DNA of 64,000 bases, from the NCBI RefSeq assembly GCF_012939955.1, contig NZ_SPMY01000019.1, positions 3,782 to 67,781 on the forward strand, given 5' to 3'. Source of the DNA: Candidatus Accumulibacter phosphatis (lineage in GTDB: Bacteria; Pseudomonadota; Gammaproteobacteria; Burkholderiales; Rhodocyclaceae). Both the position numbers and the translations under genes were made by a program. How positions within the stretch are numbered: the stretch's first letter is position 1; every line of letters starts with the position of its first letter. The notes below the pieces were generated by a model. It was not told where the DNA came from and ran no database searches. It saw nothing but the letters and a program-made list of their open reading frames with translations. This document shows, piece after piece, positions 1 to 64,000 of this stretch.

Positions 1-1472
1 GGCTGCGGCTGCGGCTGTGCCTGTGGCTGTCTGGGAAGGCCGCCCGTTGACGGCTCCCTCCTTTCCGCAAGCGCCCCGCGCTCACGGCCATCCTGCGCCA
101 TCGGTCGACGCCCTTCGCCGCCCCGCCCGGCGTCTACCGGCGGTACTGCAACCGGCGCCTGCACCTGCACCGACCGAGCGCCAAGTGACTTGCCGTCGCG
201 CGGCAGCATCGCGGCGCGATCGATCGGCCGCTGCTGGGTGACGACATCGGCCGGCACCATGGTCACCGCGCGCGGCATTTGCCGATGCGCGTAGGGCATG
301 CGCTCGACCGCCGCCTGCGGATTGTTGGTGATCGTCGTGATGTTGTTGATCTGGGTGACATGGGTGACGTTGACCGCACGGACATGTCTTGCGCTGGACC
401 GGTAGGGCGGCACATAGACTTCGCGTGGGGCGAGGGGAAACCAACCGACTGCGGGGCGCGCGCCGACCTGTACCGAGACACTGGCGCCCGGCGAGCCGAC
501 CCAGGCGACCAGCGCCGGTGCGTACACCGGTCGCGCCACACGCTTGCCGGGCACCCACCCCCAGGCCCCTCTGTGGATCACCCAGCGGCCGTAGTGGAAG
601 GGCGCAAAACCCCAGGGCTCGTCACCGACCCAGGTCCAGCCCCAGGGGGCGACCCACATCCAGCGACCGTGCCGATAAGGCGCCCAATCGGCGGCAACCC
701 CTTGCGGGAACCAGACCGCACCATACTCGGGGCTGTCGTGCCAGCGCCCGTGGGCGTCAAGGTCGGCAGCGCCGGTCATTTCAGGAGACACGTAGCGACC
801 GTACGCGGCACTGGCAGGCCCCTGCTCGCGCCCGGCACTCCACAGGACAAACGCGTCCTCCACAGGCGCTGACACCTGGTAGCGGATGCCGCCGTCGTTC
901 CAGAGTTGGGTACGCTGGCCGGCGCGCAGGTCGAGCGCGCCGTCGCCGCCTGCGAAGCGCAGGCGGCCGCCATGAACGGTGGCCACGATGGCGGCAGGCT
1001 CGGCATCGAAACGATAGCTACCCGCCTCCGAAAAGCTGAAGCGGCCATCGCGACTGCTGAGCTCGAATTCAGCGGCCGCTTCCGGTGAGCGGAGGCGAAT
1101 GATCACGCTACCGGTGAGCAAGTGCAGGCGAACGCGCTGATCATCGACCGTGACAAACTCCAGGATGCTGCTCGCATCAAACTGCACCGAGGCCGACCCG
1201 AGCTGGACTTCGCTGCGTGCACCGGCCGCGGTCGACAGAATATCGCCACTGGTAATCGGCCAGTTGAGCAAGGCATTGGTCGATTCGCCACTGTCCGCAC
1301 GATGCAGGTGAACAGAGCCCGACAACCAGGCGATACGCCCAACACGGCCTGTCGGGTCGGCCGCAGCCGGCGCCGCCAACAGCAGCGCGAGTAGCAGCAG
1401 GAGAGGCAAGACGAGCGCACGGCGCAGGGCCGGAAGTAGACGGTGGCACGACGGGGCAAGCGACAAAAACAT
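1..1472 (-). CDS. FecR-domain / DUF6600 exported protein, C-terminus beyond window
   Basis: This reading frame runs from the ATG at 1472 to base 1 without a stop, so the C-terminus is missing. It opens with a signal peptide (hydrophobic Leu/Ala run at about residues 20-40, ending near AAPAAAD). A FecR-like beta domain follows, around GRIAWLSGSVHLHRAD, ITSGDILSTAAGARSEVQLG and VRLHLLTGSV. Next come Trp-rich DUF6600 repeats (DWAPYRHGRWMWVAPWGWTW, WGFAPFHYGRWVIHRGAWGW). The visible end is low-complexity Arg/Gly/Gln/Pro (QPQAQPQPQP). FecR domains in this context are usually periplasmic or surface modules rather than iron sensors; no FecI-type sigma factor is adjacent. The exact role is unknown. 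Confidence 0.85.
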   Translation of the reverse strand, partial: MFLSLAPSCHRLLPALRRALVLPLLLLLALLLAAPAAADPTGRVGRIAWLSGSVHLHRADSGESTNALLNWPITSGDILSTAAGARSEVQLGSASVQFDASSILEFVTVDDQRVRLHLLTGSVIIRLRSPEAAAEFELSSRDGRFSFSEAGSYRFDAEPAAIVATVHGGRLRFAGGDGALDLRAGQRTQLWNDGGIRYQVSAPVEDAFVLWSAGREQGPASAAYGRYVSPEMTGAADLDAHGRWHDSPEYGAVWFPQGVAADWAPYRHGRWMWVAPWGWTWVGDEPWGFAPFHYGRWVIHRGAWGWVPGKRVARPVYAPALVAWVGSPGASVSVQVGARPAVGWFPLAPREVYVPPYRSSARHVRAVNVTHVTQINNITTITNNPQAAVERMPYAHRQMPRAVTMVPADVVTQQRPIDRAAMLPRDGKSLGARSVQVQAPVAVPPVDAGRGGEGRRPMAQDGRERGALAERREPSTGGLPRQPQAQPQPQ

Positions 1473-1784
1473 GGCTGCGGTCTCGAAAAGCGCTGCGTGG
1501 AGAACGGCGAATGGGCACGGATGGGAGCTTAACGCGCGAGCAGGTGCTTGGTTGGACACGTGGAACAGTTTGTTACACGATTGTTGGCGCTTGCTCGCGT
1601 GGTGACATTCTCGTCGGCACGCGCGCCGACCGTTCCGCCGTCGCTTCGGCGCCGGCCGACTTGCAGTTGAGCGGCGTAGTTTCCACCGCATCGCCGGCCG
1701 CCCCTTACCGAGCCACGAGCGAGCGTTGCACGCATCGCCACAGAAATATAGACTAGGCGGATGTACAAATAAGAGAAGTGAGCC
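1473..1784. other. Intergenic region between the FecR/DUF6600 gene and vapB
   Basis: No credible gene is present. It must hold the promoters of the two divergent units. An inverted repeat with 8-base arms (cgcgagca at 1535-1542, tgctcgcg at 1592-1599) and a 49-base loop is visible; its significance is unknown. Confidence 0.5.
1726..1754 (+). promoter_or_regulatory. Possible sigma70-like promoter for vapBC
   Basis: TTGCAC at 1726-1731 is followed after 17 bases by TAGACT (1749-1754), or after 15 by TATAGA (1747-1752), about 30 bases ahead of vapB. The match is by eye only, and an autoregulatory VapB operator would be expected to overlap it. Confidence 0.3.
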
Positions 1785-2027
1785 ATGGCTAGCTCCGCAA
1801 CCGCCAAGATCTTCAAGAATGGCAACTCCCAGGCCGTACGGCTTCCGAAGTCTTTCCAGTTCGATGTGGACGAGGTGGAGATCCTCCGCCGCGGCGACGA
1901 GGTCATCCTGCGCAAGCCACGTCAGAACCTGTCCGAGGCTTTCGATCTGCTGGCCAGCATGCCGGACGACTTCTTCGCCGAGGGCCGCGACGACGCGCCG
2001 CCGCAGGATCGGGAGCCCCTGGCATGA
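1785..2027 (+). CDS. vapB: VapB-type antitoxin (AbrB/SpoVT swapped-hairpin fold)
   Basis: This 80-residue protein begins ATAKIFKNGNSQAVRLPKSF, the hallmark N-terminus of AbrB-fold VapB antitoxins that bind their own promoter DNA as dimers. The acidic C-terminal tail (LASMPDDFFAEGRDDAPPQD) is the segment expected to wrap the VapC toxin and block its active site. The ATG at 1785 sits behind a weak GAAGTGAG ribosome-binding site. The stop overlaps the vapC start by 4 bases, giving the translational coupling typical of type II toxin-antitoxin operons. Autorepression with VapC is expected from the family and was not tested. Confidence 0.9.
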   Translation: MASSATAKIFKNGNSQAVRLPKSFQFDVDEVEILRRGDEVILRKPRQNLSEAFDLLASMPDDFFAEGRDDAPPQDREPLA

Positions 2028-2437
2028 CCGCCCGTTATCTGCTGCATACGGACATCTGTATTTACACGGCTAAAGCCCGGCCCCCGGAAGTCGCCCAACG
2101 CTTGCGGAACCTGACACCCGGCTCGGTGGCCATGTCGGTCGTGACCCTGGGCGAGTTGGTGTTCGGGGCCGAGCGCAGTCAGGCACGTGCGCAGGCCATT
2201 GGAAATTTGGCGCGGCTGGTCGAGCTGATACCGGTCCTGGACCTGCCCGAATCGGCGGGCCGTCAATATGGACGCATACGTGCCGCCCTGACCGCGGCAG
2301 GGACGTCCCTCGGCAACAACGACCTGTGGATCGCTGCCCATGCCGCGGCCGACGCCCTGATCCTGGTCAGCACCAACAGTCGCGAGTTCGAGCGCGTGCA
2401 GGGGCTTCAGGTCGAGAACTGGGTCCGTGAGTTGTGA
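2024..2437 (+). CDS. vapC: VapC-type PIN-domain toxin with altered first acidic motif
   Basis: This 137-residue PIN-domain protein would be the endoribonuclease toxin partner of VapB. Visible PIN landmarks are the LGELVFGAERS glutamate motif (about residue 45), NNDLWIAAHA (about residue 106) and TNSREFERVQGL near the C-terminus. VapC proteins normally start with an LLDTN-like motif carrying the first metal-binding aspartate. Here it reads LLHTDICIY, with His where Asp is expected and Asp displaced by two positions. Catalysis could be weakened or use the shifted Asp. It is 4 bases overlapped with vapB and full length for the family. Confidence 0.9.
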   Translation: MTARYLLHTDICIYTAKARPPEVAQRLRNLTPGSVAMSVVTLGELVFGAERSQARAQAIGNLARLVELIPVLDLPESAGRQYGRIRAALTAAGTSLGNNDLWIAAHAAADALILVSTNSREFERVQGLQVENWVREL

Positions 2438-2453
2438 GCAGGAAACCGTGATC

Positions 2454-2483
2454 CGTCCCCGGTTTCAGTCGTCCCCGGTTTCA
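2454..2483. repeat. Short direct repeat after vapC
   Basis: The 14-mer cgtccccggtttca occurs at 2454-2467 and again at 2470-2483. It lies between vapBC and the AT-richer acyltransferase gene, so it could mark an insertion boundary or be a small intergenic repeat unit. Confidence 0.55.
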
Positions 2484-2514
2484 CTCCCCGATCTGATTAG
2501 AGAACAGCCAAAAA

Positions 2515-4418
2515 ATGCAATTCCGAAATAATATCAATGCTCTGCGGGCGGTTGCGGTGCTGGCGGTAGTCTTGTTCCACTTCAAGATTGATGGTTTCCA
2601 GGGCGGATTTACGGGAGTAGATATATTCTTCGTTATCTCCGGGTTTCTGATGACTGGCATCATCTTCAGCGGCTTACAGGAAAACCGCTTTTCACTGCTC
2701 GGTTTTTATGCGTCCAGAGCAAACAGAATCATCCCGGCGCTGTTCGTTTTGTGCATGGCACTGATGATCTTCGGATTCATCTACTTGCCCATTCAAGATT
2801 ACCGAAGCCTGCTGAGAACTGTAAAAAGCAGCATGTTGTTCAGTTCCAACTTCTTGTTCGCTGGCGAAGGGAGCTACTTCGACTCCCCCGTGCATGAGAA
2901 TTGGCTGCTGCACACATGGTCCCTTTCGCTGGAATGGCAATTCTACATCCTTTACCCCGTCCTGCTGATGGCTATATTCAGAGCATTCGGAGAACAAAGG
3001 GTCAGAGGCACGCTGGTGCTGCTGGCGATAGCCTCGCTGGCGGCCTCGATATATTTCACAAAGACACATTCGGTGTTTTGCTTCTATATGCTTCCCACAC
3101 GCGCATGGGAGTTGATTGCCGGCGGCCTGGCATACCTCTTCCCCCTGAGAACAACAAAACGCGCAGGATATGCACTCGAGTTTTTGGGTATGGCAGTGAT
3201 CATGGCCAGCTTGTCTTTTTTTTTCCGAGAAAAACCATTGGCCGGGTTATCTGGCAACCCTGCCCGTTCTTGGTACTCTCCTTTTTATCTACGGAAACAC
3301 CAACTCCGTTTTCAGCCGCAACAGCTTCCTTCAGTTCGTTGGCAAAACTTCATATTCTACATACCTCTGGCACTGGCCGATCGTTGTCCTCCTTTACTTC
3401 TGTGGGCTCCTCGAAAATTGGGCATACGTAGCCCCCTCAATTCTTCTCGCTTTCGCCTTGGGAGCACTTTCTTTCCACCTCGTGGAGAAGCGCAGGAAGA
3501 AACCTCGCGAGACCACAAAAGTTGTCTTGCGGTACGCTGCTCTGACTGCCGCTACCGTATCAGCAGCTGCCATTACTGCAGCAGTAGCCAAGGATCACCC
3601 CGGCATCCGGTTTGCTTCCCTTGAGGAGGGTCAGCCCGAATACACCAGCACACTCTATACGCAAGACTGTTATCCGAACGATTTTGGCGCAGCCGATTGC
3701 AAGCTCGATTATGGCGAGATCTCTGTCATTCTGTTCGGCGATAGTCACGCACAGTCTACGGCAGCTGCCGTCCAGCTGGAAAACCGGAATGCCGCATTAG
3801 GCTGGGCTCTTGCCGGCTGCCCAAGCCTGAGAAACTTTGCAATGGACGATAAAAAGCAGGAAAAGAAATGCCACGGCTTCATCAAGGAAAAAACTGGATA
3901 TATTGAAAAATCAATACCCTGGAGTACCAGTCATTCTATTTAGTCGTTCAGGAATCTATTTGGACCCCAGCAGGGAGAATCGCTTTCGTGTCTACTTCAA
4001 TGGAAAAACCAATGAAGATGGACAGTCATTGGAAAGCGAGTTCTCAAGAGAGTACGTCAACACAGTTTGTGAAATATCTGAAAACCATCCGGTCTACATC
4101 GTCAGACCCATTCCGGAAATGCCTTTTAGCATATACAAGGGCCTAAGCCTGAAAGCTAGACTGTTTCAAGGCACTTCAGATATATCCAGCCCTCTCGAAC
4201 ACCATGAAAAACGCACCAAGGTCGCCAATCTTGCCATTGATGCCGCGGCCGAAAAGTGTAAGGCACAGATTATTGATCCGATACCCTACCTCTGTCCAAA
4301 CGGTCAATGCATGGGCTCAAAAGACGGCGAATCGCTGTATTACGATGACAACCATTTGGTTGACCATGGTAACGTGCAGCTAAAAGGTTTGTTTAAAGGC
4401 ATCCTTCGCCCCTTGTAA
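2515..4418 (+). pseudogene. OafA/YrhL-type acyltransferase with SGNH domain, two frameshifts
   Basis: Three successive frames together encode one acyltransferase-3 membrane protein fused to a C-terminal SGNH domain, the type that O-acetylates cell-surface polysaccharide. Frame one (2515 to about 3215) has NALRAVAVLAVVLFHF, GVDIFFVISGFLM and HTWSLSLEWQFYILYP. Frame two (about 3218-3890) has STYLWHWPIVV and the SGNH block VILFGDSHAQS. Frame three (about 3890-4418) ends with the catalytic DDNHLVDHGN block. The breaks coincide with T9 (3216-3224) and A6 (3888-3893), and removing one base from each restores a single frame of about 634 residues. The segment is visibly more AT-rich than its neighbours, which suggests horizontal acquisition. 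It may be a true pseudogene or an intact gene with sequencing errors. Confidence 0.85.
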
Positions 4419-4453
4419 ATCGGAAGTCTGGCACTGCTCAACAAGGCCCACCG

Positions 4454-6616
4454 TCACTCCGCCAACAAGCCGCTCGCACGCAGCACCTGTCTTTGCGCCG
4501 CTTCTTCCAGCAGCCTCACCGTTCCCGGCATGGCCACGGTAAGGAAAGCGCGCGCGCGAGTGATGCCGGTGTACAGCAGCTCGCGGGTCAGGATCGGACT
4601 CAGCGTTGCGGGCAGGAGCAGCGCGGCGTGGGTGAATTCCGAGCCCTGCGCCTTGTGAACGGTGAGCGCGTACGCTGTTTCCACGGCCTGCAGTCGGCTC
4701 GGCAGGACCCATTTGATGCTCTGGCTGACATCTCCGGCAGGAAAGGCGACGCGCAGAATCCAGTCATCATCGCTCGCGCCGGGCAGCGCCAGGGTGATGC
4801 CGATGTCGCCGTTCATCAGTCCCAGGCCGTAGTCGTTACGCGTGATCAGCACCGGGCGACCAGGGTACCAGCCGTCGCTGGCCGGAATCAGGCCGGCCGC
4901 ACGCAATACGCGCGCGATGCGCTGGTTGAGCCCGGCGACGCCCCATGGTCCGCGCCGCAGCGCGCACAGCACCTGGAAGCGGCCGTGTGCGCGCAACACT
5001 GCGCGCGCCCAGTCGTCGAAGGCTTCCTGGCTGGCGGACGACGCGGGCTGCTGCCCGCGCAGGGTCTCGAGGTAGTGGCGATAGCCATTGCGCTGCGGCG
5101 GCGAGGCCACGACGGAGGGGGCGCAGCCAGCGTCGACGGCGTTTGTTGTTGCTGCACTCGCCAGGCCGCCATCGACGATCAAGGCGCCGAAGCCAGCCTC
5201 GTCGTCATCGTCGCCGCCAAGCGACAACAGGGCGAGATCGGCATGGGCCTGCTGCCAGAGCCGGCCGACCCTGGCGGTATTGCCGGCATTGACTGCCTCG
5301 GCCAGTTGTCCGATTCCGCTGCGCGCAGAAAAGCGGTGGCTGTGGCGCAGCATCACCACCGCCTGATCAAGGGCACTGCCCGCGGCATCGACCAGATCCG
5401 GGCCGACCTGTTCGCCGGATGCCTGCTCCAGCCAATCGCAAGTGGCCGGCGTGTAGTGGCCGTCGCACGCACGCTGGCACAGCTCGCCGAGCACCGCCCC
5501 GGCCTCGACCGAGGCCAGTTGGTCCTTGTCGCCGAGCAGGATCAAGCGCGCCGAAGGTGGCAGGGCGGCGAGTACGGCGGCCATCATTTCCAGATCGACC
5601 ATCGACGCTTCGTCGATCACCAGCACGTCGAGCGCCAGCGGATTGCCGGCATGGTGGCGAAAGCGGCGGCTATCGGGCCGGCTGCCGAGCAGGCGATGCA
5701 GGGTGCTCACGCTCACCGGGATCGCCGCGCGCACCGCTTCTCCGTGCGCCAGAGCGGCCAGCGGCAGGCGGGCAACGGCGTTGGCGATCGACTCGTTGAG
5801 GCGGGCGGCAGCCTTGCCGGTCGGCGCCGCCAGGCGGATGCGCAAGGGTCGCGGCGGCTTCTCGGGTGATGGCGTGCCCGGTGCCGGTTTCAGCGCCACC
5901 GCCTGCAGCAGCGCCAGCAAGCTGACCACAGTCGTGGTCTTTCCGGTACCCGGGCCGCCGGTGATGATGCTGAAGCCACTGCGCGCGGCGAGCGCGCAGG
6001 CGATCTTCTGCCAGTCAGTAGCGCCACCCGCAGCGACAGTCGCAGCTGCAGCCACACCCGCAGCCGGCGCGAAGAGCAGGTCGAGCGTCTGGCGCAGCGC
6101 GGCAATCGGCAGCGCTGCCTGCAGACTGCTTGCCATCGCCAGGCGACGCTCGAGCGCGCCGCGCACGTCCTGCTCGTATTGCCAGTAGCGGCGCAGATAG
6201 AGGCGCCCGCCGACACGCAGCAGCGGCGTATTGCCGGCGCCGGCACCGACCAGCAGCGGCTGTGCAAGCGCTTGCTGCCACTGGCTGAGGCTCAATCCGG
6301 CGAAGACTTCGCCAGGCAGCGGTGGCGGCTCGAGTGTGTCGGCCGGGCTGCTTCCTGAGCTTTCCCCTTCGGGTGGCAGCGACAAGGCGAATGCCGGCGC
6401 TTGCAGCGTCGCTTCGAGATCGAGGCAGGCATGGCCACGCCCAAGCTGGTGGCTGGCCAGGGCAGCGGCGAGGATCAGGAACGGCGGCGCGTCGGGAACT
6501 TCACGCCACAGGAAATCGGCAAAGGCGGTATCGAGCGGGCGCAGCCATTGCCGCGCTGCCCAGCTCGCCAACAGCGCCTGCATTGGCTCGCGGGCGTCGA
6601 AGCTGCGTGCATTCAT
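4454..6616 (-). CDS. recD: RecBCD exonuclease V, alpha subunit RecD
   Basis: This 720-residue superfamily 1B helicase is the 5'-3' motor of RecBCD, which resects double-strand breaks. It shows Walker A GGPGTGKTTTVVSLLALL (about residue 219), Walker B VLVIDEASMVDLEMM, the late helicase motif YALTVHKAQGSEF and the C-terminal RELLYTGITRAR block. An N-terminal RecD domain precedes the helicase. At 720 residues it is somewhat longer than the E. coli protein (about 608), because of loop insertions rich in Gly/Ala/Asp. Its ATG overlaps the recB stop by 4 bases, and it is the last gene of the recC-recB-recD unit. Confidence 0.97.
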   Translation of the reverse strand: MNARSFDAREPMQALLASWAARQWLRPLDTAFADFLWREVPDAPPFLILAAALASHQLGRGHACLDLEATLQAPAFALSLPPEGESSGSSPADTLEPPPLPGEVFAGLSLSQWQQALAQPLLVGAGAGNTPLLRVGGRLYLRRYWQYEQDVRGALERRLAMASSLQAALPIAALRQTLDLLFAPAAGVAAAATVAAGGATDWQKIACALAARSGFSIITGGPGTGKTTTVVSLLALLQAVALKPAPGTPSPEKPPRPLRIRLAAPTGKAAARLNESIANAVARLPLAALAHGEAVRAAIPVSVSTLHRLLGSRPDSRRFRHHAGNPLALDVLVIDEASMVDLEMMAAVLAALPPSARLILLGDKDQLASVEAGAVLGELCQRACDGHYTPATCDWLEQASGEQVGPDLVDAAGSALDQAVVMLRHSHRFSARSGIGQLAEAVNAGNTARVGRLWQQAHADLALLSLGGDDDDEAGFGALIVDGGLASAATTNAVDAGCAPSVVASPPQRNGYRHYLETLRGQQPASSASQEAFDDWARAVLRAHGRFQVLCALRRGPWGVAGLNQRIARVLRAAGLIPASDGWYPGRPVLITRNDYGLGLMNGDIGITLALPGASDDDWILRVAFPAGDVSQSIKWVLPSRLQAVETAYALTVHKAQGSEFTHAALLLPATLSPILTRELLYTGITRARAFLTVAMPGTVRLLEEAAQRQVLRASGLLAE

Positions 6617-9600
6617 GGCCGCTCTCCGGCCATTCTTGTCCTCGCGCCGCGACGCGCAAACAAGGCATCGAGCGCTTCGATCAATGCCCGCGGCGGTCGC
6701 TCGACGTGCAGCCCCTGACTGGGCGCGTACACCCCGCGCAGGAAGATGTAGACCGCCCCGCCGACGTGGCGGTCGTAGTCGTAATCGGGCAGGCGCGACT
6801 TGAGCAGGCGATGCAGGGCGAGCAGGTAGAGGACGTACTGCAACTCGTAGCGCGCGTGCAGAATCGCGGCGCGCATCGCCACCGGCGTGTAGGCGGCATC
6901 GTCGGGCCCCAGCCAGTTCGACTTGTAGTCGGCAACGAAATAGCGGCCCTGATGTTCGAAAACGAGGTCCATGAAGCCCTTGAGCATGCCGTTCAACTGC
7001 GCCGGCAGCAATGCCGGGCGTGCCGCGCCAGCGAGCGTGTGCGCGCAGACCAGGGCGTCGATGCGGGTGGTGGGAACGCTGTGCACCGCCAGCCAGAACT
7101 CCATCTCGGCCATGGCCGCCTTCAGTTCGGACAGGCGGATCGACGTTTCCGGCGCGCCAGGCATGGCGCTCAACTTCATCGGCGTGTTCAGGAAGTACTG
7201 TAACCAGGCCGTCAGCGGCTCGATCCAGTGCACCCAGCCGCGGGCCTGGCAGCGGCGCGCGATCATGTCGCGCTGCAGCGCCTGATCGCCGGCGCCAGTA
7301 GCGAAGCCCTGCCTGGCCACGGCTTCAAGCAGATCGTGCAGAAAAGTGCCCGCCTCGGCGCCGCGCGGGAAGCCGTGCAGCGAACCGAGGCCGCTGGCTA
7401 CCGCCAGCGCAGGAAGCGCCGTCCCGGCACCAGGCAGCGGCAACAGCCCGGATTCCGGCATGCCCGCCTGCGTCGCCAAAGCCAGCAGAGGCAGCTGTGC
7501 CACCATGGCCTCCTGAAAAACCGCTTCGCTGGCTGTCTCGGCCGCGGGCGCGGCCGCAGCTGGCGCAGCGCCGCTCTCGCCCTCGGTTTTCAGCGCCGAA
7601 TAACTGGCGATCCACCAGTGCTCACCAGCGACGCGCTGCGACTGTCTTGCCGCACCCACAAACGGGGTCACTCCGTTCAGCTCGAAGCGTTCATTGCCGG
7701 GCTCCGGCGCCGGTTCGACGAGGATATCCGGACAGCCATCGCCCCAGTCCTGCAGCGCCTGCGGCAAGGCGCCAGCGGCGATCGCCTGCCCGCCGCCGAG
7801 CAGATAGGCCAGGGCGCTGCGCTCCAGATCCTGCAAAGGCGCGACTCCGACCCAGGTCGCGTAACGGGCGCGCGTCAGCGCCACATAGAGCTTGCGCAGA
7901 TCTTCGCCCAGGCGCTCGCCGTCCGCGCGCTCGACGACGCCCGCAGCAGCGGCCAGCGAGAGACGCAGGCCGCCGTCTTCGTCGTGCCATTTCAGCGGCA
8001 GATCGCTGCCTTTGGTGAGCCGATAGTTGCTGGCAAAGGGCAGGAAAACGAGCGGATACTCCAGTCCCTTGGACTTGTGCACAGTCACCACCTGCACCAG
8101 GTCGGCATCACTTTCCAGGCGCAGCTGCCGGGCATCGCCGCCAGTGCTCGCGGCGTCCTGCTGTTGCTCGGCCAGATAGCGGATCAGCGCGTGCTCGCCG
8201 TCGAGCAACGTGCTCGCCTGTTGCAGCAATTCGGCGAGATGCAGCACATTGGTCAGGATGCGCTCGCCGTTGTTGGCGTTGATGGCCTTATTGGCCTCGC
8301 TCGCCCTGCCCTGGCCCAGCAGCCGCGCCGGCAGATGGAAATCGTTGAGCAGCCGGCGCAGCATCGGCAGCACGCCCTGGCGACGCCAGCAGTCGCGGTA
8401 GGCGCGAAACTGCAGGACGCGCGCCTCCCAGGCGAGCTCGTCATGGTTCAGGCAATCGAGTTCCGGCCAGCTCAGGTCGAGCGTCGCCGTGGCCAGCGCG
8501 GCACGTAAGAGACGCACATCGTCGGGCTCGGCGCAGGCGGCGAGCCAGTGCAGCAACTCGACCGCTTCGGCGCTTTCGAAAACCGAATCCTTGTCCGACA
8601 GATAGACGCTGCGCACGCCACGCTGCGCCAGCGCGCCACGCATGGCATCGGCTTCGCTGCGGTTGTTGACCAACACCGCCATGTCCGCCGGGCGCAGCCA
8701 TTGCGCCCCCAGCTCGCTGACAAAACCGGCCCGCCCGGCCTGGCCGAGATTGAGCAGGGTCACCATCTCGCTGGCGCAGGCGGCCGCCATTTGCTCGAGA
8801 TAGTCGGTCTTGCTCAAGGGCTTGCCGTCCGCCTTCGCCGGCAAGCACCAGGCGATCAGCGCCGGCAGCGGCTGGCCGGCCAGCTGCCATTCATCCTGGC
8901 GGCCCTTTGCCGCGGCGGCGACGAAGGGCACCGGATTGTCGTCGTCGCGGCGGAAGAGGAAAGCCCCGCTTCCTGCCGCGCCGGCTTCAGCGACCGCAAA
9001 GCAGTGATTGGTCGCGGCCAGCAGGGCCTCGGTCGAGCGGTAGTTCTTCTGCAGCGTGTGCAGCCGGTCGGCACAGGCGCGTCGGGCGGCCAGATAGGTG
9101 TGGATGTCGGCGCCGCGGAAGGCATAGATCGCCTGCTTGGGATCGCCGATCAGGACCAGCACGGTGTCCGGGGCGTTCTGCGCGACGCGATAGACGGCGT
9201 CGAAAATTCGGTACTGCACCGGGTCGGTGTCCTGGAACTCGTCGATCAGCGCGGCCGGGAACTGGCGACGAATGATCTCCGCGAGGCGCGCAGCATTGGC
9301 CCCGTGCAAAGCGGCGTCGAGGCGGGTCAGGAGGTCGTTGAAGCCCATCTGCGCGCGCCGCGCCTGCTCGACCGAAAAACGTTCGGCGACCCAACGCGCG
9401 GCATGGCAGAGCAGCTCTTCGCGCGCACTGGGGAGTGCCGAGAGCTCGGCAGCGAGCGCCGCGATGGCCTCGAGAGCCGGGTGTTGCGGCGCTGCGCCAG
9501 CCTTCCAGGCTTCGGCCAGGCCAGCCGGAGTCAGGCGATTCCATCCGCTCTTCAGATCGGGCCGTACCATCGCCGGGTCGTCGCGCCAATCGCCCAGCGT

Positions 9601-10536
9601 CTGCAGCCACGGCTGGTAGTAGCGCGCCTGCAGTTTGCGCCCATCCACCTGCTTGCTGGCGACGGCCTTGTCGAGCAGCGTCTGCAACTCCTCGACCCAT
9701 TGCCCCCAGGGCGCCTTGAGCTCGGCCAGGCGCTGCCGCTTCTCGCCGAGAGCCTTCGCGACGGTAGCGGCGGGCGTCAGCGGCGGTTCGGCGAGCAAAT
9801 CCGCGTAGTCGATTAGGCCGCGAAGACTGGCCCGCAACGCTTCCGGGCCAGACCACCATTGCCGAACTTCGGCAACCGCCTCGGCATCGAGCGCGACCAT
9901 GAAGCTGCGCCAATAGTCACGCACGACTTCGGCAAGCAACTCGCGCTGGTCGGTCTCGAGGGTCTGGGTAAACAGGCTGTCGCTGTCGAAAGCGTGTTCG
10001 CGCAGCATGCGATTACACCAGCTGTGGATGGTCGACACCGCCGCTTCATCCATCGCTTCGGCGGCCAGTTGCAATTTGCGGGCGCAGGCTGGCCATTGTT
10101 CCGGCGGATACTCGGCACGCAGCTCGTGCAGCAGATCCTGGCCCGCGGAGGGGCTGCCGATGCTGTCCGGCGCGACACGAAAACACGCGGCCGCTTCGGC
10201 CAGACGATGGCGAATACGGTCGCGCAGTTCCTGCGTCGCCGCCTCGGTGAAAGTAACGACGAGTATTTCGCCGGGCGTCAGCGCCCGTTCGAAGGCGTTC
10301 TCGCCGCCATGGCCCAACACCAGGCGAACATAGAGCGCGGCGATGGTGAAGGTCTTTCCGGTGCCGGCACTGGCCTCGATCAGGCGACTGCCGCGCAGCG
10401 GAAAACGCAGCGTGTCCAGTGCTGTGACCGCGTTGGTGGTCGTGGCCTGGCCATTGCCAGGAGCGGTGAAGGTGGTGGCAGTGGCTGCAGTGGTGGCAGC
10501 GGCGGTGGCGGCGCCCGTTCGTGCGGTCTGACTCAT
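6613..10536 (-). CDS. recB: RecBCD exonuclease V, beta subunit RecB
   Basis: This 1307-residue UvrD/SF1A helicase-nuclease is the 3'-5' motor and sole nuclease of RecBCD. Walker A is in LIEASAGTGKTFTIAALYV (about residues 52-68), Walker B is LIDEFQDTDPVQ (about 430), and the last helicase motifs are VVTVHKSKGLEYP and LRKLYVALTRAR. The C-terminal nuclease shows GTFLHDLLE and KGFMDLVFEHQGRYFVADYK with the Asp...Asp-Tyr-Lys catalytic set (about 1200). An Ala/Thr-rich stretch of about 40 residues precedes the helicase, so a later start is possible. The stop overlaps recD and the start overlaps recC, each by 4 bases. Confidence 0.97.
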   Translation of the reverse strand: MSQTARTGAATAAATTAATATTFTAPGNGQATTTNAVTALDTLRFPLRGSRLIEASAGTGKTFTIAALYVRLVLGHGGENAFERALTPGEILVVTFTEAATQELRDRIRHRLAEAAACFRVAPDSIGSPSAGQDLLHELRAEYPPEQWPACARKLQLAAEAMDEAAVSTIHSWCNRMLREHAFDSDSLFTQTLETDQRELLAEVVRDYWRSFMVALDAEAVAEVRQWWSGPEALRASLRGLIDYADLLAEPPLTPAATVAKALGEKRQRLAELKAPWGQWVEELQTLLDKAVASKQVDGRKLQARYYQPWLQTLGDWRDDPAMVRPDLKSGWNRLTPAGLAEAWKAGAAPQHPALEAIAALAAELSALPSAREELLCHAARWVAERFSVEQARRAQMGFNDLLTRLDAALHGANAARLAEIIRRQFPAALIDEFQDTDPVQYRIFDAVYRVAQNAPDTVLVLIGDPKQAIYAFRGADIHTYLAARRACADRLHTLQKNYRSTEALLAATNHCFAVAEAGAAGSGAFLFRRDDDNPVPFVAAAAKGRQDEWQLAGQPLPALIAWCLPAKADGKPLSKTDYLEQMAAACASEMVTLLNLGQAGRAGFVSELGAQWLRPADMAVLVNNRSEADAMRGALAQRGVRSVYLSDKDSVFESAEAVELLHWLAACAEPDDVRLLRAALATATLDLSWPELDCLNHDELAWEARVLQFRAYRDCWRRQGVLPMLRRLLNDFHLPARLLGQGRASEANKAINANNGERILTNVLHLAELLQQASTLLDGEHALIRYLAEQQQDAASTGGDARQLRLESDADLVQVVTVHKSKGLEYPLVFLPFASNYRLTKGSDLPLKWHDEDGGLRLSLAAAAGVVERADGERLGEDLRKLYVALTRARYATWVGVAPLQDLERSALAYLLGGGQAIAAGALPQALQDWGDGCPDILVEPAPEPGNERFELNGVTPFVGAARQSQRVAGEHWWIASYSALKTEGESGAAPAAAAPAAETASEAVFQEAMVAQLPLLALATQAGMPESGLLPLPGAGTALPALAVASGLGSLHGFPRGAEAGTFLHDLLEAVARQGFATGAGDQALQRDMIARRCQARGWVHWIEPLTAWLQYFLNTPMKLSAMPGAPETSIRLSELKAAMAEMEFWLAVHSVPTTRIDALVCAHTLAGAARPALLPAQLNGMLKGFMDLVFEHQGRYFVADYKSNWLGPDDAAYTPVAMRAAILHARYELQYVLYLLALHRLLKSRLPDYDYDRHVGGAVYIFLRGVYAPSQGLHVERPPRALIEALDALFARRGARTRMAGERP

Positions 10537-13500
10537 GCCCTTGCTCCCGCCGTCTTGTCGGCTTTTGCAGCCCGCTCACTATTCCCAGCCTCGCCCTTGG
10601 CCCTGGCGGGAATCGCCTCGAGCAGCGGCCGCAAGAGTAGCTCGGCGAGGGCAAAAAACTCGCCGCTTGCCGTCAGCGCCGCAAAGTCTGGATAAGCACG
10701 CCGCAGATAAGGGTCGGACTCGACTTCGCCCGCTTGCCGGAAAGCGCCGGCGTAGGTCTTGCCGGCGGCATCGCTACCGCCTTTCAGGAAATCGAAAGCA
10801 CTGCGCGCCGCCAGCGGCAAGGGCTCACGCATGCCGCGCTGCCACGCCGCCAGCAGGACGCTCAGATGCGCCGCGGCCTGAGCAGCTTCGAGAGCAGCCA
10901 ACTCGACATCGCCGACCTTGCTCAGGACCAGCGTCGTCAGCGGCCCGCCGGCAAGCTGCAGCGCCAGGTGCCGCACCCAGTGGCGGATCAGCCGCTCGCT
11001 CCGGTAGTGACCGTCCTTGACCAGATCGCCGCTCTCCAGCACCACCCGGCCACGCTGCCCGGCGCCGTCGCTACGAATGCCGCCCAGCCAATCCGCGAGT
11101 TCCAGATCCTGCCCTTCGACGCGCGCCTGGAAGCGGATTTCCTCCTCGCCTTCAAGCACCAGCGGCCAGCGCGCGAGCGCCGCCTGATAACGCGTGAAGA
11201 GCTCGTCCATCGGCGCCAGCAGATCGTCGGACAGGGCCTCGCCGAAGCCTCCTGCGGGCAGATCGCCGCGGCGCTGGATGCTTGCCAGTCGCGCCTCGCG
11301 GGCGACGACCAGGTCCTCGCCCTGCTCCAGCGCCACCGCCTGCGCACGGATCAACTCGTCCTGCAACTGCCAGCGGCCCAGGCCGTCGAGATCGAAAGGT
11401 TCCTGATCTTCGCTGAGCGGATCGTCGCGCTCGAAAGAGACCTTCAGGCGCTGGCGAAAAAAAAGCCCGCACCGGCTGCTTCAGGAAGTCGCCGAGATCC
11501 TGCAGGCTGAGCGGCTCCTCGCGCAGCAGCGGCGACAGCAGAGCATCGCTCGCAGGCAAGCGTTCGCTGGCGCGCTCGCCGGCAGCGGCATCCGGCCGCC
11601 ACTCCCGCGAATAGGTGAACAGCGTTGAAGCCTCTGGCTGCGGCGGGAAATAGTCCGCACTGAAGGGCTGCAGCCGATGCTCGACGGTCAGCGCGTCGAG
11701 CAGGGTCGTGCTGGGGCTGGTGCGAGCACCTGCCGCTGCCGCCTTGTTGGCGTCCTCGGCCAGTCTCCAGCCAGCGGCAAGATGATCGCGCAACTGCCCG
11801 ACCAGCACCGACGGCGGTCGCTCGCTGTTGTCGTTGATGCTGCGGCCGACCCAGGAAATGTGCAGGCTTTCGCGCGCCGACAGCAGCGCTTCCAGGAACA
11901 GATAGCGATCGTCCTCGCGCCGCGAACGGTCGCCGGGACGGTAATCGTGCACCATCAGGTCGAAATCCATCGGAATGCGGCTGCGCGGGTAGTCGCCGTC
12001 GTTCATGCCCAGCAGGCAGACGCGGCGGAAAGGAATGGCGCGCATCGGCATCAGCGTCGCGAAAGTGACGACGCCGCCGAAGAAGCGCTGCGACAAGCTC
12101 CCCTCGTCGAGCCGGCTCAGCCAGTATTCACCGACCACCGACAAGGGCAGCGTTTCGACCAGCGCCGCCTCGTCGCAGGCCTCCTGCCAGCGCTCCAGGG
12201 CCATGTCGAGTTGCAGCAGCGTGTAGGCGTCGTCGGCACCCTCGTCGGTGGCGAAGAAATCGGCCATCAGTTGGCGCAGGCGCAGGCACCAGTCAACCAC
12301 CGTCGCCGGCTCGCGCAGCATCCGCCAGCTCGCTTCCAGCGCGTCGAGCAACTGCACCAGCGGGCCGAGCAAGGCCGCATCGATACCGCCGATCTCGTCG
12401 TAAGGCTCGATGTCCCGCCAGGCCGCCGCGTCAGCGCCAACGGCGTAGCCGAGCAGCATTCGCCGCAAGCCGAACAGCCAGGTATTCGCTGCGGCCGCAT
12501 CCGCCTGCCTGGGCAGGTCGAGGCTGGCGCGCTGCTCGGCGTGCAGGCCCCAGCGAATATTGGCGCCATGAATCCAGCGCTGCAATTGCGGCAGCTCGTC
12601 TTCAGCAATGGCGAAACGCTGGCGCAAGGCCGGTACGTCGAGGAGGTCGAGCAGATCGCTGACCGCCAGCCGCGACTGCGGCAGGTCAAGCAGCTTTTCC
12701 AGCGCATTCACCAGCGGATCGAAATGGCGCTGCCCCTGGTCGGCGACGCTGAACGGCAGGTAGCGCGGATCGCTGGCCTCGAGCAGACCGAACACCGCCT
12801 GGATGTGCGGCGCATAGGTATCGATGTCCGGGACCATGACGATGATGTCGCGCGGGCGCAGGCTGGCATCGGCGTTGCAGGCGGCAAGCAACTGATCGTG
12901 GAGGATCTCGACCTCGCGCTGCGCACTGTGCGCGACATGGAAGCGGATCGACGCATCGCACGCCGGATCGACGGCCGGCCAGAGGTCGATCGTTTCGTGC
13001 ACCGGGCGTAACTCGAGGATGTCGTCCTGCAATTGCTGCAACAGCGTCTCGCCGCCGAACGCCTTGAAGAGGTCGATGCGCTGCTCGATGGCCAGGAACT
13101 GCGATTGCGCACGCGCGCGCGCCTGCTCGTCGTCATGCTCGTCGAGCAGGCCGATGAAATCGCGTCCCTGCTTGCCCCAGGCAGCAAGCAGCGGCTGCGC
13201 GTGCAGGTGCAGCAGTTCCTCGGAAATTTCGCTCGGCGCGCCCTGCCGCCGCTGCTGGCGTGCCTGTACGCGACGCAGCAGATCCCGGTCGGCAACGATG
13301 TCCGCCCAGTAGTGCTCGCAGGGGTTGTGCACGCACATCAGCACCTGCGCCCAGCGCCCGAGCACCGCCAGCACTTCCAGCGATTGGCGTGGCAGGCTGG
13401 AAATGCCGAAGACCATTACTCGGCGCGGCAGACCCGCCGGCGCCTCGCCCGGCGGCCAGTTTCCGGCGCGCGCGAGAAAAGCTTCATGTACGGCTGCCCG

Positions 13501-14241
13501 GCCGGCGTTGGAGCGCTCGTTCCGACCCTCACCCTGCCCGCCCGCGCCGCGGTCTAGGTGCGCCTCGACGTCGGCCAGCAGCGCCCGCCACAGCGCTGCC
13601 TGCCAGCGCTGCTCGTCGGCGAGCGGCGTCTGCTGGCCACGCGCGTCGATCAGCACATCGTCGCCCGCCGCCCAGGCCGCCAGCCAGTCGGCACGGTAAA
13701 CCTGATATTGATCGAAGAGATCGGCCAGGCGTTCGGCGAGCTGAAAACGCTTGCGGCGATCGCTGTCCGCGGCCAGAAAACCCCGCAGCGGCGCGTATTC
13801 GAGTGCGTCCATCACCTGCGGCAGAAGACGCATCAGCCGCCACAGCAGCCGCCCCTTGTCGAACGGCGAATTCTCCGGCACCGCCTGCCGCCCGAGCACG
13901 GCGCGATAGACCTGCCACAGGAAACGCGCCGGCAGGGAAATCTCCAGCGCCGCGGCGATACCGCAACCGCCATGCTCGGCCGGCTCATCGCCCTCCGCAT
14001 CGCCCTCCGCATCGCCCTCCGCATCGCCGTCCGCATCGCCGTCCGCATCGCCGTCCGTCGCGTCGGCCGCCAGCGCCAGCTTCAGCCACTGCGCGATGCC
14101 ATTGCTCTGCACGAGAATGATCTCGTTCTCCAGCGGCGCCAGCGGATAGCGCCGCATCCATTCAACCACCAGATCGCGCAGCATCTCGGGTTGATTGCCA
14201 TGCACGAGCATCAGGCCAGGGGTCAGGGCGGGCGAGGTCAA
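10533..14241 (-). CDS. recC: RecBCD exonuclease V, gamma subunit RecC (single frameshift)
   Basis: RecC holds the Chi-recognition tunnel and splits the DNA duplex. The N-terminal part starts at 14241 (LMLVHGNQPEMLRDLVVEWM) and reads well to FLKQPVRAFF. The frame then breaks at the A8 run 11457-11464 and continues one base over as RQRLKVSF...DLDGLGRWQLQDEL, ending at 10533. Dropping one base from the run gives one protein of about 1235 residues, longer than E. coli RecC (1122). An acidic tetrapeptide repeat (DGDA/EGDA, six units) is inserted near residues 61-87. The 3' end overlaps recB by 4 bases. The rest of the locus is intact, so a sequencing error is the simplest reading. Confidence 0.93.
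11457..11464. other. A8 homopolymer at the recC frameshift
   Basis: Eight A residues on the plus strand (T8 in recC sense) sit exactly where the two recC reading frames meet. Seven bases restore the conserved RAFFRQRLKV junction. Confidence 0.8.
13984..14060. repeat. 12-bp tandem repeat inside recC
   Basis: About six units of a 12-base repeat (tccgcatcgccc and a g-variant) encode the DGDA/EGDA repeat near the RecC N-terminus. The unit length is a multiple of three, so copy changes keep frame. Confidence 0.85.
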
Positions 14242-14550
14242 ATCGGGCTCCGGGAACGGGGATCAGGGAAGCTCAGGCGAGGCTCGAAAGATACCCTGGA
14301 ATGGGAGTGGAGGCCATGCCGATGGCCGCCCTCGAGCGCCTTGCCTTGCCCTGGATTGCTTCGCTTCGTGTTGTTCTTCGGCTTTGCGTTTGGCGTCGGC
14401 GCGGATCAGTTCGCGCATCCAGCTCTATTCGCTCACGCTGCTGTAGGGGCCTTGGGCAATCTGTCCATCCACAAACGGCTGCAAGGGGGCGGGGATTCGG
14501 ATGCCGATGCAGCAGTCACCACGACGGCGACCGGCAACGCGAAGAGCAGG
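14242..14550. other. Intergenic region upstream of recC
   Basis: No convincing gene is present. It should contain the recCBD promoter, but none stood out. The reading frames here have no recognisable protein features. Confidence 0.4.
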
Positions 14551-15000
14551 CTACTTGGGCAGCCGCTTCTGCAGGGACTCGATCTGCGCCGAGGCTGATG
14601 CCGACGGCGTGAATCGCTGCGGGTGGTCGGCGAGGAAAAGGCCGCGCTCGGCGGCGCTGCGCTGGCGCAGGAACCATAGCCCGGATTGTCCGACCCGATA
14701 GTGGAGGTCACTACTCGAGAGCGGCCGGTCGGCCGCCGGCAGCACCAGGAAAGCGACCAATTGCCCGGCCGCTCCCTTGTACACGGTGTCGATCCTGATT
14801 ACCGCCAGAACCATGTCCTCGCCGGCAGTGCGCACCGGGCTGTGGCCGATCAAGGTGCCGCTGACCACCAGGTCCGAGCGCTCGAGCAACTCGGATTCCG
14901 ACATGCGCGCCCACATCGCGACGGCGTCAAGACAGACGACGAGCAGCAACAAGCAGCAGAGGATGGGGCGGACCCAGGCCAAGGATCGATGCGAGATCAC
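14551..15000 (-). CDS. Small exported protein of unknown function
   Basis: This is a protein of about 149 residues with an N-terminal hydrophobic signal (WVRPILCCLLLLVVCLDAVA) and then a soluble region (SDLVVSGTLIGHSP, VLAVIRIDTVYKG, YRVGQSGLWFLRQR). The second part has the look of a small beta-rich periplasmic domain. The GTG at 15000 is the first in-frame start. A much better Shine-Dalgarno (GGAGGAAG, 15020-15027) instead serves an ATG at 15013 in a neighbouring frame that ends after about 29 codons. Deleting one C near 15001 would join them as MVNRVISHRSLAWV, so the true N-terminus may be 4 residues longer. No family was recognised. Confidence 0.65.
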   Translation of the reverse strand: MISHRSLAWVRPILCCLLLLVVCLDAVAMWARMSESELLERSDLVVSGTLIGHSPVRTAGEDMVLAVIRIDTVYKGAAGQLVAFLVLPAADRPLSSSDLHYRVGQSGLWFLRQRSAAERGLFLADHPQRFTPSASASAQIESLQKRLPK

Positions 15001-15019
15001 GGCGATTCACCATGCCAGA

Positions 15020-15053
15020 CTTCCTCCGGTCGCAGCAGCGCCGCCGGAGGAAG
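15020..15053 (-). promoter_or_regulatory. Stem-loop covering a Shine-Dalgarno site
   Basis: Perfect 10-base arms (cttcctccgg 15020-15029 and ccggaggaag 15044-15053) flank a 14-base loop between the matrixin gene and the small exported protein. In the minus-strand RNA the 3' arm contains GGAGGAAG, spaced 6 bases from the ATG at 15013. The hairpin could mask that site. No U-run follows, so it is not a clear intrinsic terminator. Confidence 0.5.
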
Positions 15054-15071
15054 AGAAAGGCTCAGGCAGGC

Positions 15072-15830
15072 TCAGGCGACCGGCAGCGCCGCAGCGCGGC
15101 GGCGGCGGCCGAATACACCCAGAGCCGCGCAGGCCAGGCCCAGAAGTGCTGCCGTTGCCGGCTCGGGAACGTCCTGCACCTGCGCCGGACCATAGAGGTA
15201 CTGCATGCCGGCGATGTCGTCGGCCTGGGGACCGGAGAAGGCCTCGCCATAGAACGGATTCATCAGCGAATCCGGCACGTCGGTGTGACCCAGGCCAAGC
15301 GCGTGGCCGATTTCGTGCGCGGCAACCGTGAAGATGTCGAAGGCGCTCGGGTCGCCGCCGAAACCGAGCTTCCACTGATCACCGGTGTCGAAGTGGATGT
15401 CGCCAGCGGCGCCCGCTCCGTTGACCGGCGGGAAGTAGCCGTGGGCGAGGGTTCCGAACGGGCCGTCGAAGGTGTGGCCACCGAAGCGCAATTGGCCCGA
15501 AGTCCCGTCGTTGAACGGCAAGCCGTCATCGACAACCAGGTTGAAGGTGAGGTTGGCGACCGACGACCAAGCGGCAAATGCCGAAGTTATCGCGCCGAGG
15601 TAGCCCACGGGCATGAAGTCGGCCAGGGCGCTGATCGTGCAGCCAGCGAATTCCTGTTCGCAACTGGTCCCGGTAGCCATAAAGCTGTAGCTGACCGTGG
15701 CACCGGTGCCAACTACTGGCGAACCCCACTTGCCGGGGCTCGTAGGCCCGAGGACGTAGGCTGAAGCCGGTACGGCGGTCAGCGCACCAGCGGCGAGAAG
15801 GGCCGCAGCAGCGATTTTTCTTAATGTCAT
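15072..15830 (-). CDS. Matrixin-like zinc metalloprotease with PEP-CTERM anchor
   Basis: This is an exported M10A-type protease of about 252 residues. The signal peptide is MTLRKIAAAALLAAGALTAV. The zinc-binding helix reads AAHEIGHALGLGHTD (about residue 170), with three His and the catalytic Glu, followed by the Met-turn SLMNPF. The C-terminus is a textbook PEP-CTERM sorting signal: VPEPATAALLGLACAALGVF and then an Arg cluster. Exosortase would cleave this and deliver the protein to the surface or extracellular matrix, but no exosortase gene is in the window. The ATG at 15830 was chosen over the frame's earlier Met because it starts the signal peptide and has AGGA upstream. Confidence 0.9.
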   Translation of the reverse strand: MTLRKIAAAALLAAGALTAVPASAYVLGPTSPGKWGSPVVGTGATVSYSFMATGTSCEQEFAGCTISALADFMPVGYLGAITSAFAAWSSVANLTFNLVVDDGLPFNDGTSGQLRFGGHTFDGPFGTLAHGYFPPVNGAGAAGDIHFDTGDQWKLGFGGDPSAFDIFTVAAHEIGHALGLGHTDVPDSLMNPFYGEAFSGPQADDIAGMQYLYGPAQVQDVPEPATAALLGLACAALGVFGRRRRAAALPVA

Positions 15831-16313
15831 GTTGATTATCCTGGTTGGGGGGGGGTGGGTGGTGGTGGTGTAGCGCCTTCTGCAAAGCAATGTTCATGCC
15901 AACTATTTCAAGCCACTGATTCGCAGGCAATTTCAAGGCTTCTTGAGGGAACCGAAAATGGCAGCTGTAAAGAATGCCGACAGCTTGCCGCGCCCCCGCT
16001 GACGCCCCTCCGGTGGTTCGCCCTGGTCAGGGAAAATAGCGGAAAATGGGGGACGCGCCACGGTCATCCGGAACCAGGATCGCGTTCATAAACTGAAAAA
16101 TAAGGGTCAAAACCGTGTTCTGTCCCGAATCGCACCAGCAAGCGGATGGCGATTGACACCCCTGCGGCGGAAGCATAAACATGGACGGTGCTAGCCTGGG
16201 GAGGCCTGCGCGGTGGCGTGTCGGTGGCGCTGTCCCTCCCCCGGCCGGACCGGAGCGCGACGCCGTCATTGCGAGGAGGCGCTGCATTCACCATTCACCG
16301 TTCACCATTCGTC
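15831..16313. other. Intergenic region with G-tract and short repeats
   Basis: This region holds a G-rich tract (G9 at about 15847 followed by GGT repeats), a patch resembling intergenic repeat units of betaproteobacteria (aaaatgggggacgcgccacg near 16043), a fragment of an antiporter gene (listed separately) and a small triple repeat attcacc at about 16287-16312. No intact gene was found. Confidence 0.5.
16182..16241 (+). pseudogene. Remnant of a CPA1-type Na+/H+ antiporter gene
   Basis: One frame reads TWTVLAWGGLRGGVSVALSL followed by Pro. This matches the highly conserved WGGLRGG transmembrane motif of NhaP/CPA1 sodium-proton antiporters. An in-frame stop lies just upstream (16176-16178), and the homology fades after about 20 codons. 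It is therefore a short fossil fragment and not a functional gene. Confidence 0.5.
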
Positions 16314-17732
16314 TCAGTCGCGCGTCCAGATCGTGTGGTCAATCTCGTCGGCGATCTCGGGATAGTCACGGGCATGAAAGCGCGGCTCAAGCCCGGCATT
16401 GCGCTGCTCGAAATAATCCCTGGTCAGCTTGACCACCGTCCCCGACAGCGCCAGGATGGCGATCAGGTTGATCGTTGCCATCAGCCCCATGGCGGCATCT
16501 GCGGTGTTGAACACCGTCGCCACGGCCTGCACGGCGCCCCAGACGACCATCAGCAACACGCCGCAGCGCAGGATCAGCAGCCCGGCCGGGTTGCCAACAC
16601 CGAGATAGACCAGCGCATTCTCGGAATAAGAGTAGTTGCCGATGATCGACGTAAAGGCGAAGAAGAAGATCGCCACGGCGATGAAATAGCGCCCGGCCGC
16701 GCCGATATGCACCTCGAGCGCGTTCTGCGTCAGCTGTGTTCCGGTGACGCCCGACCCCGGCTCGAGGACCCCGGAGAGGAGGATCATGATCGCCGTCGCG
16801 GAGCAGATCAGGAGGGTGTCGATGAACACTCCCAGGGCCTGCACGAAGCCCTGGCTCGACGGATGGTGCGGCACCGGCGTTGCCATCGCGGCGATGTTCG
16901 GTGCCGATCCCATGCCGGCCTCGTTCGAGAACAGGCCGCGCTTGACGCCGTTCATCATCGCCGCCATCACCCCACCGGTCACGCCGCCGGCGGCTTCCTG
17001 GAGGCCGAAGGCCGAGCCGATGATCTGGCCGAGTACGCCGGGTACAGCGCCAAGGTTGGTGAGCACCACGTAAACCGCCAGCAGCAGATAAGTGATGGCC
17101 ATGAACGGGACCAGGATTTCGGCCACCTTGGCGATCTGCTTGACGCCGCCGAAGATCACCAGTCCGGTGATTGCCGCCACGACCAGGCCGACCGTCAACT
17201 TGGGCACGCCGAACGCGCCCTGCATCGCGTCGGCAATCGAATTCGCCTGCACGGCGTTGAACACCAGCCCGAAAGAGAGGATCAGGCAGACCGAAAAGAC
17301 CGCCCCCAGCCAGGGCATCTTGAGCCCCTTGCGGATATAGAACGCCGGCCCGCCGCGGTACAGCCCGGCCGGACCGTGGGTCTTGTAAAGCTGCGCCAGG
17401 GTCGACTCCGAATAGGCCGTTGCCATGCCCACCAGGGCCACCATCCACATCCAGAAAATCGCCCCCGGCCCGCCGAGATAGAGCGCCACCGCCACACCAG
17501 CGAGGTTGCCAGTACCCACCCGGCTGGCTAGCGAAACGGTCAGCGCCTGGAACGGCGAGATCCCGTCCTTATCGGTTTCCCGCGATCCGAGCACGGTCCG
17601 GAACATCTCGCCAAAATGCACGATCTGCGGAAATCCCAGCCGGACGGTGAAATACAGGCCCGCCGCCAACAGCCCGTAGATCAGAACGTATCCCCAGAAG
17701 ATCGTGTTCAGAAAGTCGATGATGGCGTCCAT
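16314..17732 (-). CDS. AGCS family amino-acid:sodium symporter (AlsT-like)
   Basis: This 472-residue multi-pass inner-membrane transporter belongs to the alanine/glycine:cation symporter family. It couples uptake of small amino acids to sodium. Family landmarks include VSLASRVGTGNLAGVAVAL, GGPGAIFWMWMVALVGMATA, GPAFYIRKGL, KRGLFSNEAGMGSAPNIAA and SYSENALVYLG. About 11 membrane segments are evident. The ATG at 17732 (MDAIIDFLNTIFWGYVL) is preferred to an upstream in-frame start because it begins the first helix as in homologues. It is divergent from the SNF2 helicase gene. Substrate specificity cannot be read from sequence alone. Confidence 0.94.
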   Translation of the reverse strand: MDAIIDFLNTIFWGYVLIYGLLAAGLYFTVRLGFPQIVHFGEMFRTVLGSRETDKDGISPFQALTVSLASRVGTGNLAGVAVALYLGGPGAIFWMWMVALVGMATAYSESTLAQLYKTHGPAGLYRGGPAFYIRKGLKMPWLGAVFSVCLILSFGLVFNAVQANSIADAMQGAFGVPKLTVGLVVAAITGLVIFGGVKQIAKVAEILVPFMAITYLLLAVYVVLTNLGAVPGVLGQIIGSAFGLQEAAGGVTGGVMAAMMNGVKRGLFSNEAGMGSAPNIAAMATPVPHHPSSQGFVQALGVFIDTLLICSATAIMILLSGVLEPGSGVTGTQLTQNALEVHIGAAGRYFIAVAIFFFAFTSIIGNYSYSENALVYLGVGNPAGLLILRCGVLLMVVWGAVQAVATVFNTADAAMGLMATINLIAILALSGTVVKLTRDYFEQRNAGLEPRFHARDYPEIADEIDHTIWTRD

Positions 17733-17997
17733 GGCGGCCCCTCCGCAAAAGTATGACCGCAGCTTACACACGGCTTCGTTCGTTTGTCCAATGCGCTTTT
17801 CCTATACTCGCCCGTCGCCCGTCGCCAACGCTATCCGCGCGCCGACCGTGTCGCTAGAATGCCGGGATGTTGAAATCGATGCCGCCCGCCGCTGCCTGCC
17901 CGCGCCTGCGGGCAGCGACCAGGGAATAGCGACGAAAGATGAAGCCCGCCATGGATCAAGCCCGCAGGACCGCCCCCTCGGCACTGAAGGCAAACCC

Positions 17998-20900
17998 GTG
18001 CTGACCCGGGCAGCATTTGGCAAGACCTGGTGGGGCGAGCAATGGCTCGACGCGCTGACCCATATCGACTACGACAACCGCTTGCCACGCGGTCGCAGTT
18101 ACGCCAACAAGGGTGCGGTCCGCAACCTGACGGTGAGCGGCGGCACGATTGCGGCGAGCGTCAAGGGCTCGCGCCTGCGGCCGTACCGGGTGAGCATTGC
18201 CGTGCCACCGATCGCCGCGGGTGACCTCGCCCGGCTGCTGGAGCGGATTGCCGCCGACCCGGCGCTGATTGCCGGCATGCTCAACGGCAAGCTCGATCCG
18301 GCGGTGCTGGCGCTGGCCAGCGAACTGGGCATCGCTGTTTTCCCGACGCGTTGGCAGGATCTGGCGATGGATTGCTCATGCCCGGACTGGGCGGTGCCGT
18401 GCAAGCATCTGGCGGCGGCGATCTACCTGCTCAGCCGGGAGATCGACGGCAACCCTTTCCTGGTCTTTTCGCTGCGCGGATTCGATCTCGCCACTGCCCT
18501 CAAGGCACGCGGCATTTACCTCGATGACGATGCCGGCGCCGCGCTGCCGACGCTGAGCGAGCTCCTGCCGACCGGCGACGACCGCGCAGGGGCCGACAGC
18601 GGGGCCGACAGCGTGCTGCTCGACAGCCTCGATTTCTCCGTGTTACCGGAGCTCTCCGAAGCCCTGCTGCGCGTCCTGCCGGAGCGACCGCCGTTCTTCG
18701 CCAACGGCGATTTCCGCGCGACCCTGAGTCGCGCGCTGGCGCGCGTCGCGAAAACGGCGCGGCAGGCGCTCGACACCGTCCCCGGCGACGAGACTGGCAA
18801 CGGCGACCAAAGCGGCCACGGCGATGGCACCGGCACCGGCACCGCCGCCGCCCGGCTCTCGCCGGACGACCGACCGCTCCTGCTGCTCGACGCGACGCAC
18901 AAGCTGACGCTGAGCGGCGTCGCTGGCATCGGCGACTGGCCGCATCTGGTCGCCGCCCTGGCCGAGCTTGCGCCGGCCCGTCTGCCCGATTTCCAGCCCG
19001 AACTGGCGGCCTTGCAGCCGCTGCGCCTGCTTGCCCTGCACCTGCTCGCCCGCGGCGCCGTGGTGCCGCAGTTGTTCACGCTCAGGGGCCAGGAAGTCGG
19101 GCTGCGCTGGCTGCCGGCAAACCTGGACCCGGCGGTGCGCGCGCTGATGCAGCGCGTCGAGGCGGCGCTGCCGCCCGGCCGGGTGATGCTGCACCAGGGC
19201 CGCAAGACGCTGCCGCTGAGCGCCGCGGCGCAGGCCACGGTCCTTTGTTCGCTGTTTCTCGATCACTTCATCCGCGCGTGGAGCGCTGCCGACCGCGACA
19301 AGGCCGCCGGCGACAAGACGCTGGCGCTGTTCTTCGCCAGCGGTCGGGCGCTCTACGACGGTCCCGGCGAAGGCTCGATCGCCGCCGGCATCCACGCCTG
19401 GCTGGCGCGCTTCCACCTCGCCCGCCGCGAGCACGCGCCGGTACTGTGCCTCGCCGCGGGAGAGGGTGGCGACGAGGAGTCCTCTCCGCAGCACGAGAAT
19501 TCCAACGACGGCGATCACTTCTCGCTGAGCCTGGCCGCGGAAAGCGGTGCGACCTTGCAGCCGCCGGTCGCCCTGGCGACCGTGCTCGACGATGCGGCCT
19601 GGGCGCAGGCACGCTTCGGTGTTCTGCAAACGGTTGCCCTGCTCGCCGAGTTCTACCCGCCGCTCAACGCCTACGTCAGTGCCGGCGCACGCACGCCGCT
19701 GCGCATTGCCGCCGATGCGCTGCCTGAATTCCTCTTCGCGACCCTGCCCGTCGTTCGCCTGCTCGGCATCCGCGCGCTGCTGCCGAAAGCGCTCGAGCGC
19801 CTGCTGCGTCCACGCCTCTCGCTGCAGCTCAAGGGCCAGGCAGGCCAGGCTGCTGGCGGTGGCTTCCTCAACGCCGACGACGTTTTCGGTTTCGACTGGC
19901 GGGTGGCGGTCGGCGACCAGCTGCTCAGCCGAGAGGAGTTCGAGAACCTGGTTCGCGACGCCACTGGCGTCATCCGCTTCAAGGCCGGCTATGTCTATCT
20001 CGACCCGAACGAGATCGAGCGCCTGCGCGCCCAGCTGGCGCGGCCGCCGGCGCTATCGGGCAGCGAGCTGCTGCGCGCGGCGCTGGCCGGCGAATACGCC
20101 GCTGCGCCGATCGGTCTCGACGAGGGCGCACAACGCCTGCTGCAACAGCTGCGGGAAGCCGATGACGTCGAGCTGCCGGGCACCGTGCTGGCGACTCTGC
20201 GCCCCTACCAGCAGCGCGGCTACGCCTGGCTGTACCGCAACGCCCGTCTCGGCTTCGGCAGCGTCATCGCCGACGACATGGGCCTGGGCAAGACGCTACA
20301 GGTCATCGCCACGCTGCAGAAACTGCGCGACGACGGCGCGCTGGCGGAAGCCAAGGCGCTGGTCATCGTTCCCACCAGCCTGCTCACCAACTGGCAAAAG
20401 GAAATCGCGCGCTTCGCGCCGGCGCTGAGCGTCGCCGTTTTTCACGGCGCGCGGCGCGAACTGGCAATCCGCCAGGGAGAACAACGCCCGGACGTGCTGC
20501 TCACCACCTACGGCATCGCGCGCAGCGAGGCGGCGGCGCTCAAGGCCCTCGCCTGGCAGGTGCTGGTGGTCGACGAAGCGCAGAACATCAAGAACCCGGC
20601 GACCGCGCAGACGCGGGCGGTAAAGGCCATCCCGGCGAGCAGCTTCATCGCCATGAGCGGCACGCCGGTGGAGAACCGCCTCTCGGAGTACTGGAGCATC
20701 ATGGACTTCGCCAACCGCGGCTACCTCGGCAAGCTGCCGCAGTTCGTCAAGGAGTATGCGCTGCCGATCCAGACGCATCGCGACCAGCAGGTAATCGAGC
20801 GCTTCCGGCGCGTCACCGCGCCCTTCCTGCTGCGCCGCCTGAAGTCCGACAAGACGATCATTGACGATTTGCCGGACAAGATCGAGCAGGACCAGTACTG

Positions 20901-21648
20901 CAGCCTGTCCGCCGCGCAGAGCGCGCTCTACGAATCAGTGGTTCAGGAAGGTTTGCGCGTCATCGCCGGCGAGTCGGATACTTTCCGGCGGCAGGGCCTG
21001 GTGCTGCAGATGATTCTGGCCCTGAAGCAGATCTGCAACCATCCCGCGCAATACCTCAAGCAGGGTCAGGAAGGGGGGCAGGAAAGGACTCAGGAAGCGG
21101 GCCAGGAGCGCACCGCCGCCGCGCTGTCCGGCAAGGCGGAGCGTTTCCTCGAACTGATCGACGCCATCCACGCCAGCCACGGCAAGGTGCTGGTATTCAC
21201 CCAGTTTCGTGAAATGGGCGAACTGCTCGCCGGCTGGCTGCGCGAACGCTATGCACGCGAGCCGCTCTTCCTGCACGGTGGCCTGACGCGCAGCCGCCGC
21301 GATGCGCTCGTCGAGCGCTTCCAGAACGATCGCACCGAGCAGGTTTTCCTGCTCTCGCTGAAAGCTGGCGGCACCGGCCTCAACCTCACCGCCGCTTCGA
21401 GCGTCATTCACTACGACCTGTGGTGGAACCCGGCGGTGGAGGCGCAGGCCACCGACCGCGCCTACCGCATCGGCCAGCAGCAGAATGTGCAGGTCCATCG
21501 CCTGATCACCCGCGCCACTTTCGAGGAACGCATCAACGACATGATCCGCGCCAAGCGCGAGCTGGCCGAGTTGACCGTCGGCAGCGGCGAACAATGGATC
21601 GGCCAGCTCGGCGGTGACGAACTGGCGGCGCTGTTCACTCTGCATTGA
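17998..21648 (+). CDS. SWIM zinc-finger SNF2-family helicase
   Basis: This is a double-stranded-DNA translocase of about 1216 residues, of the bacterial RapA/SNF2-like type. The N-terminus FGKTWWGEQWLDAL and LPRGRSYANKG is typical of SWIM proteins. The SWIM finger DCSCPDWAVPCKHLAAAIYL gives CxC...CxH near residue 126. The helicase core shows IADDMGLGKTLQVIATLQ (about 757), VVDEAQNIKNP (about 860), SGTPVENRLSEYWSIMDF, GGTGLNLTAASSVIHYD and TDRAYRIGQQQNVQVHRLI. GTG at 17998 has GAAGG 7 bases upstream. An open frame extends back to 17704 but overlaps the symporter gene and lacks family similarity. The role may be transcription recycling or DNA repair. Confidence 0.93.
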   Translation: MLTRAAFGKTWWGEQWLDALTHIDYDNRLPRGRSYANKGAVRNLTVSGGTIAASVKGSRLRPYRVSIAVPPIAAGDLARLLERIAADPALIAGMLNGKLDPAVLALASELGIAVFPTRWQDLAMDCSCPDWAVPCKHLAAAIYLLSREIDGNPFLVFSLRGFDLATALKARGIYLDDDAGAALPTLSELLPTGDDRAGADSGADSVLLDSLDFSVLPELSEALLRVLPERPPFFANGDFRATLSRALARVAKTARQALDTVPGDETGNGDQSGHGDGTGTGTAAARLSPDDRPLLLLDATHKLTLSGVAGIGDWPHLVAALAELAPARLPDFQPELAALQPLRLLALHLLARGAVVPQLFTLRGQEVGLRWLPANLDPAVRALMQRVEAALPPGRVMLHQGRKTLPLSAAAQATVLCSLFLDHFIRAWSAADRDKAAGDKTLALFFASGRALYDGPGEGSIAAGIHAWLARFHLARREHAPVLCLAAGEGGDEESSPQHENSNDGDHFSLSLAAESGATLQPPVALATVLDDAAWAQARFGVLQTVALLAEFYPPLNAYVSAGARTPLRIAADALPEFLFATLPVVRLLGIRALLPKALERLLRPRLSLQLKGQAGQAAGGGFLNADDVFGFDWRVAVGDQLLSREEFENLVRDATGVIRFKAGYVYLDPNEIERLRAQLARPPALSGSELLRAALAGEYAAAPIGLDEGAQRLLQQLREADDVELPGTVLATLRPYQQRGYAWLYRNARLGFGSVIADDMGLGKTLQVIATLQKLRDDGALAEAKALVIVPTSLLTNWQKEIARFAPALSVAVFHGARRELAIRQGEQRPDVLLTTYGIARSEAAALKALAWQVLVVDEAQNIKNPATAQTRAVKAIPASSFIAMSGTPVENRLSEYWSIMDFANRGYLGKLPQFVKEYALPIQTHRDQQVIERFRRVTAPFLLRRLKSDKTIIDDLPDKIEQDQYCSLSAAQSALYESVVQEGLRVIAGESDTFRRQGLVLQMILALKQICNHPAQYLKQGQEGGQERTQEAGQERTAAALSGKAERFLELIDAIHASHGKVLVFTQFREMGELLAGWLRERYAREPLFLHGGLTRSRRDALVERFQNDRTEQVFLLSLKAGGTGLNLTAASSVIHYDLWWNPAVEAQATDRAYRIGQQQNVQVHRLITRATFEERINDMIRAKRELAELTVGSGEQWIGQLGGDELAALFTLH

Positions 21649-21753
21649 GGGGCGGCGGCGAGCCAAGCCGAACGAAGGCCAGCAGTGCCGCACAGGCGCT
21701 AATATGAACGCAGCGCCCGAGTGCGCTGCGCTGACAAGGGGGAGACGGGAACG

Positions 21754-23427
21754 ATGCTCATCTGGCTGCGCAACTATCGACGCGACTTGCTGGCCGGCGA
21801 TATCGGCGCCGGCATCATCGTCACCCTGATGATGATTCCGCAGAGCATGGCCTACGCCCTGGTCGCCGGCCTGCCGCCGGTTACGGGGCTCTACGCCAGC
21901 ATCCTGCCGCCCGTCGCCTACGCCTTGTTCGGCAGCAGCATGGTGCAGTCGGTGGGGCCGATGGCCATCACCTCGCTGATGATCGGCACCTCGCTGGCGA
22001 CCCTGGCGCCACCCGGATCGGCGCTGAGCATGGTGCTCGCCGGCCAGATGGCGCTGATCGCCGGCGTGATCCTTTTTCTCAGCGGCGTTTTCCGCCTCGG
22101 TTTCGTCGCCGGCTTTCTCAGTCGCCCGGTGATGAGCGGCTTTACCAGCGGCGCCGCACTATTGATCGCCAGCGGTCAGCTCGGACCGCTGCTGGGCGGG
22201 CCGCTGGCGAATAGCCATCTGCCGAGCGCACTCATCGGACTGGCTTCGCTACTTGCCCTGTGGCTGGCGAAGACCTATCTGGCGCGCGCCCTGGCCGCTC
22301 TTGGCGCCTCCGGAAAAGCAGCGGAAATGCTCACCAAACTGGCGCCGGTGGTGGTCCTGGTCGCGGCCACAGCCGCCGTCGCCGGGCTCGACCTGGCAGC
22401 GGCCGGGGTCAAGGTCGTCGGCGAAATTCCGGCGGGCCTGCCAGCGCTCGCGCTGGCCGTGTCGGCAGAACATTGGCAGCCCTTGCTGATGCCCTCGCTG
22501 CTGATCGCCTTCATGATCTTTCTCTCCAGCCAGTCGGCCGCGCAATCGCTGGCTCACCGGCGCGGCGAACGCATCGTCAGCAACCGCGAGCTGCTCGGGC
22601 TCGGCGCCGCCAACCTGGCCAGCGCGGTGTCGGGCGGCTTCGCGGTCACCGGCAGCATTTCACGCTCGGCAGTGAATTACGCCGCCGGCGCCAACACGCC
22701 GCTGGCCAGCATCATCTCGGCCGCCCTGATCGTCCTGGCGCTGCTCGTGCCGACCACCTGGATATCCTGGCTGCCACTGCCGGCGCTGGCGGCGACGATC
22801 ATTCTCGCCGTCCTCGGCATGATCGATGTCGCCACCTTGCGCGACGCCTGGCGCCATGACCGCAGCGACGCCGCCGCGCTGCTGGCAACGACCACCGGCG
22901 TCCTCCTTCTCGGCGTCGAAAAAGGCGTCATTCTCGGCGTCGTCCTGTCGCTGGCGACGGTCATCTGGCGCGCCAGCCGGCCGCACATTGCGGTCATCGG
23001 CCGCATTCCCGGCAGCGAACACTTCCGCAACGTAAAACGACATCAGGTCGAAACCCTGCCCGAAGTGCTGATGCTGCGCATCGACGCCGATCTCTTCTTC
23101 GGCAATGTCGATGCCATCGTCGACCACCTCGAACAACTGCTCAAGGAGCGGACGGCAAACGGGCAAGCGACGCGCGACGTGCTGCTGGTCATGTCGGCGG
23201 TGAGCAGCATCGACACCACCGGCCTCTACCTGCTCAACGAGATCAATCGCAGCCTGCTCGGACAGTCCATCAAGCTGCATCTGAGCGAAGTCAAGGGGCC
23301 GGTCATGGACCGCCTGCAGCGCAGCGAGCTGCTCAAGCAGCAACTCGGTGGACGCGTGTTTCTAAGTACCGCCGCAGCCTTCAGCTACCTCACCGAGCAG
23401 GCTGCGCAGGAAACCTGGTCCATTTGA
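21754..23427 (+). CDS. SulP family anion transporter with STAS domain
   Basis: This is an inner-membrane SulP/SLC26-type transporter of about 557 residues. The N-terminal signature is present (GIIVTLMMIPQSMAYALVAG, PPVTGLYASILPPVAYALFG, QSVGPMAITSLM). The C-terminal cytoplasmic STAS domain shows LMLRIDADLFFGNVDAIVDH and VSSIDTTGLYLLNEINRSLL. SulP proteins carry sulfate, bicarbonate or dicarboxylates; the substrate here is undetermined. The ATG at 21754 follows a GGGAGACGGGA ribosome-binding site and is preferred to an upstream in-frame start at 21721. It follows the SNF2 gene by about 105 bases and may be co-transcribed. Confidence 0.95.
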   Translation: MLIWLRNYRRDLLAGDIGAGIIVTLMMIPQSMAYALVAGLPPVTGLYASILPPVAYALFGSSMVQSVGPMAITSLMIGTSLATLAPPGSALSMVLAGQMALIAGVILFLSGVFRLGFVAGFLSRPVMSGFTSGAALLIASGQLGPLLGGPLANSHLPSALIGLASLLALWLAKTYLARALAALGASGKAAEMLTKLAPVVVLVAATAAVAGLDLAAAGVKVVGEIPAGLPALALAVSAEHWQPLLMPSLLIAFMIFLSSQSAAQSLAHRRGERIVSNRELLGLGAANLASAVSGGFAVTGSISRSAVNYAAGANTPLASIISAALIVLALLVPTTWISWLPLPALAATIILAVLGMIDVATLRDAWRHDRSDAAALLATTTGVLLLGVEKGVILGVVLSLATVIWRASRPHIAVIGRIPGSEHFRNVKRHQVETLPEVLMLRIDADLFFGNVDAIVDHLEQLLKERTANGQATRDVLLVMSAVSSIDTTGLYLLNEINRSLLGQSIKLHLSEVKGPVMDRLQRSELLKQQLGGRVFLSTAAAFSYLTEQAAQETWSI

Positions 23428-23497
23428 GGGTATTGAGCTGGCGGGCAGCGGGCGAGTCGAACGAGCGGGTCAAGCGTGGAGCCGTGAAAACGCCCCA

Positions 23498-23662
23498 CCC
23501 GCCCCCGGGAAGCGAGAGCACCTGTCCGGCCGTGCACGGCCTGTAATCGCAGCCGCTCCAGCCGGAGCACTTTGGCGAGCCCCAACGAAGGCCTGTACGA
23601 TGCAGATACCCCCCTGTGGCTGGCCCGAGGCCCAGCGCCAAACCTTGTGCTCCCGACCGACG
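23498..23662 (+). repeat. Interspersed repeat family B, copy 1
   Basis: About 165 bases align with 27014-27178 in the same orientation at roughly three-quarters identity. The best-conserved core is ggccg.gcacggcc.gtaatcgcagccgctcc, followed by ccccaacga.ggc and later gtgctcccgaccgac. Both copies can be read on the minus strand as SGCDYRPC.AGQVL.LPG, but no proper gene frame surrounds either. Confidence 0.7.
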
Positions 23663-23742
23663 TGGCTCAGGCCTTTCTTCTTGCCAATGCTCTGGAATGG
23701 TAAGGCCAAAAGGAAAGACCTGCCCCCCGCGCAGCCCTGAAA

Positions 23743-23831
23743 ATAATGACCGTTTCCCCGTCTCACCCCGGGCCCTTCTCCGGCCGGTGGCGAAGGGCGC
23801 TTGGCGAGTCGCGTCCGCGACCTTCCCATTA
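23743..23831 (-). repeat. Interspersed repeat family A, degenerate copy
   Basis: This is a diverged copy of the hairpin element at 54223-54346. It has atgaccgtttcccc, then a cccttctcc...ggcgaaggg stem, then gagtcgcgtccgcgac and a terminal catta. Its last bases overlap the stop codon of the patatin-like gene. Confidence 0.6.
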
Positions 23832-26717
23832 CTTCAGCGCATCGGGAAGCTTGTCGTTCGCCCGCATCTCCTGCAGCGAGCGTTTTGCGACCTCATAGCC
23901 GAGGTGGCGATAGCTCTCGAACTGCGACTCATCGAAGAACTGGTCCACCGTCGGTTGGTGCGGAAAGTCCTTGTGCGTGCGCCGGTATTGAACAATGTCC
24001 GGCGGCAGATCGGCGGTGAGGGAAGTCTTCCAGTAGATGAGCGTACCGCGTGAGGCGGGCTCAGGATAATCGATCCTGGCGATCGCATAGTGCCGCCGGC
24101 CCAGCCACTCCTCCTCCGGCACCTGGTCCCTGGGCTGTGGACGGATGTCGTCCAGCGGGGTCTCGGTCTCGAAGCTGAACTCGACGCCGAAATCGGTGTA
24201 GCACTTGCGCATGGCCTCGGCGAGGTCGTCGAAGGCGTACTTCGCATCGGCTCCCGCGTCGCTGGCCAGAATCAGCGTGCAGCGGCGCCGCACCAGCTCG
24301 TAGATGCCGAGGTTCTCGAAGTGACCGCCGTCACTGAGGCTGACGAAGGGGTAATCGAGGTCGGCGCTGCCGGTGAGTTCGGCGATCCAGTAGCGCAGGC
24401 TGAGCAGAGGATCGCGTTCGCGCCACGCGCTCGGATCCGTCGGATCGCCACACCAGTAGCCCAGGCGCACGTTGAACACGGTCATCAGGAAGGCGACTGC
24501 GGGAGAGGTATGAAAGCCCATGTTCGGGCTTGCTGCAGCGCCCGATATTGCCACCGCGGTGCCGAGCTGCATGGGCATGCCTTGCACATCCTTGCCGTAC
24601 TCTGCGGCCGGACGAAATCCGCCGCTCACCTGGTGCGACGCCGGCTCGTAGCCGGCGTAGCGCGGCGTGAACGCGAAGGAGGCGGCGCGCCGGTTCTGCC
24701 ACGCCAGCTGCCTTCCGCGGTTGAGATTGATCGCTGTGCCGACGATATGCAACGGTTTTTGATTGGCGAGCTCGGGCAGCGCCACGTCGTCATTGGGATC
24801 GAAGCCGGTGAGCGGATGCGGGCGGCGCTCGCAATTGGTCGCGCCGAGATAGCAGCGCGTCAGGCGGTTGCGGTAGAAGTGATGCAGCGAGAACAGATTG
24901 ATGTTCACCCGCCATGACACCAAGAGCGCCGCCAGGAATGCCACCCCCGCCATGGCGGTCAGCATCCACGGTGAAGTAAACCACGGCTTGATGGTTTGCT
25001 GGTCTTTCGCAGCGAAGGCTAGGAATTGATCCCACCACCTCGGCGAGTCGATGTTGCGCACGGTGACCAGCGGCATGCCCGCGCCGGGGTCGGCGTGCAG
25101 GTAGATGCCCGGCGCTGGAGGCGGCGTGTTTCCGGCAACCGGCGCCTCCCCGACAGCTGCTGTCGCTCCAGCAGCCGGCGTCGTTCCAGCGGCCGGCGTC
25201 TCCCTGGCACACCAATCCTTCTTCTCATCCTGTGTGGCGCTGGGCATACCCGGGCGCCAGTCGTGGCCCCAGCTCAAGGCTTGATGCAGTCCCCAGGACA
25301 GCGGGAGCAGCAGGCCGAGGACGAACACGTAGGGAGCGAGGCGGACCAGGACCTCCATCCAGCCCTTGCTCCCCTCCCCCCCTTTCGTTTCTTTGCTCTT
25401 GCCGGCAAGTACCCCGAAGAGCGTGCTCGCAATCCACGCGAAGCCGCCCATGGCGACTACCCATTCGTTTGCCCACTCGAGCAAGGCCCAGCCGTAAAGC
25501 GCGATGGTGAAGATTCCGGTCCACATCACGGCCAGGGCAATCAATCGGGCCCCGTAGACGCTCCACAGCTCGCGGTCGCTCTCGACAAACTGGCGGCCCA
25601 TCAGACCGACATGCACGACGACCATCAAAGCAATGGCAATGATTACCGTCGGCGGGCCAAAGGCTACCGCGGCCCAGCAGCGATGCTCGCCGGGCAGGGC
25701 CAGGATCGCATTACCGATCCCCCACATGAAAGCCGCTCCCGCTGCGCCCGCAAGCACCGCGAAGGCGAGAAAAGCGGCCTGCCACTTCACCTTGTGAAAA
25801 GTGCTCTGCCGCCTCAGCTGGCGACAAGCAGCCTGCCACTTCGCCTTGTCCATTAGGGCGCCCAGCCGTTTAGACCAGCCCTTTTCGTCGGAATAATAGA
25901 GGGTCGCCATCACGAAGCCCACTCCCCACGGCACCACGTACAAGGCCACGGTGTCCCAGAATCGCGTCTCCGCGACACCGCCCACGGCAAGCTGAATGTA
26001 AGAGCAGGTGGCGAGGAATCCCGTGGCGACAACCGGCACGTCGATTAGCGCAATAAGCCAGCGGGAGCGCATGAACCACGGGCGGCGCACTTTTCGTTCG
26101 GGCGGGAAGAACAGGGCCATGGCAACCGCGAACGTTGGCGGGAGTAGCGCCACCATCATCATCGGGTAATACCAGGCTGAAAAACCTTCCCAGTTCACCA
26201 GGAACGTGGCGAGCTGCGCCGCAATGATCGGGAGGATGAGTATCCCCCCGATCAGCGCAATCAATATGACGAGATTAAGCAAGAGATTGCGCAGGTAGGT
26301 CGCGACGGCGACCAGGGAGTCCTTGCTCAACCCGGCGCGCGGCGTTAAGTAGTTGCTGTACGAGCGCAGGAAGCGGATCGCGGCGTGCTCGAGCTTGCCG
26401 TCACCGCTGCAGAGCTCGGTCTCGGCTTTCGCGACCTGACCGCCACCATAGCGCTTGATGAACAGAGACAGCCAGCCGCCGATATAGCCACCGCCCGAAA
26501 TCGTCGACAGGTAGTCGAATTTCTGCAGCAGCTTTTGCTCGGCAAGCGCCTGAATGACGCCGAGGTTGAAGGTGGCGCTGCGAATGCCGCCGCCGGAAAG
26601 CGCGAGGCCACGCGCCTTGCCTTCCGGCGAAAAACCGGCACTGCGCTCGTCGTCCAGCACAGCGTCGAAATGCAGCGGCGCAGTGTTGTTGGCAAGGGTC
26701 GATTTCTTGTCTGTCAT
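23829..26717 (-). CDS. Patatin-like phospholipase split by a multi-helix membrane domain
   Basis: This protein of about 962 residues has a patatin hydrolase fold interrupted by a large membrane region. The N-terminal part has the oxyanion-hole motif ALSGGGIRSATFNLG (residues 39-53) and the nucleophile region YLSTISGGGYIGGWL (Ser about 73). Roughly ten hydrophobic segments follow, from about residue 140 to 650. The second catalytic element, VSLSDGGHFENLGIYELVRR with the Asp of the DGG motif, appears only near residue 794. The expected activity is lipid acyl hydrolysis at the inner membrane. The ATG at 26717 was chosen (GGGGAG 9 bases upstream); 26723 is an alternative. Repeats flank both ends. 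Confidence 0.9.
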   Translation of the reverse strand: MTDKKSTLANNTAPLHFDAVLDDERSAGFSPEGKARGLALSGGGIRSATFNLGVIQALAEQKLLQKFDYLSTISGGGYIGGWLSLFIKRYGGGQVAKAETELCSGDGKLEHAAIRFLRSYSNYLTPRAGLSKDSLVAVATYLRNLLLNLVILIALIGGILILPIIAAQLATFLVNWEGFSAWYYPMMMVALLPPTFAVAMALFFPPERKVRRPWFMRSRWLIALIDVPVVATGFLATCSYIQLAVGGVAETRFWDTVALYVVPWGVGFVMATLYYSDEKGWSKRLGALMDKAKWQAACRQLRRQSTFHKVKWQAAFLAFAVLAGAAGAAFMWGIGNAILALPGEHRCWAAVAFGPPTVIIAIALMVVVHVGLMGRQFVESDRELWSVYGARLIALAVMWTGIFTIALYGWALLEWANEWVVAMGGFAWIASTLFGVLAGKSKETKGGEGSKGWMEVLVRLAPYVFVLGLLLPLSWGLHQALSWGHDWRPGMPSATQDEKKDWCARETPAAGTTPAAGATAAVGEAPVAGNTPPPAPGIYLHADPGAGMPLVTVRNIDSPRWWDQFLAFAAKDQQTIKPWFTSPWMLTAMAGVAFLAALLVSWRVNINLFSLHHFYRNRLTRCYLGATNCERRPHPLTGFDPNDDVALPELANQKPLHIVGTAINLNRGRQLAWQNRRAASFAFTPRYAGYEPASHQVSGGFRPAAEYGKDVQGMPMQLGTAVAISGAAASPNMGFHTSPAVAFLMTVFNVRLGYWCGDPTDPSAWRERDPLLSLRYWIAELTGSADLDYPFVSLSDGGHFENLGIYELVRRRCTLILASDAGADAKYAFDDLAEAMRKCYTDFGVEFSFETETPLDDIRPQPRDQVPEEEWLGRRHYAIARIDYPEPASRGTLIYWKTSLTADLPPDIVQYRRTHKDFPHQPTVDQFFDESQFESYRHLGYEVAKRSLQEMRANDKLPDALK

Positions 26718-27013
26718 GGACATGGACTCCCCTACTTTTACCACATCAGGACTGGAAGCGAATGGCGGCCTTGCCACGCAGGCCCGCAAGCAGGCCGGTG
26801 GGAACGGCGACACCACGTCGCGCCGCACACAGGGCGTCCCCCTCATGGAGAGTAATCGCCCCCCCTCATCCAAGGCATCAGCCTAGGCCCCATGAGGAGC
26901 GAATACAAGCTCGTCGTACGCGCCTCACGAACCTCTCTTTTACCGCCGCCGGCGAAGGAGCGGGGTGAGGCGGGCCACCTCGTTCAGGAAGTCGTCGCGC
27001 GCAGGGAAAGCAG

Positions 27014-27178
27014 CGCCCGCTCCCGGGGAGCGGCAGCACCTGCCCGGCCGAGCACGGCCGGTAATCGCAGCCGCTCCTGTCAGCGCACTTCGGCAATCCC
27101 CAACGACGGCATCTACGGCGCCGCTACCCCGGGGGCTGGCCGGAGGCACTGCGCGCACGGCGTGCTCCCGACCGACCG
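27014..27178 (+). repeat. Interspersed repeat family B, copy 2
   Basis: This matches 23498-23662 in direct orientation (shared cores gtaatcgcagccgctcc, ccccaacga, gctcccgaccgac). The two copies bracket the patatin-like gene. Confidence 0.7.
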
Positions 27179-27217
27179 CTGCAGTGCTGCATTCCTGATA
27201 AGCCGTTCGGCATCCGT

Positions 27218-27342
27218 TAATGTGAAAGTCGCGCAAGCGACTCACGAAACTCCCTTCTCCCTCGCGGGAGAAGGGGCAGGGGAAGAGGGAAACGGTCATG
27301 ACTTTCATGATTTGGGGTGTCTCCACGTGTCATGACCGTTAA
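27218..27342 (+). repeat. Interspersed repeat family A, copy 1
   Basis: About 125 bases are near-identical to the reverse complement of the copies at 54223-54346 and 55166-55294. In order they contain agtcgc/gcgact arms, a ccttctccc/gggagaagg stem and the long inverted pair aacggtcatgac / gtcatgaccgtt. Three consecutive hairpins make it look like a REP/MITE-type structured element. Confidence 0.85.
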
Positions 27343-27625
27343 AGCCGTGCGAAATCCTTGTGGCGGCTCGAATTCGGCCGCTCCATAGCGCTGCCCTCGT
27401 CGTGAAAACCGGGCCGCCATTCACCAATCATGGTCATGACGAGGAAGCGCAGCCGACACGGCAAACTTCGCCTTGCCAAGCCGCGCCTGGCCAGCAGCTT
27501 GAAAATCCCGCGTTTCCTGCTATAACTTCCTGATTGGCGGGCGTCGATCGCACACCAATTCGATCGTCTGGGGGGGACGTCCACGTGGGCTTTTTCACCT
27601 TCATTGAGCAGCGCTGCTGGCGTCA

Positions 27626-27988
27626 ATGGATCGGCTGTGCGCCGTGAAGGCGGCGACCGCCCTGCTCCTCGTCAAACTCGTGCATACGTTGGTCTGGGCG
27701 CTTTTTGCCGGCTTGATCGTCGCCATTCCACTGGCGTCTTTCCATGGCAGGCACGCCATTGCCGCCTGGAGCGCGGCGGCGGTCGCTGGCGAGGTGCTCG
27801 TCCTGGCGGTGAATGGCTGTCGCTGTCCCTTGACGGCAGTCGCCGCGCGCTACACCGACGAGCGGCACGACAGCTTCGACATCTACCTGCCGCCGTGGCT
27901 CGCGCGGTACAACAAAGTGATTTTCGGCACGCTGTACTTTGCTGGTATTGCTTTTGCTCTCGCGCACTGGGCGCTGGCAGCCGACTAG
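27626..27988 (+). CDS. Small integral membrane protein of unknown function
   Basis: This 120-residue protein has three to four predicted helices (ALLLVKLVHTLVWALFAGLI, HAIAAWSAAAVAGEVLVLAV, KVIFGTLYFAGIAFALAHWA). The central loop has a distinctive NGCRCPLTAVAARYTDERHD and FDIYLPPWLARYNK signature that looks conserved rather than random. The ATG at 27626 lacks a good ribosome-binding site; a GTG at 27644 is an alternative. The family is not recognised with confidence. Confidence 0.65.
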   Translation: MDRLCAVKAATALLLVKLVHTLVWALFAGLIVAIPLASFHGRHAIAAWSAAAVAGEVLVLAVNGCRCPLTAVAARYTDERHDSFDIYLPPWLARYNKVIFGTLYFAGIAFALAHWALAAD

Positions 27989-28044
27989 TCGGCAACCAAT
28001 CGTGGCGTGCGCATTCTTTTGCCTATTTTTAAAGGAGTCTTGCG

Positions 28045-28704
28045 ATGTTCAGAGCCCGCCCGTTCGTATGCAGCCTGGTATCGGCCGCCTTCTTCCCGCT
28101 CACCGCCGCCGCCGCCGAAACGCCGGCAGTCGCCGAACTGCCGGCGCCCAAGGTCGGCGATGTATGGAAATTCAGGAAAATCGACCTGTGGAACAACAGT
28201 GAACTCGAGACGTACCAGCGGGAACTCGTCGAGATCCAGCCCGACCACCTGGTATATCGTGGCAAATCGGCGCCAAATGCCGAGGCGAAGACCTTTTATC
28301 ACGGTCGCAGCCTGGCTAGCTGCCGGAAAATGCGCGACAGCGAAGAAGAGTATTGTGCGGGTGCGTTGGCCTTCCCGCTGCGCGTCGGCGACAGGAACAG
28401 CTATGCAAAGCGACCCTGGAACAAGGGAGACGGTCACTCTTCGGCCGACTGCGAAGTCAAGGGAATCGAATCGGTGACCGTCCCCGCGGGAACTTTCGAC
28501 GCCGTTCGCGTCGATTGTGACGGCACATGGCAGCGCGTATTCGATATCACGTCGACTTCCGGCAAGACCGGTCGCTTCGAGGAAAGCTTGTGGTACTCGC
28601 CCAAGGTCGGTCACTACGTCAAGTTCACCTACACCGGTTACAGACCGAGCGGCGGCGCTTTCACGCGGGAGCAGACCGAGCTGGTCGAATTCGTTCCGAA
28701 GTAA
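28045..28704 (+). CDS. Exported hypothetical protein
   Basis: This 219-residue protein has a signal peptide (VCSLVSAAFFPLTAAAAE) and an AAAGGAGTCTTGCG ribosome-binding site before the ATG at 28045. The mature part is beta-rich: KVGDVWKFRKIDLWNN, QPDHLVYRGKS, CEVKGIESVTVPAGTFDAVR, SLWYSPKVGHYVKFTYTGY. The 'vPAGtFdavr...wYsP.vG.yVK' pattern recurs in DUF3108-like periplasmic proteins, but assignment is tentative. It follows the small membrane protein by 56 bases. Confidence 0.7.
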   Translation: MFRARPFVCSLVSAAFFPLTAAAAETPAVAELPAPKVGDVWKFRKIDLWNNSELETYQRELVEIQPDHLVYRGKSAPNAEAKTFYHGRSLASCRKMRDSEEEYCAGALAFPLRVGDRNSYAKRPWNKGDGHSSADCEVKGIESVTVPAGTFDAVRVDCDGTWQRVFDITSTSGKTGRFEESLWYSPKVGHYVKFTYTGYRPSGGAFTREQTELVEFVPK

Positions 28705-29591
28705 GCCATTCGCAGCGCCGCGCGTCGGCAACGGGATCAACTGCTCGTCGTGCCATATCACCTGCGGAACGCTCGTCTGGGCAGCGCCTATTGTCGGTTG
28801 TTTTCACAAATCCGCCTCACCGGCGCTCGCTGAGGCACGGCTGAGGCCATCGTTGTTGGCTGGCATGCCGAGGGAGCAACCGGGCAACGTTGTGCGAAGC
28901 CTTTCGGGGCGATGGGCTTTCGGTTACGGGCGGCGTGGACTCTTGCGCTGGCGCCGAACCCACTGCCGTTTCGGCAGCCGCGAGCTATTGCCCGGATTTT
29001 GATTCACCTGACCCTGCAACTCCTTGACGTCGTGCAGCAGTCGCTTCGACACTTCCAGCAACAGCTCCGCCGGCAGATTCTTCAGCCACTCGCCGCCCAT
29101 CTGGAAAAGGTCATGCTTACTCAGGCGCATCCCGTCGTGGCTAGCGTGTGCTCGTCAATGAAAAAACTTATGCGCCAAAATCATGGCCGTGGCGGCTTTT
29201 CTCAAGAGGGAGTGAACGGTTACTTGTTACTTTCCTGCCGAGTGCGCGACTGCCGGGCGCAAAAATTCTCTACGATTAATTAATTTGATTTGGCATTTGG
29301 GCACTCTTTGCATAATCTCACCGTTCAGTTAATGGCCATTCGAACCAGCCAGGCGATAACAAGATGAACCTAACGCCTTGACTGGTTGTTCCTGACGTCG
29401 ATTTTCGTGCGCTCGTACGATCAATCGCATCTCGTGCTTGGACTGGTTCGTCACTTGCCCCCGGTTTGCGTGGGACACGTGCGATTGTATACGCGCTTGC
29501 CAAGAGCAGGTGCGTTGAGTTTTGCGTCTCCCCAGGCAGCGTTGCCTTCCGTTTCCCAGCATTCAGTCAATTTCAAGTGAGGAGGGTGCAC
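28705..29591. other. Intergenic region containing transposase debris
   Basis: The only recognisable content is the IS66-like remnant at 28924-29130 and possible decayed continuation below it. 29131-29591 probably carries the promoter of the alpha/beta hydrolase gene. No RNA gene was seen. Confidence 0.5.
28924..29130 (-). pseudogene. Truncated IS66-family transposase N-terminus
   Basis: The frame reads MRLSKHDLFQMGGEWLKNLP, AELLLEVSKRLLHDVKELQ and NQNPGNSSR. This is the typical start of IS66-type transposases, where NPGNSSRPPS precedes the zinc-finger region. After NSSR the similarity is lost through a frameshift and decay. There are no terminal inverted repeats, accessory ORFs or DDE core, so this is a dead fragment. 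Confidence 0.65.
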
Positions 29592-30786
29592 ATGTTATTC
29601 GTTACCAATCGAGTACCGTCAGGCGAAAACCCGCTGGTATCGGAAGCCAATCGCCAGCTCAAATTCGAGGACGAATTCGTTCACGCTACCAACAGCCTGT
29701 TCTATTGTCGTGCCGACGCGAATGGTGAGATCACGGAAGTGATGAGCGATGGTTTCTTCGCGAGTCTTGCCGAAAGAGGAAAAATGGGCAGAAAAAAATG
29801 TTCTGCTCTATATCCATGGCTATAACACATCCATGTCAAAAGCTCTCGGCAAAGGCTTTTCGCTGCAGACGCTGCTCGACAGGATTGCCGACAAGAGGTT
29901 CGAGGTAGTGACCCTCATCTGGCCCTGCACCGCCGATCCACAAAATGCCGAACAACAAGTTCGCGCACTGAAATACTGGAACGATCAGGACGCCGCGGAC
30001 ATGTCGGGACCGGTGTTCGGTCGCTTGCTGTCCCGCTTCGTTTTCCGGCAAGCGCACTTGCCCGCGAACGCAGAAGCCTGTCAGATGCGAATTCATATGC
30101 TTGCCCACTCGATGGGCAACCGCGTGCTGATGAATGTCCTCAACGCTTGGGGAAACAGCATCGGCGGCGGCGGCGTTCCGCTGCTTTGCCGGAACATATT
30201 CCTGACCGGTGCGGATATTCCGAACACCGCTCTAGAACGTGGTCAGCCCGGCTATGCGATCACCCTCGCCGCTCGCAAGGTGATCGTCTACCACGCGTCC
30301 GACGACCGGAAGCTCGAAGAGAGTATCGTCGCGAATACCTTCCGCGATGGGTTCCGTGGTGCCATCGAAATGACCGCAAGGCTCGGCGATTACGGACCGG
30401 AAAGCCTGCGCAAGACGCGCGACAACGTTCACGCCATTGACTGCGACCAGTTCAATGAACAGTTCGACACCAAGACCGAGGGCGGCAAGTCGAGAAGCGT
30501 CGGCCACAGCTATTTTCTAACCGACAGCGAAGAGGCTGAAGAAAACCCATCCGTCGCCTGGAAAGCCTATTATCAGGTGAAGGGCGCCATCAGTCCCTCT
30601 CTCTACCACATGGCGGCAACCATGCTTACCGACCGGGTAGCCGAAATCGGTACGAAACGGAAGCTGAAGTTGTCGCCTGACTACGTTTTCGCACCTCGGC
30701 AACCCGTGCCACCTGTTGCCACCGCGCAGCCGTCCGCCGCGGCAGGTGCCACAAACCCGGTAGCGCACGCAAGCCCCCCTGGGTGA
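29592..30786 (+). CDS. Alpha/beta hydrolase (DUF900-like), one frameshift
   Basis: The ATG at 29592 follows GAGGAGGG. The frame starts MLFVTNRVPSGENPLVSEAN and reads to ERGKMGRK, then breaks at the A7 run 29792-29798. The next frame continues NVLLYIHGYNTSMSKAL through to 30786. Removing one A gives about 397 residues. The HGYN oxyanion segment and the nucleophile elbow HMLAHSMGNRVLMNVLNAWG (Ser in A-H-S-M-G) identify a serine hydrolase of the DUF900 type. The C-terminal tail is Pro/Ala-rich. The substrate is unknown. It is followed at 109 bases by an SGNH hydrolase in the same orientation. Confidence 0.85.
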
Positions 30787-30894
30787 TGGCTCGCCTTCCA
30801 AAAACTCTTCTTGCGCCCAATACGCGTTGCCTGCTTCTCAAGGGGCCAAGCTTGTCAGAAATCACTTCATCGCGTTTGCGAAACGGAGATCAAC

Positions 30895-31746
30895 ATGGCG
30901 TTGTTTACAGATACCGACAGTTATTGGGCCGAGTCACCGTCGCACATCCTGAAGAAGCGACTATTGTGCGAAGGAGATTCGTGGTTCTCGATTCCGTCGA
31001 TCGCCCATATCCCCCTGCAACTCGAAGCATTGCTAGACGCCTCCATTCTGTGCCTCGCCGATCCCGGAGACACCCTCGAAGAACTGACTGCCGGACTGCA
31101 GTTCAAGAAAATAAAGACTCTCCTCGCGAGTGAGCGGTTTGGCCAGAAATGGGATGCGCTGCTGCTCAGTGTGGGCGGCAACGACGTGATCGGACCAGAG
31201 ATCAGGGGATTGTTGAATGCGCCCGCTGATCCGGCAAGCACCAACCCCGATCATTACTTGAATCAGGAGGCCGTTGAACAGATGTTCGCGGTACTCGACG
31301 AGCGCCTACGACAGATCATCGGTCTGCGCGACCAATCACCGATCAACCGGGAAATGCCGATCTTCATTCACACCTACAGCTATCTGACGCCACGCGACGA
31401 GGGACACAAAGTTCTTGCCTGGAGGATTTCCGGACCATGGATACACCGTTACATGGTACCGCTCGGAATCACCGATTGCTCGCTTCAGCAGGCGATAGTC
31501 GCCAAGCTGCTTGATGGCTTCCATGGGCGGCTGGAGAGAATCGCCGATGAGACCAACGAATTTCACGTCATTGATACAAGGAAATCGCTGGAGCCGGTGC
31601 TGTGCAGGAATCGCAAAGGGTCGCAAAAGCTATGGCGGGACGAAATTCACCCCAGCAGGAAAGGCTTTGCCCGAATTGCGAAAAGCTTCTTTGTTCCCGC
31701 ATTGCTGAAGGCTGGCGTGATCACAGACGCGGACCTGCGCCGCTGA
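30895..31746 (+). CDS. SGNH/GDSL-type hydrolase
   Basis: This 283-residue protein lacks an obvious signal peptide. The four SGNH blocks are visible: LLCEGDSWFSIPS (catalytic Ser, about residue 28), a Gly-containing region near DPGDTLEEL, LLSVGGNDVIGPE (block III Asn) and WRDEIHPSRKGFARI (Asp and His of the triad, near residue 250). The expected reaction is ester hydrolysis on an unknown substrate. The ATG at 30895 has GGAG 6 bases upstream. Gene order suggests an operon with the preceding hydrolase, perhaps a two-enzyme lipid or ester-processing pair. Confidence 0.85.
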   Translation: MALFTDTDSYWAESPSHILKKRLLCEGDSWFSIPSIAHIPLQLEALLDASILCLADPGDTLEELTAGLQFKKIKTLLASERFGQKWDALLLSVGGNDVIGPEIRGLLNAPADPASTNPDHYLNQEAVEQMFAVLDERLRQIIGLRDQSPINREMPIFIHTYSYLTPRDEGHKVLAWRISGPWIHRYMVPLGITDCSLQQAIVAKLLDGFHGRLERIADETNEFHVIDTRKSLEPVLCRNRKGSQKLWRDEIHPSRKGFARIAKSFFVPALLKAGVITDADLRR

Positions 31747-32203
31747 GTCTGGGCGAACCCCTCCTGCGTCGCCCCGCTCAGCGCGGCGCATCAACCGTAA
31801 GGCCGCGCGCGCTGACCACTTTTCTTTGTCAAAGTCAGCGATCAGCGATGTCGCCTGATCCACTCACGCCTCGCACCATGCGATCGACGATGGGCTGCAG
31901 GCGTGCGAAGCTGGCGTCGTCCGTACGGAGCGGATGTCGCCTACTTTCCGGCGGCGAGGCTTGCGTGCCGCGTTAGCTGTTCCCTGACAGGATTTCGCCT
32001 TCGATCACACTTAGAGCAAGCTGCGCCCGCGCGCGCCGACTTTCCAATTCACCAATAGATGTAGACTCGATCCGTCAAGCGGGTAAGCTTGCTCGCATTG
32101 GGAGCGCTGAAAACCCCGCTCGGAGCTTCGCGATGATGCTGCCGTTCATCGCTCGGTCGCTCCCCTGGCGCGAGAACAAATACATCCGTGGGAGGAAAAC
32201 AGC
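31747..32203. other. Intergenic region upstream of the CoA-transferase
   Basis: No gene is evident. A stem-loop with arms cgctgac (31810-31816) and gtcagcg (31834-31840) lies downstream of the SGNH gene and may help end its transcript. The minus strand at about 31855-31925 reads DDASFARLQPIVDRMVRG and could be a decayed gene end. Confidence 0.4.
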
Positions 32204-34156
32204 ATGCGCAGCAAGATCGTTACTGCCGACGAGGCGATTGCCCTGATCCGGGACGGCGATACCCTGGCCAGCACCGGCTTCGTGCAGACCGGCTTCGCCG
32301 AGGCACTGCTGTCGGCGCTGGAGCGACGCTTCGTCGCTACTGGCTCGCCAAACAACCTGACCTTGTTCGCTGCCGCCGGCCAGGGCGACGGCAAAACGCT
32401 GGGGCTCAACCACCTCGGCCACGAAGGCTTGCTGCGCCGGGTGGTGGCGGGTCACTGGGGGCGCATGCCGAAAGTCGCGCAGCTGGCTCTCGACAACCGC
32501 ATCCAGGCCTACAACCTGCCGCAAGGCATCATCTGTCAGTTGTTCCGCGACCTCGCCGCCGGCAAGCCGGGGTCCTTTTCGAAGGTCGGACTGCACACCT
32601 TCGTCGATCCGCGCTACGGCGGCAGCCGCATCAATGCCGCGACCACCAAGGACATCGTCAGTCTGGTCGAAGTCGATGATGAAGAATGGCTGTTCTACAA
32701 GGTCGGCGAAGTCAATGTTGCTTTCATACGTGGCACCACCGCCGACACCTTCGGCAATATCACCATGGAACGTGAGGCGCTGACGCTCAACAACCTGGCC
32801 ATGGCCATGGCCGCCAAGAACAGTAACGGCATCGTCATCGCCCAGGTCGAGCGAATCGCCGAACGCAGCGGTCTGCCGCCGCGGCAGGTCAAGATTCCGG
32901 GGATTCTGGTGGACTGCGTGGTCGTCGCCGAACCGGCCCAGCACATGCAGACGCTGGCGACGCAGTACAACGCCGCCTATGCCGGCGAATTTCGCGTTCC
33001 CGCGGCCAGCGTGGTGTCGACACCACTCACCGAGCGCAAGATCATCGCCCGCCGTGCGGCCTTCGAACTGCCGCCGAACGGAATCATCAACCTCGGCGTC
33101 GGCATGCCCGAAGGAGTGGCGGCGGTCGCCAACGAGGAGCGCATCTCGCACCTGCTGACGCTGACCGTGGAATCGGGCCTGATCGGTGGCATTCCCTCGA
33201 GCGGCGGAAACTTCGGGACCGGGGTCAACATGGACGCGGTGATCGACGAGAACCAGCAGTTCGATTTCTACGACGGTGGCGGCCTCGACATGGCCTGTCT
33301 CGGCATGGCCGAATGCGACGCCGCCGGCAACGTCAACGTCAGCCGCTTCGGCGGTCGTCTAACCGGCGCCGGCGGCTTCATCAACATCAGCCAGAACGCC
33401 CGCCTGGTGGTCTTCGTCGGCACCTTCACCGGCAAGGGTCTCGAAGTCGAGGTCAAGGACGGCAAACTGCACATCGTTCAGGAGGGTCAGCAGCGGAAGT
33501 TCCTCCAGCAGGTCGAGCAGATCACCTTCAATGGCCAGTACGCCTACGATCGTGGCAAGCCGGTCTACTACGTCACCGAACGCTGCGTCTTCCGGCGGGT
33601 GCGGGGCGGACTGGCGCTGATCGAGGTGGCGCCCGGCATCGACGTCGATCGGGATATTCTGGCAAACATGGATTTCGAACCGATCATCGGCGAATACGGG
33701 GTGATGGATGCGCGCATCTTCAATGCCAATCCGATGGGGCTGGAGGTCGAACTGCTCAATCTCTCCCTGCCGGAACGGGTCATCTACGATCCGGAGCGCA
33801 ACATTCTATTCCTCAACTTCGAGGGTATGCATGTGCGCGTCGAGGAAGACGTGAAGGCTATCTGGGATATTTGCGAGCTGCGCTGCCGGGCAGCCGGGCA
33901 GCGGGTCGGCGTGATCATCAACTACGACCGCTTTCGCATCAACCAGGACATGTACGACGCCTACGCCGAAATGGACCGCTACTTCCTGGACAACTATTTC
34001 AGTCAGATCACGCGCTACGCCACCAGCGCCTTTCTACGCGCCAAACTCGGCGAGGCCTTCGCCGCGCGCAGCATCGCGCCGCACATCTTCGAGCGCCGCG
34101 AGGAAGCGCAGGCCTTCCTGGCCGGGCGCCACGGCGACACCAGCCCTGCGGACTAA
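32204..34156 (+). CDS. Propionate/acetate-type CoA-transferase with C-terminal extension
   Basis: This 650-residue protein carries both CoA-transferase halves in one chain, as in propionate CoA-transferase and YdiF. The N-terminal half starts KIVTADEAIALIRDGDTLAS and the C-terminal half has GIINLGVGMPEGVAAVANEE. The catalytic Glu is in TVESGLIGGIPSSGGNFG (about residue 323). The family is normally about 520-530 residues. The extra 120 or so residues (EGMHVRVEEDVKAIWDICEL, RVGVIINYDRFRINQDMYDA) form an additional domain. It exchanges CoA among short-chain acyl groups, which would fit propionyl-CoA or PHA metabolism. ATG follows GTGGGAGG. Confidence 0.92.
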   Translation: MRSKIVTADEAIALIRDGDTLASTGFVQTGFAEALLSALERRFVATGSPNNLTLFAAAGQGDGKTLGLNHLGHEGLLRRVVAGHWGRMPKVAQLALDNRIQAYNLPQGIICQLFRDLAAGKPGSFSKVGLHTFVDPRYGGSRINAATTKDIVSLVEVDDEEWLFYKVGEVNVAFIRGTTADTFGNITMEREALTLNNLAMAMAAKNSNGIVIAQVERIAERSGLPPRQVKIPGILVDCVVVAEPAQHMQTLATQYNAAYAGEFRVPAASVVSTPLTERKIIARRAAFELPPNGIINLGVGMPEGVAAVANEERISHLLTLTVESGLIGGIPSSGGNFGTGVNMDAVIDENQQFDFYDGGGLDMACLGMAECDAAGNVNVSRFGGRLTGAGGFINISQNARLVVFVGTFTGKGLEVEVKDGKLHIVQEGQQRKFLQQVEQITFNGQYAYDRGKPVYYVTERCVFRRVRGGLALIEVAPGIDVDRDILANMDFEPIIGEYGVMDARIFNANPMGLEVELLNLSLPERVIYDPERNILFLNFEGMHVRVEEDVKAIWDICELRCRAAGQRVGVIINYDRFRINQDMYDAYAEMDRYFLDNYFSQITRYATSAFLRAKLGEAFAARSIAPHIFERREEAQAFLAGRHGDTSPAD

Positions 34157-34216
34157 GGCGATTTCTGTCAAAGAACATACCATCTTGCTTGTCTTTTCGC
34201 CCGTCTTCTGTGTTAA

Positions 34217-34253
34217 GACAACAGTTACATGGTCCGACTATGCGCCTGTTGTC
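34217..34253. other. Stem-loop downstream of the CoA-transferase gene
   Basis: Arms gacaacag (34217-34224) and ctgttgtc (34246-34253) are perfectly complementary across a 21-base loop. There is no T-run, so a terminator role is only possible. The rest of 34157-34416 shows nothing recognisable. Confidence 0.3.
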
Positions 34254-34416
34254 GCGCCTTGAAGCCGACCGAAAATCCGGCGCAATCTGGTACGTTCTTT
34301 TCCGGCAATCGCCTAAGGCGCATCAAGAGCAGCTTCCGGCAAGGATTGGCCGCGCGGCAGCAATACGCTGCTTTGCAGCGATGCATTTTTCCACAACCAC
34401 ATAACGGAGTCCGATC

Positions 34417-34875
34417 ATGAATGTACGCAACGCTTACCGCACCGCCGCCGCGATCCTGATCGCCGCTTTCCTGCCTTTCTCGGCAACGCAGGCGCAGCTT
34501 GGCGACCTGATCAAACAGGGGGGGAGTGCAGCATCCGGTGCATCCGGTAGCCTCGGGGGCCTCGGTGATCTGGGTGGAGCACTGTCGGTGCAGTCCGTCA
34601 CCTCGGGCAGCGCCGGCAATGTCGCCGGCCTGCTGGAGTTCTGCATCAAGAACAATTATCTCAGTGGCGACAAGGCGGCGGAGGTCAAGAATTCCCTGAC
34701 CAGCAAGCTCCCCGGCGGCTCATCCTCATCGGACAGTGATTACAAGAGCGGCAAGAAAGGCATTTTGAGCAGCAGCGACGGCAGCACGCTCGACCTCAGC
34801 GGCGGCGGCCTGAAGAAACAGGCCACCAAGCAGATCTGCGACACGGTTCTTGATCAGGGCAAATCGTTTTTGTGA
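34417..34875 (+). CDS. DUF2501 (YjjA-like) exported protein
   Basis: This 152-residue protein has a signal peptide (TAAAILIAAFLPFSATQAQ), a Gly/Ser-rich linker (GSAASGASGSLGGLGDLGG), then the conserved DUF2501 core AGNVAGLLEFCIKNNYLSG and KQATKQICDTVLDQGKSFL. E. coli YjjA is a member; the molecular function is unknown. ATG follows CGGAGT. It is monocistronic by position. Confidence 0.85.
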   Translation: MNVRNAYRTAAAILIAAFLPFSATQAQLGDLIKQGGSAASGASGSLGGLGDLGGALSVQSVTSGSAGNVAGLLEFCIKNNYLSGDKAAEVKNSLTSKLPGGSSSSDSDYKSGKKGILSSSDGSTLDLSGGGLKKQATKQICDTVLDQGKSFL

Positions 34876-34911
34876 GCGGGCGGCGGCGGGTATAGCCGAA
34901 GCCCCCGTCGG

Positions 34912-36846
34912 TCAGCGGCAAATAGCCTTGCCGTTGGCGAAGAGCGCCACCCGGTCCCGGCCAGCGTTCTTGGCGACGTAGAGGGCCTTGTCGGCAGCAC
35001 TGAGCATCTCATCTTCCATTTGCATGCTGGCTTCGATGCTCGCCACTCCGATACTGACCGTGGCCTGGATGTCCACTCCGGAAACGTTGATGGTGAGCGC
35101 CTTGATCATCCGGCGCAGGCGCTCGGCGGCCAGTAGTGCAGTCCTGGCGTCGGCGTCGTGGCAGACCAGCAGGAACTCTTCGCCGCCGATCCGACTGACG
35201 CTGTCGTCCTTGCGGGCTGCGGCCTTGATAGCCGTGGCCACGCACTGCAAAACGCGATCACCGACGGCATGACCGTAACGGTCGTTGATCGACTTGAAAT
35301 GGTCGACGTCGATCATCAGCGCGGCCACTGAGCGACCCGTGCGCCGCGACGAGCTCCAGAAGCGGGCGAGCGCCTCCATGCCCGAGCGCCGGTTCGGCAA
35401 CTCGGTGAGCATGTCGGTCATTGCGCTGTGTTCGAGGCGACGGTTGCTGATCGCCAACTCGGCGGCAAACTGTTTGAGTTGCGCTCTATCGCTCTCCCAG
35501 GCCTCGAGCAGTTTCACGTAGTGCAGGGCCGCCCGCATGCGCGCGCTCAGAGCCCGCACATGTATCGGCTTGGTCAGGTAATCGTCGACTCCCGCCTCGA
35601 AGGCCTCGATGATCTTCTCGTCGTCTTCCTCGCCGGTGAGCATCACCACGTACATCGACTGGCCCCAGTCGGTCGCGCGCAGCGCCCGGCAGAACTCGAG
35701 CCCGTCCATGACCGGCATGCGCCAGTCAGTAATCACGATCTGGGGCATCACCTCCAGCGCCAAGGCCAGCGCCTCCTTGCCGTTCTCGGCGGTGTGAACC
35801 GTACAGCCGAGCAAGTGGTCCAGCAAACCCTGCGTCACCATGCGCCCGGTTGGATCGTCATCAACCAGCAGAACCACCTTGCCGGTGCGCGTCTTGGCGG
35901 GCTCCTCTTCCGGCCGGGGAACCGGAGCGCTACTCATGGCGCTGAACGACGGCAATTGGCCCGCCGGCACCTTGAGAAGCTCGGCCCAGGCATGCCACTG
36001 CGTGACCACCCGGTCGAAGACGTCTCCCAAGGCCGTCGCATCGAGACCGATCTTGCCGCCCAGGAGCATGAGTTCCGAGATGCTGCGCTGGCGCTCGGCG
36101 ACTGGCGAGCTGCCGAGATCTGCCATTCGCCGTGCGTGGAAGAGCAGATGAACCAGTTGATAAGGCCGCGAGCCCTCGGCAAAGCCAGAGCTCTGCGGAA
36201 ACTCGTGATAGCGGACCGGCTCGGCGAGTGCCTTGGGGATGCCGCAATCGGCCATTATGCCGGCGGTGAATTCCGTGTGATCGACGCCCAGGTGCTCGCG
36301 TTCCCGTTCCAGAAGTGCCAGGCCTTCGCTCGGCTCGGCGAGGACGGCGCCATAATCGCCGGGGTAGGCGGTGGCCAGAGCCAGGCGACCAATCTGCGCC
36401 ATCAGGCCGCAGGCGAACAATTCCTCAAGTGGAGCGGTACGCACCAGTCGGCCCAGCTCCTGGCTGGCGACGGCCATGAACAATGAATGCGACCAGAAGC
36501 CGGGATAGTCGAACGCCGGGCAGCTGCCACGCAGGTATTGATCGACCAGGGAAAAACCCATCGCCAGTTGGCGCACAGTGGACATGCCCAACTGCAACAC
36601 TGCCTCCCTGATCGAGGCCACCGGCCGGCCGCCGGCGGCTGCGGCATTGGCCAGGCGCAGCAGGCGACTCGACAGGGCCGGATCGCTCTGCACGATCTTG
36701 GCCACCGAATCCAGCGTCGCATCGTCGCGCCGGCAAATATCCATGACCGCCAAGGCCACCCCTTTCGGGCTGGGAAGCTGTCCACTGAGACGCAGCTGTT
36801 CAATCTTGGTCATTTCTGCCTGCTTTTTTTTTCTGCTGACGGTCAT
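34912..36846 (-). CDS. HDOD - response regulator - GGDEF diguanylate cyclase
   Basis: This is a cytoplasmic signalling protein of about 644 residues with three modules. The HDOD domain (about 15-230) shows LPSPKGVALAVMDICRRDDA and PALSSRLLRLANAA. The receiver domain (about 325-445) has VVLLVDDDPTGRMV, the phospho-acceptor Asp in IVITDWRMPVMDG (about 370) and LTKPI. The GGDEF domain has DVDHFKSINDRYGHAVGD and RIGGEEF (about 553). RKDD precedes GGEEF with five residues between, so the product-inhibition I-site is intact. It should make cyclic di-GMP under phosphorelay control. The start is uncertain: 36846 or 36813, separated by an A9 run. Confidence 0.92.
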   Translation of the reverse strand: MTVSRKKKQAEMTKIEQLRLSGQLPSPKGVALAVMDICRRDDATLDSVAKIVQSDPALSSRLLRLANAAAAGGRPVASIREAVLQLGMSTVRQLAMGFSLVDQYLRGSCPAFDYPGFWSHSLFMAVASQELGRLVRTAPLEELFACGLMAQIGRLALATAYPGDYGAVLAEPSEGLALLEREREHLGVDHTEFTAGIMADCGIPKALAEPVRYHEFPQSSGFAEGSRPYQLVHLLFHARRMADLGSSPVAERQRSISELMLLGGKIGLDATALGDVFDRVVTQWHAWAELLKVPAGQLPSFSAMSSAPVPRPEEEPAKTRTGKVVLLVDDDPTGRMVTQGLLDHLLGCTVHTAENGKEALALALEVMPQIVITDWRMPVMDGLEFCRALRATDWGQSMYVVMLTGEEDDEKIIEAFEAGVDDYLTKPIHVRALSARMRAALHYVKLLEAWESDRAQLKQFAAELAISNRRLEHSAMTDMLTELPNRRSGMEALARFWSSSRRTGRSVAALMIDVDHFKSINDRYGHAVGDRVLQCVATAIKAAARKDDSVSRIGGEEFLLVCHDADARTALLAAERLRRMIKALTINVSGVDIQATVSIGVASIEASMQMEDEMLSAADKALYVAKNAGRDRVALFANGKAICR

Positions 36847-36940
36847 GATGCGTACCACCGTCGCGGAGGATGGACGAAAAATGGACGGGAAGAGCGATGG
36901 CTGGAGTCCTGCTGCATGACAGAGACCTGGCACAAGCAAG

Positions 36941-37963
36941 TCATAAGCCGGCGCCCCAGCGATACTGCCAGGCGAGCCCGAGCAGATCGAAGTTGTTGCC
37001 GGTGCGGGCTGAAACGCCACTGCTACCGTAGAGCTTGATCGAGTGGTGAATAGTCACCGGAAATGCGAGGGTGGCGCCAAAGCGCCAGTTCTGCTGCAGA
37101 TCGCTGCCCAGCGTGCCGTCGAGCGTCGTACGGCCGCCGGCGAAATAGGTGGCGTCCAGCGAGGCCCAGATACCCCCGCTAAAGCTGTGGATCAAGTGCC
37201 CCTCCAGCGAATAGAGCGCTTCCTGCGAACGCTTGTTGCCGTTGAAGAAGTCCTTGTTGTCGGTGAACAGGGTTGCCGCCGCCGTACCCTCCAGCGTCCA
37301 CCGCCCGAGCGCTTTGGAGAGCCCCAGTTCGGGCTTGAATGACCAACGGTTGCTGCCGAGATTGACTGCTTTGCTGTTGTCGTACTGGCCCAGCGGCGGG
37401 CTCACGCGCAGGCTCGCACCGACGATCAGGTCCTGCTCGTAGGCGGCAAACTCGCGCAGCGAAAGTGCCGGTGCGCCGAAGACGTTGACCGACAACTTGA
37501 GCACCGGATCGGCGAAACCGGAGACGTCGCGGCGGAGCACCTCCCCTGCGAAATTGGCATTTCCGCTCAGTTCGGTGTAAGGGACGATGATGTTGAGCTT
37601 GGCCGACTGGCCGAAGAAGTCGAGCACCCGCCCATAGGCGAGGATTGCACTGGAAGTCGTCAGCTGCGGATCGGTCACCGCCAGGGAACTGTCGAAAGCC
37701 AGGCCGCCGCGGGTATACCCGTAGCCCGCGATCAGGAAATTCAGGCCGATCGGCGCGTTGGAGTAGGAGCGCGGCTCCATGTCCTGCGCCTGCGCAAAGG
37801 AGGATAGGAAGAGCGTGCCGACAATCTGCCCGGCAGCGACAAGCAGCGCGCGGAGGGCGCGACCAGGCTGGGCAGAGAAGCGACGCCGGGATGCCGGTAA
37901 AAGGCGTGCGAGTATGCCCATCACTCTGAAGAAAGGGGGCTGCCGGCGCATCACGAACATCAT
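36941..37963 (-). CDS. MetA-pathway-type outer-membrane transporter
   Basis: This protein of about 340 residues has a long N-region and signal (LVAAGQIVGTLFLSSFAQAQ), followed by a beta-barrel typical of the 'phenol degradation MetA' family (RSYSNAPIGLNFLIAGYGYT, FFGQSAKLNIIVPYTELSG, FADPVLKLSVNVFGAPALSL, C-terminal LAWQYRWGAGL). Such proteins are thought to pass hydrophobic or aromatic compounds across the outer membrane. The ATG at 37963 overlaps the stop of the MscS-like gene by 4 bases, placing it last in the pqi-linked operon. Confidence 0.85.
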   Translation of the reverse strand: MMFVMRRQPPFFRVMGILARLLPASRRRFSAQPGRALRALLVAAGQIVGTLFLSSFAQAQDMEPRSYSNAPIGLNFLIAGYGYTRGGLAFDSSLAVTDPQLTTSSAILAYGRVLDFFGQSAKLNIIVPYTELSGNANFAGEVLRRDVSGFADPVLKLSVNVFGAPALSLREFAAYEQDLIVGASLRVSPPLGQYDNSKAVNLGSNRWSFKPELGLSKALGRWTLEGTAAATLFTDNKDFFNGNKRSQEALYSLEGHLIHSFSGGIWASLDATYFAGGRTTLDGTLGSDLQQNWRFGATLAFPVTIHHSIKLYGSSGVSARTGNNFDLLGLAWQYRWGAGL

Positions 37964-40719
37964 GGCAGCGCACTCGCTGCCGGCGATGGCGGCCCTGCCG
38001 GTGGTGCAGTGGCAGCATCGCCCTGAGCCGGGACGCTGCCCTGGCCGCCGACGAGCGCAGGCCCCGAGCGAAGGTGCAGATCGCGCTGCGGGAACGGAAT
38101 CTCGATACCATTCTCGCTCAGCACCGCGTCGATGGCGAAGTTGAGTTCGTGCGTTACGCGCAGCCGCTTGTCGAAGGAACCAACGAACGCGCGGACCTCG
38201 AAGTCGAGTGAGCTGTCGCCAAAGTCCATGAAATACACCGACGGCGACGGCTCCTGCAGCACGTCGGCGTTGCCCTGCACCACCTCCAGCAGCAGCCGCT
38301 GGACGAGCGCGATGTCACTCCCGTAGGCGACGCCGACCTTGAGCAGCAGCCTGGTGGTCTGGTTGGAGAGCGTCCAGTTGACGACGCTGCCCGTGATGAA
38401 GGCCTTGTTCGGGATGATCACTTCCTTGCCGTCGAAATCGAGCACCGCGGTGGCACGCGCGCGGATGCGTGCGACGGTGCCGGTGACATCACCAACGGTA
38501 ACGATGTCACCGATGCGGATCGGACGCTCGGCGAGAACGATCAGTCCGGAGACGAAATTGGCGACAATCTCCTGCAGGCCGAAGCCCAGGCCAACGCCCA
38601 TGGCGGCGATCAGCCAGTGCACGTCGTCCCAGGCGATGCCGAGGATGCTGAAGGCGCTGACCATGCCGACGGCGGCGAGCGCATAGCGGGTGATGACCTT
38701 GATCGCGTAGGTGGCGTCGGCCTCAACCTCGAAGCGCTGCAGCAGGACGATGTCGAGCAGAGCGCCGACATTGCGCACGGCGACCGCAGTGACCACGGCA
38801 ACGACGATCGCCAGGAACAGGTTGCCGACGGTCAGCGGCAGCGTCGTGCTCTGACCGTCTACCGTGGCATGGTAAGTCCACAAGGGATGGTCGATGATCA
38901 CCGACAGCGCCGGCAGGCCACCTTTCCACACCCACCAGATGCCGCCAAGCAGCAACAGCGTGATGAACAGGTCGAGCAAGGATCGCGTCTGCTCGCTGAT
39001 TGCGGCGATGTCGAGCCTGGTTATCGGCGGCTCGGCCACCTCGCTCCCATCCTCGCCGCCCTCCACCGCTGCCTCCCGGGCCAGTCGCAAGGCCTCCAGA
39101 GCCTGGCGACGGCGCAGGCGTCGGCGCTCGACCTGCACCCATAGCGCAATCAGACCGTAGAGCGCCACCGCGCCAAGGACCATGAACAACGACATCAGGA
39201 TATGGCCAAAGAAATAGGCCGCGGCGACCGAGTAACCGGCGGCACTGAGCCCGGCGATCGCCAATGGCACAGCCAGCGCAGCGCCGAACCAGAGGGCATA
39301 GAGCCGAACCGCCCAACTACGCGGTGCGCGCGCGTACAGGCGCTGGATCAGGGGGCTCCGGCGGCGCAGCAGGCGGCCCAGGAAAAGCGCGAAAACGAGC
39401 ATCGCCAGGGTGAAGCTCATCCGTCCAAGGCTTTCCCGGTTCGCAAACGGCGCATGGTCCAGTCCGTTCAGCGCGACGAGGAACAACAGCGGCACGAACA
39501 TCAGGGTGAAGCGACGTAGCGCCTGCCCGGAAAAGCTCAGCAATGACTCGTCCCAGCCAAAGTGACCACCGGCAACGCCACGGCGATCGAGCAGCCCGGC
39601 AAAGGCAGACAGCGCCAGCAGCAGCTTGGCACTCACCACCAGGGCAGCGGCAAGCGCCAGCGCGAAGCGCTGCGCATCGGGGGCCGTCCGCAGCAGATCC
39701 GCCGCTGTCCACAACAGCAGCGGGCCGGGCAAGGCCAGCGCCAGGGTGATGGCCAGCGCGGTAACCGTGTAGCCGATCCAGTAGCGCTCGGCATTCCCTG
39801 CACTCGGGGCGAGGGCGACGAGCTTGGCTTGCAGGCGCTGGCGGGCGAGAAACAGCGTGAGGGCAAGCACCAGGGCCAGCGTCGGCCAGAACGGTCGCCA
39901 CGCCAGCTGCCCGCCGAGAGTAAGAACTGCCGCGCGCCAGTTGGCGGCTGAAGTCATCCATGCCCACGACGGAGCGAGCTCGCTGATGGTTTGCAGGCTT
40001 GGCCGCGCGGGCACCCAGAAGAGCAGCCGGGTCAGCTCCGTACGCACCGCCTGCGTTCGCTGCACCAGCGCGAGAGCGGCGGCATCATTGGCCTGCAAGG
40101 CTTGCGCCAATTCCTGCTGCAGCTCGTCGAGGCTGGTCAGCAGGACTTGCTGCTGGCGGAGTAGCGGCCGCGCGACGGCCGCGAACTGCGGCCATAGGGT
40201 ATCCGGGAGCGCTGGCTGCGCCGTCCCGAAACGCAACACGACGGCGGTCTCCATGTCCGCGAGTTCGTCCAGCGCATGTTCCGCCTTAAGGCTGGTATCG
40301 CTCGCCGCTTCCAGCAGCTCTTTGCGCACGTGCCGCGCGGCGTCGAAACCCTCGACACTGGGCAGCAAGCTCAGTTGCTCGATAACCGTCTGCGAAAAAA
40401 TCTGGCCCAGCGCATGCACCTGCGCGTGCCGCTCGATGCGCTGCATGCGTTGCTCGAGTTGCTGCTGACTGTTGCGCTGCTGCACGAGATCGCTGCGCGC
40501 CCGCTCGAGTGCCGTCTTCGTTTCAGCAATCTGAGCTGACAGGCGGGAATTCTCCGCGGCGATGGCATGGGCCAGAGCAGCCGGCGCGGCCACTTCCGCG
40601 CGTACCGGGAGCGCCACGAGCAGCGCCATGCCGACCAGCACGATGATCGCCGGGTAGCGGATCAGCGCACTGCCGAAACGCCCGGCGTAGATGCCCAGGG
40701 CGCGCAGGAGTCCGTTCAC
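37960..40719 (-). CDS. MscS/MscK-like mechanosensitive channel
   Basis: This 919-residue inner-membrane protein has a signal segment (YPAIIVLVGMALLVALPVRA), a periplasmic coiled-coil region (ENSRLSAQIAETKTALERAR, QQQLEQRMQRIERHAQ) and about eleven helices. The C-terminal MscS core has MGVGLGFGLQEIVANFVSGL, ERPIRIGDIVTVGDVTGTV and KEVIIPNKAFITGSVVNWTL. It resembles the MscK/MscM large subtype rather than small MscS. It probably gates under membrane tension. The GTG start at 40719 overlaps the pqiC stop by 4 bases, so translation is coupled to the lipid-transport genes. Confidence 0.92.
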   Translation of the reverse strand: MNGLLRALGIYAGRFGSALIRYPAIIVLVGMALLVALPVRAEVAAPAALAHAIAAENSRLSAQIAETKTALERARSDLVQQRNSQQQLEQRMQRIERHAQVHALGQIFSQTVIEQLSLLPSVEGFDAARHVRKELLEAASDTSLKAEHALDELADMETAVVLRFGTAQPALPDTLWPQFAAVARPLLRQQQVLLTSLDELQQELAQALQANDAAALALVQRTQAVRTELTRLLFWVPARPSLQTISELAPSWAWMTSAANWRAAVLTLGGQLAWRPFWPTLALVLALTLFLARQRLQAKLVALAPSAGNAERYWIGYTVTALAITLALALPGPLLLWTAADLLRTAPDAQRFALALAAALVVSAKLLLALSAFAGLLDRRGVAGGHFGWDESLLSFSGQALRRFTLMFVPLLFLVALNGLDHAPFANRESLGRMSFTLAMLVFALFLGRLLRRRSPLIQRLYARAPRSWAVRLYALWFGAALAVPLAIAGLSAAGYSVAAAYFFGHILMSLFMVLGAVALYGLIALWVQVERRRLRRRQALEALRLAREAAVEGGEDGSEVAEPPITRLDIAAISEQTRSLLDLFITLLLLGGIWWVWKGGLPALSVIIDHPLWTYHATVDGQSTTLPLTVGNLFLAIVVAVVTAVAVRNVGALLDIVLLQRFEVEADATYAIKVITRYALAAVGMVSAFSILGIAWDDVHWLIAAMGVGLGFGLQEIVANFVSGLIVLAERPIRIGDIVTVGDVTGTVARIRARATAVLDFDGKEVIIPNKAFITGSVVNWTLSNQTTRLLLKVGVAYGSDIALVQRLLLEVVQGNADVLQEPSPSVYFMDFGDSSLDFEVRAFVGSFDKRLRVTHELNFAIDAVLSENGIEIPFPQRDLHLRSGPALVGGQGSVPAQGDAATAPPAGPPSPAASALP

Positions 40720-41282
40720 GGCGTCTGAATCGCGACCGCAATTTCACCGCTGACGCGCGCCAGGGCGCGGCTGTGCGCGGCGACCAGGGCATCGAAATCG
40801 CCGCCGGCAGTTGTCTCACGTACCAGCGATCGTCCGCTCCTGGAAGTGTCGTCGGCGACACGGCGAACGGTCCATATGGCCTCGATCACCACCGCATCGC
40901 CCAGGGTCGATTCGAACTTCTGGATATCGATACGGACCTGGTAATCGGTCGTCGTTTGCGTGCTCTGGCCATAGGGCCAGACGCGCTCCGTCGCCAGCTC
41001 CTGCGCCAGGTTTGCCGCGATCACGCGCGTAATGTCTTCGGGGAGCGGCGACGCCCAGCGGTTGAATTCGTCGAGGCGCACCTCGTTTGCGCCCGCATGC
41101 ACGACGATCTGCGGTCGATCGACCACCGTCGGCAACGCCACCGGACCGACGGCGACCGACGGACCCGATGCCTTGCCGCCCGTTGGGCTCGGGCCGCTCA
41201 AAGTGTAGAAGCGTGACGTCGGCGAAGCACAAGCGCTAACGATGGCGAGCAGCAGGCAGGCGATGACAGTCCGATAACGCAT
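40716..41282 (-). CDS. pqiC: PqiC-like outer-membrane lipoprotein
   Basis: This 188-residue lipoprotein has a signal with lipobox (LLLAIVSACASPTSRFYTLS). Members of this family (PqiC, DUF330/ABC transport auxiliary) anchor the PqiB tunnel at the outer membrane. Conserved features are VAVGPVALPTVVDRPQIVV, DEFNRWASPLPEDITRVIAA and the closing DFDALVAAHSRALARVSGEI. The ATG at 41282 follows GAGGAG and lies 18 bases after pqiB. Confidence 0.9.
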   Translation of the reverse strand: MRYRTVIACLLLAIVSACASPTSRFYTLSGPSPTGGKASGPSVAVGPVALPTVVDRPQIVVHAGANEVRLDEFNRWASPLPEDITRVIAANLAQELATERVWPYGQSTQTTTDYQVRIDIQKFESTLGDAVVIEAIWTVRRVADDTSRSGRSLVRETTAGGDFDALVAAHSRALARVSGEIAVAIQTP

Positions 41283-41300
41283 CGGGGTTTCTCCTCAGTC

Positions 41301-42965
41301 TCAGTTCTTGCCGCGAAGCAGGGCTTCGGGATGGCGATCGAGATAGTCGGTCAGCACGCGCAGCGAACGTGCCGCACGGGCGACTTCACGCATCGCTTCG
41401 CGCAACTCCTGCTGGCCCGGTGAATCCGGTGCCAGGAGCCCCTTGTCCGTATTCTTGATCATCCGGTCTGCGGACGCGGTGGCACGACGAATCTCGTCAA
41501 GCACCTTCTTGAGCTCCGGGGTGACGTCCGAATCGAAGCGCTTGACGGCCTGGTCAGCATCCTTCAGCGTCTGATTTAACGTTACCAGCATTTTCCGGGT
41601 GTCGGCGCCGATTGCCTCGTACGGCAGCTTGTCGAGCTTGGCGAGAATGCTGCCGATCTTCGCCTCGAAGTTCGGCAGGGTGCTCGGAATCGACGGCACC
41701 ACCGATTTCTCTCCGCTCCAGTCGATCTTGACCTTCCGCGCATCGGGGTGGAAATCGAAAGACACGTAACGCTGGCCGGTCAGCAGGTTGCCGCTCTGAA
41801 TCTGGGCTCGCAAGCCGAAGTCTTCGACCATCCGCTCGAAGAAGGCCTCGCGTCTGGGACTGACGCGCGCCAGCATTTCGCCGCGGACTGGCTGCGCGTC
41901 GTGCATTTGTGCAATCAAGCGCTCGGGATAGACGACGAACTCGACGCGGCCGCGCAGGCGCTTGCTCTTCGGTTCGATGTCGAGGCCGACATTGGTGACT
42001 TCGCCGCCTGCCAGCCCGAGCAGAGTGACCGGTGCGCCGACCGACAGCCCGCGCAGCGACTCGTCGAAATGAAGGACGTAACGCCTCGCCATCGGCTCCG
42101 GCTGCTTCATCGCCGTTGCCTGATCGCCGTGCAGGATGAACTCGGCTTCGGCGGCGGCCGGTTCCGTTTGCGGTGAAAACGGTGGCGTCTCGAAGGCCAG
42201 CCCGCCAGCAATCAGCGCGATCATCGACTGCGTACGCACGTCCAGACCATCGGCGTCGATCGACAGATCGAAGCCGCTGGCGTTCCAGAAACGTGTTCCA
42301 GGATTGACGAACTTATCGTAGGGCGCATTCACGAAGACCTTGATCTCGACCGCCTGGCCATCTTCCGTCAGCTCGTAGGCGACCACCTGGCCGGCTGGCA
42401 GGCGTCGGTAATAGACCGGCGAACCGATACCCAGGGAGCCCAGGTTGTCGGCCTTGAGCAGGAATTGCCGCCCGGGCTGATCGCCGGTGATGATCGGCGG
42501 CACTTCGAGTCCGCTGAAGCTGCGCTGGCTGCGGTCCGCCTTGCCGGCCTCGAAACCGATGTAGTTGCCGGAGAGCAGCGTGCCGAGACCGGAGACGCCA
42601 CTCAGCGTGATACGTGGCTCGACAACCCAGAATTTCGCGTCCTCGACCATCAGGCCGGCCGCGCTCTTGGCGATCTTGGCGGTCACCGTGACGCTGCTGT
42701 AATCGTCGGACAGTTGTACGGCGGCCACCTGACCGATATTGACGTCCTTGTACTTGACGACGGTCTTGCCGGCTTCGATGCCCTGCGCATTCTTGAAGAC
42801 GATGCTGATAAGCGGGCCTTCGCTGAGAACGCGTTGCACCGCGATGCCGACGGCGACCACCGCGGCAAGGATCGGAATGATCCACACCACCGAAATGCGG
42901 GTTCGTTTCTTGCGCACAACGGTGGCCTGCGGGAGTACATCATCACTAGTGCTGCGCTCAGTCAT
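41301..42965 (-). CDS. pqiB: PqiB-like MCE intermembrane lipid-transport protein
   Basis: This 554-residue protein has one N-terminal membrane anchor (RISVVWIIPILAAVVAVGIA) followed by three MCE/MlaD domains (starting near GPLISIVFKNAQGIEAGKTV, LLKADNLGSLGIGSPVYYRR and VLHFDESLRGLSVGAPVTLL). A helical C-terminus (PNFEAKIGSILAKLDKLPYE, LRVLTDYLDRHPEALLRG) would form the needle-like tunnel spanning the periplasm. PqiB moves phospholipid between membranes. The ATG at 42965 overlaps the pqiA stop by 8 bases. Confidence 0.95.
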   Translation of the reverse strand: MTERSTSDDVLPQATVVRKKRTRISVVWIIPILAAVVAVGIAVQRVLSEGPLISIVFKNAQGIEAGKTVVKYKDVNIGQVAAVQLSDDYSSVTVTAKIAKSAAGLMVEDAKFWVVEPRITLSGVSGLGTLLSGNYIGFEAGKADRSQRSFSGLEVPPIITGDQPGRQFLLKADNLGSLGIGSPVYYRRLPAGQVVAYELTEDGQAVEIKVFVNAPYDKFVNPGTRFWNASGFDLSIDADGLDVRTQSMIALIAGGLAFETPPFSPQTEPAAAEAEFILHGDQATAMKQPEPMARRYVLHFDESLRGLSVGAPVTLLGLAGGEVTNVGLDIEPKSKRLRGRVEFVVYPERLIAQMHDAQPVRGEMLARVSPRREAFFERMVEDFGLRAQIQSGNLLTGQRYVSFDFHPDARKVKIDWSGEKSVVPSIPSTLPNFEAKIGSILAKLDKLPYEAIGADTRKMLVTLNQTLKDADQAVKRFDSDVTPELKKVLDEIRRATASADRMIKNTDKGLLAPDSPGQQELREAMREVARAARSLRVLTDYLDRHPEALLRGKN

Positions 42966-44313
42966 TCTCGTTCTCCATAGGGCCAGCGGCATCCCAGATC
43001 AGTCGGGGATCAAAGGTCTCGGCGGCAATCATCGTCAGCACCACAACCACCGCAAAGAACAGTACCGCAGGGCCAGGCCGGACCACCATCAGAGGCTCAA
43101 GTTGCACCAAAGCCACGGTGAAAGTGACGACAAAAACATCAAGCATCGACCAGCGGCCAATCAGTTCGACCATTCGATAGAGGCGCGCCCGCTGGTGACA
43201 ACCGCCGCGCATGCCGCGGTGCACGCTGATTAGTAGATAAGCCAGGGCCACCAGCTTTCCCAGTGGCACCATGACGCTGGCGATCAGGACGATCAGGGCC
43301 AGCGGCCACGATCCGGAGGCGAAAAGGTACACCACGCCGCCCATGATGGTGTCGGCCTCCGACGAGGCGAAAGTACTCGTGGCCATCATCGGCAGCATGT
43401 TCGCCGGGATATAGCAAACCGCCGCCGCAATCACCAGCGCCCAGGTACGCTGCAGCGAATAGGCGCGGCGAAACTCGAGTTCGGCACCACAGCGAGGACA
43501 ATGCCCCGGATCTTCCGGGTGCACAGGCCGCGACAGGAGCTTGCAGGTCTCGCAGGACACCAGCCCCATCTGCGCTGCAGTGCGCGCAGCTGTGCTCAGC
43601 GACAGGCTCATCGCCCTCCCCCCGGCAAGGCTCGCCTGATCGACGGCCTGCGTCGAGGCCTCTTTACCCGTCTCCCAGTCTACCAGCTTCCAGATTTCTC
43701 GGGCATCGAAGCTGACCATGATCGCCGGCACCAGCACGGCCAGCAGACCCATCGCATACATGCCGATGCCGGGGTCCACGCTGGCCAGCTGGGCAATCTT
43801 GATCAAGGCCACGAGAACCCCGAGCGACATCACGTCGTACATCGACCAGGGCTGCATATGCAGACTCCAGCGCAAGATCTCGCCGACCCAGTGCGGCAGG
43901 CGGGCGCGCTGCGAGCGCCTCGCGGTAAGCAACACGGCCAGCATCAAGACCATGAAAAATGCCGGCGCAATGACCCCGCAGAACATGACGATGGCGGCCG
44001 CAATCTTCTCGCCCTCGTGCCACAGCTGCCAGGCGCCGCCGACGATTGTCGTGCTCGCGTGCCGGCCAACGGCCGACAGGCCGATCATCGGCGTGACGTT
44101 GGCAACGACGAAGACGATCGCCGCGGTAACAGTCAGCGCCAGGGGTATCTGCAAGGGATCGGTCGGCCGCGCGGCCAGGGAGTAGCCGCAACGCGCACAG
44201 AGCGCCTTGCCGCCAATCGGCAGAGGCGGAATCCGCTGCAGCAGGTCGCATTCCTGGCAAGCCATCAGCGGCTGCGACGCAGGGGTACGGCAACTGCTGG
44301 CGGAATCAGTCAT
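42958..44313 (-). CDS. pqiA: PqiA-like inner-membrane protein
   Basis: This protein of about 451 residues has two tandem PqiA domains, each preceded by a Cys4 zinc ribbon (CQECDLL...CARCGY near residue 20; CETCKLL...CPRCGAE near 255) and four helices. Typical motifs are ANVTPMIGLSAVG, LRWSLHMQPWSMYDVMSLGV, PANMLPMMATSTF and IGRWSMLDVFVVTFTVALVQ. PqiA is the membrane partner of the PqiB tunnel. The ATG at 44313 is preferred to an in-frame TTG two codons earlier. It follows the FadL-like gene by about 55 bases. Confidence 0.95.
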   Translation of the reverse strand: MTDSASSCRTPASQPLMACQECDLLQRIPPLPIGGKALCARCGYSLAARPTDPLQIPLALTVTAAIVFVVANVTPMIGLSAVGRHASTTIVGGAWQLWHEGEKIAAAIVMFCGVIAPAFFMVLMLAVLLTARRSQRARLPHWVGEILRWSLHMQPWSMYDVMSLGVLVALIKIAQLASVDPGIGMYAMGLLAVLVPAIMVSFDAREIWKLVDWETGKEASTQAVDQASLAGGRAMSLSLSTAARTAAQMGLVSCETCKLLSRPVHPEDPGHCPRCGAELEFRRAYSLQRTWALVIAAAVCYIPANMLPMMATSTFASSEADTIMGGVVYLFASGSWPLALIVLIASVMVPLGKLVALAYLLISVHRGMRGGCHQRARLYRMVELIGRWSMLDVFVVTFTVALVQLEPLMVVRPGPAVLFFAVVVVLTMIAAETFDPRLIWDAAGPMENEND

Positions 44314-44368
44314 CGCCAAGAGCCAGCAGCGCGACGCTCATCTGACATACACCGCCCCCCTTCGGCCA

Positions 44369-45700
44369 CTAGAAGAACTTCCAGTTGTAGTAAGCAGCAA
44401 CATAGATAACGTCGGTATTGTTGTACGAGCCGACGACCTTGCCGCGCCCGCCAAGCGCCACCGGTGCCGTCGTCTGCAGCTGGGTATCGAGCTTACCGCC
44501 GTACAGGTACTCGGCGGCAATGCCCCAGTAGGTGGTCTTGCTGAGCTGCTGCTCGCCGCCAACACCGAAACGCCAGGCCGAGTTTACCGGCAGCAACGGC
44601 GAGACGTCGCCCGACTGCATGCCGGAGTCGTAAGCAACACCAAAGTTGAGCAGCCAGGGTTCGCTCAGGCGGTGCTGCGCGCCGAGCGCGACGTGCCAGG
44701 TATCATTGAAGTTCAGGTTCTGCGTCAGGCTGACCGGATCATTGGTGTCCGAGATGCCCAACTGCACCTCGCCGAACTTGGACCACTGCTGCCAGCCAAC
44801 GCTGCCGAGCACCGCCCAGCGATCATTGACCTGGGTAAACACGCTGGCCATCGCCTGCTGCGGGACATTGATCCCGACCTTGATGTCGGCGTCGAGTGTG
44901 CCGCGGTTGCGCAGTATGGTGGCCAGATCGGGGCCGAGGTTGGAAAACTTGGCCGGTCCCTTGAAATCCAGATCGATCTGCGAATTCCAGGTCAGCCCCA
45001 GGCGTGTGCCCGGATCGATCTCATAGAGCAGGCCAAGGTTGAGCCCCCAGCCCCAGCTGCGGTCGTCCATCTTCAGTCGGCCGTCGCCAAGGCCAGGCGC
45101 CGGATTGTTGATCGCCACGTAGTTGGTGTAGATGCCGTACATGGCATTGACGCCGGCGCCGAGCGAAAGCTTGTCGTTTACCTTGTAGGCGATCGAGGGC
45201 AGCAGGGAGATTCCGAGCAGCGTCGTTTCCTGCACGTAGTAGCGCCCGACCCAGTCGTTGTCGTAGCTCAACGGCGCACCGAAGTTGCCGGTGACCGCAA
45301 AACCGAGCTTGAGGTCAGGCGACACGCTATAGCTCAAAAAACCGCCGCCACCGGGGAACCAGCCATTCGAGCCAACCGCGTAGCCGCCGTTGTCGCCGCC
45401 AAGTCCGGGTGAGGTGCCCGTGTCGGCCGAGAACTTGGTGTTGCCCCAGAGCAACTGCCCCCCGGCCAGGAACTGCGTCCCCTCCAGCCTCGTCATGCCG
45501 GCAGGATTGCTGAGCACCGTCGACGCATCCTGCGCGCGCGCACCGTAGCCGGCCGACGCCAGACCGACGTCGGCCGTCCCGACCTCGTAGGCAATCAAGC
45601 CGCCGGCCATCCCCTGGCCGGCGGCCAGGGCGCCGGTGCACAAAACCAGCTTCACCGCCTTGCGGCACGCTGTACCCATCTCAAGCTGCCAAGTCATCAT
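44369..45700 (-). CDS. FadL/OmpP1/TodX-family outer-membrane transporter
   Basis: This 14-strand barrel protein of about 443 residues moves long-chain fatty acids or other hydrophobic compounds inward. The mature N-terminus and NPAG hallmark are visible (YEVGTADVGLASAGYGARAQ, DASTVLSNPAGMTRLEGTQF). Downstream are SLLPSIAYKVNDKLSLGAGV and the usual aromatic C-terminus (IYVAAYYNWKFF). The start is uncertain among GTG 45706, ATG 45700 and ATG 45679. It lies directly upstream of pqiA in the same orientation and may lead that operon. Confidence 0.9.
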   Translation of the reverse strand: MMTWQLEMGTACRKAVKLVLCTGALAAGQGMAGGLIAYEVGTADVGLASAGYGARAQDASTVLSNPAGMTRLEGTQFLAGGQLLWGNTKFSADTGTSPGLGGDNGGYAVGSNGWFPGGGGFLSYSVSPDLKLGFAVTGNFGAPLSYDNDWVGRYYVQETTLLGISLLPSIAYKVNDKLSLGAGVNAMYGIYTNYVAINNPAPGLGDGRLKMDDRSWGWGLNLGLLYEIDPGTRLGLTWNSQIDLDFKGPAKFSNLGPDLATILRNRGTLDADIKVGINVPQQAMASVFTQVNDRWAVLGSVGWQQWSKFGEVQLGISDTNDPVSLTQNLNFNDTWHVALGAQHRLSEPWLLNFGVAYDSGMQSGDVSPLLPVNSAWRFGVGGEQQLSKTTYWGIAAEYLYGGKLDTQLQTTAPVALGGRGKVVGSYNNTDVIYVAAYYNWKFF

Positions 45701-45822
45701 CGTCACCCATCCGCAATTGAATAGCCGTCAATTTCTTCGCCGCGAGCGGCCGCCAAGCGCGGGAGCGAACCACTGATGCCGCGGAAGAGCCAGCTGCCGC
45801 TCGCTCCTCCACACACCCGAAA

Positions 45823-46356
45823 CTACCGCCAGCCAACGCCGCGACGCCCGACCCCGACGCCGTGGAAGCCAACTCCGACGCCGCCGCCGGGACCAATCCA
45901 GTCGATGAACAAGGCAGTCACGCCGCCGCTCGTCGGCACCGTGCCTTCGATAAGCTTATAACTGTACACTAGGTCCTTGCCGTCGACGACCGGCTTGCTG
46001 ATCTCGACGATGGTCAACGTGTTGTTCTCTTTGCCCGGCTCATAAACCGACAGGGTGGCATTTGGCGGATCGGCGCTGAAGTTGTTCGGTCCCGCCGCAG
46101 CTGTCCACTCTTCAAGATAGGCCGCCAGCGTGATATGGCCGGCGACGCGCACCGGCCGATCCGAGAAGTAGATCGTCTGTGGCGCGACGTTGACCAGGCG
46201 CAGCGTCGTGTCGTCGGCTTTCAGCCTTTCAGCGCTTTGCACGAACATCAACTGAAGCTTGCTTTCCTCCCCTGCAGTTGCGGGGTTGAGCAAAGCACCA
46301 AGCGGGGCAGCCGCAACCAGCGCGGCAGCGGCCACGAAATTCCGTCTTGCATTCAT
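45823..46356 (-). CDS. Exported protein with Gly-rich C-terminal tail, unknown function
   Basis: This protein of about 177 residues starts MNARRNFVAAAALVAAAPLG, an Arg-Arg-containing signal peptide that could be Tat or Sec. The core (LQLMFVQSAERLKADDTTLR, QTIYFSDRPVRVAGHITLAA, YLEEWTAAAGPNNFSADPPN, ATLSVYEPGKENNTLTIVEI, KPVVDGKDLVYSYKLIEGTV) looks like a compact beta domain. The tail is Gly/Val/Arg-rich. ATG 46356 has AAAGG 8 bases upstream. No family was recognised with confidence. Confidence 0.75.
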   Translation of the reverse strand: MNARRNFVAAAALVAAAPLGALLNPATAGEESKLQLMFVQSAERLKADDTTLRLVNVAPQTIYFSDRPVRVAGHITLAAYLEEWTAAAGPNNFSADPPNATLSVYEPGKENNTLTIVEISKPVVDGKDLVYSYKLIEGTVPTSGGVTALFIDWIGPGGGVGVGFHGVGVGRRGVGWR

Positions 46357-46467
46357 CGTCGTACCTTTCGTCAAAAAAAAAAGCGGGCCTCGGCGATCGC
46401 CGCATCATGGCAAAGAAATTGGCAGCGGCATGGCCCGACCTTGCCGCGCCGGTATCGCCCGCGCGCC

Positions 46468-46737
46468 CTACTGCGTCAGCTGATTGAGGATCTTTTTCTT
46501 CGCCGCCTCGTAATCGCTGGCGCTGATCAAGCCCTGGTCGTACAGCGACTGCAGTTCCTTGAGCCGCTGTTGTGGCGTCTTGGTCTGGCTGGCGTTCGCC
46601 GCGGCCTGATCGGCGGCAGCCGCCGCCTGCTGGGCCGATGCAGCAGAGGCATTGGCTGCGGCCTGCGCCGAAGACGCAGCCGCGGCTTCCTGCGAAGCGG
46701 CCGCATTTTCATTACCCGCATCCTCAGATTTGCCAAT
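46468..46737 (-). pseudogene. SHOCT-domain C-terminal fragment
   Basis: The frame ends with RLKELQSLYDQGLISASDYE and AAKKKILNQLTQ, a clear SHOCT short C-terminal domain. It is preceded by an Ala/Ser/Gln-rich stretch (QEAAAASSAQAAANASAASA). There is no start codon between the in-frame stop at 46738-46740 and the conserved part, and an upstream neighbour frame (RSSLQLELANL) may be its displaced N-terminus. It is therefore broken or frameshifted. Confidence 0.6.
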
Positions 46738-46866
46738 TCAAGCTGGAGACTTGAGCGCTCCGCGGCGGTGCTTCCGGACGACGCTCCTCACACCCTCGCC
46801 GCGAACCGAGGCGGCAACGACCGCGACAGCCTTACCGGAACTCCCGACAGAACCGATGATCCCGTT

Positions 46867-47279
46867 TCAGCGATGACGCCTCGTGCCGCGATCGCCGACG
46901 GGACCGGGCTGGTTGACGCCCGGGTCTCTGCCAACATTGCCGGCTGCTCCGGGCTGGTTAACGCCGGGATCCCGCCCGATATTGCCGACCGCTCCGGGCT
47001 GGTTAACGCCCGGATCGCGTCCGACGTTACCCGCCGCGCCAGGCTGATTGACGCCGGGATCCCGCCCGACGTTGCCGACCGCTCCGGGCTGGTTGACGCC
47101 CGGATCCGTGCCCGACGTTGCCGGCTGCACCGGGCTGGTTGAATCCTCGGTCGCGCGCGTTCAGCGTCGCCGGCACGGCGACGATGAGGGTACCGATCAG
47201 CAGCGCCGGTAGCCACGTTTTTTTTGCCGCCGGCCGGCCGGCCGACGATCTCTTTCTGCACTGTCATTGCTGCCTTCAT
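46867..47279 (-). pseudogene. Repeat protein of 15-residue GVNQPG units, frameshifted
   Basis: The ATG at 47279 (GGAG 6 bases upstream) starts MKAAMTVQKEIVGRPAGGKK. The frame breaks at the T8 run 47218-47225. One base fewer gives TWLPALLIGTLIVAVPATLN (signal or anchor helix) and RDRGFNQPGAAGNVG. A second one-base slip near 47115 leads into five tandem 15-residue units of the form DPGVNQPGAVGNVGR, ending GDRGTRRHR. The protein would be a small exported or membrane-anchored repeat protein of unknown role. Confidence 0.6.
46895..47130. repeat. 45-bp coding tandem repeats
   Basis: About five 45-base units encode DPGVNQPGAxGNVGR repeats on the minus strand. Units differ by a few substitutions and remain in frame with each other. 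Confidence 0.8.
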
Positions 47280-47368
47280 TGTTTTCTCCAGGATAATTGA
47301 AGCTGCTCCAGCGCAGCTCGACGCAAGCCCTGTCGCGCCCAGCAGCACTCCACGCACCCTCCGAACTG

Positions 47369-48928
47369 CTACTTGCCGCCCGGCGTCGCTGCCGACTTCG
47401 GCATCACCTGCAACACGTAAAAGCCCTTGCCGACCGCAGTCGGGAAGTACGCACGCCCGCCGAAACCCGGCGGCGTCAGCGAGTTGATCGTCAGCGGCTC
47501 GAAAAAGTCCGACTCGGCGATGATCTTGCCGGTGGCCGCGTCACGCCAGGTCAGCTGCTCCTTGTAGTTGGCCGTGAACAGCGCGGCCTTCAGCGGCTCC
47601 TTCTCGACGTTGCGCTTCATGTTCGTCAGCAACAGCACACGCTTGTTCGCTGGCCCGAAAAGCGGCTGGAAGGTGGTGGTCGTGTTGTCGAGCACGAACA
47701 CCACTTTCAGTTCGCCGCTGGCCGGGTCGAGCTTGATGCCGGCGACCTTGCCGACGCCCATGTCGGCGGAATAGATCATGTTGTTCTCGGGGTCGGCGCC
47801 GCACTTCGGCGGCGCAAAGCTCCACTCGCCCTTCTTCAGCTCGCCAAAGGGGAAGATGATCTGCTTCCTGTTCGCGTCCCTGAGGTTGGCGACAACGATG
47901 CTCGAGGCCACCTTTTCGCTGCCGGCGCCATTCAGCTGGAAGGCAATCCAGTCGCCGAGCAGGCTGGGTGCGGTGGCAGTGGTCTGGCCTTCCTGCATTG
48001 GATGGATGACCCAGGAATCGTCGGCAGAGAGCTTCTTCGTCGCCGGGTCCCAGAAATAGCGCCGCGCGCTCTTGTCCATGCCAATGTAGATCGCGATCCT
48101 GCCTTCGTACATGCTCACGATGTGCGGCGACGACGCCGGCTCGGGAAGCGGGATGTCATCCAGCACCTCGAGCGTATCGGGGTTGACCGCCACCAGGTGC
48201 GAGTTCGGCTGCTTCATGCCTTGCTCGGCCGCGCACTTGATGATCGCCATCGTGCCCTGTAGCGTGCATCCCTTGGGCCGTGTCTGATCCTTCATGATCA
48301 GCGTCCCATCGGGCGCGACGGTCATGTGCTTGAAGTTGGTGTCCATGGGCGGTGCGTCGCCACTGGGCAGGGTGTTGTGCTTCAGGATCAGGCCGCTGTC
48401 CGGGTCGAGCAGCACGATCTGGTTCGACCAGGAAAAGGCGATCTTGCCGTTGGCCAGGATGTTCAGGTTGGCGTTTCCGATCCAGCGGCCAGACGCGTTC
48501 AGGTTGTCCAGATAGGTGCGCCAAAGCTTCTTGCCGGTGGTGGCGTCGGCCTTGGCGACGAAGGGCCCGGCCATGTTCGGGTCTTCGAGCGTCGGGTATT
48601 CGCCACCAACAATGTACAGTTCGCCCGGCTGGCGGTTGTTGATGTACGAGATGCCCGGGTAGTCGTCGGCGCTGCGCCAGGCGAAGACAGTGTTCGCGCC
48701 GTCGCGCGAACCGAGGAAGCTGGCGCAGGGGAACAGGCCACTGCGCTGCGCATCGGAGATCTCCGCGCCGTTGAGTGACGAATAGTAGCCCGGCGTCGAG
48801 ATCTTCTGCTGGCAGTCCAGCTCCTTCGCGTACAGGCTGACATCGCCCGGCAGCGGGCCGTTGGCGACGATCTGGTTCGGCATCAGGCCGATCTTCGCGA
48901 CGCGCTGGTCGATCTTCGGCTCGATCAC
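47369..48928 (-). CDS. Quinoprotein-like beta-propeller protein
   Basis: The 519-residue open frame begins at GTG 48928 (VIEPKIDQRVAKIGLMPNQI). Propeller-like repeats are visible: KADATTGKKLWRTYLDNLNA, NGKIAFSWSNQIVLLDPDSG, HMTVAPDGTLIMKDQTRPKG, MGVGKVAGIKLDPASGELKV and LTWRDAATGKIIAESDFFEP. They recall PQQ-type blades without enzymatic residues that could be named. Upstream, a TTG at 49011 with GGGAG encodes a hydrophobic anchor (LKTSSLLKLIGLILVVVL) that would join via YAAYRLGWS if one base were added near 48955. The true product is thus probably a membrane-anchored periplasmic protein starting at 49011. It follows the DUF1254 fusion gene. Confidence 0.7.
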   Translation of the reverse strand: MIEPKIDQRVAKIGLMPNQIVANGPLPGDVSLYAKELDCQQKISTPGYYSSLNGAEISDAQRSGLFPCASFLGSRDGANTVFAWRSADDYPGISYINNRQPGELYIVGGEYPTLEDPNMAGPFVAKADATTGKKLWRTYLDNLNASGRWIGNANLNILANGKIAFSWSNQIVLLDPDSGLILKHNTLPSGDAPPMDTNFKHMTVAPDGTLIMKDQTRPKGCTLQGTMAIIKCAAEQGMKQPNSHLVAVNPDTLEVLDDIPLPEPASSPHIVSMYEGRIAIYIGMDKSARRYFWDPATKKLSADDSWVIHPMQEGQTTATAPSLLGDWIAFQLNGAGSEKVASSIVVANLRDANRKQIIFPFGELKKGEWSFAPPKCGADPENNMIYSADMGVGKVAGIKLDPASGELKVVFVLDNTTTTFQPLFGPANKRVLLLTNMKRNVEKEPLKAALFTANYKEQLTWRDAATGKIIAESDFFEPLTINSLTPPGFGGRAYFPTAVGKGFYVLQVMPKSAATPGGK

Positions 48929-49048
48929 CGACCAGCCCAGGCGGTAGGCGGCGTAGCCAGAACGACCACCAAGATGAGGCCGATCAGCTTCAGCAATGAG
49001 GATGTCTTCAATGCACTTTCTCCCTTGTCGCGAGGTCGATGCGGCACA

Positions 49049-51886
49049 TCACCTGGTCTTCAATCCCGACGCCTCGAACGCCGCTTTGTTGGTGTACTCG
49101 CCACGCGGGTAGTACGGCCCCATCACGTCCTCCTCCATGCCGGGCCTGGTGATGTTGTCGGGGCGTTCCTTCCAGGTCGGGTTGGTAGCCATGATGCGCA
49201 GCATCAACATGCCGAAGTCGGGCCGGTTCTTCGGCCCGGCAATGCCTTCGCCACGCGGGCTCCACTCGATCCAGGCGACGCCGTTTTCCGCCGTGGCGTT
49301 GGCCGGCCGGTCTTCCTTGCGGCTATAGACAATCGTGTAGTTGCGCTCGGCGTCGAGCGGCACCTGCATGTCGGTCAGGCCGTCGACGATCTGCCCCGAC
49401 GGCATGGCCTCGCAGCTGACCAGGGACCAGTACTGGGTCTGTGCATCGGGCATGATCTCCAGGCCCTTGCCGCCAGCGCCGGCATAGGTGTTCGGGAAAG
49501 TCGGCATCTTGCCGCGCATTACGTAAACCGGGCCGAACTTGCGCGACAGCTGCACGAACAGGTACTCGGTGGCCGGGTCTCCGCCGCCGTCGATCGGGCC
49601 GGCGAAGGGGATTTTCGCGCGCTCTTCGGGCGTTTTGAACGAACCCAGGATCGAGTAGCGGATGTTCCAGTACTTCTCCCACACCGGCAGCTTGCGCGCC
49701 GGCGCGCTGGCCGGGTCGAGTTGCGGGTCGTTGCCCTTGGCGTGCACCAGCTGCTCCCACTGCTCGTCGGTCACCGGCTGCTTGGTAGCGCCCGGGAAGG
49801 GGCGACCGAAACTCTTGACCACTTCTTCCGACGTCAAGCTTGTGCCATCGGCCAGAGTGCCGGTATAGGTGGGCATGTGGAAACCGCCCCTGGGCGTGTC
49901 GGACGCCCCCCAGCCAGTACCGTCGCTGCCCTGGTCGGAGAGGTAGATGCGATTGACGAACTGCAGCTCGCTGCCACCTGTGCCGGCATAGACCACATTG
50001 GCCTCGCGCTGCTGCGGATCCTCCGGTGCTTCCCTGGCGACGACGCGCAGAGTGAACTTGCGCGCTTCGGCCAGACGGTCGGCGCCGACGCGGAAGGGGT
50101 TGCTTGAACCCGGGTCGGGATCAATGTTGCGCGCGTCGACAGCCTCCCCGATGGACACGAAAGTGCCGCCTTTTTCCCGGTACAGGGCGAACTGGAAGTA
50201 GCGCGCATGCGGATAGCGGTAGTTGAAGCTTACGCTGCCACCGTCAGGGAGCGCCATGCGGCCGATGAAGTAGGTGGACTGCCAGTCGGGCCACAGGTTG
50301 GGGTTCTGGATCGGCCGCGGGTATTCGAGGTGGTTCCAGTAGCCCCAGCCGCGCGGACCCTGGAACAGGCCGTCGTTACCGTAGCGCGTGTCGGTGCGCA
50401 CGATGTTCTCGATCGACTTGTCGCCGAAGCGCCGCACCCCCAGCGCGTTGAGGTTCTGCACCGGCACCAGCGCCGGCGGCTTCCACGCCCCCTCGCCGAG
50501 CGGATACACCGACGGCGCCTCGGTCTTCGGCCAGTACATTCGCATGACGACGAACAGCGGCCCGTTCGGCGCCGGCAGCCAGTTCGCTTCCTTGTCCTTG
50601 CCCGGCGAATCCTTCTGGATGTACACGGTGATCGAACCGTCGGCGTTCCTTTTCAGCTCGGGCAGCATCGGCGAGTTGATCAGGTAGCGCTTGATCGGGT
50701 TGTCGATCAAGAGCTGTGTGCGCCCGTCGTACATGGTGATCGACCAGAAGGCGTTCACCGGCGGTAGCTGGCCGGCGGCGAAGGTCATCTGGTAGGTGTG
50801 CTTGCTGCCGTCGGCGACGATGCCGTTGCTGTCGTGCCGCGTGAAGGGGTAAACCGCCTCGGCCTCGCTGTTACCGTAGATGCCGAGCTTGGCGGCGGCA
50901 GCGCGCAGCGCCCAGTTGCCATTGTAGAAGTCGCGGTTGCCGGCGGCGGCACCGATATGCCAGCCATTGACGTCCTTGCCGATACTCTCGGCGGTCTGCC
51001 CGATCTTCTGCAGCGCGGCCTTGATCGCCTCGCCCATCGCCGCCTTGACGGCCGGCGTCAGTTGTTCAGCCAAAGGCTTGAGCCCGGCGCCAATACCGAC
51101 TTTCGCGAAGCGTTCGCGCATCGGCTTTTCGACTTCGGCGCTGCCGGTCGGCGGGCAGAACTGCAGTAGGAAGTTCAGATAGGCGGCAAACTCGCTTGTG
51201 AAAGCCTCGGGCTTGAAGGCCGGCCAGTCGATGGCCGGCGCCGCGGGCGGCTTGGCGCCACCGATGAAGGCCGACAGCGGCTTGACCAGGTAGCCGGCCT
51301 GGACCTGCTCGACATTCGGCATGTCGGCCGGATTGAAGAGCTGCGTGCGGTAGATGGCCAGGCTGAACTGCGTCTCGCTGCGGAAGGTCCTGGCCACAGT
51401 GGCCGGGGCCGTACCCTGCCAGTCGGGCCCGGCGATCAGGTAGCAGCCGGCCTCATTGCCCGTGGCGCGGCTGCCGATGTAGCCATAGTTGTCGGTGTAC
51501 AGGTCGACCAGCTGCACGTCGTAGTAGCGCGCCGGCTCGATCTTCGGCATACACAGCACCATCGGCTCGGCACGCAGGTCGAGCATGACCATCGAGTAAG
51601 GGGTGTCGCTGTTCGGCGTGCTGATCGCCGTATCATGCGGGGTGTAGACGCGCGCCTCATTGTGGAGGGTGTTGAGCGGCGCCTTGAACTGGCCCGACTT
51701 GCGATCGATGAAGTAGTCGTACTGCACCTTGTAGCCGACGATCATCGGCAAGCCGTAGAGGTACGCCTCTTCGACAGCATCCTTGATTCCGGCGACGGCG
51801 TCCGCTTCCGTCGCCGCCAGGCTTGCCGTTGCCATGGTAGAAGCCATGGTGATCGCCACAGCCAGCTTCAATACTTGCTTGCGCAT
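49049..51886 (-). CDS. DUF1254/DUF1214 exported fusion protein
   Basis: This protein of about 945 residues has a signal peptide (LKLAVAITMASTMATASLAA). The first half has the DUF1254 pattern (EEAYLYGLPMIVGYKVQYDY, NTLHNEARVYTPHDTAISTP, NSDTPYSMVMLDLRAEPMVL, RYYDVQLVDLYTDNYGYIGS) and the DUF1214 pattern (MTFAAGQLPPVNAFWSITMY, NGPLFVVMRMYWPKTE). The second half, from about residue 480, begins VRRFGDKSIENIVRTDTRYG. It looks like a separate domain of unknown type (NYRYPHARYFQFALYREKGG, YLFVQLSRKFGPVYVMRGKM). DUF1254/1214 proteins normally end near 450-480 residues. ATG 51886 has AGGAGGAG 6 bases upstream. It is divergent from an AraC regulator. Confidence 0.85.
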   Translation of the reverse strand: MRKQVLKLAVAITMASTMATASLAATEADAVAGIKDAVEEAYLYGLPMIVGYKVQYDYFIDRKSGQFKAPLNTLHNEARVYTPHDTAISTPNSDTPYSMVMLDLRAEPMVLCMPKIEPARYYDVQLVDLYTDNYGYIGSRATGNEAGCYLIAGPDWQGTAPATVARTFRSETQFSLAIYRTQLFNPADMPNVEQVQAGYLVKPLSAFIGGAKPPAAPAIDWPAFKPEAFTSEFAAYLNFLLQFCPPTGSAEVEKPMRERFAKVGIGAGLKPLAEQLTPAVKAAMGEAIKAALQKIGQTAESIGKDVNGWHIGAAAGNRDFYNGNWALRAAAAKLGIYGNSEAEAVYPFTRHDSNGIVADGSKHTYQMTFAAGQLPPVNAFWSITMYDGRTQLLIDNPIKRYLINSPMLPELKRNADGSITVYIQKDSPGKDKEANWLPAPNGPLFVVMRMYWPKTEAPSVYPLGEGAWKPPALVPVQNLNALGVRRFGDKSIENIVRTDTRYGNDGLFQGPRGWGYWNHLEYPRPIQNPNLWPDWQSTYFIGRMALPDGGSVSFNYRYPHARYFQFALYREKGGTFVSIGEAVDARNIDPDPGSSNPFRVGADRLAEARKFTLRVVAREAPEDPQQREANVVYAGTGGSELQFVNRIYLSDQGSDGTGWGASDTPRGGFHMPTYTGTLADGTSLTSEEVVKSFGRPFPGATKQPVTDEQWEQLVHAKGNDPQLDPASAPARKLPVWEKYWNIRYSILGSFKTPEERAKIPFAGPIDGGGDPATEYLFVQLSRKFGPVYVMRGKMPTFPNTYAGAGGKGLEIMPDAQTQYWSLVSCEAMPSGQIVDGLTDMQVPLDAERNYTIVYSRKEDRPANATAENGVAWIEWSPRGEGIAGPKNRPDFGMLMLRIMATNPTWKERPDNITRPGMEEDVMGPYYPRGEYTNKAAFEASGLKTR

Positions 51887-52040
51887 GCTTAACTCCTCCT
51901 CTTGCCAACGATCCGGCTGAACACTGCGTGCGCTACGAAGGTGACCGGCCAGCCCATGAAAGGACGCGATTGTCGACTGTTCCGTACCAGCTTGCTTGAT
52001 AATTTGCGACATCTGCAGGTACGCACCGGAAATCTTCACC
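51887..52040. promoter_or_regulatory. Divergent promoter region, DUF1254 gene and araC-type gene
   Basis: These 154 bases separate two divergently oriented genes, the layout expected for an AraC regulator controlling its neighbour. No convincing operator repeat was identified by eye. Confidence 0.4.
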
Positions 52041-53129
52041 ATGGAGAACAATCAGGCAATGCAGGAAGCGAAAAGTGGCTATGGCGAAGTTCCGGAGGGA
52101 TTTCAGCGCGTTGGCCCCCTGGCCAACATCGCCCAGATGATCGCGCACTTTGCGCTTGATGCCGAAGCGCTGTTCGCCAGCGTCGGCGTCGCGCGAGACC
52201 TGTTCAGCGACCCGGACAACATCATTTCGCCGCACACGGCCGGCAAACTACTCGAACGCTGCGCCGAGCTCAGCGGCTGCCCGCACTTTGCGCTGCTTCT
52301 CGCCCAGGCGCAAAGCGCTTCCTCGCTTGGCATGGTCGGCGAGCTGCTGCCGCACTGCGCCGATGTCGGCACGGCGCTGGCCCACCTGCAGAACCTTCTC
52401 CACCTGCACGACCGTGCCGGGATGGCGACGCGCACCATCGATGGCGACTCCGCGACCTTCGGCTACGCCTTGTTTGCCGGGCCAATCGCCGGCGTCGACC
52501 AAATCTACGACGGCACGCTTCTCATCGCGCAGAACATCATGCGCCTGCTCTGCGGCCCGCAGTGGAAAGCACGCGCCGTGCTGCTCTCACGACGTCGACC
52601 GGAGAACCTGCGCCCCTATAAACAAGCCTTTCAGTGCCCGATCGAATTCGATGCCGAGAGCTCGGCACTGGTCTTCCCGGCCAGCGATCTGCGCTTGCCG
52701 GTCGCCGGTGCCGACCCTGATCGCTTCAAGCTCTTGAAAGAAAGGCTGGAAGACATCCGCAGCCAGCATGATCTCGACCTCGTCGCGCAGACCCGTCGCG
52801 TGGTGCAGGCGATGCTCGTCCTGCGGCGCTGTTCGCTGAGCGGCGTCGCCCGGGAGCTCTCGATGAACCCGCGCCGGCTGAACCGCCTGCTCGAGCGCGA
52901 GGGCAGTACCTACCGGCAGTTACTCGACGAAGCCCGCTGCGGTTTCGCGCTGCGGCTGATCTGCCTGACCGACCTGTCGCTCGGACAGATCGCCGTGGTC
53001 CTCGACTATTCCAGTGCCAGCGCCTTCACACACGCCTTCAAACGCTGGAAGGCTGTCTCGCCGCTGGCGTGGCGACGCCTGCATGGGCGAACGATTACGA
53101 CCGCTGCAAGCATGCACGATTCACGCTAG
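52041..53129 (+). CDS. AraC-family transcriptional regulator (OruR/ArgR-like arabinose-binding type)
   Basis: This 362-residue protein has an N-terminal AraC-binding-like domain (DPDNIISPHTAGKLLERCAE, LGMVGELLPHCADVGTALAH) as in OruR/MmsR-type regulators. The C-terminal double helix-turn-helix is visible in CSLSGVARELSMNPRRLNRL and LGQIAVVLDYSSASAFTHAF followed by KRWKAVSPLAWRR. The ATG at 52041 is chosen over an in-frame start at 51996. It probably controls the divergent DUF1254 operon in response to a small molecule. Confidence 0.9.
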   Translation: MENNQAMQEAKSGYGEVPEGFQRVGPLANIAQMIAHFALDAEALFASVGVARDLFSDPDNIISPHTAGKLLERCAELSGCPHFALLLAQAQSASSLGMVGELLPHCADVGTALAHLQNLLHLHDRAGMATRTIDGDSATFGYALFAGPIAGVDQIYDGTLLIAQNIMRLLCGPQWKARAVLLSRRRPENLRPYKQAFQCPIEFDAESSALVFPASDLRLPVAGADPDRFKLLKERLEDIRSQHDLDLVAQTRRVVQAMLVLRRCSLSGVARELSMNPRRLNRLLEREGSTYRQLLDEARCGFALRLICLTDLSLGQIAVVLDYSSASAFTHAFKRWKAVSPLAWRRLHGRTITTAASMHDSR

Positions 53130-53187
53130 ACTAAGCGGAGCATCACGCTCCCAAACACAGAACCCTCATTCAGAAAGGTAGCTTTCA

Positions 53188-53997
53188 ATGAATCCAGACA
53201 CACGAAAACCAGTGAATTTCGCAGCGCTCAGCATTTCCACGCTTGCACTTTCGGTGGCGATTGCCTTGGGACTATCGACCCCTGCGAGCGCCGATGAACT
53301 GGATGCCAAACGATTGGTGAAGGCCATGTCGGAGTTCCTGGCCGCGCAACAGGCGCTGTCGTTCAACTACGACGCCACTCTTGAGGTGGTCACCCCGGAA
53401 GATCAGATTCTCGCACTGGCAAGTTCGGGCAAGGTGGAACTCAAACGACCCGACAAGATTCATGCAACGCGCGCCGGAGGCTTTGCCGATGTCGACATGT
53501 CCTTCGACGGAAAAAAACTCACCATCCTGGGCAAGAATCTGAATATATATACTCAGGTCGAGATACCCGGCTCCATCGATCATCTGGTCGATGTGATGCG
53601 CGACAAATACGACCGCCCCCTCCCCGCCGCGGATCTGCTGCTGTCGAACTCCTACGATGCGCTCATGGAAGGAGTCGAAGACATAAAAGATCTTGGCAGT
53701 GGCGTGATTGGTGGCGTCGAGTGTGATTCGCTGGCGTTTCGAGCCAAAGACGTCGACTGGCAAATCTGGATTGCCCACGGCGACAAGCCTTATCCCTGCC
53801 GTTACGTGATCACCTCCAAGCGCGTGCCGAATGGCCCGAGTTACAGCATCCAGTTCAGTAATTGGAAGAGCGGGAAAGCGGTCGCGGCGAGTGGTTTCGA
53901 GTTCAAGAATACGAGCAAGGCCACCGCGGTCAAGCTCGAGGATCTCAAAGGCACGGGTGACTTGCCCGAGCACTTCACCAAAGGAGAAAGCAAATGA
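53188..53997 (+). CDS. DUF2092 periplasmic protein
   Basis: This 269-residue exported protein has signal ISTLALSVAIALGLSTPASA. The mature region (LVKAMSEFLAAQQALSFNYD, GKVELKRPDKIHATRAGGFA, MSFDGKKLTILGKNLNIYTQ, IWIAHGDKPYPCRYVITSKR) fits DUF2092, which has a LolA/LolB-like lipid-binding fold. ATG follows AAAGGTAG. It overlaps the next small gene by 4 bases, which suggests they work together. Confidence 0.88.
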   Translation: MNPDTRKPVNFAALSISTLALSVAIALGLSTPASADELDAKRLVKAMSEFLAAQQALSFNYDATLEVVTPEDQILALASSGKVELKRPDKIHATRAGGFADVDMSFDGKKLTILGKNLNIYTQVEIPGSIDHLVDVMRDKYDRPLPAADLLLSNSYDALMEGVEDIKDLGSGVIGGVECDSLAFRAKDVDWQIWIAHGDKPYPCRYVITSKRVPNGPSYSIQFSNWKSGKAVAASGFEFKNTSKATAVKLEDLKGTGDLPEHFTKGESK

Positions 53998-54185
53998 CCA
54001 GGCTGAAAGCGGTTGCAGTTTTCACGATCGCCACGGCGATCATTGTTCTCGGAGCTGAAGTTGGCGAGCAGCTCTCAATTCCGGGGATTAACAGTGTCAT
54101 CCCGCGAGCTGAAGCCATCGTTGGCCGGCCTCTCACGCCGGTAAGCTACGCTGGCGTGGCACGGCGCACCGCACGCCGTTACTAA
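53994..54185 (+). CDS. Small exported partner of the DUF2092 protein
   Basis: This 63-residue protein has an N-terminal hydrophobic segment (LKAVAVFTIATAIIVLGAEV) and a basic tail RPLTPVSYAGVARRTARRY. It is translationally coupled to the DUF2092 gene by a 4-base overlap. The tail looks constrained, and no function is known. Confidence 0.75.
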   Translation: MTRLKAVAVFTIATAIIVLGAEVGEQLSIPGINSVIPRAEAIVGRPLTPVSYAGVARRTARRY

Positions 54186-54222
54186 GCAGCCGCTTGTTAT
54201 CACGGCTGGTCCGGCAATGAGC

Positions 54223-54346
54223 TAACGGTCATGACAATCGAGACACCCCAAATCATGAAAGTCATGACCGTTTCCCTCTTCCCCTGCCCCTTCTCCCGCA
54301 AGGGAGAAGGGAGATTCGTGAGTCGCTTGCGCGACTTTCACATTAA
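54223..54346 (-). repeat. Interspersed repeat family A, copy 2
   Basis: This is a near-identical inverted counterpart of 27218-27342. The perfect 12-base inverted pair aacggtcatgac / gtcatgaccgtt is followed by ccttctccc/gggagaagg and agtcgc/gcgact hairpins. Confidence 0.85.
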
Positions 54347-54400
54347 GGGAAGCGGGCGTGGGCGATGAAGAGCACTTGCCAGCGCCCGCGCCTTCGCAGC

Positions 54401-54907
54401 TCAAGAACCACCGTTTCGCGCCGACGGCTCGTTTGGCGAAAGCCAGTCAGAGTCCTGGACGATGCCGAAGTCGCGAAGCCCGGCGATGAAGGCATCGGCG
54501 GCGCTGTCATGGCCTTGGCTGCGCACCAGGTCCAGCAATTTCGACGCCAGTTCGGCAAGCTCTTCGAGACTTTGCGCCGAATTGATGCTGGCGGCAGGAT
54601 AATCCGCATCCACTCCCAGAGTGGCGAGCATGCTGGTTGCCATGAACTGCCTTGCGGCGCGCAATGAATCTGCCGATGAGCTAGCGCCAGCCTCAGCAGC
54701 GACTTCGATAAAACCGCAAGCGAGCAGACCGGCAATACCGGCGGCCGCCTGCGCTGGCGAGGAGAATCGGCGAACCAGCGCCGCGGCCGTGGACTTCCCG
54801 TCAATGGTGATCAGCAGAGCGCGCAAACGGGCCGGCAGCTTGTGTCTGCGCCACTTGATCTCGTCGAGCCCCCTGGCCGTCTTGGTGTAAACGATGTCCG
54901 GATCCAT
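54401..54907 (-). CDS. Hypothetical cytoplasmic protein
   Basis: This 168-residue soluble protein has the N-terminus MDPDIVYTKTARGLDEIKWR. A helical region follows (HKLPARLRALLITIDGKSTA, AALVRRFSSPAQAAAGIAGL) that resembles a winged-helix-like module seen in small proteins linked to type IV pili or two-component genes. The rest is helical (AQSLEELAELASKLLDLVRS). ATG 54907 follows GAGGAG by 5 bases, better than the GTG two codons earlier. Function is unknown. Confidence 0.7.
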   Translation of the reverse strand: MDPDIVYTKTARGLDEIKWRRHKLPARLRALLITIDGKSTAAALVRRFSSPAQAAAGIAGLLACGFIEVAAEAGASSSADSLRAARQFMATSMLATLGVDADYPAASINSAQSLEELAELASKLLDLVRSQGHDSAADAFIAGLRDFGIVQDSDWLSPNEPSARNGGS

Positions 54908-55317
54908 CGCCACTCCTCTGCTTCCTAGTTACGAATATAACACCATTTTATTTTCATGGTGACGGTCACGCGTGCCTCGTGAAAGCCTTGAAATGCGGTC
55001 GCCGGAGGGCGCGTGCCGGCCAGTGCTGTTTGACTATTTCGCGCGCTGCAACACCGACCGTCATGCTTTCGACACAAAGGCGACGTACCATCTGCCGATT
55101 GCTTACCCAGCACGCGCGGGCACGGATGACATTCTAGCGGGCTGACTGCCCCTACGCGCCCGGACTAACGGTCATGACATGTCGAGACACCCCTGATGAT
55201 GAGAAAGCCATGACCGTTTTCCCTCTTCCCCTGCCCCTTCTCCCGCGAGTGGAGAAGGGAGTTTCGTGAGTCGCTTGCGCGACTTTCACATTAAGCCATA
55301 AGCCAAGGAGGCGGGGG
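54908..55317. other. Intergenic region with repeat copy 3
   Basis: Apart from the family A repeat, 54908-55165 shows no gene or RNA that could be supported. Confidence 0.5.
55166..55294 (-). repeat. Interspersed repeat family A, copy 3
   Basis: Same orientation as copy 2 and about 0.9 kb away. The outer inverted pair carries one mismatch (gccatgaccgtt). It ends some 10 bases before the ribosome-binding site of the HAMP-protein gene. Confidence 0.85.
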
Positions 55318-57047
55318 GTGGACAGGTTCTTCAGCGGACTACGCATCGGCGAAAAAAATCGGCCTCGGCTTCGTCGTCATCGGCCTCCTTTTTTGTCGGC
55401 GTCGCCTGGCACTACCATCAGACGCTGGCTACTGTGCTCGGCGACTACCGGCAACTACAGGTTTTTGAAGTGCGAAAATCGCTGGCGCTGGAGATCGAGA
55501 TCGAACTGGCGGCCGTACGTGACGCCGAGAAAGGCTTCCTCATCGAGCACCGGGAAGCCTTGGTGGAAGAAACCGACAAGCACTTGCAGGCGCTGAACGA
55601 CAAGGTGGCGGCGCTGGCCGCGGTCGACCCGGACTCCCGACAAACCGCAGCGTCCCTGCAGGGCCTGCTGAGCAGCTATCAGGAAGATTTCCACGCCGTC
55701 GCCGACGCCTGGCGGATCATGGGACTGGACGAGGACTCCGGACTACAGGGCACCTTCCGCAAAAAGGTGCATCACCTGCAGGAGCTTGCGGCCAATTACA
55801 ACGTCGACCGCCTGTACACCCTGCTACTGCAGATTCGCCGTAGCGAGAAGGATCTGGCCTTGCGGCAGGACCCTGCCTACCGCGAACAGGTTCGCCGCCT
55901 GATCGCCGAGTTTCGCCAGCTGCTGGAGACCGCCGAACGTCAGGACGCGGTCAGCCAGAAACTGCTGGCCGAGCTCACGGTATATGCGACGAGCTTCGAA
56001 CCCTACGCCGAAAGCGCCCTCAAGGGCGGCAACGTCAGCGGCGGCAAGGGGCCGTTCCGCGACGCAGCGCACCGCATCGAAGCCATCCTGAATGCCTATC
56101 ACGTGCCCAAGCTTGAAACCAGCGTCCTGCAGCTCCGACGACGCGAGAAGGACTTCCTGCTGCGCGGCGATGAGTCTTACCCGCCGATGGTGGTCGAAAT
56201 CGCCGACGCCATTCGCGCGCAGATCACCGCTTCGCTGATCGCCGAGGCCGACAAGTCGCTGCTGCTCGGGCTACTGCAAGATTATCAAGAGGGCTTTCTG
56301 GCCCTGGTCGCGCAAAGGGCCAGCATCGCTATCCTGAGCCGCGAGATGAGTGCTGCCGCCGATCTTGTCGCGCCGCTGGTAAAGCAGAACGCGGACCAGG
56401 CCAATCAGATGATGGCCCGCCGCGTCGTGGAAATTACCGAATCGTCGGAGGCCAGCGCGCGGCTCAGTCTGATCGTCGTCGGCTGCGCCATCGCTCTCGG
56501 CGCACTCTTGGCGGTAGTGATCACCCGGCGCGTCGTGCGCCGCATTCAGTTGATGGCCGGACTGCTCGACGACCTGGCCTACGGCAGTCCCAGCCACCGC
56601 GTCCCGACGGTGAAGGGTGGACGCGACGAAATAAACGCCATGGGGGAATCACTGAACTCACTGGTCGAGCACCGGGCGACCTTCATGCGCTGGTGGAAGG
56701 AAGCAATGGCCGAAGTCAACGCGCGACGCGAGTTGGCTGGCGCGAACAGCGACGAGGAAAAGGACGAAGCGATGCACGATCTACGCAGCGCCGGCATCGC
56801 CAAACTACAGCTACTCAACGCCATTCGCAGCCGCCTGCTGCAGCATGGCGAGCGTGTTCTCGACATTTCTCAAGGTCTCCAGGCGGCCCCTGGCAGCGTC
56901 ACCGAAGAGGATGCGAAAGCCCTCGAACATGCCGCCAAGGGCATGGCGACCTTGTTCGAAGTGCTCGCCACCGAGGACACACCCAGCACACTCAGCACAT
57001 CCAGCAGTCGAACAGCGGCAAGTGCCAACGGCGGCGATCCCGCCTAG
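55318..57047 (+). CDS. HAMP-domain membrane sensor without recognisable output domain, two frameshifts
   Basis: GTG 55318 follows AAGGAGG by 6 bases. The N-terminus MDRFFSGLRIGEK continues as IGLGFVVIGLLFVGVAWHYH if one A is removed from A7 (55352-55358) and one T from T6 (55389-55394), joining the long frame at LGDYRQLQVFEVRKSLALEI. The protein is then about 575 residues: one N-terminal helix, a long helical periplasmic sensor with two related halves (LLLQIRRSEKDLALRQDPAY; VLQLRRREKDFLLRGDESYP), a second helix (LIVVGCAIALGALLAVVITR) and a HAMP domain. About 150 helical residues follow with no kinase, MCP or cyclase motif. The repeated 'RR.EKDf..R.d' helix resembles HBM-type chemoreceptor sensors. 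Confidence 0.8.
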
Positions 57048-57098
57048 CGGCAAGCGAGCTCCCGAGCCGGTTTGGCAGGCCTTACACCTGCCGAAACA

Positions 57099-57452
57099 TC
57101 ACTCGCTGCAAGGCTCGGTCATAAATCCAGGCGGAAGGACTTCGCCACCTAGCGCCGGGAAGCGGGCACCCTCCTCCGCGTGCCGCTTCCGGTGAAGCGG
57201 CGGCGCGCCAGCCAGAAAGGCCTGGATAGCCTGCGCAAGCCCACTTCTCTGTAGTGCCAAAGCGGCGTCGACCTGCCTGCCCGCGGCGGCCCTGTCGCCG
57301 CCGACCAGCAAACACGCGGCTTGCGCGAGGCGGCGAGCGGCCGCAAGCTCGGCTTGCCGCAGCAGCGAAAAATCACAGCCACAACGGGAACAGGTGGCGG
57401 CCTCAGTCAGGCGCGCACGGCACGCCGGACAGCGCTCGAGATGTTCAGGCAT
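57099..57452 (-). CDS. Zinc-ribbon protein of the accessory Hsp70 operon
   Basis: This 117-residue protein begins MPEHLERCPACRARLTEAAT followed by CSRCGCDF, a Cys4 ribbon (CPAC...CSRC). A helical region follows (LRQAELAAARRLAQAACLLV, GRQVDAALALQRSGLAQAIQ) that looks like one or two TPR-like hairpins. The start overlaps the Hsp70 stop by 8 bases, so it is the last member of the operon. It might bind clients or a partner; no function is assigned. Confidence 0.75.
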   Translation of the reverse strand: MPEHLERCPACRARLTEAATCSRCGCDFSLLRQAELAAARRLAQAACLLVGGDRAAAGRQVDAALALQRSGLAQAIQAFLAGAPPLHRKRHAEEGARFPALGGEVLPPGFMTEPCSE

Positions 57453-59205
57453 CGAGGTAATAGAGGAGATCGGCCAGCGCATCGGTAGGCGTTTTCAGCT
57501 CGTCCGCGGATCCGCCAAGGCCATCCTTGACCGCCTCGATGGCGTTCACCAGGTCCTCGGCATCTTCGGCGGCCGCCGTGGTCAGCAGGCGCTCGGCTTT
57601 TTCGATTAGCGCCGTTGCTTCAATGCGCAGTCGCCGACCATCGGCAGTGCCCGCAGCATCGGCCCCGCCGGGGCGCTCCGCCGCCTCCTGCTCACCAAAC
57701 AGCTCGTCGATCCGTTCGCGTGCGGCCAGCAACTTGTCGCCAGAGAAGGCGCTGATGGCCTTGTCGATGGTAATCGAATGCACCAGGCCGCTTTCCTTCT
57801 CGCGCGAAGTCACCTGCAGGATGCCGTTCACATCCAGCGAGAAGGTGGTAATCAGCGGATTACCGGCGGGGGCGTCGCGTAGCCCCTCGATCATGAAGCG
57901 CCCGATCGCGATATTGTTCAGCGCATCGGGATCTTCGCCCTGGTAGACGTTGATCTCGGCCCTGGTCTGGCCATCGAAAAGGGTGCCGAAGCCCTCGCTC
58001 CGCGAGACGGGAATCGGCGTGTTCTTGCGGATCAAGGGCACGAAGCAGTAGGGATACATTTCACCGTTGAAAGGCCCCATGGCACTGGTGCCGAAGGTGT
58101 AAGGAGTGACGTCGACGAGCACCGTCGGTGCCTGCGCACCAGCAATCACCGCCGCCTGAATGGCGGCGCCCATGGCGACGCAGAGATCGGGATCAACCTC
58201 TGCGCGAGGCTGCAGACCCAGCTCCTCTTCCAGTCGGCGCTGCACCAGTGGCGTGCGAGTAGCGCCGCCGACGAGCAGGATCTCGTTGATCTCGCTGACC
58301 GTCAATCCGGCACCACTGAGCGCCACATGCACCGCGGCGAGGGTCTCGGCGACAAAAGGCTCGATCATGTCCTCGTAGTCGGAGCGCGAAATCTCGAGCG
58401 ACAAGTGAACCGGCACGCCGTCCTTCTCGGACAGATACTCCTCGCTCAAGCTGGCATACGGCTGCTCCGACAAGGTGATCTTGGCCGTTTCGGCGGCGCG
58501 CTGCAGGCGAGCCATGGCCACCGCGTTGTCACGAACGTCGATCGTGTTCTTCGTGCGCAGGTGCTCGACCGCAAAGCTGACGAGCTTCTCATCGAAATCG
58601 TCGCCACCCAGGTGATTGTTGCCGTGACTGGCGAGCACCTCGACGACATCGCTTTCCAGATTCACCACCGAGACGTCGAAAGTGCCGCCGCCGAGGTCAT
58701 AGACCAGCGCCTTGCGCGCACCACTGTGACAGCTTTCGTAGGCCAGCGCGGCGGCGGTCGGCTCGTTGATGATGCGCATCACCTCCAGGCCGGCAATCTC
58801 GCCCGCCTCGCGCGTCGCCTGGCGCTGCGCATCGGAGAAATACGCGGGCACCGTAATCACCGCCCTGGTGAGCGTTTCGCCGGTATGGGCCTCGGCAATC
58901 TCGCGCAAGCGGCGCAGGATCATCGCCGAGATTTCCTGCGCACTGTAGTCCTTGCCAGCCATTTGCACGGCGTCCAGTTCGCCCATACGGCGCTTGATTG
59001 AACGTACGCTGCGCTCGGGATGCAAGACGTATTGGTTGCGTGCGGCTTCGCCAACCAGCAGAGTCCCGTCATCGGCGACACCGACCACCGAAGGGAGAAT
59101 GCGGACCCCCGGAGCCACCTCGATGACCTCGACGCGCCCGTCGCGGACGATGGCCACCTCGGAGTTGGTGGTCCCCAGATCAATGCCGATAATGGTTTCT
59201 GTCAT
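57445..59205 (-). CDS. Hsp70-family chaperone (accessory DnaK/HscC-like)
   Basis: This 586-residue Hsp70 has a complete ATPase domain: phosphate-1 loop IIGIDLGTTNSEVAIV, phosphate-2 loop KALVYDLGGGTFDVSVV and adenosine motif EILLVGGATRTPLVQRRL. The substrate-binding domain is present (FGTLFDGQTRAEINVYQGED, TFSLDVNGILQVTSREKESG). The lid is shorter than in DnaK (about 638 residues) and ends LADLLYYLDA without the EEVD-like or Gly-rich tail. It overlaps the GrpE-like gene by 4 bases and the zinc-ribbon gene by 8. The context with dedicated cochaperones indicates a specialised system. Confidence 0.94.
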   Translation of the reverse strand: MTETIIGIDLGTTNSEVAIVRDGRVEVIEVAPGVRILPSVVGVADDGTLLVGEAARNQYVLHPERSVRSIKRRMGELDAVQMAGKDYSAQEISAMILRRLREIAEAHTGETLTRAVITVPAYFSDAQRQATREAGEIAGLEVMRIINEPTAAALAYESCHSGARKALVYDLGGGTFDVSVVNLESDVVEVLASHGNNHLGGDDFDEKLVSFAVEHLRTKNTIDVRDNAVAMARLQRAAETAKITLSEQPYASLSEEYLSEKDGVPVHLSLEISRSDYEDMIEPFVAETLAAVHVALSGAGLTVSEINEILLVGGATRTPLVQRRLEEELGLQPRAEVDPDLCVAMGAAIQAAVIAGAQAPTVLVDVTPYTFGTSAMGPFNGEMYPYCFVPLIRKNTPIPVSRSEGFGTLFDGQTRAEINVYQGEDPDALNNIAIGRFMIEGLRDAPAGNPLITTFSLDVNGILQVTSREKESGLVHSITIDKAISAFSGDKLLAARERIDELFGEQEAAERPGGADAAGTADGRRLRIEATALIEKAERLLTTAAAEDAEDLVNAIEAVKDGLGGSADELKTPTDALADLLYYLDA

Positions 59206-59960
59206 GTTCTGTTCGCTTTCTTGCTGACAATGACTTCGGCGATGCGCAGCAGCTCGCCGTCGTGGAAAAATCCGCGTTGAACTTCACGCACAACGCTACC
59301 GTCGGGGATCGCGGCCGACCCCGTAGCGGCTTCGAGACCGACAACGCGCATCCGTTGCGGATCAAGCGTTTCGCCGACGACCCGGATGGGCCGTACGCGA
59401 TGGCCGGCAAGCAGCTCGTCGAGGCGTTGCAGGGTCAGGCGCTGCCCCTCGGCCAGGCTGGCGGCAAGACGCGTCGGACCAGGAAGCAGGCGCTCGAGAA
59501 ACGATGACGGCGGTCGCCGCGCGGCGTCCACGCCACTCTGCAGGCGGTCGCGCAGGTCGATCAAGGCGAGCAGGAACTGCCGTGTGGTCTGCCCCTGGAT
59601 CGAGGCCGCCTGCTCGCGCGCACGCTCGAGTTCCTCTTGCAGCCGCTCGCTATGCGCGCGCAGATCGTTGCCGAAGCAGCGCAACTCGTCTAGCGTATTC
59701 TTGAACTGACGCGATTGCAGACGCAGTTCGTTCTTGAGCACCGCCATTTCGGCGAGTAGAGTGCTCAGGTCGACCGCTGGCGCCGTGCTCTCCAAGTCAT
59801 CACCGTCCCACGCATCGCCCGGCTCAGGCAGCTGCGCGGCGTCCTCCAGGTAGGCACGAAACTCCTCGACCAGACGCTCCACGCGCTCTCTTTCCTGGCC
59901 AGCGAGGGCCGTTGGCGCTAGCGTCTGTAGGTCAGTCAGCACTGGCGTCATTGCCGTCAT
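59202..59960 (-). CDS. GrpE-like nucleotide exchange factor
   Basis: This protein of about 252 residues has a long central coiled coil (KNELRLQSRQFKNTLDELRC, LRAHSERLQEELERAREQAA) and a C-terminal beta-wing resembling GrpE (RGFFHDGELLRIAEVIVSKK). GrpE releases ADP from Hsp70. This one is longer than typical GrpE (about 200) and has an acidic N-terminal extension. It overlaps both neighbours by 4 bases. It is likely the exchange factor specific to the adjacent Hsp70. Confidence 0.85.
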   Translation of the reverse strand: MTAMTPVLTDLQTLAPTALAGQERERVERLVEEFRAYLEDAAQLPEPGDAWDGDDLESTAPAVDLSTLLAEMAVLKNELRLQSRQFKNTLDELRCFGNDLRAHSERLQEELERAREQAASIQGQTTRQFLLALIDLRDRLQSGVDAARRPPSSFLERLLPGPTRLAASLAEGQRLTLQRLDELLAGHRVRPIRVVGETLDPQRMRVVGLEAATGSAAIPDGSVVREVQRGFFHDGELLRIAEVIVSKKANRT

Positions 59961-60247
59961 TTCGCCCCCAGCACGCGCAGCACACGCTGCTCACTCGGGA
60001 GAGCAGGCGCGAAGTCGCTGCTGAGCGCGTGCAGCACGTCGTCTACGCTTGGCGATGAACGGTCGAAGAGCTGGTGTGCCAGGCGTCGGCGATGGTCGGA
60101 AATCGCCTCGTAGGCTGCGCGTACGCTCTCGAAGCGCTGGCGGTCGCGCTCGGGAGGCGATTCACGAATCGCCGCCAGGTACGCAGCTCGAATCGTCTCG
60201 TCGTTGGCACCCATCTCGACGCCAAGGATGCGGTAGGGATCAATCAT
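59957..60247 (-). CDS. Minimal J-domain-like protein lacking the HPD triad
   Basis: This 96-residue protein starts MIDPYRILGVEMGANDETIR and AAYLAAIRESPPERD, followed by FESVRAAYEAISDHRRRLAH. Helices I-III of a J domain are recognisable. The HPD loop that normally activates Hsp70 ATPase is replaced by S-P-P-E-R. There is no Gly/Phe or zinc region. The ATG at 60247 overlaps the TPR gene by 8 bases and is preferred to upstream in-frame starts that would lie inside that gene. It probably adapts or docks on the cognate Hsp70 by an altered mode. Confidence 0.85.
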   Translation of the reverse strand: MIDPYRILGVEMGANDETIRAAYLAAIRESPPERDRQRFESVRAAYEAISDHRRRLAHQLFDRSSPSVDDVLHALSSDFAPALPSEQRVLRVLGAK

Positions 60248-62801
60248 CGAACAGGTCTCTCTGCCGGTCATCGTGAACCGGCGGTTTCGCTTTCGGGGCA
60301 ACGGGGGAAGGTGGCGCGAGAGGAGGCTGCGGCTGCGGCTGCGGCTGCGGGTCAGGCTGAACACTCCCGGCGACAGGCCGAATTTCTTCGGCGACGCTCT
60401 CGATCAACAAGCGCGCCAGTTTCTTGCGATTCCCACCCGCGGCACGCTCCATTTTACTAAACTCACTAGCCGGGAAAACCGCGCGGGCCATGTTGATGGT
60501 TGCTTCTTCGCCGGCCATCTCGAACAGCATTTCCAGGGCTGCGCGTGGATTGGTGAACAACGTTTTTTCCACCTTGGCGAAGGCTTCGCCCAACTCGTCC
60601 AGATCTCCGAAATCGTCGAAATCGTCTGCATCCTCGTCGTCGAACTTCGCCGGCGGCGGTGACAGCAACTCGCGAATGCGTAGCGCGGTGCGTTGATCGC
60701 CTTCTTCGCGCGCCTTGTCCAGGGCTTCCTCGAGCGCCATGCCTTCGTCTAAGGATATCAACAAGTAGGCCGCGGAACCGTGGCGGGCGAAAACGTGGAA
60801 ATAAACGAAGATCGGCCGCTCGGGCCAGCGCTTCCGGCCGGCGTCAGCGTAGGCCTGCAGCAAGGAGCGCTCGTTCCGGCGCAGCAGTGCTTCGCAAATC
60901 GAAATCCTTTCGGATTCGCTGAAGTCATGACGCGCAGCACCCCGCAAGGGTGCGCGCAACTCGTCCAGAACGGCGGCCAAAGTTCGCGGCCCGACTTCAC
61001 ACAGCGCGTTGATGGCATGCACCACGGCCAGCACTTCGCGCGCCGTCGTCGCCGCCGACAGTTTGATACCGGCACGACGCAGCGTAGGTGTCAGCTGAGC
61101 ACCGAGGCGAGCGCCTTCGAGCAAGACGTGGAAAGCCGCCAGGAGATTGCCGCCGAATTCGGCCACCGCTTCGTGCAGCAGCCCGCTCGCCTGCGCATCG
61201 GTCGCACTCAGGCCGCGCAGGAGCTTGACGACACTTTTCTCGCTCGCCGCAGTCAGCCACTGCTCTGCCAGGTCGAGCTCCTTCCCCGCGGCCTCCGGTC
61301 GTCGCGCGCGAATCTGTTTGCGTGCGTGCGAGAGGTGCGCCTGAGCAATCAAGGCGCGCACCCGGGAATTGATCGGGTCGAGCGCCAGTACGCGCTTCGC
61401 CAGAGCCACCGCTTTCTTGAACGCGCTGCCGGCGAGAGCCGTTTCGACCGCTTCGAGGAGCACCGCCGGGTCCGTGGCAAAGTGCGCCAGCGCCTGGTCG
61501 ACGGCGGTACGCGCCGCCCGCAAGTCGCCAGCCTGCCGATGGCTCTGGATCAGCTTCAGCTGCGTGCCGACGTCAGCCGGGTCAAGTGCCAGACTACGCT
61601 CCAGCCAGTCACGGCACTGCGCAGACATACCCTTGCCGCGGCCATCGTCGGCAAACAATTCAACCAGATGACGCAGGATCAGCGCCGCCTGCAGCGGCGC
61701 CTTCTCCGGCGCGGACAGCAATCCCGCAGCACGTAACCAGTGCGCCTTGCTCAGTGGCAGCTCGCCGTGCAGTTCCGCGGTCAGCGCCGCCAGGCACTCG
61801 CGCTCCTCTTCGGCCAGCGGGCCGAAAGTACTCTCGTAGTCGGGCACTCGTCTGTCCGCGAACGGCAACAGGCGGCGGCAGAGGGTCGCTGCGCTGGCCG
61901 GCACGCCGCCCTGGCGGTGCAGCAACAGCTCGAGCACCCTGCCTGGCGACGGTGCGGAATCGAGCGTCGCCATGGTCGCCACATTGAGCAGCAGGGAACG
62001 CCGGCTTTGCGGACAGCCCTTCAGGTCCAGCAGCAACTGCCGCCCCTGGTCATCGAGAGCCGGCAGCGCGGCAAGCCAGCGACTACCCGTAAGTAGCGCC
62101 GCACGAACGACCGCCGCCAGGCTTTCGAAAGGGCCTCCCGCAGCGACGCGGGCGCTCAGTTCGGCGGCCTGCGTCGGCTCCTCGGTAAGCAACAGCAGGG
62201 ATTTCAGGAGATAGCGGAGATCGCGGTATGGCGAGCGAAAGGGTATCGCGCGCAGCTGCTCCTCAAGCGCCAGTTGGTCGCCACGAGCGCAGGCGGCGAT
62301 GGCCGCCAGGGCGAGCGCACGATGACGGGATAGTGGACTGTCGGCGGCGAGTTGCGCCAGCGCTTCGGCGGGCGCAGTCAAGACCACCGCTGCCAGCCGT
62401 GTTTCAAGCTCGGCGATAGCCGACGGCGAGAGATCAGCGCTGGTGACCAGCAAGCGCAGCGCAGCAGCATGCTCGCCTGCGCGCAGCAACCACTCGACGT
62501 AGGGGCCTTCTGCCAGCGGCCGATCGCACAGGCTGGTGCGATTCCGCCATACCACCAGCGCTTCGGAGAGCATGCCCTTGGCGGCCAGCTCGCCAGCGCG
62601 GCCAGCATAGCTGGCGGCCAGACCGTCGACCCACTCGCTCCTGCGCTCCTGCTTCAGCAAGGTCTTGTATAGCTCTATCGCCTGGCGATACTGGCCCGCC
62701 GCAAGCGTCTTCGCGGCCTGAGCCTCCGGCGTCAGCGGCTCAGCGAGTACCGCTTGACGGACGCGCGAGGCAGGAGTTCTCTTCTTGCGGGACACAGACA
62801 T
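60240..62801 (-). CDS. Large TPR-like protein heading the accessory Hsp70 operon
   Basis: This protein of about 853 residues is almost wholly helical with TPR-type repeats (LAAGQYRQAIELYKTLLKQE, GRAGELAAKGMLSEALVVWR, FKKAVALAKRVLALDPINSR, CRDWLERSLALDPADVGTQL). The C-terminal 150 residues are acidic (FDDEDADDFDDFGDLDELGE) and then Pro/Gln-rich (QPDPQPQPQPQPP). No signal peptide is seen, so it is cytoplasmic. ATG 62801 has a poor ribosome-binding site. It may collect client proteins for the Hsp70 encoded three genes later. Confidence 0.85.
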   Translation of the reverse strand: MSVSRKKRTPASRVRQAVLAEPLTPEAQAAKTLAAGQYRQAIELYKTLLKQERRSEWVDGLAASYAGRAGELAAKGMLSEALVVWRNRTSLCDRPLAEGPYVEWLLRAGEHAAALRLLVTSADLSPSAIAELETRLAAVVLTAPAEALAQLAADSPLSRHRALALAAIAACARGDQLALEEQLRAIPFRSPYRDLRYLLKSLLLLTEEPTQAAELSARVAAGGPFESLAAVVRAALLTGSRWLAALPALDDQGRQLLLDLKGCPQSRRSLLLNVATMATLDSAPSPGRVLELLLHRQGGVPASAATLCRRLLPFADRRVPDYESTFGPLAEEERECLAALTAELHGELPLSKAHWLRAAGLLSAPEKAPLQAALILRHLVELFADDGRGKGMSAQCRDWLERSLALDPADVGTQLKLIQSHRQAGDLRAARTAVDQALAHFATDPAVLLEAVETALAGSAFKKAVALAKRVLALDPINSRVRALIAQAHLSHARKQIRARRPEAAGKELDLAEQWLTAASEKSVVKLLRGLSATDAQASGLLHEAVAEFGGNLLAAFHVLLEGARLGAQLTPTLRRAGIKLSAATTAREVLAVVHAINALCEVGPRTLAAVLDELRAPLRGAARHDFSESERISICEALLRRNERSLLQAYADAGRKRWPERPIFVYFHVFARHGSAAYLLISLDEGMALEEALDKAREEGDQRTALRIRELLSPPPAKFDDEDADDFDDFGDLDELGEAFAKVEKTLFTNPRAALEMLFEMAGEEATINMARAVFPASEFSKMERAAGGNRKKLARLLIESVAEEIRPVAGSVQPDPQPQPQPQPPLAPPSPVAPKAKPPVHDDRQRDLFDD

Positions 62802-62856
62802 GGATTCAGCTGAGAGTGAAGCGACGGCAGGAATTTTATCCCAAGAACGCGCCCGA

Positions 62857-63600
62857 TTAGGCCCCCAGGCGCGCGCGCAGATCCACCCACTGCCGGTCGA
62901 ACAGGCCCTCAATGGACTTGAAGTTGGCCTTGTAAGCCATTTTCCGGCTGTCACGGATCCAGTAACCCAGGTACAGATAAGGAAGCTTGTTGGCCGCACA
63001 CTGGCTGATTTGCCAGACGATGTTGTAAGTGCCAAAACTGGCAGGGGAAAGATCCGGATCGTAGAAGGTGTAGACCGACGAAAGGCCGTCGTTGAGCACG
63101 TCCAGGATACTCACCATGCGCAGGACGCCGTTTTCGGTGAATTCGATGAGGCGAGTGTCAACGCGACTCTGCAGCAGGAAATGCGCGTACTGGTCGTGGC
63201 TGTCCTCGTCCATGCCGCCACCGGCGTGCCGCGCCGCCTGGTAACGCAGGTAAAGCTGATAGTGCTGCTCATTGAAGCACAGTGGCAGTTCGCGCGCCTG
63301 CAGGCGCGCGTGCCTGTGCACACTGCGGCGCTGGCTGCGGTTGGGCTGGAACAGATCAACCGGAATGCGTACCGGGATGCAGGCCTGACAGTGGTCGCAC
63401 TTCGGCCGGTAGGTGAACAGGCCGCTACGTCGAAAACCGCTACGCACGAGTTCGCCGTAAATCTCGGTGCTGATCAGATGGCTTGGCGCGGCGACCTGCG
63501 AACGCGCCCGCTCACCCGCCAGGTAGCTGCAGGTGTAAGGGGCCGTCGAGTAGAACTGCAGCAGGGAGAACGGCAGTTCCGAGTCATTGAGGCGCGCCAT
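62857..63600 (-). CDS. bpt: Aspartate/glutamate leucyltransferase
   Basis: This protein of about 247 residues transfers leucine from Leu-tRNA to proteins with N-terminal Asp or Glu, feeding the bacterial N-degron pathway (ClpS/ClpAP). Signature segments are [40 protein letters not shown] with paired Cys, [20 protein letters not shown] and [20 protein letters not shown]. The ATG at 63600 is chosen because the upstream in-frame extension is not conserved in type and runs into aat. It follows aat by only a few bases. Confidence 0.95.
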
Positions 63601-63604
63601 GCAA

Positions 63605-64000
63605 CTAATTCCAGGGTTGGTTGGCGCCGTCGGCCGGCCATCGACCCGGCTGCCACGGCACGGCGACCAGCGCGCGCAAACGGGCCATGAAATCGGCACG
63701 CGGGATTTCGCGCGCGCCCAGAGACGCCAGGTGCGCGGTTTTCATCTGGCAATCTATCAGGCCGTATCCCTCACCCTCAAGGAAACGCGCGAGGTGTGCG
63801 GCGGCAATCTTGGAAGCATCGGTGGCCAGCGCGAACATCGATTCTCCGTAGAACATGCGCCCGATAGCCATTCCGTAGAGACCGCCCACCAGCTGGCCAT
63901 CGATCCACGTCTCGACCGAGTGCGCGAAACCAAGTTGCGCCAGCTGCCAGTAGGCGTGCTGCATTTCGCGGGAAATCCAGGTGCCGTCCTGACCGTCGCG
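63605..64000 (-). CDS. aat: Leucyl/phenylalanyl-tRNA-protein transferase, N-terminus beyond window
   Basis: The C-terminal 131 residues are present: [80 protein letters not shown]. Aat adds Leu or Phe to proteins starting with Arg or Lys and targets them for ClpAP degradation. The reading frame is open to base 64000, so the start is outside the window. It pairs with bpt four bases downstream. Confidence 0.95.

Follow-up and report, generated by a model that had tools for sequence, protein, structure and literature searches.

According to the accessible text of a 2021 review (PMC8215388), prokaryotic Hsp70s are of three types, and R167, Q378, L391 and P419 are the residues that contact the HPD motif of J-domain proteins (JDPs). 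In the same text and in excerpts of a 2026 review (PMC13254874), replacement of the HPD histidine by glutamine or of the aspartate by asparagine kills stimulation in every tested system. The excerpts of the 2026 review describe HPE as seemingly the sole tolerated change, and treat other JDPs lacking HPD as enigmatic in standing and presumably non-functional; they also report that the HPE-bearing DjlB and DjlC work with HscC and that stimulation of Hsc70 was achieved with a designed J analogue lacking HPD. Here we describe a five-gene set that combines an Hsp70 with an HPD-less J protein, of which no earlier description was found in the literature searched; the treatment of J proteins of prokaryotes by Barriot et al. 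2020 lay outside that search.

Within the window, the whole analysed stretch of 64,000 nucleotides from Candidatus Accumulibacter phosphatis, a minus-strand run from 62801 to 57099 carries five ORFs, encoding in order a TPR solenoid, a J-domain protein, a GrpE homologue, an Hsp70 and a zinc-ribbon protein (Table 1). All five ORFs and the junction overlaps of 8, 4, 4 and 8 bases given by the initial annotation were found in place. The overlaps suggest translational coupling only, which falls short of the fixed-ratio production proposed there. Gene order is identical, and the overlaps are nearly so, in 10 genomes of the genus, this one counted. Against two relatives, dN/dS was 0.47-0.75 for the zinc gene, whose product is weakly constrained as judged from sequence, and 0.11-0.38 for the other four.

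Table 1. Features of the five-gene locus (positions in the window)
Feature	Position	Strand	Details
TPR alpha-solenoid protein gene	60240..62801	-	853 aa; acidic patch at about residues 717-735; Pro/Gln-rich disordered tail
J-domain protein gene (P0002)	59957..60247	-	96 aa; J domain and short tail; PF00226
PPE codons, P0002 residues 31-33	60149..60157	-	alignment with DnaJ HPD 33-35
GrpE homologue gene (P0003)	59202..59960	-	252 aa; PF01025
Hsp70 gene (P0004)	57445..59205	-	586 aa; PF00012 and tree
Hsp70 loop matching the DnaK GrpE-signature loop, about residues 259-266 of P0004	58408..58431	-	alignment
Zinc-ribbon protein gene	57099..57452	-	117 aa; ribbon, then helical stretch with TPR-like look
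Two zinc-ribbon CxxC pairs (C8, C11, C21, C24)	57381..57431	-	alignment
TPR/J overlap, 8 bases	60240..60247	-	
J/GrpE overlap, 4 bases	59957..59960	-	
GrpE/Hsp70 overlap, 4 bases	59202..59205	-	
Hsp70/zinc-ribbon overlap, 8 bases	57445..57452	-	

Loci were found via the TPR gene, and 55 of the 69 named ones hold all five genes, in the same order in all 55; 12 of the 14 incomplete loci end at most 125 bases from a contig end. A locus counted as complete once each of its genes matched its family, even with broken frames in L096 and L146 and a 4.4-kb insertion in L117. The complete set, likewise in this order, occurs in six of eight loci of the class sample and in 14 of 15 more loci of the phylum sample, the fifteenth being cut by the contig start; the locus sets overlap, some contigs having been reached via two collections (for example L080/L109, L081/L120, L085/L134 and the Accumulibacter loci). 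The whole set is also aboard a Nostoc plasmid, and its presence on cyanobacterial plasmids extends its reach to Cyanobacteriota; no zinc gene was found alongside the three Acaryochloris copies. Departures from the pattern, which together with the weak constraint on the zinc protein weigh against a five-part machine, were L131, where the 7.7 kb past GrpE hold no Hsp70, G135, where GrpE is missing, G176, where the TPR gene and the Hsp70 and zinc genes lie on separate contigs with J and GrpE adjoining neither, and G017, which has remnants only. Strong matches to the operon-type GrpE among 61 genomes fell in precisely the 10 with the operon. Eight weak matches in the class search (best E-values 3e-6 to 1e-3) were left out, as were, from the phylum count, G489 (59.5 bits, partial) and 13 genomes at 60-74 bits, two of which (L240 and L241) hold a housekeeping grpE-dnaK-dnaJ with HPD. 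The five-gene arrangement recurs within the genus and in distant relatives and is not due to chance. The initial annotation held that its reading would fail if the TPR and zinc genes parted from the Hsp70 gene in relatives, or if this Hsp70 were the only DnaK of the genome. Neither is the case: the genes stay together, and the genome carries grpE-dnaK-dnaJ and hscB-hscA elsewhere, and so has another DnaK and an HscA.

The operon Hsp70 belongs to the Hsp70 superfamily (PF00012, 489.8 bits, over the Pfam cut-off) and fails both the NCBIfam DnaK equivalogs (533.8 versus a cut-off of 822.55 for TIGR02350; 542.5 versus 648) and the HscA equivalog (408.8 versus 708.55). In trees whose root is not fixed, so that sister order is not readable, the operon Hsp70s form a single clade outside DnaK, HscA and HscC (support 100/98; 100/100 in a first tree), and HscC takes its own branch (100/100). 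The very long branch Hsp70_G004_C125 was present in the first tree and left out of the later ones. The clade is also apart from Listeria, Fusobacterium, Rhodococcus, Phenylobacterium, Nostoc and haloarchaeal DnaK, within a small set of outgroups that holds one cyanobacterial DnaK; the DnaK1/DnaK3 set and the wider range of Hsp70 paralogues of other phyla lie outside it, which limits the case for a fourth clade.

Residues were counted in 75 operon Hsp70s, those of 57 loci (>700 bits, GIDLGTT match) and P0004, followed by 17 more (15 phylum loci, Nostoc and one Acaryochloris, the split L202 copy being excluded). K70, P143, R151, E171, D194, T199, D201 and D393 are present in all 75, D8, T11 and Q378 in 74 and R167 in 72, and L391 and P419 are likewise kept in the alignment; at the level of sequence, the catalytic and main J-contact residues are conserved. 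Every one of the 75 has a deletion equivalent to DnaK 76-101 in lobe I and retains the GrpE-signature loop, which is shortened in E. coli HscA and in E. coli HscC, where 6 of 11 positions are missing. The operon Hsp70 is without the D211 loop, and an L1,2 insertion is present.

The J protein matches PF00226 (34.7 bits, Pfam cut-off 27.8) and has no client-binding domain. With the register set by gapless alignment with DnaJ and DjlC, the motif at the HPD position is PPE in 50, PPD in 14, PAE in two and SPE in one of 67 J sequences (66 loci and P0002). When 15 phylum and three cyanobacterial sequences were added, HPD was found in none of 85; PPE or PPD is usual, and the three cyanobacterial members all have PAH. 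The aspartate position is still acidic in all 82 non-cyanobacterial sequences counted, a divergent G135 copy with PPS standing outside this count. The J protein has also lost K26 and mostly R27, and the Hsp70 the D211 loop. The two proteins thus appear to have co-diverged at their contact surface, and the pair should therefore not mix with DnaJ and DnaK.

Since changes to HPD abolish stimulation elsewhere, a PPE protein may not stimulate, and the J protein could be a regulator of the pseudo-J (type IV) kind, as mitochondrial Pam16 is, binding Hsp70 or recruiting another J protein without stimulating ATP hydrolysis itself. The absence of HPD from all 85 sequences counted, the cyanobacterial PAH and the view of such JDPs as presumably non-functional (PMC13254874, excerpts) agree with this, and the five other J-domain matches in the own genome could supply the stimulation. 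However, the mapped loci contain no J-family gene besides that of the operon, the Hsp70 keeps the HPD contacts listed in the accessible text of PMC8215388, and the acid at the aspartate position is retained in the non-cyanobacterial sequences counted. The HPE proteins that work with HscC and the HPD-less analogue active on Hsc70 (PMC13254874, excerpts) also argue against a non-stimulating regulator, which we consider rather unlikely.

The GrpE homologue matches PF01025 at 63.4 bits (Pfam cut-off 25.8), the operon GrpE profile matches GrpE entries of the PDB, and the position of E. coli GrpE G122 is glycine in all 64 operon GrpEs (63 loci above 150 bits, and P0003). For the TPR protein, the Pfam matches are of TPR type only, the top one (24.7) lying slightly below the cut-off of 25. 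The predicted structure is an unbroken helical solenoid with a mean pLDDT of 82, and Foldseek returned generic TPR-type solenoids with query TM-scores of 0.13-0.29 among the 50 matches listed. The zinc-ribbon protein matched no Pfam family; its cysteines are invariant in 10 of 10 genus genomes, the CxxC pairs are present in all 71 fifth-gene products compared, and in Nostoc the fifth gene encodes a fusion of zinc ribbon and TPR. Rather than adaptors, the TPR and zinc proteins could be clients of the Hsp70, or a structure that it assembles: the TPR gene heads the set, is large and evolves quickly, sharing 25-33% identity with seven distant relatives, yet is found in the mapped loci. The conserved stretches FRSP[YF]R[DE]LR and HL[SA]HARK and the purely TPR-type matches make this unlikely, solenoids being typical adaptors.

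Flank clustering revealed, outside the five genes, no partner common to different lineages in the compared flanks. The window has the genes aat and bpt just upstream of the operon; an N-degron link was rejected because they are adjacent in only 4 of 10 genus genomes, which indicates position, not partnership. Several hosts of the set are granule formers, but a storage-granule role was dropped because, of the 28 genus genomes, only 10 carry the complete set and one a remnant. This patchiness, the scattered occurrence in class and phylum and the carriage on cyanobacterial plasmids would suit a redundant general-stress Hsp70 gained by horizontal transfer. Upstream of 66 TPR genes, sigma-32-like sites (at least 10 of 12 matches) occurred in 3 of 66 versus 1.2 expected, a small surplus but no clear excess, and a heat-shock promoter was rejected; sigma-70-like sites (3 of 66 versus 2.4 expected) showed no clear excess either. 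With the system's own cofactors and altered J interface, such a transferred stress chaperone is improbable. A conflict or defence system akin to the GTPase-centred ones with HSP70, GrpE, DnaJ or TPR fusions (Kaur et al. 2020), whose ingredients are similar in the accessible text of PMC7159879 and which the patchy spread would fit, is very improbable, as the five include no GTPase or FNIII gene, PADLOC gave nothing convincing (best E-value 0.0025) and the nearest flanks vary.

We conclude that the five genes probably form an Hsp70 machine that is complete in itself and insulated from DnaK. The separate Hsp70 clade, the conserved five-gene module and the separate housekeeping DnaK/GrpE/DnaJ and HscA/HscB make a dedicated accessory machine with its own cofactors a well-supported reading of these comparisons, as first annotated. 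The annotation's client collector, the TPR protein, and its special client or stress are putative, no link to a client or stress having been found. The PPE motif, the standing of the Hsp70 apart from DnaK, HscA and HscC, and the reach into Cyanobacteriota go beyond that annotation. In our model, the TPR solenoid would gather one client class or anchor the machine at a site, and the small J protein would couple the TPR-client complex to Hsp70. ATP hydrolysis would then let Hsp70 trap the client and GrpE would reset it, while the zinc-ribbon protein may be a second adaptor or keep the Hsp70 soluble. We suggest, tentatively, that this could be a fourth type of bacterial Hsp70 machine, and one old enough to be shared by Pseudomonadota, Desulfobulbaceae-type MAGs and Cyanobacteriota; J would drive its Hsp70 without the HPD histidine, through PPE/PPD and a co-diverged contact, and the TPR solenoid, not J, would pick the clients. 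An HPD-less J protein has been retained beside its own Hsp70 and GrpE across phylum-level distances, which offers a natural pair for asking whether a J domain works without the histidine; a knock-out looks practical in cultured hosts, among them Polaromonas glacialis, Variovorax paradoxus ISL-79 and Halomonas ventosae.

Among described systems, the cyanobacterial DnaK1/DnaJ3 pilus system is a different one, because the single GrpE of N. punctiforme adjoins dnaK1 in the accessible text of PMC9239167. The Shewanella cold-adaptation operon AtcJ-AtcABC, as excerpted from PMC6715715, similarly has a short tailed J protein with operon-encoded partners, but its functional J-domain works via DnaK and the operon includes no Hsp70 or GrpE. 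DnaK-DnaJ-GrpE shares three roles with our set, as well as the ATPase residues and GrpE loop, whereas the operon Hsp70 is shorter (586 versus 638 aa), has the lobe deletion and forms a separate clade, its J protein lacks the DnaJ C-terminal domains and has PPE for HPD, and TPR and zinc genes are added. HscA-HscB likewise couples a specialised Hsp70 to its own J protein, but E. coli HscA is without the GrpE loop, adjoins iron-sulphur genes and belongs to a separate clade. E. coli HscC resembles the operon Hsp70 in the DnaK 76-101 deletion, the lost D211 loop and the L1,2 insertion; its partners DjlB and DjlC share the short loop of the operon J domain and likewise depart from HPD, with HPE, and alpha-helical repeat genes (Sel1) nearby recall the TPR gene. 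However, HscC is a separate clade without the GrpE loop, the operon J differs from DjlB/DjlC by proline in the histidine position, and within the class the stretches examined around five further HscC loci, like that of E. coli, contain a J gene but no such GrpE, TPR-family or zinc gene. In the mitochondrial PAM motor, the zinc-ribbon member is Tim15. No homology of this motor to the operon emerged beyond the shared families, and the operon zinc protein matches none in Pfam; in the way it works, the motor (Hsp70, Pam18, Pam16, Mge1 and Tim15 in the accessible text of PMC9695410) parallels the operon set, with an Hsp70, an HPD-less J partner in Pam16 (PMC13254874, excerpts), a GrpE homologue and the zinc-ribbon member.

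The five open reading frames, their strand and their overlaps of 8, 4, 4 and 8 bases, checked in the window sequence, all matched the initial annotation, which had described an accessory Hsp70 machine holding each role of a chaperone cycle; the five-gene finding is real and goes beyond that claim (coordinates in the table). We found a second chaperone set, grpE-dnaK-dnaJ, on a separate contig of the same genome and hscB-hscA on a third, with two GrpE matches in total and six J-domain matches, the operon J protein included. On contig 23 of this genome (L005, L006), two long ORFs close together each have a partial Hsp70 match.

Coordinates of the operon and of neighbouring or inserted features
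Feature	Sequence	Positions	Strand
Five-gene operon (TPR, J, GrpE, Hsp70, zinc ribbon)	Window	62801-57099	minus
Arginyl/leucyl-tRNA-protein transferase (bpt/ATE, Pfam)	Window	62857-63699	minus
aat	Window	63605-64000	minus
537-aa protein gene	Window	55434-57047	plus
4.4-kb insertion between GrpE and Hsp70	Locus L117	12537-16962	

Of 61 genomes searched (the window's own, 27 of the same genus and 33 others), 10 have all five genes in unchanged order, every one of the same genus as the window. The best relative (G022) has a TPR protein 94% identical to the window's; among the 10, the TPR frame is broken in G025 and the TPR gene extends past the contig end in G020, while G017 holds only remnants of the TPR, Hsp70 and zinc genes. 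The 8/4/4/8 overlaps recurred in the genus, the exceptions being one Hsp70 start with an overlap of 1 and one ambiguous GrpE start. A profile of the operon GrpE scored above 397 bits in exactly the 10 operon genomes of the 61 searched and 19-31 bits in its remaining matches. Between the window and two relatives, dN/dS was 0.11-0.38 in four genes and 0.47-0.75 in the zinc gene. One genome with the five-gene set, G004, also encodes a very divergent 507-aa Hsp70-like protein (L057, C125; ~32% identity to the window Hsp70) with a very long tree branch.

Searching 274 genomes of the host class with the TPR profile yielded, own genome excluded, 7 strong hits, one at 7e-22 and 8 weak ones, and all five genes stood in order in 6 of the 8 loci fetched. 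The set is split across two contigs in G176 (TPR alone on one, Hsp70 and zinc on the other), and G135 (L086/L200) carries a reduced variant without GrpE, comprising a short TPR gene, a J gene whose product reads PPS at the motif position by eye, and an Hsp70 gene reaching the contig end. Scanning named genomes turned up 69 loci, 55 of them complete with identical order in 55/55, a count that takes in two loci with broken frames (L096, L146) and L117 with its insertion. Twelve of the 14 incomplete loci stop within 125 bases of a contig end; L145 consists of a fragment of the TPR gene, 632 bases short of its contig end, and the Thiosymbion (nematode ectosymbiont) locus L131 has TPR, J and GrpE, with no Hsp70 detected by tblastn in the 7.7 kb beyond, possibly reflecting decay. 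Hosts include Accumulibacter, Variovorax, Rubrivivax, Polaromonas, Rhodoferax, Competibacter, Contendobacter, Sedimenticola, Halomonas, Lamprocystis, Thiocystis, Thiodictyon, Thiosymbion, Thiomargarita, Methylomonas and Desulfobulbaceae; the locus of a Phycisphaerales MAG (L111) is similar to those of Competibacter, and this MAG may be misbinned. Among 398 genomes of the phylum, the GrpE profile gave, own genome excluded, 15 strong hits (>180 bits), every one listed under a class other than that of the host; all five genes are present in 14 of these loci, one with its TPR gene cut by the contig end, and the fifteenth sequence begins within the TPR gene. A Nostoc plasmid (Cyanobacteriota) encodes a TPR protein of 846 aa, J of 98, GrpE of 255, Hsp70 of 586 and a zinc-ribbon/TPR protein of 150. 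In Acaryochloris, TPR, J, GrpE and Hsp70 sequences, several of them with broken frames, occur on three plasmids; no adjacent zinc gene was found there. Plasmid records gave no match to the window TPR protein at E 1e-3. The module is conserved but patchy, and has perhaps moved horizontally.

Genes flanking the operon vary from lineage to lineage. The bpt and aat genes directly upstream of the TPR gene are linked to the operon in 4/10 genus genomes, and the convergent 537-aa protein gene, chemoreceptor-like by eye, adjoins it in 3/11 genus loci compared. In six Competibacter-like loci (L111, L115, L116, L117, L119, L120), a ~900-990-aa protein with the look of an M16 peptidase by eye is encoded on the same strand 25-64 bases upstream of TPR. 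A promoter search for the operon gave no clear signal, and we found no earlier account of the five-gene set in searches of an open-access literature library.

Maximum-likelihood trees were built from 38, 27 and 29 proteins; they are unrooted and give no lineage order. In all three, the operon Hsp70s formed a single clade separate from DnaK, HscA and HscC, with support of 100/100 in the 38-protein tree and, Nostoc included, 100/98 in the other two; the outgroup was small, its DnaK sequences being those of E. coli, the own genome, Listeria, Fusobacterium, Rhodococcus, Phenylobacterium, Nostoc C057 and one haloarchaeon. All 75 operon Hsp70s compared have K70, P143, R151, E171, D194, T199, D201, D393 and P419, and 74 have D8 and T11; the D211 loop is absent from all 75, and loop L1,2 has an insertion of ~8 residues. 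The predicted structure of the window Hsp70 has a mean pLDDT of 84. The operon Hsp70 thus far resembles none of these three types and looks to be a fourth one among bacterial Hsp70s.

E206 and D477, named among the J-contact residues in PMC8215388, are replaced in most operon Hsp70s, and R167 (72/75), Q378 (74/75) and L391 (58/58) are conserved. On the J side, gapless alignment to DnaJ and DjlC placed PPE (50), PPD (14), PAE (2) or SPE (1) at the HPD position of 67 sequences, PPE (9), PPD (2), SPD (2) or SPE (2) in 15 phylum loci and PAH in all three cyanobacterial proteins, and HPD itself occurred in 0/85 operon J sequences. The position of DnaJ K26 is Leu in 61/67, R27 is retained in 6/67, and that of K51 is Arg in 60/67. 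According to PMC13254874, HPE seems the sole tolerated HPD replacement, other J proteins without HPD have an enigmatic standing, and a designed J analogue without HPD stimulated Hsc70. Both sides of the J/Hsp70 contact have co-diverged, and the pair is therefore predicted to be insulated from DnaJ/DnaK.

The TPR protein is predicted to be a single long helical solenoid (pLDDT 82), with generic matches only in a fold search, and the zinc protein has CxxC-CxxC in 70/71 sequences, the exception being clipped by the analysis script. G122 of E. coli GrpE matters for DnaK binding; this position is Gly, and that of His154 is Met, in 64/64 operon GrpEs. Set beside the observed gene content, order, conservation and residues, the roles of the five proteins are probable ones, predicted from sequence: the TPR protein would select a client or anchor the machine, the J protein would link the TPR-bound client to Hsp70, Hsp70 would trap the client and be reset by GrpE, and the zinc protein may assist.

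The conserved module pairs an HPD-less J protein with the apparent fourth-type Hsp70. HscC shares with all 75 operon Hsp70s the deletion of DnaK 76-101, but E. coli HscC differs in the GrpE-signature loop, which all 75 retain, lacking 6 of its 11 positions (E. coli HscA lacks 7). The HscC-linked DjlB and DjlC, whose motif is HPE, have the same shortened post-motif loop as the operon J protein, 6 residues shorter than that of DnaJ.
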